Shown one piece after another: positions 1 through 64,000 of a stretch of DNA of 64,000 nucleotides (positions within the stretch are counted from its first letter, which is position 1; each line of letters begins with the position of its first letter). The stretch is from positions 248,001 through 312,000 of the forward strand of contig JAAVVG010000002.1 in assembly GCA_012976225.1 (NCBI GenBank), in the 5' to 3' direction. The stretch is from Golubevia sp. BC0850. Lineage: Eukaryota; Basidiomycota; Exobasidiomycetes; Golubeviales; Golubeviaceae. A program made the position numbers and the translations under genes. Under the pieces are notes generated by a model. That model made no database searches, was not told where the DNA came from, and saw nothing but the letters and a program-made list of their open reading frames with translations.

Positions 1-1
1 C

Positions 2-1534
2 CTTTCACATTACGATTTAACCTCTCTATCCAGAACATGTTTTCTTTTGAAGAAGGACGATTTGGCATTCAGGTGTTTCACTGAGATTACTAGTAGAAGA
101 GTCCTACCAGATGAGAAAGATTTAGGTGTGCTGCTAGGTGGACTTTTAGATGGAGATTCTGGGAAAGAAGATCTAGTGATCGATCTGTTTTTAGGTGAAG
201 GGAGTTGGTCGAAGCAGCAAAGAATCAATGGCAATTACAAAGAAGATCTAGATACTGATGTCAAGAACTTGGGCGTGGAAAGATTCAAGAATGCTCAAGA
301 CAGATTACCGCCTAATCGATTTTCTCACAGACTATTTCAACCGACAACTCAACTTTACAATCTAGTAATTTCCTCGCTTTTGAGGAAAGGCAGACTGGAT
401 CTCGCTTCTAGAGTGCTTAGAGACGCAAGAAAACTGGGAATGAATCAGGATTTGAACATTGGGAACAAAGGTCTATTGTTGTCTTCTAGCAATTTACCAC
501 CTCGAATTCTAGTCAAACAAGTTCTGGATTCTTTCAAAGGTTCAAGCTGTCTGGAAACAGCAGGGAACAACAGCCTGTTGTTGGATTCGAATCACGCATC
601 AACTCTGAACAGAAAAGATCTGAACTGGTTATACGAGCCTAGAGTGATCGCCTGGATCATGAGGTGTTCGGCTATGAATCAATCTCCAAAGGAGGCTCAC
701 GAGTCAAGATTGGAAAACGGAACTCAAGAGAAAGTCTCAAGCACGTCGACAAGTCTTCTTTCTTCAAGTTTTTCAAGCTCTTTAATCGCTGCTCTAGATC
801 TTCATTCTTTACTTCACGTTGAATTCGGTCAGGTTCATCTCTCCGAGACGAAAGTCATTCTATCGCAGATACGTAAGAGAATCAAGGCGATCTCTTCTAT
901 CTATGTCTTAGGCAACAGAGATCTGAAATCTTGGGAGCCTAGTTTGGAGCCCACGAATGGACGACTAGAAAAGAAGGATCTGAAAAGAAAAATCCAGGAA
1001 AGATGGATAGAGAGAATGGATAAGCTGATAGGAGAGATCAGGTGGTCTGATGAAGTGGTCATAGGGGAATTTTGGAAATTTCGAGGAGGTGCTCAATCTG
1101 AAGAATCAAAGTTCACCAACTCGTCTATCAAGTCTTCGTCCAAGCGACAACCTAATTCAATCTCTTCAGCTATCTTCGACTCGATCCTTTCAATCTACCA
1201 ACGACTCGAAGACAAGGAAGGAGTTCAAGAAACAATTTCGTGGATGATGCAAGATGGCATTCACATTACTTCAAAGCTGTCGAACGAAGTAGCAAGAAAG
1301 GAAGAGGAGAGGCTATTGAGGATAGAGAAGACTAAAGAAATTTTGAATGGAATCTCATTTGATGGAAGAAAAGGTCAGAGGGTGATATGGTGGGCTTTCG
1401 AGACTGAAAGGAAATATTTGGTCGCAGGGGCAGAGGAGGTGGGGAAGAGGGGGGGCTTCGCCAAGTTGGGAGATGAAGAAAGGGTCAAGAGAACCAAAAA
1501 TTGGTGGCAAGAGAGAAGTGTACCTCTCGCATAG
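2..1534 (+). CDS. PPR-like protein, C-terminal part (5' end outside window)
   Basis: The reading frame is open from the first bases of the window to a TAG stop, and no ATG is needed inside the window, so this is the C-terminal part of a longer gene that begins upstream. About 510 residues are visible. The early segment YNLVISSLLRKGRLDLASRV has the helix-turn-helix look of a pentatricopeptide (PPR) repeat, and FDSILSIYQRLEDKEGVQET near the end looks like another. In fungi such proteins normally act in mitochondrial RNA processing or translation; that role is inferred. The rest is rich in Ser, Lys and Glu and shows no catalytic motif. Family assignment rests on helical repeat appearance only and could be another alpha-solenoid. 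Confidence 0.6.
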   Translation, partial: LSHYDLTSLSRTCFLLKKDDLAFRCFTEITSRRVLPDEKDLGVLLGGLLDGDSGKEDLVIDLFLGEGSWSKQQRINGNYKEDLDTDVKNLGVERFKNAQDRLPPNRFSHRLFQPTTQLYNLVISSLLRKGRLDLASRVLRDARKLGMNQDLNIGNKGLLLSSSNLPPRILVKQVLDSFKGSSCLETAGNNSLLLDSNHASTLNRKDLNWLYEPRVIAWIMRCSAMNQSPKEAHESRLENGTQEKVSSTSTSLLSSSFSSSLIAALDLHSLLHVEFGQVHLSETKVILSQIRKRIKAISSIYVLGNRDLKSWEPSLEPTNGRLEKKDLKRKIQERWIERMDKLIGEIRWSDEVVIGEFWKFRGGAQSEESKFTNSSIKSSSKRQPNSISSAIFDSILSIYQRLEDKEGVQETISWMMQDGIHITSKLSNEVARKEEERLLRIEKTKEILNGISFDGRKGQRVIWWAFETERKYLVAGAEEVGKRGGFAKLGDEERVKRTKNWWQERSVPLA

Positions 1535-1958
1535 CAGAAGTGAGAGCAAGTTTCATGTACTTTTATTTTGATTGGGAATGAAACGAAAGGCCGCGGAAAG
1601 CCTCTATCTCTTTATGGGCCTGCTTGTTGATTATGCAGATATTCAGGATCACAAGTCAACATCCCCCATCTCTGAAGATTTCTCAAGCTTTTCAAATCAA
1701 AAGGAAGATCGTTATCGACTTGACAATGAAATTCTAACAGAGATTGCTGCTCGACCCACGAGATGCAACTGAACGCTCGACGAACTCGGAAGCCACCGAA
1801 AAGGGAAGGCGAGAAAAGAAAAAGCAGACTGAGATGGAAATGGCAAGCAAAGCCGAAAATTGATATTTGTAAATCCCAGACAGGTATTTACAAAAAGCTG
1901 CGTTGAAATTGAGCTGATAATGGAACAAGTTCTGGCGATCTTGAGCAGTTGTATCCAC
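1535..1958. other. Intergenic, convergent 3' ends
   Basis: This gap lies between the stop of the PPR-like gene and the stop of the minus-strand palmitoyltransferase. It must hold both 3' untranslated regions and polyadenylation signals. I see no gene-like frame with a recognisable motif. Confidence 0.6.
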
Positions 1959-4304
1959 TCAGCCCCACCGATTGCTTCCTGCTCCCGTTTCCTCCTCATC
2001 TGAATCCACTCCATACAAGACAAAGTCCCTCTTCGGCGGTTCTCCCCATTCGACGTCTCCATGAGCCGACTGGAACTTAGATCCAGTTTTTCTAGAAGAA
2101 GGCTCAGGTCTTCTACCTAAATCCACGTCCACTTGATTTGCGACTAGTCTCGAAGCTGAATAGCCTTGCGTCGAGGGGGTTGGATTTGAGCTTGAAGTAG
2201 AGTCCTCGAAAGGGTTTGTTTCTGTTTCCTCCTCTTCATCCTCTTCTTCATCATCTCTATCTTCTCCACCTCTCCGCACTTCCACGGTGATCCTTCTCAA
2301 TTCTCTCAAAGTCAGCTCATCGATTCTGTATTCCTTTCCATCACTATCAGGGAGCCCAATCGGTATGAACCATTTCCAAGGATCTTCTCCCATAATGAAT
2401 TTGAAGTTCGAATACCATCCAACGTTGTAAATGTTGAGATTGTTTGCCTTTTTCAAAAGCCTTCGTTCTTGCTTTGTGAGAGATTCGTCTGATTTCCATT
2501 GAGAGGCAGAGTTTCGACGAGACTGAGATTGTGAAGGATTCGTCTCGTTTGAAGTTAAGGATCTTAGACGATTCTCCAAAGACAATCTTACTTCTCCGTC
2601 TCTTGAGTTGGGACTTCGATTTCGATTTCGATTTCGACTTGGCTTTGCTTTTAATCGAATTCTTCCAGATCCTTCCATGCTTTCAATTGTCGTTCGATTT
2701 TTCATGATGAGGTAGAGATGGTAGAGGGCGAAAGGCAGAAGAGCCATTCCGAACTGCGGCAGGGACGAGAGAGATAAGTCGAAGGGTGGCGGAAAATCGG
2801 AGTTTAGAGGGAATAGAAGAAACTCACAATGAACCCAATGAACAGAGAGATGGCCCAAGTAATAGGAGAGGTTTCGAAGCCCTGTAAGAAAGGGAAAAAA
2901 AAGAGAGCAGGAAGAGGTCAGTAGACTCCACTGAATGAACAACGGACGTATACATCATGCCCAGCACTCACATCGATTTCCTTTGCAACAAAGACCAAGA
3001 GTGCTCTCCCCATTTCTTGGGACACGTAGCACGCCAACAGAGAAGTGTAGAGGAGGAAGAGGAAGAACGGCTTGTGATTTCGGAGTCCTACGCATCTTGA
3101 GGCTAGCCAAGGACAGTGATGCTGGGAAATGAAAGGGTGGGAGAGGCAAAAGGAGGGCAGAGCAAGAGACAGATAAAAGACAGGAGGCAAGAGGAGAACC
3201 CGGCGTCAGATGAGGGCGAGGGTGAGACACGGTCAGGTGAGAGCAAGTCAAACTCACGTCCATCTAGCGAACAGCAATAGATTAAGGGAAAGAGAAAAGA
3301 GAGAGAGCGAACGTCAGTGGTCTGCTTAAACAAGAACCATGAATTATGATAGATCGCCCTTTTTCTACACATCGACTCACTCTCAGAACACACCTCCCAC
3401 AGGAACTACAGTGATGAGATCTATCAGGCTTAGGTCCATTGCACTTCTTACACCATCTCTTCGCTCCGTTTGATTTCACCATCAAGTTGTTTCCTGTATT
3501 TCTTTCCTCTCCACTTTCATCTCCATCCGCTCTTCTTGTTCCTGAGTTTTCATGACTTTTAACCAATCTCTTCATTCCATTCAACTGATCTCTACCACTT
3601 CTAGCCGGATACTTGGGTTGACCTAATAGTAGATTGTTAGCTAAATTAGAAGATAGCAAAGGAGCTGAAGGAGCCGAGGATTCTTCCTCTTCTTCTTCTC
3701 CGTAAGGATGATCACTATTTTGATTTGAATTCATAGATCTTCGATTTCTTGTTTCTTGACCTTCATGACTCTGATCTTGTTCATCTTGAGCTTCATCCTC
3801 ACTTTCACTGATCCTCCACTTCCTACTCTTCTTCCGGCCACCATCTTCCTCTTCATCATCTCCAACTTCAAATCTGACATCTGTATTCATCTCACCATCT
3901 CCCTCCCATTCTCCCAAGTCTTCCTCTCCACCTCTGCTAGGTCTTCCAGGATCTGTAAAGACGGCTTTCATTAATGACCATATGCTCATCCCCGTTAAGA
4001 AGCATCCCATGAAAAGTTCGAATAGAGCTTGAATCGGAGAGGATCGTTCCTTCCAGAGGTATACGAACAGTGATAAGAGGGTGTAGAATGCGAAGAACTT
4101 GAGGGATAGAATCTGAATCGGAGTGGAGAGAGGGGTCAGATTGCAAGATAGGAGGAGAAGGAGAGAGTGGAGGGATTGAAGTGTACTCACGAAGACTATG
4201 GGCGAAAAGTTGAGATAGTACATGATATTTGAAGACTTCTGAGGATTAGAGTTGCTATCTCTACGTCGATGAGATCTGCCTGGTGCGTACGAGTGACTTT
4301 CCAT
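1959..4304 (-). CDS. PFA3: DHHC palmitoyltransferase, PFA3-like, six exons including a 6-nt microexon
   Basis: Protein S-acyltransferase of the DHHC family, a four-pass membrane enzyme that moves palmitate to cysteines; yeast Pfa3 acts on the vacuole. Exons from 5' to 3': 4191-4304, 3381-4112, 3258-3263, 2972-3121, 2828-2881, 1959-2753, giving about 616 residues. The zinc-finger core reads CKKCNGPKPDRSHHCSSCG and then CVLR-MD-HHCPWLASRCVG, with Met-Asp supplied by the 6-nt exon. Later landmarks are FETSPITWAISLF (a membrane segment), KNRTTIE (the TTxE motif), and NIYNVGWYSNFKFIMG followed by WKWFIPI, which resembles the Pfa3 tail (IMG..WL.WILPI). An acidic Ser-rich insert precedes the finger and an acidic tail follows. 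The ATG at 4304 is the first in frame, but a further upstream exon is possible. The PFA3 assignment is by resemblance. Confidence 0.85.
3258..3263 (-). other. 6-nt microexon encoding Met-Asp of the DHHC motif
   Basis: On the minus strand the sequence reads ...ctag|ATGGAC|gtgagt. The upstream exon ends at 3381 after CVLR in phase 0 (donor GTGAGT), and the downstream exon starts at 3121 with HHCPW in phase 0. Without these six bases the protein would read CVLRHHCPW and lose the invariant D of DHHC. The flanking introns are 117 and 136 nt. Confidence 0.9.
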
Positions 4305-4863
4305 CTCTGCTAGATCGATCGATCGATTCCAAATCCGATCCCGAGGAAGGAAGCAACTTATCTGAGGACTTCTCTTCCTGTTGTTGAATCGGAAGCCTTG
4401 AAAGAAGAATAGAGATGCGTGATGATTGGGGAGAAGAGTCGAGTGACATACGTGACATCGCCTCTGAGAGCAACACTCGGTTGTTCTATCGTCTCAAACG
4501 GTTCTTTGCCACTCACCTAACTCCCCCCTCTTCGATTCTGATCTTAGCTTTAGACATTTGGAAGTCGAGACAAGGAACTGGCCCCTGAACGTTCGATTTA
4601 GGCAAGGCAGAGGGAGGGAAGAGCTATGCTTGAAGCTCGAAGACTCCGACTCTTCTCGCTCCTCGCATCTGTTTATTTCATCCTCCATAAACGATCAGGG
4701 AAACTCAGGGCTTTTGCTCAGGTCACAGCAAGGGAAGAAAGAAATCTCGCAGGTAGGTGCAGCACTTGTCTATCGTAAGTGGTTTGCTTCTTTCATGTTC
4801 TATCTACTTGTACACGACATTAAATGGAGCACGAAGGTCTTTTTCAAATGAGATCGACTCTCT
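4305..4863. other. Intergenic / 5' region of the palmitoyltransferase
   Basis: This is the gap between the palmitoyltransferase start and the 3' end of the aldo-keto reductase relic, both on the minus strand. It presumably holds the palmitoyltransferase promoter and leader, possibly with an additional 5' exon. No conserved coding motif was seen. Confidence 0.5.
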
Positions 4864-5600
4864 TCAGTTGGCTCCCCAGCCTTCGAATCCCAAATCGACT
4901 CCCCACTTAGGCTTGATGAGTCTTTGAGACTTTCCTTCTTGGAGGTGAAGTTCGTTCAATTGCTTGACCTCGTCCTTAGATAGCGAGACTAGCTTTCCGT
5001 TCTGAGAAGCAGAAGAGAGCACAATGAAAAATAAAGAAACGGCTCAGTTTTGATTACAGCGTTTGAAAGAGCTTTGGGGAAGGATACTCACAGTCTCGAT
5101 TCTGGAAGGAGTGACACTCTTTGGTAGTGGGTTCACACCTCTCTCGACTTGCCATGAGAGGACGACTTGAGCTGGGTCTACTGAGTGGGCTTTGGAAATG
5201 GCGACCACTGTTGGGTCAGAGAGCACACTAGCTCCAGTTGAACCTAACGGAGAATAGGCCTGAAGCAAGATCCCTTTGTCTTGACAGAATTTGAGGAGAT
5301 CGTGTTGAGGTAGGAATGGATGGTTCTCTACTTGGTTGGCAGCTGGTACGACAGTGGCGTTCTTGAGAAGCTTCTCGAGGTATGGCACACTGAGAGAGTG
5401 GAGGAAGATGGGAGTGGAGGGAGAGAGAAGTGAGAACGGGGATCACAGAAGAATGAAGAATTCTCCGAGAGGCTCTGCTGTGCTACCTTCAACGTTCTTT
5501 CTGTCACTTTCAATATTTCGCTTTTCGCGTTCGTGTGATCTGTGCCCAACTCCAGTTAAAGACTCCAATGACCTTGGTCTTGGTCTTCTGTGAACCATCC
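4864..5600 (-). pseudogene. Aldo-keto reductase C-terminal fragment, probable 5'-truncated pseudogene
   Basis: Aldo-keto reductases reduce carbonyls with NADPH in a TIM barrel of about 300 residues. Only the last half is recognisable. Around 5545-5600 is KTKTKVIGVFNWS (family: GKV.AIGVSNFS). Exon 5092-5389 gives YLEKLLKNATVVPAANQVE, FCQDKGILLQAYSPLGSTG and LPKSVTPSRIET. Exon 4864-5001 gives the end, with WGVDLGFEGWGAN and a TGA stop. The N-terminal part (the GLGTW strand, the catalytic Asp/Tyr region, the Lys strand) is missing from the roughly 600 bp up to the divergent SNF1 gene. The phase of exon 5092-5389 requires a donor directly after the codons for N-W-S, but the sequence there is TTGGGC, not GT, as though a GTGGGC donor had been lost. 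Family membership is clear. Pseudogene status is an inference; a short expressed remnant cannot be excluded. Confidence 0.75.
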
Positions 5601-5641
5601 CTCAAGTAGGAGGGGGCAATCAGGGATGAATCACGACCCTC

Positions 5642-5664
5642 CTCTCTCTCTCTCTCTCTCTCTC
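5642..5664. repeat. CT dinucleotide microsatellite
   Basis: A perfect run of alternating C and T lies in the intergenic stretch between the aldo-keto reductase relic and the SNF1 leader. It is a simple sequence repeat, likely length-variable. No function is inferred. Confidence 0.9.
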
Positions 5665-6191
5665 CTGAGATTCACAAGATTAAAATCCAGGGACTCAGTC
5701 CTGGCATAAAAGATCAGGAACAATTTGACGCTTACAGAAGGATGGGCAGGGACGCGTGCTAGGCCTGACATCGAAAGCCAAGCCATCTGAACTGCCGAAG
5801 ACCACCACTGCAACACACCACTCCTTCGAATCTTTAATCTACCTCTCTTTCGTTAATCTGTTGTCTCCCTTCTCCTCTAATCTTTCACCTTTCAAACTTC
5901 CCTCTAATCGAAATTTCAATTCTGCACCTTCAAGTGGCATTTTGAAAATTAAAACTCTCTCCTCCTCTTAAACCCCGAAAGCAGAAGGGAAGGCGACACT
6001 CAGTCCAAAGTAGACTCGCTCATCTCTTTCTTTGATCTTCCTTTCCTCAAACTTACCTCTAACAGAAGAATTCACTGAATACTATACAATCCACCCAACT
6101 CACTTGATGAAATAGCTGCAACTTCCCTTCTTCCTCGCAAAACCTCAAACCTGCCTACAATTTCCCTACAACTTTCTAATCAGCATTGAGA
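5665..6191. other. SNF1 promoter and leader
   Basis: A pyrimidine-rich plus strand runs up to the kinase ATG, as expected for a fungal promoter and 5' untranslated region. The minus strand carries no aldo-keto reductase N-terminal motif. No TATA box or other defined element was identified. Confidence 0.5.
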
Positions 6192-9240
<3,049 letters not shown>

Positions 9241-12200
9241 ACCTAGATCGACCTTCCCTCTCATCCTCAATTCCTTTTGCTTTCCTCCTTCGCTGGATGC
9301 TCTATAAAAAACCCAAGTTCTGACAAAGTCTCAAATTTCAAGCTCGAGTGCAGTTCCAATCCCCTCCCTCCCATGATACAAAGCCCTCCTCTCTTTCAAT
9401 GATATCCCCACCTTCACAAGGTGATCTCTACCTTTTCCCCTTCTTCTAGATGCATTTCTTGTTTGCTGCTTGTCCGATTGGTGGGTCTCGCTTTCAATTT
9501 GTTTACTTTTTCAATTCCAATCTCCTTCCCAAACCAAGGTCCCGCTTTCCCCTTGTCCCTTCATTCTGTAGTAAAGCCCCGGTATCTTATTTCCTTTTCC
9601 CGAATACACGCATTTCTACTCTTCTCCACAATTGCTTTGCTAATTTGACGGCGAGGGATTCGCTTTGTGACAACGTATGAGACGGGTCCTCGACAGCGAG
9701 TCCAGTCCAGGTCGGTTGACACAAAGACTCGGTTCGTGTCTTTAAACAAGGGCGACGAGAGGATCAGATTGTCTTATGATCAGAATGGAACCATTTCTGT
9801 AATTCAAATGCAAGGGATAGGAGATAGGCAGTCTGCAATGGAATACTGTATCGGCATCGAAAATTGAACTTTGTTACACGAATTGTATATCAGCCTGCGT
9901 AAGCAAAGACCAAACAGCGAAGATCTCGAACCGGGACCAACTGAGTGCATTCAGCCCACCGGAATTCAGAGTGAAGTTTGGTGGTCTGGCGAAAACCGGA
10001 CCTGGAATCTCTTCAATCTCAGTTAGGAGCTAGACCCACACATTACATATTTCTCACACGGGCATCCCGGGATCCTTCTCCACTTGCTTCCAGTTATATC
10101 TTGTTTCCCGCAAACACCAACATGGAAGTCAAGTCGAAGGGTACTTTGGAGAGGAGATTCAAGTTTGTTCCAACTTCTCGTGTCGAGTTTCCAGATTTTC
10201 AACCCAGTCGCCTCGAGTAGTCGCCTTTGGGAAACAGGGTATGTGTATGCGGCGCATAGGTAAGCTGTCAATTTGTATCTGGGCGTGCAGACAAACGGAG
10301 AAGCTCAGAGCGTAACATCGTTGACCGTTGACGAATTGACGCTTGACTTGACGACTCACTGCAAGCTGTTCTGGCTTCAAGGTCCTCGAGTCTTAGTACC
10401 TAGACCCGCAGAAAGTGGTGGCAAAAGGTAAAACATTGAAGTGAGATGTTGAGAGTCCACTTGTCTCCTTCTGCTGTTGGTGAGCCAATATCAAGGGGCG
10501 GTGAAGAAAGGAGTGTCGACAGAATCGAGACTCTCGAAGACCTTGCACTTCTGCTACTAACAATCCAATCTTCCATTCCCACATCGTGCTCCATACATCG
10601 AATAGACCGATCAGAATCAGCACATTCTTTGTCTGGAGCTTGTCTGCGTTGAAGGCCCTCGTCCTGTCCTGGCTTCAAGGCAAGTTGTTTTCCCGCATCG
10701 ACATCAAATCAGAGAGCTTGCTACTGCAGAGAAGACCTACGATGACCATCTCTACAACGCTTGCATACTTTTGAGTGATGTTCTCCATTACGCTTGTGAT
10801 CTCCTTCTTGTGGTCCTTCGCTGTTTTGACGTTTGGTATGTCTATTGCAACCTTTGAAGCTTGGAACAGAGACCGAGTCTTTCTTTCTCCATGAATCAAA
10901 TGGATTGGTCTTGTGAATAGGTCATCACTCACACCAAGAAATCGTCAAAAGATTGGCTTCCGATGACAAAAAGGACTGTTGACCAGGAATTCTCAGAGCC
11001 AATACTCCTGTTTCCGTTCAATCTCCAAAAAATGACCTTGACGCCTTAATTTCATCCGATTATTTTTGAGGGAAGGAGCGAGACGGGCTACTCACCTTTA
11101 CTCCTGCGAGATCTTCTACAGAGCTTCAAGCCAAGGCCTGCTTGAGGATGAGAGATCGAATACAACTCCGTAGCTTAGGAAAAAAGGATGAAGATGGGAT
11201 GGATGGATGTCCAAGTTTCGAATCTTATCCGCCACGAATCTGATTGGTAAGTCTTTCGATCACCCAGCAACCCCCAGTCCTAGAGAACGAATCTTCAGTT
11301 GGAAATCATACCGTCTCGAGTGTGGTAAACGAGGAGATGAAATCTGAAATCGAATCGAAAGAAATGGGAGGGATATGGTGACAAGGGCCATTGATTGGAG
11401 ACTTGAAATGAGATGGATGGAACCAAGATAGAGTGCGATTCGAAAGAGAATGAAGGAGAGCGAGAGAGCGAGAGAGCGGGTGTTTAAGTGTGTGTGGAAG
11501 AGAAGAGGAGAGACCATGAAATAGTTCTTGAAGATAAGGGAAGAGGAGTATTGAAGGAAAGGCAAGAAGAGGAAGAAGGAATTTTCTTGTTGTTCAACGT
11601 TCAATGGCTTCCCGATTTTTTGCGATCTTTGTTCAGTTCGCTCGCTTCTGAACTAGCATTCCCTTCTTTTGGTCTGCTATCTTCGTAAAGAAGAGAAACA
11701 GAGCCAAAGATCAATGACCAACAAAGCTTCTATGTCAGACTGTACTAATATAGTGCGAGGAGGGAGAGTCAAGGTGTCCACTCTCTCGACCCATCGACCT
11801 CCTTTCCGCTTTCCTTTCTTCTACATACCCTCTCTCCTTGGACTGAGTTCATCGTTGGACATGATGGAGAGGGTTCTCCAGTAGCAATGATGCTACCCAA
11901 GAGCTAGAAGGCGTTTGTACACCCCTAGAACGACCCTTTTAACGCTTCACTTCCCCTTTACCTTTTGCTTGAGAGCAGGTGAACCAATTCTTTGAAGGTA
12001 AGAGAATTCCACCACACATCTCGAAGCAGAAAGGCAAAAAAGAAGGATGGATTGCATGACATTGGAGTTAAGAGCATAAGGCTTAAAGGGAGAAATATTT
12101 TGATCGAGAACAGTTAGACAAAAGAAAGTCATCTCGTTTTGGTTGTTTCACTTTTTTGGAAATTGAACAAAAGCTAATAATATTGAATGAACGAAAACAG

Positions 12201-12266
12201 AGAAAAGAGACAATGAATTTTTGATACACAATGGAAATGAAGAAGAAAAACAAAACTCTCTGAAAT
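9241..12266. other. Gene-poor 3.0-kb stretch
   Basis: The gap between SNF1 and RPL8 holds only short open frames without recognisable motifs. One at 9667-9867 (+) encodes IRLSYDQNGTISVIQ and weakly resembles a second intergenic frame at 17683-17871. I saw no terminal repeats, reverse transcriptase, transposase or tRNA-like arms. It may contain untranslated regions, a non-coding transcript or decayed sequence. Confidence 0.5.
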
Positions 12267-13752
12267 TTAACCCTGAAGAGCGGCGGCCAAAGTTTGGTTG
12301 TTGGCTTTGGCACGCTTCTTGAGCATCTCGGTGGACTTGTTTCCTCTCTCTCCTCCTCCCCAATGTCTACGAGCATCATCGTACTTGTCGAGGTAGTTGG
12401 CCTTGGCAGCAGAGACCAAGTTGGCTAGTTCTCTTTGATCCTCTGAGCGAACGTCTTGGATGACGGCTACAGCGGCGGTCTTCTTGTGAACTAGAGTACC
12501 GATTCTGGACTTTCCCTTGACGATAACATAAGGGATTCCCATCTTTCTGCATAGAGCTGGGATGAAGACGACTAGTTCGATTGGGTCAACATCATCGGCA
12601 ATGACGACCAAGTTGGCCTTCTTAGCTTCGATGAGAGCAACACAGTGGTTGAGACCGTACTTGACGAATAGTGGCTTCTTTCCATCAGCTTTGGCATCCT
12701 TCTTTCCTCCGTCGGCGACCTCCTTAGCGACTGAATCGAGACGAGCCTTCTTCTCTTGCTTGGACTCTGGACGGTACTTGTTCATGAGCTTGAACAAGTT
12801 GGTGGCAGTGTTCTTGTCGAGAGTGTTAGAGAATTGGGCAATCGCAGGTGGAACCTTTAGACGTTGGTTGAGGATGACCTTTTGACGTTGGAGACGGACG
12901 TATTCTGGCCACTTGACGAAACGGGTGAGGTCACGAGGTGGTTGAATGTCTTGACCTGTGAGATATAGAGGAAGGAAAGAGATGCGCGAGCAACAAAGGA
13001 GTGCATGGGCGAAGTGGTGGGTTTGGTGAGCAATGGTCATTGCGTCAGGTATTTCAACTAAGAAACCCATGAAACGCTACACTGAGATGATAGACATCGA
13101 ATCACTCTTGATTGGCTGTGCGCAGACGGAGAAGTCACATGGCAGGGAAACATCAAAGAGGCTCTTCCTCTCCACGAGGGGGAGAGAAGAGGATGCTGCT
13201 GTGGGATCAAGAGGAGAGATGGCGGAAGAAAGGAAGACAGCAGCAGCACTATGTGCTTTTGCAAAGTCTTTTCAAATAAGATAGACTTGGTGGGAAGGAT
13301 GAGAGTGGATGCGAGTCCTTCAAGAGGTGCTCATGCTCACCCTCCCACCTTCCTCTTTCTCGAAGGCTCGACTGCCATCCCTCTTTCGATTCTCTGTCCT
13401 TTCCCATAACATATACGTGAGGTATTCCATCAACTTGAAGAAGGCTATTGGTTCCCTGTCCTCCTGTATCTATTTTCACAGTCCACCATGTTCCATTCCT
13501 TGCTGCCTCTTTCAACACTTACCGATTCCGAATGAACGGGACTTCTTCTCGAATAGAGGGTTCTTGGTAGCTTTGGCACCACCCTTCTTGTAAGGAGTGG
13601 AAGCAGGCTTCTTGGTAACAGCGGCGGCCTTTGGCTGAAGGAGTGAGAAGGACAAGGAAGAAGAATTTGAGGAAGAGAGTCAACGCTTTGCTTCTGCTTT
13701 CCGTTGTTGAATAAGTTGCATTGAATGCTTGAATGTTTGAAATACTGACCAT
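12267..13752 (-). CDS. RPL8: 60S ribosomal protein L8 (eL8, yeast L8/human L7a)
   Basis: Structural protein of the large ribosomal subunit, 267 residues. The first coding exon, 13750-13752, is only the ATG and is followed by donor GTCAGT. Exon 2 (13523-13634) gives [19 protein letters not shown] ... [14 protein letters not shown]. Exon 3 (12267-12955) gives [20 protein letters not shown], the L7Ae/L30e-type RNA-binding core ([56 protein letters not shown]) and the tail LAAALQG. Length and motifs match the family throughout. Introns are 115 and 567 nt; an intron directly after the ATG and one unusually long intron are common in ribosomal protein genes. I looked in the long intron for a C/D snoRNA and found none convincing. 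Confidence 0.96.
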
Positions 13753-14864
13753 TATTGTAAATCTAAAAGGGTAGGCTTGAAGAGAGTGACTTTCGTGAGG
13801 AGAGAAGAGGAGAGGGAAGAATCTGAAAATCGTAACAGCAAACTCGACTTAAGGCGCATTGACTCTAACCGCAGCACCCCACCTCGTTCGAGATGTCGAC
13901 ACAAACAAAATTGATGCTGCTGAAAACCAGTTCCAGATCGAGAATAAAGCACAAAAATTTAAGCAGGACCCAGCTTCAATCTTTCCGAACAAATGAAAAC
14001 CAAACCTCAAGAGCGGTCATCATCGATGTCGATTTACACTTGGAAATGGGAAAGTTTGTAGCAGTACATCACGGAGGGGAAATGGGAGTGTGTGAGAGAG
14101 TGTGTAAATAGGAGAATTACACATCATAAAAAGGGATAGGAGCTCGAGGGAAAAGGGAGTGGGAAGCAGGGGGAGAAAGAAGGGAGAAACCCGAAGAAGG
14201 CGAAAAGCACTGAGCTGGGAAAGAGATCTCGAAAAGAGAGGTTACAATTTGTACAAATGAGAAAGACTTGCTATGCAGGAGAGAGATCGACTCGGGGGGG
14301 GGGGGAAATAGAGAGAGAAGAAAAAGAGAAAGGGATGATGGAAGCAAGACGCGAGGTAAGGCTTTCTGTCAAGGCTTTTGAAAGGTGCAGATTTGATGAA
14401 TTACTTGATTAGATAAAAGGAGCTGGAGAGAAAGGGATGGCGATTATATACGACTTGAGAGAGTGCTTTTTCGAAACTTGAGACTTGAATTCTTAAGAGA
14501 AGTAAACGAAGACTATGATTTGATTTCAAAGTCAATGCGAAGAGCGTTGACTAAGTTGAGGTTCCTTTTCCAGAAGAAACGCTGATTAAGTAAAGAGATA
14601 TAGAGGTCGAGAAGAGAAAGGGGGAAGGGAAGAAACTTCAAAGCAGAAAGGATGGGAGAATTTGATAATTTGGTGACTCTTTACGAGGTTTTGAAGTTCG
14701 AAAGATTTCTGTTGGTCCTTGTTGATTCTGAATTGCACTTGATTAATTGATTGGAAAGTCACTTTTAGAGGGGAGCTAATTAAACTGAGGCTTGAAGGTG
14801 AGGTCATCACTGGAGGTGAGATCTCCAATGATCGAGTTGTTCTAGATTCCAAAACTTCGCGGTT
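13753..14864. other. Intergenic, RPL8 promoter side
   Basis: This 1.1-kb gap between the RPL8 start and the stop of the next minus-strand gene contains the RPL8 promoter. A run of 12 G lies at 14294-14305, and GA-rich stretches surround it. No gene was seen. Confidence 0.5.
14294..14305. repeat. Poly-G run of 12
   Basis: A homopolymer of 12 G on the plus strand in non-coding sequence. Similar 10-12 nt G or C runs occur at 27263, 53896 and 55916. Such tracts are length-unstable and prone to sequencing error. Confidence 0.85.
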
Positions 14865-17387
14865 TCACCACTCTCTGTATATCGAAGGGTTGAAAGAGGG
14901 AGGAGCTGGAGCGGCAGGATTGAAGTTGGAAGGCGAATCTGCAGATTGAGGGGCTTGCTCCGTTCTGCCCCTCTTGGCTGCACTTTGCTCATTTCCGCTG
15001 CTTCCATAGCCTTGTCCTTCGTCATCGCTTCCTCTCTTGCGTTGGTGTTGGTTCCAGTTGAGAGGCGGAAGGGCGGTTCCGTTCGACAATGGTGGAAGAG
15101 AGAGAGATGGAAGAGAAGGCAGGGGAGCTCTTCCTGGAGTATGGATTGGGCTATCGGATTGACCCATGTTTCTCAATTGAGGAGAACTCATATGGGAGAG
15201 TGAATGAGAGGCGAGAGAGGTTGGAGGATGAGACATCGAAGGAGATGGAATAGACCGCAGTAGAGATGGAGTGCTGTTCGAAGAAGAGTTAGAGCTAGAG
15301 TTGGCGGCTAGAGTATTTGGAGAATTTGGATTTCCGATCAGCTCGTGACCATTTCCAGTTTCTCTAGAGAAGGAGCCATTCATCTCCTGATTGTAGATAC
15401 GTTCTCTTCCGACTAGATCTGCTTCCTGATATGGCTGATTGAATTGAAGACCATTTGAGGTCGAAGGTTGATTGTTGCTCCATCTCTCGTTCGAGTCTCT
15501 AGATCCATTTGTCCAGGGAACGCTAGTACCTCCATATTGTCCCATCCCGTGCATATTAGAGTAGGATTGGCGAGAGAGTGAGTGAGAAGAGGTTGAGGAT
15601 GAGGCAGGGGAAGACGATCTCTGTTCTCCACCTTGAGCCGAGTTGACAAGGCCATTGGTTGGAAGCCAAGGCGTAGAGGTGGAAGGAGTTTCCTTTCCTT
15701 TTCTAGCTCTATCAGCCTCGTACTTCGCGAAGAAAGCAGCTCTGTTCGCTCTGACTTCTTCTTCGTTCTTTGGAAGAGGAGGAGGTGCCACTTGACCTGA
15801 GCGATAGATGTAATCGTCTTGAGGAGAGTAGTCGTTCGTTCCAGAGGTAGATCCGATGCTGCTTAGAGGAACAGATGGAGTCCAAGTCGATCTACTAATA
15901 TGACTATTGCTAAGATCGTTGCTTTGAACTTGTTCCGCAGAATCGCTCCTTTGAGCGGTGCGACTTCCAGGTCCATTCCTTTTAGGTTGTCTAGCCTTCC
16001 TTGGTTGACCAGCTGGCATTCTGAGAGATACGCAGCCTAGAGCTTTGGCAGCGGTCTTGAAGTCATTGGTGGTGACTACAGCTCTGAGATTAGGATTCTC
16101 CCTCTTGGCTTTTCTGTTCTTGTTCTCCTCTGCCAGCCTGGCATGAACAGCGTCCTCGATGGCTTGTCTGACCCTTTCTGGATATCGACCTCCCTCTCCT
16201 CCCTCTCCTGGAGATCCTCTAGCCAGTTGCTGGATAGTGTAGAGCACTCGGTCGTGTGATCCAGCTCTTCCGTAGCCTGGAACGATTTGCTGAGTGAACC
16301 AAGCTGGTCCTCCCCAGAGGTCGTCGATTCGAGACCTCAGTCCTCTGACTTCAGCGGCGTACTTTGATTTGTACTGCTCGTGCTCTGCTTGACCGATATG
16401 CTGTCTGTCGACTCTTGGAATGTAAGTCGAGCCTCTAGCCTGAGCTCTAGCGGGTGGTAGAGCGTCATCGTTGGAGGAACCGGATCCGTTGTCGCCACTG
16501 TTCGTTGGAGAGGGAGGACCAGCCGCTTCGTTTCCATTGAAAGAGGTCGACGGCATCGATGGTCCTTGATGATCGGGCTGATGAGAATCTAAGGCGGGGA
16601 AAGAGAAGGAGGGGACAAAGCAAGGAAAAGTGTGTCAGAGATTGATTTGAGGGGTGGTTGGTGTGTACAGAGCTGCTCCACGCTTTCAGCCCTCCTCTTA
16701 CGATTCGGAACAGAGTGTCGGCCAAACCAGATAACGAGATCAAGAGACTCGTTTAAATAAAAATCGCAGTGAAATCGAACATCTTCGCAACGGCAAGAGA
16801 ACCTCGTGGTCTGATTCAAAGCAACGGTGAACTCTTCCATCTTCCCTTCAAGCTATCTCTTCCCACCATTGTCCTGTTTCAACTTCGCAACCGTACTGAC
16901 TCTTGGACAACTCACTTCTATCTGCCTGTGCGGATCCCCACGTTCTAGAACTGACACCGTTTGACTCAAGCTCTTGAGGTAAAGATGGTCGAAATGGTTC
17001 CATAGAAGCAGCTTGAGTGTGAGAGAGATTGTGGTTGTGATGGATTGGGCTTGCAGGATGAAAGGTTGGATAGATGATGTTATTGGCTGCTTGATTTAAA
17101 GTAGAATCATTTGAAGAAGAAGGGAAGGAAGTCATTTGAATGAGGTTGCTTGCAGGATCTTGATAGAGTTGAGTGGGGATTGCAATTGGAGGAGCAGATA
17201 GTTGAACCACAACTGGTTCTTCGTCCGGAGGTGGTGGAAGTGGATAGAAAGGAGGAGGTGAAACAGCTTGAGTCAATTCAGTGTTGAACTGCTTGGGTTG
17301 AAATTGATTTTGATGAGAGTTCTGTCTTGTATGAGACATTGAAGCAGTTGAATCTTGACCCATTTGAAGATGAGAGGAAGTCGTCAT
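14865..17387 (-). CDS. Unrecognised Ser/Asn/Pro-rich protein, at least two exons
   Basis: Exon 1 starts at the ATG 17385-17387 (MTTSSHLQMGQDSTASMSHT) and is Pro/His/Asn-rich. The second exon starts at about 16588 (acceptor CTTAG) and runs to the stop at 14865. The exon 1 donor is not certain; a weak GTTGCG after 16892 is the site that keeps phase. The only ordered-looking part is in exon 2: IPRVDRQHIGQAEHEQYKSK, EVRGLRSRIDDLWGGPAWFT, YGRAGSHDRVLYTIQQLARG and DFKTAAKALGCVSLRMPAGQ, probably a helical domain of about 160 residues followed by a Lys/Arg patch (KARQPKRNGPG) that could be a nuclear localisation signal. The rest is low-complexity Ser/Asn/Pro. I do not recognise the family; a transcriptional regulator is possible but unproven. 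Confidence 0.7.
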
Positions 17388-18712
17388 CCTTCTCTCCTGG
17401 ATTGACTTTGTGTTGGCTCAAAGTTGAATTGAAAAGAGGGTATCACCTTGAGAATTGAAAAAGGAGGTGGTGGCTAATCGCAGCCCAGAATGGTGAAGAT
17501 CTAGGTGAGATGGTCAAGAAGAAGGAAGGGAAAGAGGCCCTTCTCAGTCCAATATCGAGTGATCCGGCCAACGGGCTACGTACTAGTAGTTGTTCAGTTT
17601 ACTGGCAGAAATCCAGTGAAGAATTGGGGCCCAACAGAGGCCAAGTAACGAAACGAGGACGGGATTTGATCTAGATTCCAGTGTGTTACTAAATTACCTA
17701 AACAGGAAATGCACTCCTCCGTCTACCCCTCCCATGAAAATTTTCGCTCTCAACTCCTCTGATAGGTTGCAGTTGTCTTTTGATCAAGACAACTGCATTC
17801 TAGTCTATGAGCAGAGAGGGAGGATTCTAGGAAGGTGGATCACTGCTGCTGGGATGGACACAGTTCAATAGGCAAGGAAGTGACACAACTTTTCACAACT
17901 CGGACTTGCGGCTTGCGGAACAAAGTTTGATCGGATCTGTCGACTTTTAATTTTGGAGCGAATGACGATTTATTGAGTAATTCAGTACTTATGCGAGTGC
18001 TCCCCAGTTCCACCGCTGTGCTACAAAAGTCTAGACCTTTTATTGCTTCTCCCACTCCACTACTCCACCACCTTTCTCTCTCTTACATACCTCGCTGCCA
18101 TCCTCCCTCCTCCCTTCCTCACAGCAAACCTTGTTTCTGCAGCAAAAAAGAAGTTACACAGATCACGGCTCACGCAGGAAATGATCATGGATGGGTCTGG
18201 AACCAACGCCAAAACAAACGCCACCGTCCACAATTTTCTCCTCTTCTTCCGCAGAGGGACCGTCGAGCCGATCCCTCTTGAGAAAAAGCAAGAGAGGATC
18301 AGCGGGGGTCCAAAAAAGTGTGAAAACTCAGATAGACCAAACAAAGGTCGTAGGTCCATCAAAGGGAGAAGAAGGGAGAAGAAAACCTGAGTAGCAAATA
18401 CTCAACGTGTACGCGACTATCTATTAGAGAGAAGCTGAAGCTGGAGCGATCTCGAGAAGGGATGCGTTGGGCTTGCAGTTGAAGGGATGGAAAGGTGTCT
18501 CTTATAAATACTGTTGCTTGTCGTGTCGTGTGGTTGAAAACATTGAAATTAGAGTGGGAGAATTGTAAAGATACTGAGGTGCTGAGGGTTGGACTGACGG
18601 AAAAATGGTATTTACACGAGTTTGGTTGGTAGCGGCGGAACTCTTCATCGATTCATCCCTTCATTCTTCTCTCTTTTGTCTTCCCCTTTCCCTGATCCAT
18701 CCTTTGAAAGTC
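17388..18712. other. Intergenic 1.3 kb
   Basis: This gap lies upstream of the preceding minus-strand gene and downstream of the next. It holds only short frames. The plus-strand frame 17683-17871 encodes LQLSFDQDNCILVYEQRGRI and faintly resembles the frame at 9667-9867. No other feature was seen. Confidence 0.45.
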
Positions 18713-21700
18713 CTACTTGATCAAATCCTTTCCTTTTCTCTTGATCTTAGCTACTTTGTCTGCGATCTCTCTCCTTTCCAAGTCACCCAAGCTCTCATCC
18801 TCTAACACCTCGTCCTCCAGGTTTCCCAGAAGCCTGGCAAACGAAGCAGCTGGAGTGGCAGTTCCAGCAGAACGAGGAGCTAAACGTTTTCTGAGAGAAT
18901 TTGGAGTTGGACCTAAAGGAATAGGATGGGAGCTAGTGCTTTGAGATTTGGTTGGAGTTGCCATCTGGTCTTGAACTGGACGACGATGCTGCTCAGTCTT
19001 CTGGAGTGGAGGTGCTTCTCCAAAGAACTTGTTGAGCTTCTTTGCTCTCAAAGCTCTCTGCCTTCTGGCTTCATGTTCGTCATCGGAATCTTCTTGGGCG
19101 ATTGAGGAATCGATGGACAAGATCGAAGCAGAGCTACTAAGTTGGTGACCTTCTCCTCCTTCTTCTTTTCCAAAGTCCTGATTTTCTGACAAGTCATGGA
19201 AAGCCTTCCCTTTCGAAGTCGATTGAAGCGCAAAGAGGGAATCATGGGAGACTGTTTGATCTGAGCTGCGACGATCCATCATCGTAGGCGTGGAAGGTTC
19301 GAAAACATCATCTCCAGAATCGTAACCAGGAAGGAAGCTTCGGCCTTCTGAGTCGTCGAAAGGATTGACCGAATTAGCGAAGTAGCCAGAGGTTCCGGAT
19401 GTAGAATTGAGTCCTGCTCTTGATCCTCCATCTCTGTCCTCAGCGTCCAGTTCAGAAACCAACTCGCTGAGAAGGTTCACGTCGTTGTCCAGTAGATACT
19501 CCAAGCTCGAGATTGATTGTCTGTAGGCGCTCCCAGAGTCGTCGCTGTCGAGGGAGACGAAAGAAGATCCTGAGTCGAGTAGAGCTCTCTCATCCTCTTG
19601 CACCTTCTTCCCAGGTCCAGTCCTGGAGCTGGCTCCTCTTTCTGCTGCTTTCATTGGACGTTCTGGAGGCTTGGAGAGAACTGACATGGGTATGGCAAAT
19701 TGACCAGGTTCAGAGAAAGAGTGAGCATGTTGTCCTTTCCGAGCGAAGAGTTGCTGGGGCGGAGCTTCTCCGAAGACATTGGCCAGCTTGTTAGCTCTTT
19801 TGACGTTCTTGATCCGATCAGAATCTGAAAGACCGTTTGGCAGGTTTAGTTGTTGCTGTACCACAGAAGGGGAGTCGCTCCGTCTTTGAGCTGCAGCTGC
19901 AGCGCTCTTCAGCTTGTTCAGCGCAGCTACTCGAGCTGCTCTTCCTTTTCCGTGAGAAGGAGTAGAGGTCTCTTCCTCTTGATGATCGAGGTCCATGGGC
20001 TCAAGCTGAGTATCTGGGTACACCAGCTGGACGGGGACGACACTTCCGAGCCAGGACGACAGTTTGGCGACCTTCTTCCGTCTCTCCTCTCGGATCCGGT
20101 CTTCATCGTCGACTTGCATGGACTTATCCTCGCTACTAATACTGAGAAAAATGTCGGATTCGATCGAAGCATGAGCCCGATTCAAATCCATATAGCTCGA
20201 GTCTCCGTCTCTAGTCAGACGTCCGGGAGCCTCCAGGCTAGAGCCAGCCTCGAAGTCTAAGGACAACACAGAAGGACTTCTGATGCTGAGAGTGTCGGCG
20301 AGAGATCTCCTGCGACTGAGGGGAGAGGCTTGCCGAGTGACGTTCAATCCCAGAATAGCGGCTGCTTTAGGATGGATGTCTGCTGGTAGAGAGCGATTTG
20401 GACCTTGAGAATGAGAGGTGGGGTTGGCAACGAAGCTAGAATCCTTGAATTCAGCAGAGCTGTTTCCGAACAAGAGGTTCTTCCCACCTCCAGTCACCCT
20501 GGAAGCCTCCGCTCTTGCTTTCTCGACGAAGATGACGCTTCTCGAACGTCTTCTTAAGCCTTTGCTGTCCATTTGAGAAGTAGATCCGGTATTGAAAGAG
20601 GATTGGAAGCCATATGAAGGTAGCTCTGGACTTTGAGAGTCACTTTTCCGTCTGTTGAGATCTATCCTGCGAAGAATGTTTTTCTTCTCGGCTCCGAAGT
20701 TGTTCTCTCCATTGACTAGAACTTCTTCTCCTAATACCCTTGCCAGCTTCTGGTTCCTACGAAGCTGCTCCCGCTTCTCTTCTGGAGAGAGAGCGTACTT
20801 GGCGACCGGAAGTCCAAGATCGAAGTGGATTGAAGAAGAGATCTGGACTGACTTCGGCCTTGGTCTCTGGACTGTTACTGAGACATTTGTGGTTCCATAA
20901 GATGGTTGAGAATCGGACCTTCCCATTGGAGAAGAGTTGGAGGCTCGAGATGGCGTGTAGCGTCTACTAGCTCTTCGAAGAACTTGACCCGCAGGAGTTG
21001 GCAGAAGCGATTCCTCAGCTTCCTCGTTCTCAGAGTCCACACCATGATGTTCCTTCGTTCTGCTGAAGCTCGAACTGCTCCTGAGGGAAGACGAAGAAGA
21101 GCTTCCTCTCGCTCTCCTGTCCAAGGTCATCAACGTAGATTCGATCGCTTCCTCTCTTCTGTTGACTCCTAGCAACCCAGCTTTGTCTCCTAGATGTAGA
21201 CCCTTTTTGAGACCTCCTCGATCTGTGGAATTGGGCTCCTCGTCGTCTCCGTTGCGGTCGATAGGAAGACTCGAAGTAGAGGAGAGGAGAGACTTGGTGA
21301 GAGACGAGCCTGGTCCAGCAGCTGTGGGAGGACCGATTCTTCCTCTGGTAGCTTTGTAAGCTGCCCACTCTTTTGCTGCTTCTTCTTGAAGGTTTGAAGA
21401 GGTGTCCCTGTAAGAGATGCGACGTTTCAGAGGAGTCGGGAAACTGGATGAGCTAGGAGAGGAAGCTAGATTGGCCGTTGCAGTTTGCGATGGAGGAGAG
21501 AAGGTGGCAGTTGATGGCTCGCTTACGCTTTGAAGAGGATCAAATTGAGAGAGCGTTAAAGAAGGAGGGATGGACGCTGAACCTTGAGATTTGAAGTTGG
21601 CAGGACTGGAAGAGCTCGTACCAGAGGTCCTTCCTCCCTCTGTTGGCAGTGAGAGTATCGGTAGATTCTGACTTTGAGAATTGGAAGCTCTCGGCTGTTC

Positions 21701-21898
21701 TGCCTTGAGCTGTCTTTGAACCTCTCTCTCCCTACTATCCCTTTCCCATTCTCTCTCCCTCTCCCTTTCCTTTTCCCTCTCCTTGAACCTACTGGACTGA
21801 GGTGGTAGGATCACGGGCCTTCTCTCCCTTCTGAAATCGTCTGGAGAGAAGACTCTATCCTTTGAGACAGCTGGACTTGAGGTTGAGCTGACAGACAT
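18713..21898 (-). CDS. Large Ser-rich protein with four K-L-x3-(F/L)G motifs
   Basis: A single-exon frame of 1061 residues from the ATG at 21896-21898; three codons upstream remain open but lack an ATG. The N-terminus has an Arg/Glu-rich helical stretch (FKEREKEREREREWERDSRE). Four related short motifs recur in disordered, phospho-site-like sequence: LRRNQKLARVLGEEVL (near residue 377), RRKKVAKLSSWLGSVVP (near 602), KRANKLANVFGEAPPQQLF (near 704) and LRAKKLNKFFGEAPPLQ (near 953). Each is a basic amphipathic helix followed by (F/L)G-E/S and Pro or Val. The C-terminus is a charged helix (LEDESLGDLERREIADKVAK). The neighbouring head-to-head gene at 23826 carries the same motif twice. No enzymatic domain was seen; a scaffold or docking role is a guess. 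Confidence 0.75.
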   Translation of the reverse strand: MSVSSTSSPAVSKDRVFSPDDFRRERRPVILPPQSSRFKEREKEREREREWERDSREREVQRQLKAEQPRASNSQSQNLPILSLPTEGGRTSGTSSSSPANFKSQGSASIPPSLTLSQFDPLQSVSEPSTATFSPPSQTATANLASSPSSSSFPTPLKRRISYRDTSSNLQEEAAKEWAAYKATRGRIGPPTAAGPGSSLTKSLLSSTSSLPIDRNGDDEEPNSTDRGGLKKGLHLGDKAGLLGVNRREEAIESTLMTLDRRARGSSSSSSLRSSSSFSRTKEHHGVDSENEEAEESLLPTPAGQVLRRASRRYTPSRASNSSPMGRSDSQPSYGTTNVSVTVQRPRPKSVQISSSIHFDLGLPVAKYALSPEEKREQLRRNQKLARVLGEEVLVNGENNFGAEKKNILRRIDLNRRKSDSQSPELPSYGFQSSFNTGSTSQMDSKGLRRRSRSVIFVEKARAEASRVTGGGKNLLFGNSSAEFKDSSFVANPTSHSQGPNRSLPADIHPKAAAILGLNVTRQASPLSRRRSLADTLSIRSPSVLSLDFEAGSSLEAPGRLTRDGDSSYMDLNRAHASIESDIFLSISSEDKSMQVDDEDRIREERRKKVAKLSSWLGSVVPVQLVYPDTQLEPMDLDHQEEETSTPSHGKGRAARVAALNKLKSAAAAAQRRSDSPSVVQQQLNLPNGLSDSDRIKNVKRANKLANVFGEAPPQQLFARKGQHAHSFSEPGQFAIPMSVLSKPPERPMKAAERGASSRTGPGKKVQEDERALLDSGSSFVSLDSDDSGSAYRQSISSLEYLLDNDVNLLSELVSELDAEDRDGGSRAGLNSTSGTSGYFANSVNPFDDSEGRSFLPGYDSGDDVFEPSTPTMMDRRSSDQTVSHDSLFALQSTSKGKAFHDLSENQDFGKEEGGEGHQLSSSASILSIDSSIAQEDSDDEHEARRQRALRAKKLNKFFGEAPPLQKTEQHRRPVQDQMATPTKSQSTSSHPIPLGPTPNSLRKRLAPRSAGTATPAASFARLLGNLEDEVLEDESLGDLERREIADKVAKIKRKGKDLIK

Positions 21899-23825
21899 GT
21901 TCTCCAATTGAAGTTGAAGACAGGGGAGATGGGATTGTCTTTAGATTTGAGGAATGAGGGTTCGCATTGAAGGTTCAGTGAAAATAGTCGGAGTTTTGCT
22001 CTCTTTCTGTTGAGAGATGAAAAGTAGATGGATAAGAGTGAATGACGAAGTGACAAAAGGATCAGATTTGAAGAAAGAAGGATAGTGGTTGAGTAGCAGC
22101 TGTAGAGTAACACGATGAGAGAGAGAACAACACATGAAGATCATTCATGCATACTCACCAGTGATAGATTCAGGAATGAGTTGAGTTCTCTATTTCTCAC
22201 TTTCCAGCTGTTGATAAGGTGGTGAGGAACGATTGAAGAGTGAGACCTTGTATTTGTTTGCTGCAGGGAGGATAAGGCACCTCTCCGGGACCTCCTGCAG
22301 AGCGATCGGCCAGCGACAGAGAGGTTGAAACGTTGAAGTAAATTTGAGAACGAGTGAGTCTGTGACTTTATCTCCAGGATTTGAATATCTAGATGTCGAT
22401 CTCTTGAATAGACTGATTGATGGAAGGAGGAGTGTGATGCTCTGCAACTCTCTCTCTGCAGTTCCCCACTATAGCTTCCCGCTTTGGCCTTCACTCCTCC
22501 GACGCCCAAATGCAACTGCTTTTTGGTGATGATAAAACTTGAATTTGACTTCTGCAAGAGTATGTAGCATCTGGTCTTTCTCTCAAAAAGCTACTCTCTT
22601 CGCCGCCGAACTCAAGGGCACTTCCCAAAGCACTTGCAAAGCCCCTCAATCCCTCATCAACTACATACAGATGCATTAGACAAAGAGGTTGACGACCGAA
22701 CAGAAGAATTCTCCATTGTTATGAAATCATCTGGTATGTAAGTCATTAGAAATAGGAAGAGGAGGTGGAGACTGGCCAAAAGACCCGCTGAATAAGTTCT
22801 TTGTTCTTTAATCTTTCCACACAGATATGACTGAACAATGTCCCGCTCCTCCCAATTGAAACTTCGAATAAAGACTTTCGACTTTTCGGAGATTTGCTCA
22901 GCAGTAGAAAATGTCGATTGGGACAGCTCAAAGGAATTTATGGTTCGGAAGAAAAGAGATAGATTTCACCTTCCCCTTCGTTGCTACGCAAGACTCAAGC
23001 TGATCTCACTACCAAGAAATCGTGGTCATGACACCTCGAAAAGACTCTTTCCAAGTCGATTCCGATCTAAATCATGGGTCTCCCAAACCCAGAAGTGAGT
23101 GCTCAAAGTCAACACCTCGCAGCGTGATAGAATCGCATGTGTTCTTCACTGACCACACACCTTCCACTCTGCCTTCTCCTCGATTGATCGATGCTGCTGT
23201 TATGCTATTGAAGAGAGGTTCTCTACATTGAAGGTCATCTCAGCAGCTCCTCTCCCACCCAGCCCAATCTCTTCCTCTTCTTCCACTCCCACCTCATCTT
23301 CGTCTTCACCCGCCAGACGTTTGGAGGCTCCCTTGCTGACTTCCCCCTTTGGAAGCTAGCTCTCTGGTATCACTTTCAGAAGCATCGGATGACGCATTCT
23401 TACAGATGAGGTGACTTTGTAATTCGAGAAGGGAAAGTACTTGTACATCGTGGGCGTCACCGAAAACCATGTATACAGGAATCCACACTTCCTTCTTCAG
23501 CCGAAAATGCTTGAAATAGCTTCGTCGCTTCTTTCTGCAGAGGCTATTTCGAAATGGAGAAAATTTATCAGATGGAGACCGGTGAGATCAGAGGTACTCT
23601 GTGCCTCTGGGATCGACAATGTCAAAGTTTCGATGGAGCTTGCTTTTGCAGAAAAGAAACCGAAAAGAAGTGAGGGTGCTTCGTGTAAACGTTTGCTTCT
23701 TATCTTTTGAGTGTCTCAGGATATCTGTCACTTAATGCTCGTCCTTGCTTCTCCCCTTCTGCTTGAACCCTCTCAGCTCATCCTCAAACATTCCTGCATT
23801 TGCCTCGAGCGTGCCCTCATCAATC
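21899..23825. other. Bidirectional 1.9-kb promoter region
   Basis: This is the head-to-head space between two Ser-rich genes that share a motif. A consensus donor on the minus strand near 22155 (GTGAGTATGCATG) suggests a spliced 5' leader for the 18713-21898 gene. A small plus-strand frame starts at an ATG at 23029 (MTPRKDSFQVDSDLNHGSPK) and runs about 67 codons; downstream Ser-rich sequence near 23240-23370 lies in another frame. A small spliced gene here is possible but not supported well enough to call. Confidence 0.4.
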
Positions 23826-26479
23826 ATGGATAAAAGACCTGGTGAATCAGAATCCAAATCTTCAAGTTCTTTTATCGCCACTTCAGGAAGAGGAGATCAG
23901 AAAATGAAGCATCGAAAATCCTTCCGGCCCCCTGCTGTCAAGCTACCTCTCTCCCCCACCAGTCCTGTTGGACTCGCAACTTCTAGAAAGTTGCAAGCAT
24001 TCTTTGGAGCAGAGATCGAGCTTCAAGACCAGGACTTATTTCCACAGCCGCCTTCTAGATCAACGCTTGGAGTATTGTCACTTCAAGCTTCACCTCTAAT
24101 CCACTCTACTTCTCCATCCTCGTCAAGCGGAGGGACTTTCAGCTCAACCTCATCCAACACGACTCTTTCCAATTCTCCCTCGTCCAACATTCAAATGGTT
24201 GATTCCTATCCCTGTCAACGAGATCACTTGAAAGCAAACAAGATACTTCAAGCAACTTTTGGGAAGTACGCTTCCAAAGGTGGATTATCGTTCTCCAGAG
24301 GGAAGGACTGGAAGAAAAGAGATTTCATCTTGACCTCCAACGCCAGAGCGACCTTGGATGTAAAGAGTCAGAACAAGAAGACTGACGTAGAAGTGTCGTT
24401 CAATGGATCAAATCCCTCGGTCTGCCTTCACGTTTTCAAGTCAGATGGTAATTTGGAACTCGAACGTCTGACTCTTAACTTACTAAGCTATGCTGCAGTA
24501 TCTAATCTACCGAAGAATGGAGGAGGCAAATGGATTCTCAAGCTCAGTGGAGTGGTCGACGAGAAGAAGCTCGAGACCTCTATGGAATGGCTCCTCGGAT
24601 TCAACACCATGACGGAGATGATGATTTGGCAGAATACATTGAGAGTGAGTCTAGATCCATTCGAAAGAGCGGCTAGTCTCATTCCATCTGCGTGTTGATG
24701 CTCCCCTGTGTCATTCATTTACAGTCTCACATCACGGCAATCGTTCGCGCTGAGCAAGTCTTCCGGAACGGAAAGAAGCCAAAGGTCACTGGAGCCACAA
24801 ATCCTCCCAGGAAGGGCCTGAGTGGACTTTTTGGACCTGAAACGGATCTGAGCCCACCTCCTCGCTCTCGAAGCACCGCAGCTCTGATCAGCAGCGAAAA
24901 GAAGGGGCTCAGAATAGACCTCAAACCTTCTCGAGAAGTCCAGATTCCCAATTCAAGAGTCTCTGTCTCCTCCAATGGAGCTTACGTGGAAGAACTATCC
25001 CCTGTCACCGAATCGATTCTTTGCTCAAGCTCGTCATTTGGGTTCCGGGCTTCAACTTTTTTCTCACCTGGGCCCGGAGATTCAGGTTCTAATGGAAGTT
25101 CAATCCGGACGCCTGTGGATAGCGATATAGGAGAGTCTCTGATGGAATGGGCTCCGACGTCAGACGATGGTCACCAACGATTCAGATCCCAATCAAATGC
25201 AAGCACTTCTTCCTTGCCTCTAGAATTCTCAACACGAAGTAGCTTTCTACCTCCTAGAACTCCAGCACCGAAGGTGGATCTACCAAGTCCGCCCAACTGG
25301 CAGCCAAAGCGAAAGTCATCGCTCTCAGCTTTGAAGAGCTCAGTCCCTGCAGTCAGTCTTCCTTCTCTGCCATCTCCAGGAATCAAGAGGCATCAGCCTC
25401 GAAGTGAATTGGTTCGCGAGTCGCCCAAGTCGGACTGGTCTCAAATCTCTCATCCATACGGAAAGCTGGCTCGACCGGAGGATCGCTTGTCGATGAACGA
25501 TGTCATTTCGACTTCGTTTCAGTCTTCAAGTCCTTCGACTAGACAGGCTCAACCTACTTCTCACAATCGATCTCTGCCCTCTGGACCTTCCCTAGATCCC
25601 GAATCTAGGGAGAAACCAGGGAATCAAGAAGTTGGACAAATGGTCGATTCCACAAAAGCAGCTGACCCCGGTCGGGACATAAGAGGCGCTTTGGATCAAG
25701 CCATTGTATCATTCGCTCAAAACAGAGGGAAGTTCGAAGGGCCGGACTTGGATCTGGTCACATCACTTTCCTCTCCAACATCGGAACTCGACTCGTCAAC
25801 AGATCCGCTGTCGCCCCCCTTCAAATTCGATTCCGTCAATCTCTACCCTTTCGGAGATGAGGCTGGTTCTTCGGAGAGCCATGGAACCAAAGTAGATGAT
25901 GGAGATGAAGAGAAAGACGAAGCTCGAACACGTCAATCCTTCTTCAACGGGAGCTGGTCACCTTCTAGTCAACTCTGCAGTTCTGAAGACAGTCATGGTA
26001 CGCATCTAGGCCCTGAACACAGTGCTCTAGTGCCGCTCTATCTCTCATCCAGGCGAAGTTCTCTATTCAATCTACATTCAACTTCATTGTCGTTCTCAAG
26101 CTCCTCCTCTGCTTCACCGACTTCGAAAGGAGTACTTCCATATAGCAAGCGAACAAGCTTTGGCTCAGGTTCTCCGTCAACTTCTCAATCAACGACAGGA
26201 TCCAAACATGGTTCCGACGTCAATCCTTCCTTGGCTTCTCTTCCAGCATCGACGTCGAACCTTAATAGTAGATCGGGAAGCACCACAATCGCCTACGTAA
26301 GAAACGCATCAGACTGCCAACAACCTAGACGGGCTCCGGATTCGACGAGCCTGAACTTCAATCATCCCCTCCTCAACTTTTCGTTGCAACGCGAGCCTCT
26401 CTCCACTCCGGACGTTGACTCTGAGGCGCAGGTCTTGGTGGGTTTTGGAGATGAAGAAGGATTTGGATTTGCTTTGTGA
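23826..26479 (+). CDS. PH-domain protein with K-L-x3-FFG motifs, two exons
   Basis: Exons 23826-24644 and 24725-26479 join in phase 0 (80-nt intron) to give 857 residues. Near residue 51 is SRKLQAFFGAEIEL and near 133 LKANKILQATFG, the same type of motif found four times in the divergent neighbour. Residues of about 145-285 read as a pleckstrin-homology-like fold: WKKRDFILTSNARATLDV, VCLHVFKSDGNLELERLTLN, GGGKWILKLSGVV, then the C-terminal helix MEWLLGFNTMTEMMIWQNTL. PH domains bind phosphoinositides or proteins at membranes. The remaining 570 residues are Ser/Pro-rich and disordered, with many SP sites. A cortical or signalling scaffold is likely; the exact function is unknown. Confidence 0.8.
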
Positions 26480-26738
26480 CATCTAATATTGTAAACCCAT
26501 CTTCCTACTTCTATATCTTGGACTAATGCCTTGATAATTCGATTCTTTCCCTGTTCCGACGCGAAACAACTCATCTGACCACTTCTCTCTCACAATCTCG
26601 CGAGCTCACTCAGGGATCTCTAACAGACGGAGACCTCAGAATTCGGGAGGGTAATAGGCTACAACAGTAAGAATCGAGAAAGGGTATGAGAACAGAAGAA
26701 TGGAAGAGGCTAGACGCGACTGAAAGAGTCGACGAACT

Positions 26739-27453
26739 TTATAAAGCGAAGACCAAAGCTGCACCGATCCCAACCAAAGAGGTAATTGCAAGAGGCAGAG
26801 CGTTGGCTCCGGCTGAATTTTTCTTGGAGTCTTCATTATCATCATCATCATTATCGTTGTTGTTATCTCTGTACTCTGAGGCTGACTCTGATGCTTGAGA
26901 CAAAAATTCACTGGCGGAGGAGGAACCGATGGCTTTGACCAAGCTAGAACTGAAACCAGGCTTTGTGTAAGCCTCCAGAAGGGAAGAGAAATCTTCATCC
27001 TCCTACAAGATTAGAGAAGAAGAGAGGGGAGTCAGTGCGTGAAGGATGGAACCAGTAGCTTCCTGTGGGCCGACTCACCGTCAAGGATGCTAGAGCGCGA
27101 GAGAAACTTTCCGAATTCATGTTCGAGAGAGCACTTGACAAGTCCGAGTCATCAGAGGGATCTGAATCGTCATGAGAATCATCGTCGTCGTCGTCGTCAT
27201 CGTTCTGCCTTGCAGCTAGGTATCTCTTTTGGAGCTGGAGAAGAGAAGGAGAAACCCAAAAAGGGGGGGGGGGGTAAGTAAACAGAGAACGGAAACCCTT
27301 CAAGGTGATTCTATAGGTGATAGCCCCTATATACTATATCAGGGAACTTACCCCTTGAGGAGCAGCAGTAGGCTGTGGGCTTGGGATCGCAGAGGCAAGG
27401 ACCGCGGTTAAGGAGAGAAGAACGAAGATGCGAGAGAACATCATTTGAACCAT
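26739..27453 (-). CDS. Small secreted, Asp/Ser-rich, probably GPI-anchored protein
   Basis: Three exons, 27352-27453, 27079-27234 and 26739-27002, all joined in phase 0, give 173 residues. The N-terminus MVQMMFSRIFVLLSLTAVLA is a signal peptide, followed by SAIPSPQPTAAPQG. LQKR at the start of exon 2 is a Kex2-type dibasic site. The mature part holds a run of eight Asp, further D/S and N/D tracts, and Ser-rich spacers. The C-terminus (NSAGANALPLAITSLVGIGA then ALVFAL) is a small-residue site followed by a hydrophobic tail, as in GPI-anchored fungal wall proteins. The start is the most upstream in-frame ATG; MMFS, nine bases later, would also work. Role unknown: a wall protein or small secreted effector-like protein. 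Processing is predicted, not seen. Confidence 0.75.
27263..27274. repeat. Poly-G run of 12
   Basis: This homopolymer lies in intron 1 of the small secreted protein gene; on the coding strand it is a poly-C tract about 30 nt upstream of the exon 2 acceptor. Confidence 0.85.
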
Positions 27454-27744
27454 ATTGTTTTGACGTAAATAGAGCTGAGATTTGAAGGTGATGGAAGAAG
27501 GAAGACGAGAGATGGGAGTGTTTGAAGGAAGGAGGGAGACGTCGAATCAGCCTTTTTGTGCCGCGAGTTCGAAAAAAGGGGGGTGTCTCAGTTTTGAGCT
27601 TCGTGACTCCTTGCTTATATAGCTTGAACTTCCCGCGCCACCCATAACCTCACCTTTAAAGCTGCTAAGCTATCTTACCGATCGATTCCAGACAAAATTT
27701 GCCAGGGGTACACATACATACCACGTACTATGTAGCCTCCTCGA

Positions 27745-27773
27745 GCTTGAACATAGCTTGAACATAGCTTGAA
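27745..27773. repeat. 11-bp tandem repeat (gcttgaacata, about 2.6 copies)
   Basis: Two exact copies of gcttgaacata and the first seven bases of a third lie in the intergenic space, directly before a GC-rich hairpin. Confidence 0.85.
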
Positions 27774-27782
27774 TCCTCGCCA

Positions 27783-27801
27783 CGCCCCCCCCCGGGGGGC
27801 G
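27783..27801. repeat. GC-only inverted repeat, 8-bp stem
   Basis: CGCCCCCC and GGGGGGCG pair across a CCC loop. It could form a very stable hairpin on either strand. Lying beyond the transporter stop, it could affect 3'-end formation, but no U-tract follows. Confidence 0.75.
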
Positions 27802-28290
27802 GGCATTACAACGCATATAGCACATACCCGCTGTGCGTTCGTTGCTGAATTTTAGGTTCTGCACATAACTGAAACATTCATGGGGATTTCTCAGACCGCC
27901 TTTCCGTAAGCTTGAAACACTGCCAGATAGTCGTCTCGAGAGACGTTGTAGGCTATCCTCGACTCTTCGGGAATTTGACCACGTGTAGAGTCGTAGTTTA
28001 GTGTTTGCAAAGCAGAACCTACGAAGAGCATTAGAGCAAGGGAACAACGACGAGGCGACGAGGTTCCAGAGGCTACCAAAGCCCTCCCTCCCATCAGTGA
28101 ATGCAAAAGAGAATTCTGAAGGCCAGAAACCGGATTGAACAGAGTGTCCAGGGGTGCTCAAGAAAGTAAGCAATGAGTTACATGTGGAGATAAAGATGAG
28201 GTTACAAAAGAGGAGGAGCCCAAGGGAGAGAAATATTTGAGAAGTAGAGTTAAGATCGAGCATGAACCGAGAGGGTAAGCTGTACCGAGC

Positions 28291-31200
28291 CTACCACACC
28301 CCATTTGGAGCAGGCGCAAAGGCCCCATTTGGAAGTCCTTGAACGGTAGCCTGGGAGCGAAAAGAGGGAACGGCAAGTTAGGGTCAGTCATGAAGGAAGC
28401 CCCTTGTTGAGATCTTTTCGTCTCTCGTTCGAGAAGACGTCGTTCCAAGGATACTCACGTTCATGTAGGGAGTAGCCAAGGAGTCGGCAGTGTTGTCGTT
28501 AACGGTAATTCCCCACCCTGATTTTTCGGAGGAGAAGAAAGCAGTCAGCGAGAGTGAGGTTTCGAGATTGAGTGGTTGGAACCCCGCGATTCCGTCCAAA
28601 AGAATTCAGGTTGACTCACATGATGGGAAACTAGCTCCAGGAAGGAGGATACAGAAGAAAATAACTAGAGTCGAGATTCCAGAACCCGAGTCGAGTGCTG
28701 TTGTTGAGGCAAGAAAGAAGAAGGCGAGTAATGAGCACCAAATCTGGCTCTTGAACGAGTCAGAGTGGCGAGCGAACGTTGCTGTACTCACCTGCGCTTA
28801 CAACGTAGTTGTAGTTGACCCACCACGCGTTTCTGTAGCGTCTAATCACGTAGTTGAAAATGAAACCAACAGTTCTGAAGAAGGCAGGAAGAAAGGAGGC
28901 AGGTTAAGTTGAGGGCAGGGTAGCAAACAAGGAGAGCAGAAGTAAGGAGAGAAGAGTTGAGGGAACTCACAGGTAACTAGTGTAGTTGAGTGCGGTAGCA
29001 GGAGGACTGATTGAAGCAGGAGGGAAGAGTTGAAGTGAAGAAGAGGGGAGGGGTCAGAGAGGTTGGCCTCATCGTTTCCTTTGGAGCGACCTCCGAACTC
29101 ACAGCAATCCAATTCCACCGAAGATTGTAGGCCAATTGACGTAGCGCAAGAAAGAGCGAGGGAACCTCTTGGTCAAGAAGTAGGTTGGAATTGGAGCCAC
29201 AGCCCCGACAAGGAAGAAGTAGAGAAGGTTGGTGTACTTTTGTCCAGGGCTGAAGTTCTTTCCAGGTCCGATCAGACTGAAGACACATTTAGAAAGAGTG
29301 AATAGAGGAGAAAGTCACTACAGGCTTCGAGGAGAGAATCCGTTGGTAATGGATGACTTACCCCCAAACCACAGAGGCTGTCGCGAAAACATTCGTTCCA
29401 GGACAGATGAAGTCGTCAATGGCATCCGGAGTACAGATTCCATCTATCGAAAAGAAGAAAGAAGTGGAGCAAAGGGCAAGAATGAGTGAAAAGAGTCATG
29501 CATTCCCTTTCTGTAGTGAACTTGGCTACTCACCGATCACGTCGAAAGCCAGCAATTGCACGCCTACGACCACCAAGTTTGCAACAATGACAGCGATCAA
29601 CTGTCCAAGGAAAGTCAGTTTAGGAGGTACCTTCATGTAATGACCTGTGGATAGGACGAAGGATGAGCTCGCGATTAGTGAGCGTCCTCTCTTTTCCGTC
29701 AAACTCTGGTGAGAGGCTTCTTGGAATTTTTGAACCCACCGAACTTCTGATCAGAAACAAAGTTCAGCTGTTGAAAGGGAGAAATATTAGGAGAAAGTGG
29801 GATGAGATGGGATGGGATGGGAAAAGTCAACATCAGCCACTTCACATGGAAGTGCATTTAGTCTCTCTCAGCTACGTACAGCTTGGTACATTGAGATGTA
29901 GCCAAAAGTCTGAAGGATTTGAGGTGGTTCCAGATGGTTGCCGAAGGAGGTAAGAAAGAACGAAAGGGGGAAAGGGGGAGGAGAATCAGAGAAAACAGAA
30001 CAGACTGGATGACTCTGCTTATGAATCGTTTCTGTATGTTTCTGTAACGTACCTTGAAGAGCATCATAGAAACGGGTTTACCAGGGACCATGTAACCTGT
30101 TGGCGTGGAAATGGGGAAGGTGAAGGAGGTTATGCTCAGGAAAATGTCCAATCAATGGATGCACCTCCTCTTACTAACCTATGATGAATTCTGTAATGAC
30201 GTTTAATCCTAGCTCATTGTTGGTGATGGAGCTGGGGGCGAAAGAAGATCGTCAGAGCAAAGGATTGGTTAGAAAAAGAAAATAGGGCTTGCTACACTCT
30301 CTCGATTCGTCGCGAGCTTGTCTCTCCCTGACTCACTAAATGATTCCGATTGGCAGAGTGAAGCCGGCACCAATGATCAAAGAAACTATGAAGGCATAGA
30401 CAGGCATCTGTGTATCGTAAACTTCAATGGCGATGATTCCAAAGACGAAACTGACTAAGAAAACAGCGGCATACCACCAAAGAGGAACCTGTAGGGCAAG
30501 AGAACGAGAGAGAGCGAGAGAGGGCGAAAGAGAGGGGAAAGAAGAGGGAAAGAAGGGGGTGGGGTTAAGGCACGTCTTCATCCGTAGACCCAAGACGTGG
30601 GGATGACTCACTTCTTCGTAAACACTCATCAGGCGTGAATGAACGTCTCCCTTGTTTCCTTTGGCAGCCTTGAATTGACGAACGATATCCTTCCGCGAGT
30701 ACAGCCAGATGTGACTGATCAAAGCTGTCAAAGATGCAAAGGACAAACCGTAAGAGATGACCAGAGTGATTGGCAGATACTGGGCGGAATAGTTGTCGTA
30801 CAGATCCTGCGAGAAAGTTTTTTCTGGGTTTGAAAAAGCATCCAAAGAGTCAGCGTTGGAGAAAGGAGGAAAGAGATACTTTGTGATTTCGCTTACCAGG
30901 AGTCAAGATCGCTGAAACGTTGTAACGTTCTCCGAATCTATCGAAGGATCTGGTCGAGATCAAAGGTAAGTAGGCCGAGTTGAAGGTGTTGCTGTAGTAG
31001 AGCGAAGGGGCAAGCAACCACACGAAGACCAAAAATCCTGCTAGAATGTTCGCTTCGGCCCACCATGGAGTGACTAGAGGAGAGGTGATGTAGGCTGAGG
31101 TTTTTGAGGGGATGAAAGACGGGAAAATCAGTCTCAGTCCTTCTCAGTCCTCATCGGCACCTTCTTTCCTATGTCCCATTTCCTCTGTCTTGACTCACCA

Positions 31201-32878
31201 ACCTCCAGCCAGTCTGAGATGAAGTCGGAACAAGATGGGTGAAGTCACGGAGGTTAGACAATGTCACGTCGACCTACTTCTAGATTTCTCCTAGCCTCCA
31301 TCAGCTCTCACTTCCATTAGTCAATGAAAGTGAATTGTGCTCAAACCAAAGAGAATCGGAACTCACCGAATGTCAGAGCTCCCATTCCAAGTCCTTGAGT
31401 AACACCTCCTGTCAGCTGATTGAGCATGACGTTGTCTGGAGCAATCCAGCAGATCCAAGTGAAGTAGGTCAGAGCAGGGAACATGAGTCCTGGAAGGAAA
31501 TAGTAGCAGAAGGCTCCCCCAAAGACGACCAAGAACATCTTGTAACGAGACCATCCTCCTTCTTTTCCGTCTTTGATCTTGTGCAAGGCAGTCATCAAAG
31601 CACTGCTGACCAAGGCTGTGGGCCAGATGGCAGCTGCGGGCCAAACGAGCCATCTTCTAGTGAAACCAGCGTATGAGAAACCTGTGACAGAGAGGGAGGG
31701 AACAGTCTCAGAAGCGAAGGACAAAGTTTTGAGCGTCTTTCGAGTCATCTTCTTCTTACTCACCAATGCACTGAGACGCCATGACGATAAGAATGGAGTA
31801 GTTCCAATCTGGATTCTGGCCATAGTAGAACTAAACAGACCATTTTGGTCGGAAAGGATAGAAGTGGGTCAGAAAAGCTTGAAGAAGAAGCAGAGAAGGG
31901 GCCTAACTCACCTTTTGAGCAGCTAAGATATCCGTTGCATACGCGCCCTGGTAGGTCACGTTGGCCATGATAGTAATCAGGGTATGTTCTTTGACGTTGA
32001 ATGGTCCAGGATTGAGGGTAAAAGATCCGAGAGGAGTTGAATAGACTTTGGTTGGAAGTACTCTAGCGCAGAAGTTACCGATTGGAAGAGAGATAAGTTG
32101 AATAACCAAGGAGTTGATACGAACAGAAGGGTATCTGAATATTCGAATGATAAGGAAGGAAATGTCAAAAGGCGCGAACCGGAACAGCGGGTGTTGTCCT
32201 ACCTGGCTGATCGAATACTAACCTGTAGTAAATGAATTGATCGACAAAGTTGAGGACGACAGTGAAGAAGATTCCCAAGAACCACATTCTGAAGGTGTTG
32301 ACAGGCATGGTTGGATCGTCGACATTGGAACTGCAAAGCAGAGAGGAGGTAGCTTTCAATCAGCTCTCGATTGCAGGCTTGTTTGATCGATTCACAGAAG
32401 AGGCGACTCACCAGGCTGCTCTGACTTCTTCGTAAGGAGAATCTTCTTCCAAGAAGTTTTCTAAAGCTGCCTCTACGGGAAAAAAGAGATCCGATAGAAC
32501 GAGAGGAAGGTGCGTCAGAGTAGTGAGTGGTGCTACGTAGAAAGGGGCGTCACAGAAACTTACCAGCCTTGTAGTCTCCTTTTTCCAGAGCGCTCTCGGC
32601 TATAAGTTGAGAATTTGAACACAAGAGGATAGATAGAAAGATAGAGGTGGAGTCAGAGTTGAGGACCTTGTTCTGCTTCGTTCCTGCACTTCAACGTCTC
32701 TTTTTAACAGGCACGCACCAGTGTCTACCACTCTGACGTCCATGTTTGGATCTAAGATATGAGTAGCCAGATTATTTCTGATGTTAGTCTCCATGTCGGT
32801 AGCATCCTTGGATACCTTTGGAAGCTCTTCATTTGAAGAGTGGTTGTTCTTGAAAGACTCAACGGAATCGCTCCCCAT
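28291..32878 (-). CDS. OPT-family oligopeptide transporter, about 22 exons
   Basis: Proton-coupled oligopeptide transporter of the OPT family in the plasma membrane or an organelle membrane. The ATG is at 32876-32878 and the stop at 28291-28293. The first fifteen exons are phased without conflict: 32719-32878, 32564-32599, 32412-32472, 32223-32330, 31912-32134, 31764-31830, 31367-31681, 31199-31213, 30897-31094, 30612-30823, 30337-30488, 30179-30231, 30053-30096, 29880-29909, 29740-29767; about seven more follow. Family motifs: EDSPYEEVRAA, SNVDDPTMPVNTFRMW, DQFIYYRYPSVRINSLV, LNPGPFNVKEHTLITIMANV, SPLVTPWWAEANILAGF, GHYMKVPPKLTF, DDFICPGTNVF, KNFSPGQKYTNLLYFFLVG. The cytosolic head is acidic and the tail ends PNGAFAPAPNGVW. 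No disruption was seen. Exons of 15, 28 and 30 nt are notable. Substrate (peptide, glutathione or siderophore-peptide) cannot be told from sequence. Confidence 0.92.
31199..31213 (-). other. 15-nt microexon in the OPT transporter
   Basis: The minus strand reads atctcag|ACTGGCTGGAGGTTG|gtgagt. With the exon ending at 31367 (phase 1) and the exon starting at 31094, it gives LTF-DWLEV-AYITSPLVTPWW, matching the family pattern F-D-W...I-x-S-P-L-x-T-P-W-W. Confidence 0.9.
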
Positions 32879-34440
32879 GTTGGATATGTTTGCTGTCCGT
32901 TACAACAGCGTTTCTTGAAGAAGAGAGGGAGGGAAGGAAGGAAAAGGGAGGAAGGGAAGAGAAAAGAATGGGAAACCGGAAGAAAGGGAATGAAGAGATA
33001 AAAGGGAAAGTCGGAATGATTATAAATGGTTGGAAGAAGGAAAAGAGGTCTCGGCTGGATCCAACCACTACCGCCAGCTCAGGGCGCATAGGGACGTTAT
33101 CAGCAGGCGTTCGAAGCGAAAAAGAATCAGAGGAAGGCATTCCATGAGAGTGATTCTAGTTCTCAGTTTGAAAAGCGTCTGAGAGTCGGTTCTTCTTCAG
33201 ATAAGCGATAGCCTTTATCTGGACAATCTGGATTCCAAAGTGGGCCGCTTTTCCTTTCGAACCTGCGGCCTACGGCTCGTTTCAAACTCAACCTCTCTCC
33301 TTCTCCGAGCGAACAGAAATAGAAGAAGAGTTTCATACGACTTTTGCTGTTGGATCGTGACCTCAGTGAGTACAGTGCATACATACTAAGTAAAATGATT
33401 TCTGAAGAATTTGTTGTTATCACTCACACGACTGGAGTAAATGAGTAGTGGCAAAAAACCGCAAGGGCTTCTTCCCCTTATCGTTTTTTCTTTCAAACGA
33501 GGGCTGAATTCCAAAATCGGAAGATGGAAAGACTGCTCCTTCTCACCACGCGTCGTCAAAAATGAGAACCATGCCGCTAAGATTGGAGAGGTGAGACCAC
33601 CAGGAAGTTGGTAAGAGAGGAGGACTTGCTGTGGTAAAGCAGTTAGCAGACTTAAGCGGCCTTCATTGACTATTGATTGTTGAATTGTTGAGGGAAATGA
33701 TGAGATAAAAGGGAGTGCTCGTTCGAGGATTGGGAAGGATGAGTGATGTTAGAGCAAGAGCAGAGACGGCGCGAGGAAGACCGACCTTCAGTGGCAAAAT
33801 CCTCGAGTGATTCCATGCCCATGTCTCATTCAGAGCAAAAGATTGAAGGGAAACAAAAGAGAAGAGAGGCAAACAGGTAAAGGTGCCGAAGGAAAGAAGA
33901 GAAAGAAGAGAAAACGCTTCAGCTTGTTACTGCGGCAAGAACTATTAGACAACGATGCTCAGATACTCTGAAGGGCCAGGACGCCCCTTTGGAAATTAAC
34001 GAACGCTTCGGGAAGTCCTCAGACTGAAGGCCGAACAGGAAAGAAGGTAACTTGATAGATGATAGAAACGGGCAAACGGCCTGAGATTTTTTTTTATCGA
34101 TGATCCTCTCTGAGCTCTGAACCAAACATCTTGTCTCTGTCGCTTTTGCCATTCCCTCGAGAGATAGTCCAGATGTTCCTTGATACCTTAGAGAAGGAGT
34201 CACACATCGAAGAGTTCCGAAGTTCTGGGAAAGAGAAAGAGCGGGGACGCTTCCTGGGATCCATCCTGTCCTCATCCCTGAGGATTTACATTTTCGGAAG
34301 TGTCCGACTTGTAAGAATAGCTGATCATTTGACTGCATAGAACTGACTAGTTGGAAAGGAGTATGTACAAGGTGAGCTCGCGCACAACCAGTGCTAGTCT
34401 CGCGAATTGTTCAATTTCTCTTCACAAACCTCAACACAAC
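32879..34440. other. Divergent intergenic region, 1.6 kb
   Basis: This is shared upstream space of the OPT transporter (-) and the first multi-Ubl gene (+). There are only short frames. An alternative start for the Ubl gene could lie at 34363, where ATGTACAAG is followed by a GTGAGC donor. Nothing else was recognised. Confidence 0.45.
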
Positions 34441-36366
34441 ATGGAGAGAAAACGACCAACGCCTACTTCAAAGCAACCAAAGGAACCAAAGGAGCAATGT
34501 CTCTGTTAATCGGGATGTCAGTCCGACCCTGATGTCATTTTGATCAACTTCAGACTATTGGATGGGTCGTCTGTGACACTCAAGACCGAGTTTCAAGTTT
34601 CTGTAGAAGACTGTAAGTTTCCATACCTTCCACCTTTCTGACTTGAACTTCTTGGAACTTCAATCGAATAATGCGTTGCTCTGATATGAGTCTACTTAAT
34701 AGACACTGCATTCTAAACTTCTCTTCTCATCCTTTGCCGCTTCTCCCAGTACTCGACTCTCTGCCCGAACAAGATGACGAATACCTAGTCTTGCATGGTG
34801 GACGAAAACTTGACCTCAGAGCAACCTTGGAATCTCAATCTCTAAAGACTGGAGATCAGCTCGGTCTAGTTAGATCACCTTTCTATAGTCTGGGCCTCTT
34901 GTCTTCAAAATCTTAGAATTTGGGCTAGAGTTGATCGAGACCCACTACATTGAATTGAAAGACTTCGAACTTTGCACTGTCAAAGATGGTGAGTTGAGAT
35001 CCGATTGTTCCGAGTCGTCTGGCAGCTTGATTATTGAATCGCTTCCCCTCTCCCTCTCCAGTTCTGAGGAGGTTCCTTATCCCCGCGCAATTGAAGAATC
35101 AGGGTAGCTTGCTCTGCCAGGACATCAAAATTTCATCTAGTCCAACATTGACTCTTCGAGCCTTAGGAATCAAGCAACCTACGACATTCATCTTCTATCA
35201 TAAGAGTCTGGCTCTCAGCGTTTTCATCCCATCAACCGAGTCTTCAGAGGAGATCAGAATCTCGCTTGGGGACAAAGTGAAATTAAGGCTAAACCAGTTG
35301 AAGGACTCGATTCAGAGCTCAATCCAGTCTTGTATGGGCTAACGTTCGACGGATCCAGGCTCGACGACCAAAGTGTTTTCGGAGACACGAACCTCAAGGA
35401 TGAAGACACAATCCGATTACAGAAATTTTCAGAGGATGCATTCTTCCAAATTCGGTTTCCCGATGGCTGTTGTTCTCATCGCACACTCGGATTGAATTCC
35501 AGCTTGAATGCGTGTGAGTCTAGATCAAAGTCTCCGTCAACGTTTCTACAAGCACAGCTGACTTATCTCCATCGTTCTCCGTCGATCTTCTTTAGTCAAA
35601 AAGTGGTTTCTTAAGGAGAAGAAAATTCCCGTCTCTCACCAGCTCATCCTGCTCAACGACGTTGCAATCGATGGACCCATCACTCTCCGCGATGCCCTCC
35701 AAGACTCGCCAGGTGGAAATGCCTTGGAGATAGAGTGGAAGAAATTCGATCTCACCATCAAGGACCGTATCACTTCGAAACAGATCAAGCTGAAAGTCAT
35801 TGGTAAAGATACGACTGAAAATGTTGAGTCTGGTTCTCGAAAATTCTTTCGAAAGTTTCAAGGAGGAGGACTTTTAGTTCAAGACCAATCTTCTCTATCT
35901 TCTCTCAGTCAAACGAAAGATTGCTGCTCATATCGACATCCCAGCAAGTTGTCAAGAGGTGGAGCTTATTGGAAAGGAACTTGGTCACCGTGAAGCTCTT
36001 CATTCTCTCGGCCTTGGTCCTGCAACCTTGACACATCTAGATTTGTGGTATTCCAAACCGGACGTCAAGCTAAAAGTCGCTAAGAAAAATTTTGTCAAAG
36101 ATTCAGATCGACTTCTCATTAGAGTTGAAACGTGTGGGGATTTTCCTTGCAGGTTCATGGGTTACGAGTGCAAGAAGGGGACCAAGCTTTCTATTCTGCT
36201 AGATGCGGTTGAAGAAGAAATGCTCGTCAATCCTAGTGACTACTGGTTTCTCAAAGATTTCGGCATCTACGGGCTTTTGAAGACGGAAGACAAGGAGAAG
36301 ACTCTTGGTGAACTCGACGTCAACGATGGAACTCGTTTGGAGATGGTGAGGAAGAACTCTTTTTGA
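34441..36366 (+). pseudogene. Tandem ubiquitin-like domain protein, copy A (about six Ubl units, disrupted)
   Basis: Exons 34441-34612, 34750-34988, 35062-35513, 35596-35802, 35909-36366. The reading is a chain of degenerate Ubl units, each with a beta-hairpin start and a (L/I)KDGD-like or G-D-x-L turn. Unit 1: DVILINFRLLDGSSVTLKTE ... QSLKTGDQLGLV. Unit 2: ends with PTLTLRALGIKQPTTFIFYH. Unit 3: SSEEIRISLGDKVKLRLNQL ... YGLTFDGSRLDDQ ... NLKDEDTIRLQ. Unit 4: FFQIRFPDGCCSHRTLGLNS. Unit 5: KKFDLTIKDRITSKQIKLKV. Unit 6: ends with TLGELDVNDGTRLEMVRKNS. No C-terminal Gly-Gly is present, so conjugation is unlikely. Codon 23 after the well-placed ATG is TAA (34507-34509), and the frame changes near 34885 and near 35330; the second half is clean. 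A start in a 9-nt exon at 34363-34371 would bypass the stop but not the frame changes. Paralogue of the gene at 44686-46542. Confidence 0.7.
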
Positions 36367-36891
36367 TTCTATTTACAACTATTGGTGCTTCACTACTGAT
36401 TTAGTCGCCAGGCGTTCGGTTTGCAGCTCTGTCATCCATGTAATTTGCTATAAGCTTTTTTAATTCTCGATTCATTTCTTTCTCCGCGACTCTACATCAG
36501 AATGATATCGAGACTTTTGTTTGGCCTTCCACCTCTCTGCTCTGATCGCCAACTCATTCTGTTCAAAGAGAAAAAAGTATAAGCCGCTTCATTGGATTTC
36601 AATCATAAGAAAAATACAACAGAAAAACACTTGAACATAAAGCCTGGCATACAAAGGGTGGAAGTTTGAAGTAGAGGTTAAGTCAAAGAAAGAGTCCAAA
36701 TAAATGGCATCTCCCTTTGAACGAAACAAAGGGGGTGGATGAAAAAGAACTGGATAGATCCGACGAGCAGAGAGATCTATATCAAAGCTCGAAATGTTCT
36801 GTTAAAAGAAGGAGAAGCAATCACAAATCTTAGTAAGAAATAGTGAAAGGGCTAGTGGAAGGGCGATTACAAAAAAGCAGAAGGCAACTCA
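36367..36891. other. Convergent 3' region
   Basis: This gap lies between the stop of the first multi-Ubl gene (+) and the stop of P0 (-). It contains both 3' untranslated regions. No gene was seen. Confidence 0.55.
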
Positions 36892-38346
36892 CTAATCGAA
36901 TAGACCGAATCCGAGATCACCATCAGATTCTTCCTCTTCCTTCTCTTCTTCCTTTTCAGCTTCAGCAGCGGCAGCTGGAGCAGAAGAAGCAGCAGCAGCT
37001 GGAGCGGCAGCGGCGAAGGCTTCTGGGTTGGCGAGGTATTCCTTGGCCTTTTGGAGGGTTCAAAGAGAACGGGAAAGAGAGAGAGAGAGAGAGAGATAAG
37101 GGGTCAGTAAAAAGAGAGAGAAAAGATGGTGGGTTGGGGATCATCGTGGGAAGAGAATCCTCGAGGTTGTTGTCCATCATAGTGTGAATACTTGACTCCT
37201 TCTTTGACTTTTCAGTCGATCAGAATTTTCAGTGTGTGTTTGTGTTTCGATAATCAGGTGGAATGCGCTTGTGCACTACTACGTGTTCCTTTCCCAAATC
37301 CATCTCCCCGCTACCCATTTCGATTCCTCCAGCCAAGATGATTTGAAAACAGACAACTCACCTTCTTGGAACCATCGAACTCGTACTCAGTAGCCAAAGA
37401 AACGGCAATAAGGTTCTTGTAAGCATTAACCAAAGAGTGAGTAACCGAAGCGATAGTTGGATAATTGACAGCCAAAGAAATACAAGCGACTTGCTTGATT
37501 CCTAATAAGAACCTTCCAATTAATTCATCTTCATCAACGTCTAATACAGAAGATTCGAAAGCGTTACCTTCAGAGAAGATCATAACAACACTCATACCAT
37601 AAGTGAAAGGAGAAATGTTTAACATGTTTAAAAGAGCAGCTTCAGAAGTTCCAACTCTAGTACCACCATTAACCACCTTAACATCACTAACGATTTCAAT
37701 AGTACCTCTTGCAATCTTGGTGGGAATTCCTAAAGCTTGGAAGAAAGAAGTCTTACCAGGTTCCATTCCAGTATTGGCAGCTTTAACCCAAACGTCCTGT
37801 GGTGCAAAGGCTCCTGCACGAGCTGGTGCTGCAACACGGTTCTCTAAAATGTTCTTACGAACATCTTTCAAATCTCCTGAAGTGAAAACGAAACCAATGT
37901 TACCTTTGACGTGTGGTAAAAGACGTTCGTAAATTGGCTTTTCAGCTAAAACCATACGTAGAGCACGACGAGCCATGGTGTTCTTTCCCATCAAGACAAC
38001 TCCTTTTCCACGTAAGGATTGGCGGATTTGATGCATCTGTTGAGATCCTACGTTATCAACGTTGACGATGAAGATGGAAGGCTGCGGAGCATCATGAGAG
38101 GGATGTTGGAAAAGGTTAGAAGAGATAGGTGGGTGGGATCTTCCTGCCCTCTCTGCCCATCTCTCAATTCCTCCTTCTACCCCTGCTTTTTCCCTTTCTA
38201 TTGCTTTTTCATTGCGCACTCGATTCCCATTCATCATGTCCACTCCTACCTTGTTCTGTTTGATTGAAATGACTACTCACGTAGGTTTCGAGGAGCTCAT
38301 TGAGCTTTACGAACCAAGATTCCTTTTGAGCACGAGTACCACCCAT
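36892..38346 (-). CDS. RPP0: 60S acidic ribosomal protein P0 (uL10)
   Basis: Base of the ribosomal P-stalk, which anchors P1/P2 and recruits translation factors. Exons 38281-38346, 37362-38081 and 36892-37047 join in phase 0 to give 313 residues, normal for P0. Exon 1: [20 protein letters not shown]. Exon 2: [60 protein letters not shown] and [20 protein letters not shown]. Exon 3: an Ala-rich hinge, the acidic stretch [12 protein letters not shown] and the diagnostic C-terminal DLGFGLFD. The TAG stop overlaps a perfect GTGAGT, so an intron in the 3' untranslated region or alternative tail splicing is possible. A GA-rich simple repeat near 37077-37097 sits in intron 2. Confidence 0.96.
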
Positions 38347-38810
38347 TTTTGAGAAAAAAAGTTAAAAAGTTGAAGTGTTTCTGAGGTTTAGTTGTTGGAT
38401 TTGATTTGCTTGAAACGGGCCTCCTATGATCACGAAGTTGCGGATGCAAAGGAAAGAATTACTGCAGAGAAGAAAGAAGAAGAAAAAAGAGGAAGTGGGA
38501 CAAATCAGAAGGGTGGTTGAGGGTGGGCACGAAGATGATTTGAGTAGTAGATTCAAGAATCATTTTAAGCAACATTGGGATAACTCACAGGCTCGAAAAG
38601 TGGGATGGGGAAAGGGAGAAGAAGAAGAAGAAAGATGAATTAGAGGCAGAGCAGGTGTCTCCACGTGGCGGCTTCAGCTTGAGCCTTCAGAATTGAGAGA
38701 ACTTCTCTACTTCTGTTTCCAACAACAGACCTGATTTTGGGAGCAGGGAAAAGAAAAGGGAATTCAAAGATCGGAAAGGTAGCTGATGGGAATGGAATGC
38801 TGAGCAGGTT
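38347..38810. other. Divergent promoter between P0 and the next gene
   Basis: This 464-bp head-to-head space is GA-rich in its middle (AAGAAGAAGAAG-type runs). It should carry promoters of P0 (-) and the 1042-residue gene (+). No specific element was identified. Confidence 0.5.
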
Positions 38811-41800
38811 ATGATACTCAATTATGCTACTACTACTTCTACTGCTACTTCAAGATCGATTTCAATCTTTAATCTCAGTCATTCAAATCTCTACAAACAA
38901 TCTCAATCTTTCAGAATTAAGCCAAGGCCAAACTTCAACCAAATCGGTCAGAGAAGTTCTCGATGTACAAGCTGTCACACTGCTGCTGCTGCTGCTAGAG
39001 AAGTTCTTAACCTTCCTACTTCTGATCATTCTAATTCCACCACCTCCTCGGCTTCAATCTCCAAAATTTCATCAAAATCAAAAGGAAAGCAAAGAGCTGA
39101 TCCTCAAAATGAAGAAACCGAGTCGGAAGAGACGAGGTCGCAGGACTCTCCCTCGATTTCCTCTCTCCTTGAGTTACATTCCCATTCCAATTCCTCCTCC
39201 CCCTCCTCCTCAACTTTCCCGAATCCTGAACCGATCTCCTCCGTTCCATCAAAACCACCGATACCGATCCCGATTCCTCCAGCTCCTAACCCAACTTCGC
39301 TCTCACAATCTCAAATGACTTCCTTCCCTCCTCCTCTTTGGTCCAATTCAATCTCTCCAAAACATCTTTCTTCAATCCTCAACAAGGCCTCCAGCTCACT
39401 CATCAAAGCTTATTTACAGGACCGGAAGCTCGGAAAGTCTGGTCAGGGATCTCAAAATGCCTTCAGTTCCGAGTTGCTTTCAATTCAAGATCAACTCTTT
39501 CGAGAACTTGGCTCCTTTAAGGATGTAAAAGATGAGAGAATCAGAAGAACGAAACTGGAAGAACTGATTTGGTTGTTGGTTGGCAAATTTTTGGGAAGGG
39601 AAGGGAATGGCATTAGGAAGAGAGAGAAGGTTGGTAGGGAGTTGGAAGACAGAAGTCAGGACCAGAAGATGGAGATAGAGATGGGATCTCAAGCCTCAAG
39701 AGCCGAGAGAAAAGAAGATTTATATCTGAATCCTCCAGAAGAGAAAGAAACTGGAGTCTTTATCTCTCCTTCCTTGGACATTTCAAGAGAAACCTACAAA
39801 CCTTCTAGTCTCCAATCTCTCTCTCAAGAAGATCAACTTTCAATCACTTTTCAACTTTACCTCAATTCTTTGAGTCACTACGATCCTTTGGAATCTATCG
39901 AACTCAATCCGGCAAGTTTCACAATCCTTTATCTCAGACGATCAACCCTTCATCTCTTTTTTGGAAGTTTACTTTCTTGTTCTAAAGTCAACTTTAGTGG
40001 CAATTCGATTTCAAGCTTAATTATTTCATCACCTTTTAGAAAAGCAGCTCAAGTCTTACAAGATCCAAGATTGAAAACCTCTCATTCAAAATATCTGTTT
40101 AGGAAGTTGTTGAGTGGTTTAGGGAGGAGTTGGATGAATAGATTAAGAGCTGAAGAAGAAGAAGATTGGTTAGAAACAGATGGTGTCGAAACTGTTATGG
40201 AAATCAGGGAGGTTTTGAAAAAGTTTCAAGAAAGAGGGGTTTTAATCGATGGAGATGGAGGGATTGTAACTGAAATCAAACAATACTTACTTTTCCTATC
40301 CAACTTCATTTCTTTTTCTTCGGTTTATCAATCTTCTGTTCTATCGACTTCAGTTCCTTCTTCAGACACAGGAATCACTAAACTTTATAATCCAGAGTCT
40401 AAAACCTCAAGAATCAAGTTTGAGAAGAAAAGAAAGTTTGGAATGATTGGAGAAAGAGAGGTTAAGCTGTTTGAGAAAGAGAAAAGCAAGAGAATTAGAG
40501 AAAGAGAGATGTTCATGAAAAGAAGAGAAATCGAGAAAGTGAGAGAGAGGAAGAGAGGAGAAGTTAGAGAGGTTTGTAAGGCAGAGTTGGAGAGGACTTT
40601 GAAAACTCTAGAAAAGGGAGAGAAATCAAAAGTGATGCCAGAGATTTTAGAACTTCTTTGTCGGAAATCTGAAGCTCCTCAAATTTTGTCCGGTTCAACC
40701 TCAAGTTCAAGTTCAAAACCTTTCAATTCAAAATCACTTCCTCTACCTCCTTCAAATCCACTTGTAATTTCTCATCTAATAGCTTTCGATCTCTTCAACC
40801 AACTTCCTAAGAAACTCAAGAGTAGGGAAATGATTGAGATTCTTTTGAGAAGTGAGAATTTTGGGGAGTGTGAAATTGAGGAAGAGGTGAAAAGAGAAAG
40901 TCAAGGATCTGCAGATGGTAAAAGAAGATTCATCTCTAGGAAGTTGATAGAAAGTTTTCATGAGTTGGGAAATGAAGGCTTCTTTGAAACTCAATTTAAC
41001 ATTTTAGAAAGTAGAATCATCAGTCATTCGAAAGGTAGATGGAAATTGATTGACATTCCGACAAGTGAAAGGGGAACTAAGGTTTGGGTTTGGAAAGAAG
41101 GGAATGTTGGAATGTTGGTTAAAGATTTGGAAACCTTGGGCAGATTGAAAGCTCAAAAGAAAACTTCTGTCTTACTTTCAAGATCAAGTCTCATGATTCC
41201 TTCGACAGATTCAACCTCAACCTCAACCTCAACCTCAACCTCAACGAGAGCTTACAAAAACTTTCACGCCTCAACCTCTTTATCTCATTTAGCAAGCTTT
41301 TCAACTCAAGTTCAATTGGAATGCATCAAGATGTTAGCTAGAGATGGAAGATGGAATATGATTAACAAGGCTACTTTTCATTGTTTAAAGGAGTTCGAAA
41401 GAAATCGTAGTGGAAATTCTAATTTTCCTGTCGAGTTGTTGAATTCTTTGTTGGAAGAGATTTTGAAGCGAAGATTTGGGAGAGTTCCTTTCATTTCAAA
41501 ATCAGGTTGTGATTCTGATCAAATCCTTCAAGATCAAGAAAACTCAACTTCAAACCCAACTTCAAACCCAACTTCAAACCCAACTTCAAACCTAAAGGTC
41601 AAACAAAGAACTTTCTCCAGATCTTCTAGACCTTCAAGATTAGATGCCATCTCGAATTGTCTCAAATTATTAGAAATCTTACTTTCTAATCATAAGAACG
41701 TTTTGAAACCAGATGAAAAGACTTTGTTGATCTTAATGAAAGCTTTCAATGATTTGGAAAGATTTGGTTCAACTGAGAAAATTGATTTGAAAAGATGGGA

Positions 41801-41939
41801 GAATTGGTCGGATAAATTGTTGCAAGTTGCTGAGAATGGGAAAGTGAAGGACATTTTGAAGGTTAGAGAAGGGATTGCAAAGGCTTTTGAAGATAGAGGT
41901 GTTCAGACTGGGTTTAGGAGAGTTTTTGGGATCGATTGA
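38811..41939 (+). CDS. Probable mitochondrial protein, Ser/Lys-rich, function unknown
   Basis: A single-exon frame of 1042 residues from the ATG at 38811. The first 60 residues (MILNYATTTSTATSRSISIF ... SFRIKPRPNF) are rich in Ser/Thr/Arg/Asn without acids, like a mitochondrial presequence. A long Ser-rich stretch follows, then alternating helical segments. A central coiled coil is full of Arg/Lys/Glu (VKLFEKEKSKRIREREMFMK). Late helical pairs such as LKLLEILLSNHKNVLKPDEK then TLLILMKAFNDLERFGSTEK resemble degenerate PPR or TPR repeats. Two in-frame minisatellites occur: a 6-bp unit giving (Ser-Thr)n at 41211-41245 and a 12-bp unit giving (Asn-Pro-Thr-Ser)n near 41545-41593. A fast-evolving mitochondrial RNA or translation factor is my best guess; no family can be named. 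Confidence 0.75.
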   Translation: MILNYATTTSTATSRSISIFNLSHSNLYKQSQSFRIKPRPNFNQIGQRSSRCTSCHTAAAAAREVLNLPTSDHSNSTTSSASISKISSKSKGKQRADPQNEETESEETRSQDSPSISSLLELHSHSNSSSPSSSTFPNPEPISSVPSKPPIPIPIPPAPNPTSLSQSQMTSFPPPLWSNSISPKHLSSILNKASSSLIKAYLQDRKLGKSGQGSQNAFSSELLSIQDQLFRELGSFKDVKDERIRRTKLEELIWLLVGKFLGREGNGIRKREKVGRELEDRSQDQKMEIEMGSQASRAERKEDLYLNPPEEKETGVFISPSLDISRETYKPSSLQSLSQEDQLSITFQLYLNSLSHYDPLESIELNPASFTILYLRRSTLHLFFGSLLSCSKVNFSGNSISSLIISSPFRKAAQVLQDPRLKTSHSKYLFRKLLSGLGRSWMNRLRAEEEEDWLETDGVETVMEIREVLKKFQERGVLIDGDGGIVTEIKQYLLFLSNFISFSSVYQSSVLSTSVPSSDTGITKLYNPESKTSRIKFEKKRKFGMIGEREVKLFEKEKSKRIREREMFMKRREIEKVRERKRGEVREVCKAELERTLKTLEKGEKSKVMPEILELLCRKSEAPQILSGSTSSSSSKPFNSKSLPLPPSNPLVISHLIAFDLFNQLPKKLKSREMIEILLRSENFGECEIEEEVKRESQGSADGKRRFISRKLIESFHELGNEGFFETQFNILESRIISHSKGRWKLIDIPTSERGTKVWVWKEGNVGMLVKDLETLGRLKAQKKTSVLLSRSSLMIPSTDSTSTSTSTSTSTRAYKNFHASTSLSHLASFSTQVQLECIKMLARDGRWNMINKATFHCLKEFERNRSGNSNFPVELLNSLLEEILKRRFGRVPFISKSGCDSDQILQDQENSTSNPTSNPTSNPTSNLKVKQRTFSRSSRPSRLDAISNCLKLLEILLSNHKNVLKPDEKTLLILMKAFNDLERFGSTEKIDLKRWENWSDKLLQVAENGKVKDILKVREGIAKAFEDRGVQTGFRRVFGID
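41211..41245 (+). repeat. In-frame 6-bp minisatellite (tcaacc)n
   Basis: About six copies of tcaacc encode a Ser-Thr dipeptide repeat within the 38811-41939 gene. The unit is a multiple of three, so length changes would keep the frame. Confidence 0.9.
41545..41593 (+). repeat. In-frame 12-bp tandem repeat
   Basis: About four copies of a 12-bp unit (aacccaacttca) encode Asn-Pro-Thr-Ser repeats in the same gene. It is again frame-neutral. Confidence 0.9.
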
Positions 41940-42480
41940 GAAGAGGAAAACCGAGGTGGAAGGGATGCAAGGCAGGTGGGGAGAGAAAGAAATCAAACAA
42001 TTCCAAGAACTTTTCATTGTGTAAAGAGTCATTTCAATCATTATTTTGCATAGCTGTTTGTTTTGTGGGGTTGGAACGTGTGAACGTGCAAAGAAGAAAT
42101 AGGAGGCTGGCTTTGTCGTATCGTCTTCGAGCGGACTACCACTCCATGCCTCCTTTCCTCGTCCCCTGACGAGCTCTTGCACAGTCTCAAGTGTCGTCTA
42201 TGTATCGAGATCTCCGATTGTCTCTGCTTGTCGAACCCGGTAAGCAGGAAGTATAGTTCCTGATCTCTCTCGACTGACTTATCCCTGGAACGAAATTGGA
42301 AGATCTGTTTCGACCCCTTCTCCTTTTCATCATGCCAGATCCAACAAATCTCCGACTTTAAACGTGTGACGTTGAGCTCCTCACTCCTGCACTTCCATTG
42401 ACCATAGGTACCTCTCGGTGGGCTGAAGGATTCTTTGAATCTCGTCTTTCCTGCCAATACCAATCAATTCTCCGAACCCT

Positions 42481-42500
42481 GACCCCCCAAAGTGGGGGTC
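42481..42500. repeat. Perfect inverted repeat GACCCCC-6-GGGGGTC
   Basis: A 7-bp stem with the loop CAAAGT lies about 500 bp upstream of the thaumatin-like ATG. It could be a hairpin or a palindromic C4/G4 protein-binding site (stress-element-like CCCCT cores are absent; the core is CCCCC). Confidence 0.6.
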
Positions 42501-42912
42501 CTTGGCCACCTTCTTCGAGGCGTTCAGGTAAAATCTGATAGCATGATAGCATCTTCATTCTGATAATGAAGGTTATGGAGGAGATTCAGTCTGTAGAGAA
42601 CGAAGGTTGGAGGTCTTGAGGGGAGAAAGATGACGAGATCGAGTTTCCTGCGGCATGTCAGCGCAGGAAAGAACACTCTTAACCAACGTCAGCAACGTCT
42701 GGGTGTCCGCCCATAGTGCCATTTATGCAAGTAAAGATCAAGGGCCGAAAAAGAGTTTCGCTTTGATTCAGGGCCCGCGGTTCGTAGAATTCGGCCTCTT
42801 TTGACGTCGCGTCGCCAACTCGTCAGAGAAACCTTCTCCACCTCCCCTCCAGCAGGAATTTGGAATCATTCTTTTCTAACGGACGCAGGAAGCTGTTAGT
42901 TGACAGAAAGGG

Positions 42913-42919
42913 TATTTAA
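42913..42919 (+). promoter_or_regulatory. TATA-like box of the thaumatin-like gene
   Basis: TATTTAA lies about 80 bp upstream of the ATG at 42998, followed by a pyrimidine-rich leader with several TTCCA/CTTCC repeats, as is usual for highly expressed fungal genes for secreted proteins. Confidence 0.5.
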
Positions 42920-42997
42920 GAGGGGAAGAGTTCGAGTTTCTTTCCAATCCTCGCCAACCAATTCTCCACCTCTTCCAACTCTTCCACATCTTCCAGA

Positions 42998-44289
42998 ATG
43001 AACAAATTTACCATCGCTCTCTTCACTGCAGCTCTCACTGCTGCCAGCATCGAAGCTAGAAACATTCGTCTTTACAATGCTTGTCCTTTCACTGGTAAGT
43101 AGATTGAAACCTTTGTCTCTCGCGAACGAAAGTGCTGATTCTCTTCTATCTACTCTCCTTCTCTCTCTCTAACTCTCGCTTCTTTCTCAGTTTGGGGAGG
43201 TGAGTCCAGTCGATTGAAGACTCTTTTCCCCCCAAATCAAACCACTCACTCTCAAACACTCTGCCTCCTCTTTTCCGCCAGCTCACCAGACTGGTGGAGA
43301 TCCAAACGCTGCAGGTTATGCTTCAAGACCAAAGCCACAAGGAGACACAGGTTATGAGATCGCCTCCTACGGTCACTACGATATTCCAGCTCCTGATAAC
43401 TGGAACGCTGGTAGAATTTGGGTGAGTGAGAAGTGCTTGATCTACCGGAGAGAACCTTCTTGATTTTTTACTGGTCTACGTGATAAGTAGATCTTGAAGT
43501 CCCCAATGAGATTCAGAACATTTTACTAGCAGGCGCGAGAAAATTTCGGATTCTGACGACACCCTTCCCCTCCTTCTCTTCTGCTTCACAGGCTAGAACC
43601 GAATGCGACTTCTCCAAACCCGACACAAGCTCCTGTGTAACTGGATCATGTATCGGAGGATTTATGTGTGATGGAGATACTGGAGGAATCCCACCTGTCA
43701 CTGTCGCTGAATTCACTCTATTCCCTCAAGGCCAAGGTACTGACAACTACGACGTCTCCAACGTCGACGGATCCAACCTACCAATGATCATCACCACCGA
43801 CAACACTGATTGCCCACAAGCGGGTTGTCCGGTCGACCTCAACGCCAACTGTCCAGATCCACTCAGAGTTTACGATCCAGCTGGAAGTGTAGTTGCATGT
43901 AAGAGGTAAGTTTGAGTGCTTTGAGAAGCGAAGACAAACATCGAAACTAGGTTTCTCATCCTCTCTCGACTCCTGTTCACTCTCTCCTCCAGTGCTTGTT
44001 TGGCTTACGGAGGTGACAACAACTGCTGTACTGGACCTGCTGCCAGTGGTCCAGATGCTTGCCCAGCCAGCGGAGTCGACTACTACGACGTGAGTTGCCT
44101 CGAAAAAAGCGCCCAACCCCTGCTTTCATCACTCTCTGACCCGATCTCTTCTCTTCCTTTCCTTAGTACTTCCACGGAAACTGCCCTAACGCCTACGCTT
44201 ACGCTTACGACGAGCAGACCTCTGGAGCCCTCAAGACCTGTGCTGCCTCACCAAACTACACCATCACCTTGTGTCCTCCTCCAGCTTAA
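42998..44289 (+). CDS. Thaumatin-like secreted protein (PR-5 / GH64-type fold), six exons with a 9-nt microexon
   Basis: Exons 42998-43094, 43191-43199, 43282-43421, 43592-43905, 43993-44089, 44167-44289 give 259 residues. The signal peptide is MNKFTIALFTAALTAASIEA. The mature start NIRLYNACPFTVW fits the thaumatin family (N.C.FTVWPA). Further marks are ARTECDFSKPDTSSCVTGSC, VAEFTLFPQGQGTDNYDVSN, CPVDLNANCPDPLRVYD and CLAYGGDNNCCTGPAASGPD, with the end NCPNAYAYAYDE and YTITLCPPP. There are many paired cysteines, as expected for eight disulfides. Family members include beta-1,3-glucan-binding or hydrolysing and antifungal proteins; in fungi they are linked to wall remodelling. Exon 2 is only nine bases (TTTGGGGAG) and completes V-W-G across two split codons. 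Confidence 0.93.
43191..43199 (+). other. 9-nt microexon in the thaumatin-like gene
   Basis: The plus strand reads tttctcag|TTTGGGGAG|gtgagt. The preceding exon ends in phase 1 (…ACT G) and the next begins CTCACCAG, so the microexon gives G|TT TGG GGA G|CT = Val-Trp-Gly-Ala, supplying the conserved Trp of the FTVW motif. Confidence 0.9.
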
Positions 44290-44685
44290 AGCGCTATGGA
44301 AGTCTTTGTATTCTCCTCGCTTTGAAATTGCTTCTTCTTCGACCCTTTTCACTCCTCTGGCTCTTCATTTGCTTCTCTTGAAAGTAGTGACCAAATGAGT
44401 AGAAACTTTTGTACCCTTTTGATGCCTCTGAAATACGAATTGAACCCGATCTGCCCTTTGAAAATTTGACTTTGGAAGCGGTAGTGAAAAATGTGAGGGG
44501 TAAGGGGATGAGAGTTGTCTTTCTTTCGGTTCGAATGGTCGAGAGTGCCGCACTTCAAGTGTTGACGTTTAGAATTTCGAGATCAGAATTAATGTTCCAT
44601 CTCTCAGCACTCAGTTTGCAAATCCAACACGAAAGAAGGTTTTAATGACCAGGTACAAGTGCAACATTGCGAGAGAAACATCTAG
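44290..44685. other. Convergent 3' region
   Basis: This gap lies between the thaumatin-like stop (+) and the stop of the second multi-Ubl gene (-). No gene was seen. It must hold both 3' untranslated regions. Confidence 0.55.
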
Positions 44686-46542
44686 CTAGCCGACAAGAAC
44701 TTTTCCAGCGATGATCATTTTGGATTTGCAGCCGCATCCGCAACCGGTTTGTTCGAGAAAGACAAAGATCGCATCTCCATCCTTCATGCTGAAATCTGCC
44801 AACCCTCCATAATCTCCCATCCTCTTGCCCTCGAAGATCAGTCGAGAAGTCAAGGGTTCCAATCCGAACTTCTTCTCGACGACCTCCATTAATTTCCCAA
44901 CTCTAGTGGACGGGCTGACTCTGCAAAAGAAATCTTCTTCGGCTTGAAAGAATCTGAAGGAGATATCGAACTGCTTGCTCCCCTCAGATTCGACTTTTTC
45001 ATATTTCAGGTCAAGATATGTTTCCGCTCCTATCCTTTTTTCGAAGATTACGTCTTCGTCTGACAGTTCCTTTCCGCGAAGGTCAAGGATCAGAGAGCTC
45101 GGAAGAAGTTCGATCTGACCATGGATCCTGCTTTTGACTGGAGAGAAGAGGAGAGCAGCGAGTTCAGCACATGAGAGTCCGTTTTTGAAGCGTTTGCTTT
45201 GACTCACCCTTCTTGATCGTATCCGCGCAGTCGACTTCGATCTCCAGCTCCTTAGAGGTGACCGAGTCGAGTATCGTGATGTTGAACTTCTTCAAATATT
45301 GTAGATTCGTCTCTCAGCTCTTTAAGATTGAATTACAAGATCTGTTGCGAGACGGGAAATTTTCTTTTTGTTGTAAGACCAGAATTTTGTTTGCCACACG
45401 TGAAGGGAAGGAGAACAGGGGATTAGTGCTTAGTAAAACTGACAAATTAAGATCTGTTTTCAAAAGACTCACGAGCTTTCACCTTGCTCGAGAGTTTCAC
45501 ACGCTCAGAGAAATAGGAATCATCAGGTACATTGATGCGGAGGAGTATGTATTCTGGTGCTTTCTTGAGGTGTAAAGTGTCTCCATCTTTGAGTCCCGTT
45601 TCACCGAAGCGATCTCTTTCGTCCACATTGAGTTCGTCATGATTCAAGTGGTAGAAGATGGGATTGAGGGAAGGGTTCTGGATTTCGAGAATCTTAGTCT
45701 TGAATTTATTGAGATTGTCAGCTTGCGAGACTTGGAATTTCTTATTAGAAGGAGTATGACCATCCAAATGAGGAATAGACAGGTTGAGTTGCAAAATCTG
45801 GTGGTAGAAGCTAAGAGTGGCAGGTCCTTTGGCCCCCTGGCGAGTGAAGAGTCAAAGCTGGATTCGATGTGATATTGACGTTTTCGTAGACGAGAATGCC
45901 TTGTTCGACACCTGCGACACCTTGCTGCTAAAGCAGCATAAGCACTGTCGGATGGAGGAGGAGTCCAGTACTCAGTGTCAGTGGATACTGCGTGTCAACC
46001 AAACAAGGTGTAAATCTGGCTCCAAGACTTACCTTTTCCGATGTCAAAGAAGCGGTCAAGCTCCACCTTGAGCTCATGAGTGGTGATGTGGCCGGGGCCA
46101 AACTCCATTACCTTGACGAGAACCTCTTCGCTCTTTGCAAGGAGCTCAATTCGATCTCCTGTCTTCAGACCAATCTCTCCCGGAGCTTCATCTGGAAACA
46201 ACTATCCTTCTTGACAGTAGATGAGGAGGTCTTCGATCTCTTGCTCTAGCTCCATAGATTCGAAGACTGAAATCAATCAGGGGAAAGTTGGGATGTTAGT
46301 CATGAAGTGAAGGAGAAGGCGCTGACAGTAAAGCAGGGTGATAAATCAGTTGAAGGAGTTTCTTGAGTACTGTATATGAGGAGAAGAGGGAAAGAATGTG
46401 ACTCACCATCCCTCAACTTGACTTCGAGTCGGGTTTCGAAGATCAGAACAGAATCGTTTGGTAGCTTGACGCAAATCAAGATAGCACTTGGATCTACCTG
46501 TCCTTCCAAGTAAGAGGCGAAGTATTCCTCTGCAGTAGGCAT
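44686..46542 (-). pseudogene. Tandem ubiquitin-like domain protein, copy B (about six Ubl units, disrupted)
   Basis: Clear exons are 46407-46542, 46033-46266, 45473-45920, one ending at 45208, and 44686-45137. Unit 1: MPTAEEYFASYLEGQVDPSA then ILICVKLPNDSVLIFETRLE ... EIGLKTGDRIELL. Unit 2: VKVMEFGPGHITTHELKVEL ... QGILVYENVNITSNPALTLH ... PATLSFYHQ. Unit 3: LNLSIPHLDGHTPSNKKFQV ... GLKDGDTLHLKKA. Unit 4: YILLRINVPDDSYFSERVKL ... ENFPVSQQIL. Unit 5: KKFNITILDSVTSKELEIEV. Unit 6: FDISFRFFQAEEDFFCRVSP ... FSMKDGDAIFVFLEQ, then the Cys-rich tail TGCGCGCKSK and no Gly-Gly. TAG (46202-46204) and TAA (45333-45335) interrupt the frame. A one-base excess in a C5/G5 run (45833-45837) and a shift just before the KKFN unit change frame. 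Exons 1 and 6 are clean. Paralogue of the gene at 34441-36366. Confidence 0.7.
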
Positions 46543-47290
46543 TCTTGGGAGACGGCTCGGAAGCTATTGGTGTCTTTTGATGTGATGGACGAGAAGTCGA
46601 GAAGGGAAGATGAAGTTGGAACTTGGAAGCGAGAAAAATCACCCCCATTACCGCGATTACCCCCAGGATCAGGGAGAGAAAAAGTGCGAAGAAAGAAGAA
46701 ACTAGGTATTGCGAGAGATAAAACAGAACATGCGAAGAACAAATTGGGACAAAGGGCAAAAGGTAGCCAAAATGGAAAATTAAGGGAGGGAGATTGTCAA
46801 CGATGGCTATGAAAAGGGGAATTTTATGATGCTACATGAAAGATTGGGAGACCGGAAATAGGGAGAATAGAAGAGAAAATAGGTGAATAGGCAAGGACAA
46901 ATGGAAGAGAAAAGTAAGATTGAAAGAATGTGACTCTGCCTTGAAGCTGCAAATAGGAAAGGAGAAAAGAAAAAAAAGGGAAGAAAGTTGGATTCTTGAC
47001 CGGAAAGAAGAGCTGAAAGTTGATTTTGAGGAGTCGTGATTTGATGAGTACTTTGAAGTAGAGGGAACTCTATTGTTTGCGGATGAGAATTTGAAAAGGG
47101 ATTGTCCGAACGTCCAAAGTCGATGGAAATAGAGATTCATATCAAATGAGGGCGGAAAGATCTGAAAGAAACAAAGGCAAAAGAAGACAAAGAGGACCAA
47201 GTTAGTTCGCCTCGTCAGGCTGAGGAGAGTTCGTTCCTTCTGCTGGTCGCATTCAACACTCACGCATTGCATTCGAAAAAGATCATAGAA
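46543..47290. other. Intergenic 0.75 kb
   Basis: This is the upstream region of the second multi-Ubl gene and downstream region of the next minus-strand gene. It is GA-rich on the plus strand. No gene was seen. Confidence 0.5.
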
Positions 47291-50200
47291 TCATTTCCAA
47301 CCAGAAAATTTCTGAGTAGCGGAAGCAGGAACTGCTCTTGGGTCCAGAGAGACCAAAGGTTGAGGACCTCCAAAGTATGGATTTACTTGGCCCATGCTCA
47401 TCGAATTGCTCATTCCACCCATCATCTGACTTTGATGAGCTTGCTGTTGTCTAGCAGCTTGCCATTGCATCTGTTGAGCTTGATGAGCAATCATCTGAGA
47501 CTGTCTCACCGCTTGATCGTGTTGAGCTTGTTGCTGAGCTAGAAGTCCACCAAATTGCTGACTTTGACTGGGATTGAGCAGAGGCTGAGATGAAGATGGT
47601 GATCTATGAGGCTGTCTTGAGCTGACTCGCATGTTTCCATCTATTCCTTGTTGAACGCTGAAGGAATTCGGCATTGTGGAAGATCTATGAGGAAGAGGAA
47701 CTGACGGAGAAGCGATTAGAGGTGAACTTGGTCCGCTGTGAGGTTGGCTTGCTGCATCGATGGCTTGTCCGTTGAAAGAGGATCTTCTCCTGGTACTCTC
47801 TAGAGGTGGTGGAGAAAGCGTGTTGACTGGAGGAGATAGACTCATTGGATTTTGAGAAGGCGATCTTGCTGGTGGAGAAGCAGCGGGGTTTTGAGAAGGT
47901 AAATTTGAAGTTGACCCTCTTGAGACAGCTGCTCTGTTGCTGTAAAGCGAAGGAGAAGAACTCATACCTGGATGGAAACCTGAGTGTAAGTCTACCATGC
48001 TAGAGCTGTGATTGATCTTGGAGGACCTGCTGTTCGAGTGAGATTGGCGAAGATCGGGTCTAGAGGCTGAAGGACTGAGAGCAGAGGCGTTCCCAGCTCC
48101 ATAATTGTTTGAAGATAGAACAGCAGAGTGTTCAGTCTTTCCTCTCCTAGCTCTTGCTTCCGCCAAAACATGTCTGTTGTATTCCGCCATCTTCGCTTCT
48201 TCTCTTCTCCTCCTTTCAGCCAATTCGTATCGCTCTCGCTCGTTCTGAGAGTGCTGTTGAGCAGCTCTTAAAGCTTGAACCTCCGCTTCCAGAGCTGCTA
48301 CCCTTTCTCTCTCCTTTCGGTGAGAATGAAGAAGAGCCAAAGGTACTTCCTCTTCCTCCTCTGAGCTTTCGTCAGAACCTTGCAAGGCTGACTCTCCTCC
48401 CTCGTCTTCTTCTTTCACCGTGGTAGTGTCTCTACCACTGGCAGTTCTCCTGTTGACATTTGAAGGTCTGGTAGAAGATCTCTTCGGAGTAGATGAGGTT
48501 GGACCTGAGAAGCTGGGTAATGCTCCGACCGTGCTTGAGATTGAAGAGCTTCTGGAGAGTCCGCCTGTGTTTCCTTGGGGAGGAGATTGCTCATTTGAAC
48601 TGGTTCCCATCAAAGAAGCCATCGAAGCAGATCTATCCATGGCTTGCTTGACTGCAGGAGGCGGACCAGTTCTACTTGCAATCCAAGGAGGCGGGGCCTT
48701 GGTAGACTTCGTCCTGCCGATCTCTTCTCTAGCCGGTCTACCTGCATCTCTCTTCCTGAACTTGGTAGGCGGAGGGAAGTTTCCTCCTAACTTGGTCGGA
48801 GGAGCAATGTCAGCCAAAGCACAGATTCTAGCAGAGTAGGATAGAGGAGCAGGCTTGACGACCGAGCGACGACTTCCTTGTTGAGACAGTCTCTTTCCGA
48901 AGTTAGAAGAAGACTGAGAGATGACGTCTCCAGGGATGAAGTCGTTCTCTGAAGTGAATACAGAGCAGCGTTCCTGGAAAGAAGGTCTCTGAGTCCAAAG
49001 AGTCAACCCGTTTTGATCTCTCTTCAGGGTCTTCTCGTCGCTAGCCAAGGCCAGGGTATCGGATGAAGAGGAGCTTGGAAGTAGCGCAGGAGTAGAAGTG
49101 GTAGAGACCTTGGTTCCGATGACTGGAGAGACCGCCAAAGCCTCTGGAGAAACCATCCGCCTGTTAGCCAAACCAGCGAATACATCTTCGGGAGAGATCA
49201 ACTCGGAGCCATACTTGGTCTGGAACCAAGAGATCTCGACCTCTTGAGCCAACGGCAACCTTTCCTTCTTGAGTCTCTTCATTACTAGAGTTCTACTGAC
49301 AGCTACGCTCAGAGATCTAGAGAAAGATAGAGTTGAAGAGTGGGTCTGAAGAAGGTTGGAATCGTTGATGGATCTTGGGAAACGGATTTCAGAGGTCGAC
49401 ATGGCTGGAGTTGAAGGTGGTGACTTGAGACTGCTTACTTCAAGACCGCCAGCGGAGGGCTTGAAGACACTGGAAAGATGAGGATGGACCTTGAGTAGAG
49501 TGGCAGTGTAGAGTGAGCGTTTTCCGGGAGTTTCCAGTCCAACCTGAGGAGACGGAGGAGCAGCCTGAGAATCATCGTTCAATGAATGCCATGAGTCTTG
49601 AGTCGAGCCAGATGGAGATCTAGCCAGGAGCACAGCTTTGGCAGATGGCCACTGAGAAGGCGAAGAACCTCTTCTCAGAGGTGAAACTGGATCTGTGGAA
49701 GTGAGGTATTGTTTGGTCTTGACATTCGATGGACTTCTTGACCTGTCTTCATCCTCATCCTCTTCGTCGTCTTCTACTCCATAGTCATCTTCCGATTCAT
49801 CGTCTTCTTCCCGGCTTCCAAATAGCCCTTTCCGATGCTTTGGTCTAATCGTCTTGACTGCATTCTCTCTTTCCCTTCTTTCCCACTCTCTAGCTTCACT
49901 CTCTCTCATAGTCTTTGGAATCCCAGGAGAATTCCAACTTGAATTTGACATGCTTCTGAAGGATTGTTGAGATCGGGAAGCATTTGAAGTTGCGAAACTT
50001 GAGGAGAATCCACCGTAACCACTGGAAAAGCTGCTGCTTGTGTTGGCTGCAGTGACCTCTGAATCCGTGTCCCCAAAGCTCAGTACAGCTCTCAGGAAGT
50101 CCGAATCATCTACCACCATACTGTTCCTATCCTTAGTAGGAGTTGGAGTTCCTGAAGACAAGCCACGATTCTCAGCTCTACTGGTGACGAAAGGCAGAGA

Positions 50201-51637
50201 TTCGTTCCTCCTCGGCGGAGAAGCTGAACTTGGAGGTAGAGTTGGCATGAAGGAAGTGAAAGTTTTGCTTGGGTCGTAACCAAGAGATTGAGATGAAGAA
50301 GAAGGAGATAGAGTTGACGTTGGGCTTTGAGACAATTGATTAGACCCGCTCTGATTCGAATTTGACGAGATGGAGGAAGGGTTGCTCTGGTTCACTTTCT
50401 TTGGAACATAGGCGGAGTTGGAGAAACCCATATTCAGAGGGGGTAGTTGAGGCAGACCTCCTTCTCCGATTCCAGATTCCAGAGTCAAGGGACTCATCGT
50501 CGAAGCAGCCGCACGTTTGTTGAGAGCATCCAGAGGTAGAGCAGGGGTGGTCGGAGTTGAAGGCGGAGAGCTTTGAGAAGTTGCAGAGGAAGAAGTCGAA
50601 TGGGACCTAGAATTGAGAGCTTGAGGGGTTGACCTATTGAACAATCTTCTGCCAAAAACTTTGATTCCACTTGCACCATGACTGTTGCTCCTCTCCTTTT
50701 TGAATCCACCACTAATATTCCCATGTGCTTCCATGCTTCCGTTCCTGCTCCTATCTGACCTCTCACCATGAGAATCCTGAGTATTGCCATCCGAATAGAT
50801 AGCGCTTCCACCTGGACTTGAGGAGAAGGAAGTGGTACTAGCATTCCTAGAATTGTATCCGGATGAAGAGCCCGAATCCCCTCCATGCCCACTTGCTGAT
50901 GATGATCTTCTACCCAAGAAAGCGGGTTGAGGAGGCAGTAGCATGCTGTTATTGTTCTCGATCTCTATGTCTTGATAGATTGAAGACTCTGAAGGTTGTG
51001 GCCGGTACTTTGGTGAAGGGGGCGGGATGAGAGCGGAAGCAGGAGAAGTAGATAGCTGATTCCTACTCGAGCTCGGACTTGAAGTCAAAGTCGGAGTAGT
51101 TGGCTCTGAATTGATTGAAGATTGAGTTGAAGGCAAAGGAGGTACTGGAGGAGTTGCAGGATTAGAGGAGGAGGAGGCTTGATTCTTTCTCCTAAAGCTC
51201 AACCTGGAAAGAGACGGAGATTTCTTCAAAGTGTTTGAGCTTGATGACGGATTGAAGGAAGATGCTAGAGGAGATGTATTTGTTGGAGAAGTTGATGTGG
51301 GAGAAGGTACTGTAGAAGGAGATAGAGAAGAAGAAGGAATTGAAGAATAGGAAGATGAAGATGGTTGCTTGATGTTGGCTGGAGGTAGAAGTTTCCCCTT
51401 TCCTGAAACGGAAGCATTCCAATCTGATTGAGCTAGGGTGCTGTTGCTATTCTGATCAACTGAAGTCGCGGGCGAAGTGAAGGTTGACGTTGAAGGGGAT
51501 GACGTTGAAGGGTTACTAGCGGTCATGGCATCAGCTGAAGATGAGTGAGTGGAAGGGGATGATGTAGTTGCTGCAGGGCTATTAATTTTTGACCTTGACT
51601 TTGTAGCACTTCTTCCCAGTGATCCAAACACTGGCAT
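47291..51637 (-). CDS. Large Ser/Pro-rich protein with coiled coil and Gln-rich tail
   Basis: A single exon of 1448 residues from ATG 51635-51637 (MPVFGSLGRSATKSRSKINS). Most is disordered Ser/Thr/Pro sequence with many possible phosphorylation sites. A conserved-looking core near residues 770-870 reads LVMKRLKKERLPLAQEVEIS, WFQTKYGSELISPEDVFAGL and ANRRMVSPEALAVSPVIGTK, then LWTQRPSFQERCSVFTSEND. A coiled coil follows (ERVAALEAEVQALRAAQQHS, YELAERRRREEAKMAEYNRH), and the C-terminus is Gln/Met-rich (AQQMQWQAARQQQAHQSQMM) before PYFGGPQPLVSLDPRAVPAS. An acidic patch (EEDDESEDDYGVEDDEEDED) lies mid-protein. I do not recognise the family. A cortical or polarity scaffold, or a transcription cofactor, would fit the composition; neither is shown. 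Confidence 0.8.
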   Translation of the reverse strand: MPVFGSLGRSATKSRSKINSPAATTSSPSTHSSSADAMTASNPSTSSPSTSTFTSPATSVDQNSNSTLAQSDWNASVSGKGKLLPPANIKQPSSSSYSSIPSSSLSPSTVPSPTSTSPTNTSPLASSFNPSSSSNTLKKSPSLSRLSFRRKNQASSSSNPATPPVPPLPSTQSSINSEPTTPTLTSSPSSSRNQLSTSPASALIPPPSPKYRPQPSESSIYQDIEIENNNSMLLPPQPAFLGRRSSSASGHGGDSGSSSGYNSRNASTTSFSSSPGGSAIYSDGNTQDSHGERSDRSRNGSMEAHGNISGGFKKERSNSHGASGIKVFGRRLFNRSTPQALNSRSHSTSSSATSQSSPPSTPTTPALPLDALNKRAAASTMSPLTLESGIGEGGLPQLPPLNMGFSNSAYVPKKVNQSNPSSISSNSNQSGSNQLSQSPTSTLSPSSSSQSLGYDPSKTFTSFMPTLPPSSASPPRRNESLPFVTSRAENRGLSSGTPTPTKDRNSMVVDDSDFLRAVLSFGDTDSEVTAANTSSSFSSGYGGFSSSFATSNASRSQQSFRSMSNSSWNSPGIPKTMRESEAREWERRERENAVKTIRPKHRKGLFGSREEDDESEDDYGVEDDEEDEDEDRSRSPSNVKTKQYLTSTDPVSPLRRGSSPSQWPSAKAVLLARSPSGSTQDSWHSLNDDSQAAPPSPQVGLETPGKRSLYTATLLKVHPHLSSVFKPSAGGLEVSSLKSPPSTPAMSTSEIRFPRSINDSNLLQTHSSTLSFSRSLSVAVSRTLVMKRLKKERLPLAQEVEISWFQTKYGSELISPEDVFAGLANRRMVSPEALAVSPVIGTKVSTTSTPALLPSSSSSDTLALASDEKTLKRDQNGLTLWTQRPSFQERCSVFTSENDFIPGDVISQSSSNFGKRLSQQGSRRSVVKPAPLSYSARICALADIAPPTKLGGNFPPPTKFRKRDAGRPAREEIGRTKSTKAPPPWIASRTGPPPAVKQAMDRSASMASLMGTSSNEQSPPQGNTGGLSRSSSISSTVGALPSFSGPTSSTPKRSSTRPSNVNRRTASGRDTTTVKEEDEGGESALQGSDESSEEEEEVPLALLHSHRKERERVAALEAEVQALRAAQQHSQNERERYELAERRRREEAKMAEYNRHVLAEARARRGKTEHSAVLSSNNYGAGNASALSPSASRPDLRQSHSNSRSSKINHSSSMVDLHSGFHPGMSSSPSLYSNRAAVSRGSTSNLPSQNPAASPPARSPSQNPMSLSPPVNTLSPPPLESTRRRSSFNGQAIDAASQPHSGPSSPLIASPSVPLPHRSSTMPNSFSVQQGIDGNMRVSSRQPHRSPSSSQPLLNPSQSQQFGGLLAQQQAQHDQAVRQSQMIAHQAQQMQWQAARQQQAHQSQMMGGMSNSMSMGQVNPYFGGPQPLVSLDPRAVPASATQKFSGWK

Positions 51638-52298
51638 CTTGACTATTCAGAACTAATTTTGAGGAGTTGAGGTGAAATGGGTAGCAAGAAGGGAGGAATT
51701 CATTGCGAGTGAGATCAGCCAGTCGCTCTTTGCGAGGGATTTGAAATTCTACCCAAAGGTCCCTCACTCTCTCAACTTACCTCAAGCCTCAAGTTGATGT
51801 GATGCTGTGACTTGTGTATGTACTCTTCTGAAGAAGATCCTTCAAAAGTGAGGAGTTGGATTGAGCATTCTAGGGAGGATCACGGAGGTGGTGTCTCTCA
51901 GGCCCGCTTCCTCAAAAAGCGAATCTAAATGTCCCTCTCAAGTTTCCACAAGAAAAGAAAGATTTCATTGAGATATTGAGATCCGGACAAATTTCCCAAG
52001 CAAATAAACAATGGGGGACATCAGATTCAAAGGCAAAACGCAAAAGATTCAATTGAAAGTGAGGTTAAGGCGGGGATTTATTGTGTGCACCTTCGGCAAG
52101 GCAAGCCGTAAGGGCGCAGATCTTGACGCTTGACGAGATCTCATTTTCATGTTCACACAACACATCTTTTCAGAACTTCGAAGAATCGCATAGGAGAAAA
52201 AGTCCAGAGCCTCTCTATCTCTCCCAAGTTTATGTGGATCCATTTGATTTGACGAGAAGAGGTTACTCTTGGTCAGTCGAAAGCCCTTCCAACAACTT
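51638..52298. other. Intergenic 0.66 kb
   Basis: This is the promoter side of the 1448-residue gene and the 3' side of the RWD gene. Only short frames occur; nothing was recognised. Confidence 0.5.
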
Positions 52299-53838
52299 CT
52301 ATCCCGTTCTCAAACTGAAAGCATCCACGAATTCCTGTTCTGGTACTCCCATCGACCTAAACCTGAAGGTTTCATCAAAGAAATTAAGATAGGTTCCATG
52401 GTCAGCGCTAAATAAGACAGAAAGGGGGAGAGGTTAGAAGCAATCGAAGAGTTAACTCACCTTTCAACCAATTCTTTCACGCTCTCCACCTCCTCCAAAG
52501 AAGTCTTGAAGCTACCTTCATCCTGTTTCAAGCTCCCATCCTCCTTCAAGTAAGGTCTCATACCAGGGTGTCCCTTGGCTAAAGGGCAACTCTTCAAAGC
52601 TTCTCTGAACAATTGAGGCTTCACTAGGGTTTTGTAGCATTCGGAATTTGCCTCTAGGTTGTTGATTACGTTGATACCTTCTTTTGAGTACAGCCATCGA
52701 ACGTCTGATCGAAGGGACAGAGCTGCCCATTGCAAAGACTGCGAGGAGGGGAGGGTCGAGGCGGTTAGGTCAGGGATGAAGAGGTTTCACTCACAGCGAT
52801 ACTTACCTTGACTCTTCTGACCATCTCATCTACATCTGGAGCTGCACCTTCCCAGCAGAGAAATCCAGGATAGCTGAAGGAGAGAAGTGCGAGGTGAAGA
52901 ATGCGAGTGGGGGAGAACGAGTGAAGAGGTTTGGAGGGAACGGCAGTGGAAGAATCGGCCACAAGAGCTTGAAAGATGTCAGAATTGAAGCAAAAGATCT
53001 TTTGAGAACAGTGTCTTCGTACTCCTGCTCACCCTAATTTTGTGATACCCCAGAGGTCGAGTTCAGGAGTCCATGACGCAAAGTCCTTCCGTTTTGATGG
53101 GGCTTTCAGATGATCTGAGTAGAGAGGCAGGGAAGAGGGTTTAGAGGAATGAATAAGCAATGCCACGAATTCTTCAGATTGTGACTGCAGAATCTAGAAC
53201 GGGATATGCACGAGTCCAAAATATCACTCGCGCCATCAAAACCTTTTCTCCAATTCTGGCTTGTCCATCCTCTTCTTTCTGTTGAGGTTCAGCTTCTACG
53301 ATTTGCAACGGATGATCAGCTAGATGAGATTGCAAGGTCGAGAGAACGTCGAATATCCGATTGTCGAGACCTGCTGGCGAGGAAGAGAAGTTGGTCAGCC
53401 TTGAAGTTCCCTGATACATCAATCCGGCTTTTGATTCCAAGGTCTCTCGAACATTGCAGTTGACTAACCTTCATTTTTGCTCTCTTTCAGCCTTCTTCGC
53501 ATCACTTCATCGAGTGCAGAAAGCTGGTCCCTAGGGCAAGAGGTCCCACTCAACACGAGAGAAAAAGCTTCTTCCTTCTCTTCTACTCTCTCTTCCACTT
53601 CCTGACCGTAACTCTCTTCCAACTCTACGTGTAGCCAAACTTGAGGAGAAGGTTCGCTGGACAACCTGATTCCGAAAGAGAGATTGGAAGGTGACGAGTT
53701 CGTTGCGTCTCCTTCTTCTTCGTATCGTTTGAGAAGATCTTCCCATTCACTGTTCTCTGTTGATCTTCCTCTCCAGTTGAACTCCTCTTCAGATAGAGTT
53801 GCTCGGATGGTGAAAACCTCTCCAATTTGAGTTGCCAT
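52299..53838 (-). CDS. RWD and DUF1115 domain protein (RWDD2-like), six exons
   Basis: Exons 53469-53838, 53212-53370, 53033-53114, 52807-52873, 52461-52738 and 52299-52407 give 354 residues. The N-terminal third is an RWD-like fold: MATQIGEVFTIRATLSEEEF, SPQVWLHVELEESYGQ, then the helix DQLSALDEVMRRRLKESKNE. The C-terminal half matches the RWDD2/DUF1115 module: ARVIFWTHHLKAPSKRKDFA, SWTPELDLWGITKLGYPGFL, CWEGAAPDVDEMVRRVKSLQ, ending YLNFFDETFRFRSMGVPEQE. Joining exons 2 and 3 restores HHLKAPSKRK, the best-conserved motif of the family, which supports the GTGCAT donor used there. RWDD2 proteins are conserved in eukaryotes but poorly understood; RWD domains are protein-binding. The start codon is the only ATG fitting the frame. 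Confidence 0.88.
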
Positions 53839-53895
53839 TTCGGATGTGAGATGATGGTTGGACCTGGAGTGGAAAGGCGACTTGACCTTAAATCA

Positions 53896-53907
53896 CCCCC
53901 CCCCCCC
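53896..53907. repeat. Poly-C run of 12
   Basis: This run lies in the short divergent promoter between the RWD gene (-) and the polyol dehydrogenase (+), about 90 bp from the latter's ATG. It could influence nucleosomes or simply be unstable. Confidence 0.85.
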
Positions 53908-53995
53908 ACGCTTACACTCTTTTTGAAGTCGACTTCGCTTCAATCCTTTTTCCTTCCTTACCATCACCACCTATCTTGCGATTGAAACTTCCAGC

Positions 53996-55729
53996 ATGTC
54001 TACCTCTCAGTCTCAAGACAACATGTGCGCTGTCCTTCATGGGGCACACGACATTCGAATGGTAAGTGAATCATCACGATCTCTTCTATAGCTCGCTCTT
54101 CCCTTTGACGAGACTGCTTTCTAACCTTTCGATCTTATCCTTCCATCTTGTCCACGTCCAGGAGCAACGTACTTGCCAACCTCCTGGACGTGGAGAGGTT
54201 CAAATCCAACTCAAAGCAACTGGCCTCTGCGGCTCTGATCTCTCCTACTTCAACAAAGGAAAGGTGAGTCTCCAAAGAGATCCACACCTCTGTCATTATG
54301 ATTTTCTTTTGCCTGAAAGGAGCTGACATTTTTCGCTCTCTCTTTCCGCTTCAAAACGTGCTCTCTTTTTAGAACGGAAACTTTGCTTTGCAAGCTCCTA
54401 TGATTCTAGGTCATGAAGCGGCAGGAGTAATCGTCTCAGTGGGATCTGAAGTGCCTTCTTCTGCTCTCAAAACTGGTCAGAGAGTCGCAATTGAAGCCGG
54501 AATCTACTGCAGAGATTGCGATCGATGCAACGAAGGAAAGTACAATCTCTGTAAAGGTATGAGGTTCGCTTCTTCTGCCAAAACCTTTCCTCATCTAGAT
54601 GGAAGTCTTCAAAGGTTCATCAATTGGCCTTACTGGCTGGTTCACAGGTGAGTCGAAGAGGGATGAGAAGAAGACGAGTGCTCTCCTTTGAACAGACGAG
54701 ATATTCTGAGTTTAGTAGTTCTGAATCTCTTTTCTCTTCCTTCCTTTTCGTCATTGACCTTTTTAGTCTACCAGATTCTCTCTCGTTTACCAGTGGTGCT
54801 ATCTTGGAACCTTTATGTGTCGTTCTGCAGGGCTTCTCTCGCAGTTCTCTGAAGGGGAATGAAAGAGTTTTAGTGATTGGCGCTGGAGCTGTCGGACTGC
54901 TGACTTGTGAGTAGGTTATCCTCACTTTGATCTCTATCCGGCCAACCGGTGAGAGAGGGATCAGAGCTAGGCAGCGAATCTTCCCTGACCCGAAATTCCT
55001 TTCCTAATCCCATCTCCAGGCGCTGCTGCCAAAGCTCGGGGAGCCTCGAGCGTGGTCGCTGTCGATATCGATGCTGGAAGATTAGAATTCGCCGAGAAGA
55101 CAGGCTGGGCTGACGAGACTTATCAGATGCCTCTCGGGAAACACAACGGAGTCGCAAGCGGAGCTCCAAAGACCAGAGCAGAAGAAGACGTGGAGATGAT
55201 CTCGAAGGCAGAGAAAAGCTCCGAGACCTTTTTGAATTCCTTGAAGGATCAAAGAGATTTCGACGTCGTCTTTGAATGCACTGGAGTCATGAGCTGCGTT
55301 CAAATGTCTATCTTCGTGAGTGGTTGAGACATAGAGAACCTGAGGCTTGCTGCTCTTGAGACTCAAGATTGCTCTATTTTGAGCCAAAGTACTACATCTG
55401 ACACTTTCTCTTCATCTGTCTAGGCTACTCGTCCAGGAGGCAGAGTTGTTCTCATAGGAATGGGAACTCCAATCCAAACAGTTCCGATAGGCGCAAGTGC
55501 TCTCCGAGAGGTCGATATCCAAGGAGTCTTTCGTTATGCGAATATGTATCCTGAGGCTATCGATTTACTAGCTTCTGGTAAATTAGCAGCTAAAGGTGAT
55601 TCTGGGATCGAGCAGCTTATGTCTCACTCATTCCCATTGGAGAAAACCAAGGAAGCTTTCGAAACGTTGGCTAGAGGGAAAGGTGAAGATGGAAAAGGAG
55701 TGGTGAAAGTTTTCGTGGTGGAAGAATAA
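53996..55729 (+). CDS. Zinc-dependent polyol dehydrogenase (sorbitol/xylitol dehydrogenase-like, MDR family)
   Basis: Exons 53996-54061, 54162-54263, 54373-54647, 54767-54906, 55020-55315 and 55424-55729 give 394 residues. A medium-chain dehydrogenase that oxidises a polyol to a ketose. Catalytic zinc ligands are visible: Cys in TGLCGSDLSYF, and His-Glu in ILGHEAAGVIVSVGSEV. The structural zinc loop is YCRDCDRCNEGKYNLC with all four cysteines. The nucleotide site is VLVIGAGAVGLLTC followed by VAVDIDAGRLEFA, the Asp favouring NAD over NADP. The domain ends with GGRVVLIGMGTPIQTVPIGA and DIQGVFRYANMYPEAIDLLA. An insert (GVASGAPKTRAEEDVEMISK) makes it somewhat longer than usual. Sorbitol, xylitol or L-arabinitol specificity cannot be told apart here. 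Every junction keeps phase and no residue is missing. Confidence 0.94.
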
Positions 55730-55801
55730 GAAACGAAAGAAAAGGAAAAGAAATTGACATTATCTAGATTTTCGACTATACAATCATTTGATTTTCATTT
55801 T

Positions 55802-57148
55802 CTACTGATCGACGAGTGGCCACATTAGCAGGCATGCGACTGAGCGGTATGGTTTCCAAGGGGCAGAAAGAATCTCCATTTCAGAGGGACTGAGAAAGAA
55901 GAGAGAGAGAGACCCGGGGGGGGGGAGAGAGAGAGAGAAAGAGAAGAGCATATAGAGTAAGTAAGAGGCTGAACTCTGAAGAGAGTGGGCTTTTCAAATA
56001 CAACTCACGTTAAATAGACGTTCCCCTTTGCCTTCTTCCCCTGCAATCTAGATCTGATTGACGAAATAGAAGGTCCGTCTTCAGGAAGTGGAGGAACTTC
56101 TTGATTCAGACCAACAGAGGAGGAGGAGGATCCCTCGTCTTCGTTTGTTCCTTTCTTCTTGCTTTCGTCTATCTTTGGTCCTTCTCTGCCAGAGTTGAAG
56201 AAGATACACATTCCGCGTTGAATTCCCAGATCACCAACAGGCAGGATATTAGGCATTCTGAGAGCGAACATCAGAAACATTTGGGCAGTCCAGACACCAA
56301 CACCCTTTATCTCCACCAGCTCCTTAATCAGTTGCTCCTCTCCTAGAATGACCAACTTGCGAACATCTAGATTTCCAGTTGCGAATCTACGTGCTATGTC
56401 TTCGACGTATTTGACCTTTGCACCAGAAAGTCCGCAGGAGCGAAGCTCGTCTGTTGAGGCTCTCAGGATTGCGTGAGGCGATGGGAAAGGGAGGCCTTCT
56501 CTTGGAGTGAGATCGAAATCTGGTTTTTCTGGTAGTCTGATGAGAGGAAAGAGAAGGCGTTAGAGAAGATGTTAGATACTTGCAGAGCAAAGGCAAACTT
56601 TCGCTCAGTCGACCCATCGCTCTCTTTTTGAAACGGCGGTCTACTCACGAGGGAGAAAAGAGTCTACAAAACTTGTACACAATTGATCTGGCAGCCTTCC
56701 AGCTGATCTGCTGGCCCAGGATTGAGGTAACCAGAGAGCTGAAGACATTCAGTTCCTTGACTTCTCCGTCCACCAACTCAAGGTAGGTCTTCAGCTCTAC
56801 GTTATCAAAGCACTTCTTGAATCTTATGTCTGTCTTGATGAGATGTTCTCTGGCCTCCTTTAAAGAGAAAGGCAGTTTGGGGAAAGGAAGAGTTGTGTAA
56901 TCAGAGGAGCTGCATTCGTCCACCAAGTTGGATGCTGCTACTGCGGGCAAGACTGCTGGAGCATCACCGGTCTTTCTCTTCTTGAAAACCTTCTCTTGAT
57001 ATTTTTCAGGTGACAGAGGTGTGCCTTTGACAATTGAGGGGAGAGGGGAAGAAGGAGGTGCTCTTGCTTTTGATTTGACCGGCAAACTTCCACTGATGGA
57101 AGGCGCGCTACTTGATTGTGTGACTGATCTACGAGTTGTGATTCCCAT
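55802..57148 (-). CDS. MAG1: DNA-3-methyladenine glycosylase (HhH-GPD, MAG1/AlkA-like)
   Basis: Base-excision repair enzyme that removes alkylated purines. Exons 56649-57148, 56009-56536 and 55802-55889 give 371 residues. After a basic Pro/Ser head come SLKEAREHLIKTDIRFKKCF and VFSSLVTSILGQQISWKAAR (the AlkA-type QQ(I/L)S motif). Exon 2 has DELRSCGLSGAKVKYVEDIA, the helix-hairpin-helix LVEIKGVGVWTAQMFLMFAL and RMPNILPVGDLGIQRG with the catalytic Asp. A Ser/Glu-rich insert (SKKKGTNEDEGSSSSSVGLN) follows. The last exon, found by splicing at GTGAGT across an apparent TGA stop, supplies PWKPYRSVACLLMWPLVDQ, the family's WxPYRSxA motif; the usual second Trp/Tyr (ACWYMWR) is replaced by ACLLMWP. 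The protein is intact. Its stop is only 72 nt from the stop of the polyol dehydrogenase. Confidence 0.93.
55916..55925. repeat. Poly-G run of 10 between GA repeats
   Basis: This low-complexity block (GA repeats, CCC, G10, GA repeats) forms much of intron 2 of the glycosylase gene; on the coding strand it is a CT/C tract upstream of the exon 3 acceptor. Confidence 0.8.
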
Positions 57149-57588
57149 TTTGGTCTTGTTTGGTTTTGGTTTAGAAGCTGAAGTAGGGAGATCGATAGAA
57201 GACCGGCGTGAGTGGTTAGTGGTGTATAGATGTTAACCCGTTTATAGGCGCTGAAACAAGGTTCGTCTCTTGAGGACCCGAGAAATTCCCATCATCCCCT
57301 ATTTCCATTTCCTCCCGTGGACGCCTCTGGATCTGCAGGCGTGTTTGCCCGAAATCTAGATTACGGTTTTAAACTTTGGGTTCCATTTCCGGTGCTTGTC
57401 TCGTTGAAGTGCCGTCAACGGTTCCTTCAAGCTCTGCTTCAAGCTTCAATCAAGGAACATCCCCTTCAACGTTCTAAAACGGCTGATCTTGGAGGACTTT
57501 CTTGTATTTATTTAACTCAAGTTACCTCATAGATACTCCTGTCTCCTTTCCCTTCCCCCTCCCTTCCCTCAACACTACCTCAGCCTTC
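57149..57588. other. Divergent promoter, 440 bp
   Basis: This head-to-head space lies between the glycosylase (-) and the Cys-motif Ser-rich gene (+). The part near the plus-strand gene is strongly pyrimidine-rich (CCTTTCCCTTCCCCCTCCC), a typical leader. No other element was seen. Confidence 0.5.
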
Positions 57589-59499
57589 ATGACCAGTCCA
57601 ATGACGCCACCTTCTTTCCCACTGTTAGCACATGCATTCGATTTCTCAGAGCCCAACTCTCCACCAGATCAAGTATGCTCCTGCGGTCAAGTCGTCCTTG
57701 CCTCTGACGAAAGCTCTTCTTTCTGTTCAAGTGAATGTGCGCACCGACACACGCTGTCTTCTCTGTTGGGGACAGCAACACCTTCTCGGTCTTCAAAATC
57801 TCTACCTCAAACGCCAACTCGTCAATTAATCCTGCTAGATACGTCCAATCCACCTCCAGCTCCGGCGAGAGTCAGGAGCAAAGTCGCTTCCACAGCCAGA
57901 AACAGCAGAGTCCTCACACACTGTTGGGCAGATGAGAACGAGTCTCCTCTGATGGAATCATCTCTTCCAATCTTCGGAACACCCATCTATCAGTACGATT
58001 CGGACGCAGACGACGACCAGGAGGAGACGCGGTACGGAGGGTCCCAGCCAAGGATCCAGCAGGGAAGGCTAGGAGAGGCCCTATTCGGGAACCAACGCTC
58101 AGCTAGTGGCTCCAGAGCTCCCTCGACTTCAAGTGCTTCAGAGACTATCGGAGAAGTCTCTCCAAACGTCGCAGTCGCCAAGCAAGAGAGCGTGCGAGGG
58201 ATGACCGGATCTTCTATTCTCTCGATGAACAGGTCCCTCCTTCTAGGTCTTTCTGGTGCTTCTGAGGAGAAAGTAGAACCAAGGGAAGGGGAACCATCTG
58301 TCCTGGAAGGGGAAGCAGGGTTGACGAGGAATTTAGGGGGAGAGAAAGGAACATCATGTACGGTCGACGTCGAATCTTCATCTTCTCGCCACCTCAGCCT
58401 CACAAGCGGCCATCAATCCTCTCCAAGATCTTCCTGCCCGACTCCGCTGGTCTCGCAGTTAGCCTATCGCAACTCTGTTGCAACTCAAGCTTCAACCAAC
58501 ACCGTCAACTGCCCTTCAAAAGCATCTTCTCAGCAATTCTGGTCCTACTCTCCTCAATTCAGTGATACTTCCAGCTCCAGCAAGGGCTCTAGGGACTCTA
58601 TATGGGAAAATTCTGGTCTAGAAAGCGTCGGAACGTCTCAAGGCTCGGACAGCTCGTCTCTTGACAGCCTGTACTCGCGTTCCAGAGCCACGACCGTCTC
58701 TTCCTGCTCGGACGCAGAGTCGAATCCTTGGGAAGAAGTCGACCGGAAACCAGGATCCTCGAAGGAGCTTCAAGATCTAGATCGCAGAATTCAAGAAACC
58801 TTTGATGCTTTCAGTGAGGAGATATCACAAATGACGGTTCTGTCAACACCGTTCGAAGGCTCATCTAGGTTCCTTCTTTCTCCTCCCCCTAACCTTTACT
58901 CAGAATTCGAATGCGAAGCCGATGAGGACGAGGAAAGCTGTGCCGTGTACTCTTCTCCCCTAGGATTTGAAGAGTTGCACCAAAGCGCTTCAAACACTTC
59001 ACTCACAGACGTCGCCAGTCCTAGAATCAGTCTATCCTCTAACAGGTATCCCAAGAGGAATATTAGTACCTTAAAGAGCTTGGAGATGAAGGAAGGAAGG
59101 AAGATTGCTGTCGAGAAAAGCTCAACCCCCAACCTCAAGTCCACTTTCGAACCTTTCCGTCCTCCAATGGGTCATCAGAAAAGCTCGTCTTCCTCTTCAG
59201 CACCAATATCATCTACAGGAATCAGGTCTAATTATGCTCTTTCCGTCTCAGCCTCCATTTCGAGCCCAACTCTGATCAGATCCTCCCTTTGTCAAGCAAC
59301 TCTCCAATCCTGCAGAGACATCAAAAGTTCAAGTCACTCTCAAGAGTCAAGTCAATCCAGTAATGAAAGTCGTGAGACTTTCCGACCTTCATCAAGGAGT
59401 GGATTCACCAGGGAGGAGGGATCATCGAAGCCACATCAGATCAAGAAGATCCTCAACTCGACAATAAGAAGGTTTTTCAAGAGCTCTCTTTCCGCCTGA
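57589..59499 (+). CDS. Ser-rich protein with N-terminal Cys/His motif, function unknown
   Basis: A single exon of 636 residues from the ATG at 57589 (MTSPMTPPSFPLLAHAFDFS); the frame is open upstream, but this ATG follows a pyrimidine-rich leader. Residues of about 30-55 hold CSCGQVVLASDESSSFCSSE and CAHRHTL, a C-x-C...C-x3-C-x-H arrangement like a small zinc-binding module seen at the N-terminus of other uncharacterised basidiomycete Ser-rich proteins (from memory, not checked). The rest is Ser/Pro/Glu-rich and disordered, with a helical segment at LQDLDRRIQETFDAFSEEIS. The end is basic and hydrophobic, KKILNSTIRRFFKSSLS. No catalytic domain was seen. The base composition matches the neighbours. 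Confidence 0.72.
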   Translation: MTSPMTPPSFPLLAHAFDFSEPNSPPDQVCSCGQVVLASDESSSFCSSECAHRHTLSSLLGTATPSRSSKSLPQTPTRQLILLDTSNPPPAPARVRSKVASTARNSRVLTHCWADENESPLMESSLPIFGTPIYQYDSDADDDQEETRYGGSQPRIQQGRLGEALFGNQRSASGSRAPSTSSASETIGEVSPNVAVAKQESVRGMTGSSILSMNRSLLLGLSGASEEKVEPREGEPSVLEGEAGLTRNLGGEKGTSCTVDVESSSSRHLSLTSGHQSSPRSSCPTPLVSQLAYRNSVATQASTNTVNCPSKASSQQFWSYSPQFSDTSSSSKGSRDSIWENSGLESVGTSQGSDSSSLDSLYSRSRATTVSSCSDAESNPWEEVDRKPGSSKELQDLDRRIQETFDAFSEEISQMTVLSTPFEGSSRFLLSPPPNLYSEFECEADEDEESCAVYSSPLGFEELHQSASNTSLTDVASPRISLSSNRYPKRNISTLKSLEMKEGRKIAVEKSSTPNLKSTFEPFRPPMGHQKSSSSSSAPISSTGIRSNYALSVSASISSPTLIRSSLCQATLQSCRDIKSSSHSQESSQSSNESRETFRPSSRSGFTREEGSSKPHQIKKILNSTIRRFFKSSLSA

Positions 59500-60032
59500 A
59501 GATCCTACTCTCAATATCTGTCCTCTTTTCTGTTTATATCTCTCTCTAGTCAACTCAACCAAGCAGTTATACCATAAATTCCCAGCCTCTATTTTTCTGT
59601 TCAAACATGCTCTTTCGCTTCACCTTCTCACTCTTTCGCTTTCGCTTGGCTCCCATTCATCGCCAGCTCCCAATACATTTCAGCTTTTGAAGCTTGTCCT
59701 TTTCTTTCGCATTTCCTTAGACGTCTTCTCTGTACTGCTCCTCCTTCTTTCTGTTGTTTTTTTAATTCTGGCAAAAGCCTGGCTTGCCGTGTACGTTATT
59801 TGGTTCTTTTTCTCTCTTCTTTGTTCTACATATTTCACTTTGTTGTATCGTCATGAAGGATCACACTTTCGCCAAAAAGCTGAGACTCCTCCCGAGAACT
59901 TGTTTTTGGGATTGTACCTTTTCATTTGGTGAAAGATGCATTATCAAGCGCAGTATTGAAAAGAGGACAGTCTATTTTGAAAAGCGATGTACAGGAATCG
60001 GAGAACTTGTCATGCAAGGGAAATAGGGGGAA
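59500..60032. other. Convergent 3' region, 0.53 kb
   Basis: The space lies between the stops of the Ser-rich gene (+) and MAK21 (-). It is pyrimidine-rich on the plus strand. No gene was seen. Confidence 0.5.
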
Positions 60033-63000
60033 TTAAGCATCATCGACATCCTCATCATCTGAACCTCCCAGTAGATGCGCATAATCGTCGGCACTAGCAA
60101 AGATAGGCAATTCTTTCCTTCTCTTCTTCTGTTCTCTTCTCTCCTTATTCCTCTCCTTATTCTTTGATTTGCTATCATCCTCCTTCTCTTCATCCTCATC
60201 CAAACCACGTTTCTTTCCTTTCTTAACATTCGATGCCTCATCATCTTCATCTCCACCATCGAAAGAAGTAAAAGGTAATAAATCATCTTCATCCTCTGCC
60301 TCAAAGACATCTTCACCTCCATCCGTATCGTCATCATCTTGATTCTGATTAGTTTCATCTTGACTTCGGAAGTCTTCCAAATCTCCAAGGATTTCAGGTC
60401 CATCTTCCTCATCTCCCTCTGCATCTCCTTTCCATTCCAACAAATTCTCATCATCCGAATCTTCATAATCATAAATCCCTAGGTCCTCATCGTCTTCATC
60501 TTCATCATCTTCACCTCCGCTCATCATCATGAGATCTTCATCACCTTTCTCATGTGGCATGCTATTCTTCATAGCTTTCCAAATCTCCTTCTCTTCTTCG
60601 TCTTCGTCTGAATCTAGCTCTTGATCGATGTCCGATTCAGCTCCATTTGGTACGTTTTCGTCATCTGCTGGACCTTCTTCATCCAAACCCTCATCTGGAG
60701 ATTCGATTCCGTCCATGTCCATTTCAGAACCTGAATCCAAAGAGATGTCACCTTCTTCATCAGAAGCGACCGCATCTTCTTCACTTTCACCTTCCTCTGA
60801 ACCTTCTCCTTCAACTCCTTTACGACGACGAGTGATGATCTTCTCCTTCTTGTCTGCTGCGTCTTGCTGACGTTGAAGTTTCTGATTGAAGTAGCGATGG
60901 AAGAACAGCTGTGACGAGGAAGAGAAGAAAAGTGGCAACGTTAGAAACCATTTTGAAACTCTTTCTGAACTCCAGAATTCGACTAGCCTGCACCCACCTC
61001 CCATCGAAAACTCACCTGATCAACCGGAACATCTCCAACTTTCCTCCTCCAAAACTTCTCATCATTAGCGAATTCCTCCTTTCCGATACCTTTTCCTTTG
61101 ATTCTAACCACCATAGTATCCGGATCACCCCCTTCATTCCCATCAGGTTGCATAGCAGAACTTCCCTTTGCAGTTTGTTTCTTTGGATTTCTATAAACGA
61201 ACCTATCCAAAAAGTGACTTAGGGTATTAAGAGTCAAATCCGAAGTAGAAGTCAAAAGTTGAGAATTCAAAAGTTGATTAGCTTGAAGAGAAACCGAAGG
61301 ATGAAAATGAGTTAAAAGAGGTAACAAATCCCAAAGACAAGTTTTTTCAGCGTTAGAAAACCTTGGATCTCGTTTTTTGGCATCATACCTTGAAAGGTTT
61401 GAATCGAGAATTTGGTTTTGAGATTGATCTGGAAGGGATTTCTGAGTTACGTTACCCTCTTCATCTGATTCAATTTCTACATCTTTGAAAACTTCAACTC
61501 CATCTTCCTCATCATCTTCAGCTGAATTCAACATCATTCTTAAACTTCCATCGAATTTAAATAGTTGACCTAGAAGAATCAAGCCCCCACAAATGAAATC
61601 TGGTTCCATAATGTTTAGAACTTGACACAATCTTTTGATGAAAGATTTCTTTCGATTTAGATCATCGTCTTTCTTTAGAGACTTGAAAAGAAGATTCAAA
61701 TACATCGAAGATTTGGAAGTAGTTGCTAACCTTGGATCTAACAGAGAAGAATAAAGAGTTCGATAATATCTGTCCTTAATAGTAGTCGAAGAATTGACGT
61801 CTTCTCCATCTTTCTTTTGACCATCACCCAAACAAACCATAAAGATGAGAGCCAAACTCTGAATACTAATGTTGAAGTTCCCATCATGAGTGATTTTGAA
61901 AAGGGTTTCAATGTTTTTGTCAAAGTAACCTTTCTCGATTTCAGCAAAAGGCCAAGCTCTTCTGACTCCAGTTAAAATAGCAGCGATCATTTTTGAAGAA
62001 GTTTCAGAATTGGCAGTTAAGACATTCGGAGCTTTGCCTTGAGGTTGCTTATTCTTCGGACCTTTGCCTTTCTTACCTTTCCCACCTTTATCATTTCTCC
62101 ATCTTTTCTTATCCTTTGAAGCTCCTTCTTCTCCTTCTGCCAATCCTTCTTCAGATTGTTTCTTTAAATCTTGTTTATCTGTTGAGAAAATTCCAGTTTC
62201 GTCATTTCTTAACAGATCGTCGAAGATAGAGAAGTAAAGTTCTATCAATCGAGTAGCAACCAATTTGTCATTCTCTTGATTTGTCAGTAAAGTTTGATTC
62301 AAAGTCAATAATCCATAGTACTTGGCATGATGATTTGAAGCATTCTCTTTCGATTCACCATCCTTCTCCTTGTCTTCACTTGAATGAAATTGAGCTTGAG
62401 AAGGTTTGAGGATTAAATTTGCAACTTCTCTAACCACAACTGCCTTCATTCCTGGATGGGTAGTTAATAAATCCAGAAGTAAAGTTGAACTTCTAGCAGC
62501 AACCCCTCTATCATTGTCACCTAATTTATTAACCAAAAGCCTCAACAAATTAGATTCCTGCTCAGGGCTATCTTTCAACAAACTTAAAATACTAACTAAC
62601 GAAGACTTTCTCAAGAAGACCAAAGTATCATGAGACATCCCTTCTAAAATCTGTAAGAAGCTGAAATACTTGGTTTTCAACTGACCTTCAAAAGAAGCCA
62701 CACAAAGTCTGACTTTGGCATTCTTGACTGTGTCCGCTCCAAACTTTGCTTGATTTTCCAAAACATAATCAATAGATTTCAAAACTGCCATGTCTTGATC
62801 TGCAAAATACCTGAGTTTCTTCCCTCCAATCCCACCATTTGAAATCCACCAATCAGTCAAACTTCTAATTGCTCTACTTTTCTCTTCTCTATTTTTCTTT
62901 CCACTCATTCCCAGAAGAGCATCCAAAGCTTTGACGTTATGCAAAGGAGAAGATTGTAGAAGAAGAGTTAAAGCTGAGGATCTATCTGCAACAGTTCCAC

Positions 63001-63774
63001 CACCACCACCAACTCCTCCACCGTCTGAAAGTAAAGACCTAATGAATTTAGCATCAGATGTAGAAAGAGTTCCAATCGAACCTGTAGAATCTGAAGAGCT
63101 TAAAGTCGAATAGATTTGATTCTCAGATTCCAAGAAACCTTGTCCTAAAGAATGAAGATGGGAGATCCTTTCGTCTGAGAGTCCCTCTACTTCTTCTTGA
63201 CCTTTTGATTTCTTAGATTTCGAGTTCTTAGTAGAAGGGGGTAAAGGCAAATTCTCTAATTCTCTAATAGCTTCGTACCATCTAGGTTGAGGTTGAATTA
63301 ATAAACTTCCCTTTTCAGTCTTAGCTTTCTTTGCTGAAGCTGAATTAGGTCCATAAGCTGATTCCTTGACCGATTCAACAGGCTTACCCTCTTTCACCTG
63401 TTTGGATTTCAAATCTCTAGCTTCTTTCCATCCCAAGTTTGAGTTCACTTCTTCAGTGGGTGCTTTTCTTGAAGCTTCTTCTCGATCTTTCTTAGCTTTC
63501 TCCTTCTTCTCTTGATCCTTGAGCTTCTTCTCTCTCAGTTTCTTCTCCTTTCCTGTTTCTTTGGTAGGGGTAGTGGTAGGTTCAGAGGAGGTCTTTTCTT
63601 TCTTCTTCGAATCTTCTAAATTCTCAGAAGTGGTTGCCTTTTCACCTTCTTTCCCTTTCTTCTTGCTCTTCTCTGGGATTTCAGTTTTCGAACTTGTATC
63701 TTCAGAAGACTTGCTTGAAAAGTTGAGTTTGGACAAGAATGATTTGACGTCTGAGGAGAGAGATTCCTGAGGGT
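60033..63774 (-). CDS. MAK21: MAK21/NOC1 ribosome biogenesis factor (CBF/Mak21 domain)
   Basis: Nucleolar factor that pairs with Noc2 for early 60S pre-ribosome assembly and export. Main exons are 61016 to about 63774 and 60033-60908, joined in phase 0. After a Lys/Glu-rich head come LRYFADQDMAVLKSIDYVLE, KYFSFLQILEGMSHDTLVFL and LLRLLVNKLGDNDRGVAARS, then the CBF/Mak21 signature SSMYLNLLFKSLKKDDDLNR and IMEPDFICGGLILLGQLFK. SRYDAKKRDPRFSNAEKTCL and LDRFVYRNPK follow, and exon 2 starts LFFHRYFNQKLQRQQ before long acidic and basic tracts. The frame stays open above 63736 (SSDVKSFLSKLNFSS) with no ATG, and CTACCCTCAG at about 63774 is a good acceptor, so the start codon lies in a separate small upstream exon; ATGAAGAGT at 63855-63857 is a candidate. 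Confidence 0.93.
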
Positions 63775-64000
63775 AGTGAGGTGAGAGAAGATGAGAGTAG
63801 GCTGAGCTGTCAGAGATGGATCGTAGCCCAGAGAGTTCAAAGGGTTACACTCTTCATTTTTGAACAAGATCTTTTAAAGGTGAAAGTGCAGGGAGATGTT
63901 ACGAGCTATACCCATTCTCTCTCCAACATGGCTAGCCTCTCCCAATTCTAGTACCATTCCTCTCACTGACCAATACATTCCAATCGGGAATACTCACATC
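63775..64000. other. MAK21 5' region
   Basis: It probably contains the first small MAK21 exon and intron plus the promoter. A candidate ATG on the minus strand at 63855-63857 is preceded by an A-rich leader. Nothing further is visible before the window edge. Confidence 0.4.

Follow-up and report, generated by a model that had tools for sequence, protein, structure and literature searches.

Ubiquitin is the textbook case of extreme conservation, and chains in which ubiquitin-like (Ubl) folds follow one another are found in several settings. The animal proteins ISG15 and FAT10 are conjugated to their targets via a C-terminal Gly-Gly. USP7 carries five C-terminal Ubl units as part of a deubiquitinase, an array for which we know of no link to polyubiquitin. 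The Rad60/Esc2/NIP45 proteins are recognised by Rad60-SLD as their best family and possess two C-terminal SUMO-like domains. Divergent ubiquitin has been described in Plasmodium, where the abstract of one study mentions divergence of the ribosomal-fusion ubiquitin, the insertion of one codon in polyubiquitin and concerted evolution (PMC10457151).

The locus considered here lies at positions 34441-36366 of a window of 64,000 nucleotides (the whole stretch of DNA that was analysed) on a contig designated C22, and is likely the degenerate remnant of one gene in a fungal multigene family whose source was a head-to-tail ubiquitin gene. A first-pass annotation had described a gene of five exons encoding six successive Ubl-like units with almost no linker and no C-terminal Gly-Gly, and this description has held up in part. 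Read in all frames, the locus comprises five exon pieces with Ubl-like sequence, separated by introns of 73-137 nt (Table 1). The translation and the unit profiles discussed below both bear out six nearly linker-free units in tandem, the turns that had been quoted as diagnostic are present in the translation, and this copy does indeed lack a Gly-Gly at its C-terminus. The draft protein is 474 residues in length, although a possible extra intron (donor GTGAGG, after RLEM) makes the C-terminus uncertain.

Table 1. Features of the 34441-36366 locus and of its relatives. Positions are those of the window unless given in kb, which refer to contig C22; E-values and probabilities are those of the unit profiles compared with ubiquitin.
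Feature	Position or copies	Strand	Details
Proposed start ATG and leader	34441..34509	+	in-frame TAA at 34507-34509, ahead of unit 1
Ubl unit 1	34534..34868	+	exon parts 34534-34612, 34750-34868; E 5.5e-4, 30%
Unit 1 intron	34613-34749	+	GTAAGT..CAG, phase 1
Frame change, units 1/2	34869..34906	+	38 nt
Ubl unit 2	34907..35201	+	exon parts 34907-34988, 35062-35201; E 1.6e-5, 79%
Unit 2 intron	34989-35061	+	GTGAGT..CAG, phase 1
Ubl unit 3	35202..35431	+	internal frame change 35310-35311; E 1.5e-7, 94%
Ubl unit 4	35432..35741	+	exon parts 35432-35513, 35596-35741; E 7e-14, 98%
Unit 4 intron	35514-35595	+	GTGAGT..TAG, phase 1
Ubl unit 5	35742..36060	+	exon parts 35742-35802, 35909-36060; E 5.5e-13, 98%
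Unit 5 intron	35803-35908	+	donor upstream of the presumed paralogue donor position
Ubl unit 6 and stop	36061..36366	+	no Gly-Gly, no Cys-rich tail; E 8e-27 (10 rows), 99.7%
Second family member in window	44686..46542	-	six units, tail GCGCGC, broken
Lesions of second member	46202-46204; 45333-45335	-	TAG; TAA; frame changes near 45837 and 45290
Related loci on C22 (kb)	240.6, 282.4, 292.7, 343.7, 539.8, 547.9, 651.8, 752.4, 758.2, 829.5, 831.7, 878.3, 915.5, 918.7, 1074.5		282.4 is the 34441-36366 gene; 292.7 lies in the window
Tail GCACGQ	L024, L027 plus
Tail GCACGC	L042
Tail GCRCGC	L022
Tail GCQCGC	L035
Tail GGACGQ	L026
Tail RCACGQ	L029 plus

The relationship of the units to ubiquitin was examined at several levels. 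In the draft, a single stretch passes the Pfam cut-offs, both for ubiquitin (PF00240, 5.9e-8, residues 175-222) and for Rad60-SLD (PF11976, 2.8e-6, residues 196-221), with the other units falling below the cut-off when taken singly. For the readings of two paralogues, PF00240 gives 1.2e-20 and 2.9e-38, significant profile matches to the ubiquitin superfamily like that of the draft. Identity with Rad60/Esc2/NIP45 was rejected, as PF11976, though above its cut-off, ranks below PF00240 in all three readings and the units number six, not two. A profile search of the separate units had been proposed in the first-pass annotation. When profiles of 11 rows each (10 for unit 6) were compared with a four-row ubiquitin/Ubl profile, all six matched ubiquitin, with unit 1 the weakest (Table 1), and in the aligned columns units 1-5 showed 16-30% identity with the ubiquitin profile. 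Control profiles reached probabilities of at most 0.35% when reversed and at most 4.1% when column-shuffled (20 per unit). We read the E-value of unit 6 as driven by the more ubiquitin-like paralogues; the last units at 240.6, 831.2, 758.4 and 917.2 kb of C22 lie above the Pfam ubiquitin cut-off in their own right (E 2e-19 to 3e-13). Units 3-6 find one another in profile comparisons, as do units 1, 4 and 6 (up to 98.5% probability). Unit 2 matches ubiquitin, but no comparison of it with another unit exceeds 35%, a point against the reading preferred here.

A profile of units 3-5 built from 10 copies, with unit 6 excluded, was also compared with the PDB and, among the best 60 of 478 matches, runs in register with linear polyubiquitin chains. 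Units 4-5 (profile residues 85-227) are aligned with residues 21-165 of chain A of 3u30, named linear di-ubiquitin (E 6.9e-25). For the tri- and tetra-ubiquitin chains the alignment starts within unit 3, at residue 51-52. Structure prediction had also been proposed in the first-pass annotation; AlphaFold2 models of exon 5 of the 34441-36366 gene (single sequence) and of unit 3 of the window paralogue (two rows) had mean pLDDT values of 33 and 42, respectively, too low to tell whether the fold is beta-grasp.

Further clues to the origin of the family come from the introns. All four in the 34441-36366 gene are phase 1 as read. They interrupt units 1, 2, 4 and 5 where the helix begins, and those of the paralogues have the same location. 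A phase 1 intron at the matching place, V26, is also found in both ubiquitin units of the genome's Ub-Ub-AN1 gene. This is an ordinary gene (L030, C11:2096.5-2097.2 kb) with two ubiquitin units and a Cys/His-rich tail that we take to be an AN1 zinc finger. Counted against an origin from a ubiquitin gene are the absence of the V26 intron from unit 3 and the introns of the genome's four-unit polyubiquitin gene (L039), which lie after codon 62, so that the source would have to be another ubiquitin gene, with V26 introns. Taken together, the register with linear polyubiquitin and the V26 position suggest that the family is probably descended from a head-to-tail ubiquitin gene with V26 introns rather than from the present polyubiquitin gene as such. 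The chain of six divergent Ubl units proposed originally stands as an architecture, for which divergence of a head-to-tail ubiquitin gene is the best explanation.

The gene belongs to a family with at least 19 related loci in the genome, at least 15 of them on C22 and one each on C34, C32, C45 and C1. This count joins searches with the draft, with two paralogue queries and with the ubiquitin family, and is a lower bound, as only the best candidates were scored; three extra genome queries, with the best candidates scored, found no new family locus. Seven of the loci are fragments or single ubiquitin units (C22 343.7, 547.9, 651.8, 752.4 and 831.7 kb, C1 and C45). The copies were read with a purpose-written spliced aligner that permits frameshifts, giving scores of 281 to 2498 for six-unit copies and no more than 113 for reversed DNA in 21 stretches. 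The six units align across 11 copies, including L028, which is cut after unit 4, and L029 minus, which lacks the start of unit 1; a twelfth six-unit locus, on C32, was excluded as too damaged. The nearest relatives of the 34441-36366 copy are only ~35% identical to it.

Some family copies are flanked by a dispersed element, which was considered as a possible means of their spread. A 1.3-kb stretch (L027:6025-7338) is 98% identical to L028:3016-4329, where it sits at the point at which the family gene breaks off after unit 4. The L027 stretch has 41 matches genome-wide, most over one part of ~200-400 bases, marking it as a dispersed repeat, with matches inside the window at 11201-11476 on the minus strand and on other contigs. 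The STE3-like receptor and homeodomain families include mating-type genes. A link between the family and the mating-type locus was rejected, the matches to these families lying not on C22 but on other contigs (STE3-like receptor, C62:362.0-363.1 kb; homeodomain, C61:530.5 kb and C4:474.7 kb).

Comparison of the more closely related copies indicates purifying selection in the past. Codons were paired by protein-level alignment, which may lower the ratio, and Nei-Gojobori dN/dS was estimated in this way. L026, L027 plus, L028 and L029 plus form six pairs with ratios of 0.26-0.34, whether all aligned codons or units 1-5 alone are considered, and the window paralogue paired with L023 gives 0.33. 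The dS values of these seven close pairs are 0.78-1.26. Saturation (dS >2, three infinite) affects the nine pairs that involve L031 or L022, and the pairs exclude the 34441-36366 copy on account of its distance from its nearest relatives. The use of paralogue introns as a neutral yardstick was rejected: their aligned identity (0.67-0.92) overlaps that of an intron compared with 20 shuffles of its partner (0.61-0.78).

All 11 aligned copies contain stops or frameshifts according to the aligner, with two lesions each in L029 plus, L027 plus, L028, L031, L023, L043 and the 34441-36366 copy, three in L022 and L029 minus, and four in L026 and the window paralogue. The C32 locus has one stop and four frameshifts, that on C45 one stop, the 547.9-kb fragment on C22 one stop and one frameshift, and that on C1 two frameshifts, in an alignment many of whose introns are doubtful. 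In DNA alignments, a single-base indel is seen at the frameshift of L029, at that of L023 and at one of those in the window paralogue (near 45837), and a two-base indel at the L027 frameshift, amid several other gaps; some frameshifts that the aligner places next to an intron, as it does once each in L027 and L022, may be artefacts. The pieces read at C22 343.7 kb (units 4-6) are free of lesions, as are the single units found at 651.8 and 831.7 kb, and the same aligner found stops or frameshifts in none of 12 ubiquitin-type loci used as a control. The family looks to have been kept working for a long time and to be damaged now in every full copy found in the genome. Both the low dN/dS and the small number of lesions per copy are in keeping with the recent loss of a family that was once under selection and multiplying. 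Loss in every full copy is nevertheless odd, and something unrecognised may lie behind it.

What, then, of the 34441-36366 copy itself? The frame from the proposed ATG meets a TAA ahead of unit 1, and no in-frame ATG is found between this stop and unit 1. Two frame changes follow, one between units 1 and 2 and one inside unit 3 (Table 1). Between units 1 and 2, the frame could be repaired by an intron of 20 nt, and this GT-AG interval is the only one that keeps both units whole; any other repair would cost unit 1 its end or unit 2 its start. For unit 3, enumeration of GT-AG and GC-AG intervals yielded none that does not delete or replace part of the unit, and rescue of the frame by an intron was therefore rejected. 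At the presumed place of the paralogues' unit-5 splice donor, this copy has TTGAGT (35824-35829), with the donor that is left lying 21 nt upstream, and from this placing we infer that the unit-5 donor has been lost. The locus thus does not provide the single open message with regular splice sites expected of an intact protein-coding gene. It is best read as a pseudogene that probably makes no ubiquitin-chain protein any more, and the earlier proposal of a working gene, perhaps a scaffold built from Ubl folds, gives way before the early stop, the two frameshifts, the donor apparently lost and the damage in 11 of 11 aligned copies.

Could the 34441-36366 gene still be functional as a Ubl scaffold, its lesions bypassed by non-canonical splicing or splicing of very short introns, or by production of several smaller proteins? 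Good donors are kept in three of its four introns (GTAAGT, GTGAGT and GTGAGT), the 20-nt interval would restore the frame between units 1 and 2, and the last exon lies inside a stop-free frame of 162 codons. We consider this improbable, however, as a 20-nt intron would be exceptional beside the 73-137 nt introns placed in the gene, no enumerated interval rescues unit 3 intact, the leader contains an in-frame stop, and the lesions of the paralogues differ in kind and place. That the lesions are instead sequencing or assembly errors in an intact family is very unlikely: several of the frame changes are one- or two-base indels, a point in its favour, but many of the lesions are nonsense codons, the 12 ubiquitin-type loci are clean, and the window contains nine stop-free frames of at least 500 codons (22.7 kb in total), which serve as a rough control only, the long frames having been selected.

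A different objection concerns ancestry rather than decay, namely that the units did not arise from ubiquitin and resemble it in fold only. The low identity of units 1-5 to the ubiquitin profile is what this would predict, yet it is hard to credit given an intron position and phase held in common with ubiquitin units, the register with linear polyubiquitin and the last units of four copies that pass the Pfam ubiquitin cut-off. A decayed member of a ubiquitin-derived family remains the reading we prefer.

A Cys-containing tail takes the place of the last Gly-Gly in eight loci (Table 1), and five of the eight belong to the set of 11 aligned copies. No such tail is seen in L023 or, as far as they are aligned, in L029 minus, L043 and the 34441-36366 copy, which counts against the preferred reading; this tally covers neither L031 nor the truncated L028. 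Six-frame translation of the fetched loci (395,704 positions) contains 16 instances of the CxCG pattern, tails included. L022 and L035, on different contigs, have in common a DLPWE stretch after the tail, and comparison of the two suggests a conserved C-terminal extension of ~20 residues. L024 (C22:651772-651972) is a single ubiquitin unit in an open frame that ends LRLLGCACGQ-stop, without Gly-Gly, and has an intron at Y59, the position also used by unit 6 in the L026-L029 copies. At C22 831.7 kb, the single unit ends ECPYGQ.

How widely the family is distributed was addressed by searching the protein database, where two family queries found no match with E <=10 among 7997 and 7994 candidates scored, in a search that needs shared five-letter words and similar length and could miss distant or intron-broken relatives. 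A control gene from the window found 342 matches at E <=1e-10, many of the best 120 of them basidiomycete. Among these 120, two metagenome-type entries are 64% identical, the best named relatives belong to the Ustilaginomycotina (Pseudozyma hubeiensis, 47%), and the only recognised Pucciniomycotina name, Mixia osmundae, is the 38th match (36%). A Pucciniomycotina origin, implied by the proposal of the first-pass annotation to search proteomes of that group, is therefore doubtful, and on this comparison the organism probably lies outside that group. The same annotation knew of no described fungal protein with six divergent Ubl units, and full-text searches of an open-licence library likewise yielded no description of a fungal counterpart of the six-unit chain.

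The ancestral product of the family would have been a chain of six ubiquitin folds, roughly 450-520 residues in length. As the last unit is still close to ubiquitin in several copies, it could be seen by ubiquitin receptors, whilst known ubiquitin biochemistry implies that a chain without Gly-Gly would escape both activation by E1 and cleavage by deubiquitinases. On this basis, we tentatively suggest that the working protein may have been an uncleavable mimic of linear polyubiquitin and a ligand of ubiquitin receptors, and that the Cys tail might have served as an anchor or lipid-attachment site. In a broader and equally speculative view, a head-to-tail ubiquitin gene might have given rise in one fungal lineage to a new class of six-fold, uncleavable, non-conjugatable chains, many of them capped by a Cys tail, that worked under purifying selection, underwent birth and death mainly on one contig in the manner of a conflict-driven family, and may still work in other strains or relatives even though every full copy here is broken. 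If this is true, a novel type of protein can evolve from linear ubiquitin chains, far diverged, selected, multiplied and in many cases bearing a Cys tail in place of Gly-Gly, and the family offers a natural test of what a non-conjugatable, uncuttable ubiquitin chain can do. The chief interest of the 34441-36366 gene is as a damaged relic that testifies to this family.

Set beside known systems, the family resembles the Plasmodium ubiquitin genes in its escape from the usual extreme conservation but differs in that the abstract of that study makes no mention of a Ubl chain with a replaced Gly-Gly (PMC10457151). It resembles the C-terminal array of USP7 in having several non-conjugated Ubl units in a row, and ISG15 and FAT10, which appear among the best 60 of the 478 PDB matches of the units 3-5 profile, in consisting of divergent tandem Ubl units, though these have two units rather than six. 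With the Ub-Ub-AN1 gene it has in common the phase 1 intron at V26 in each ubiquitin unit; that gene, however, has two ubiquitin units with Gly-Gly followed by a Cys/His-rich tail, whereas the family has six divergent ones. Polyubiquitin precursors of the UBI4/UBC type, represented in this genome by the four-unit L039, are alike in their linker-free, head-to-tail ubiquitin folds and in-register profile. In place of near-identical units each ending in Gly-Gly, the family has strongly divergent units 1-5 with no Gly-Gly at unit ends, a Cys-rich tail for the final Gly-Gly in eight loci, and introns at V26 rather than after codon 62.
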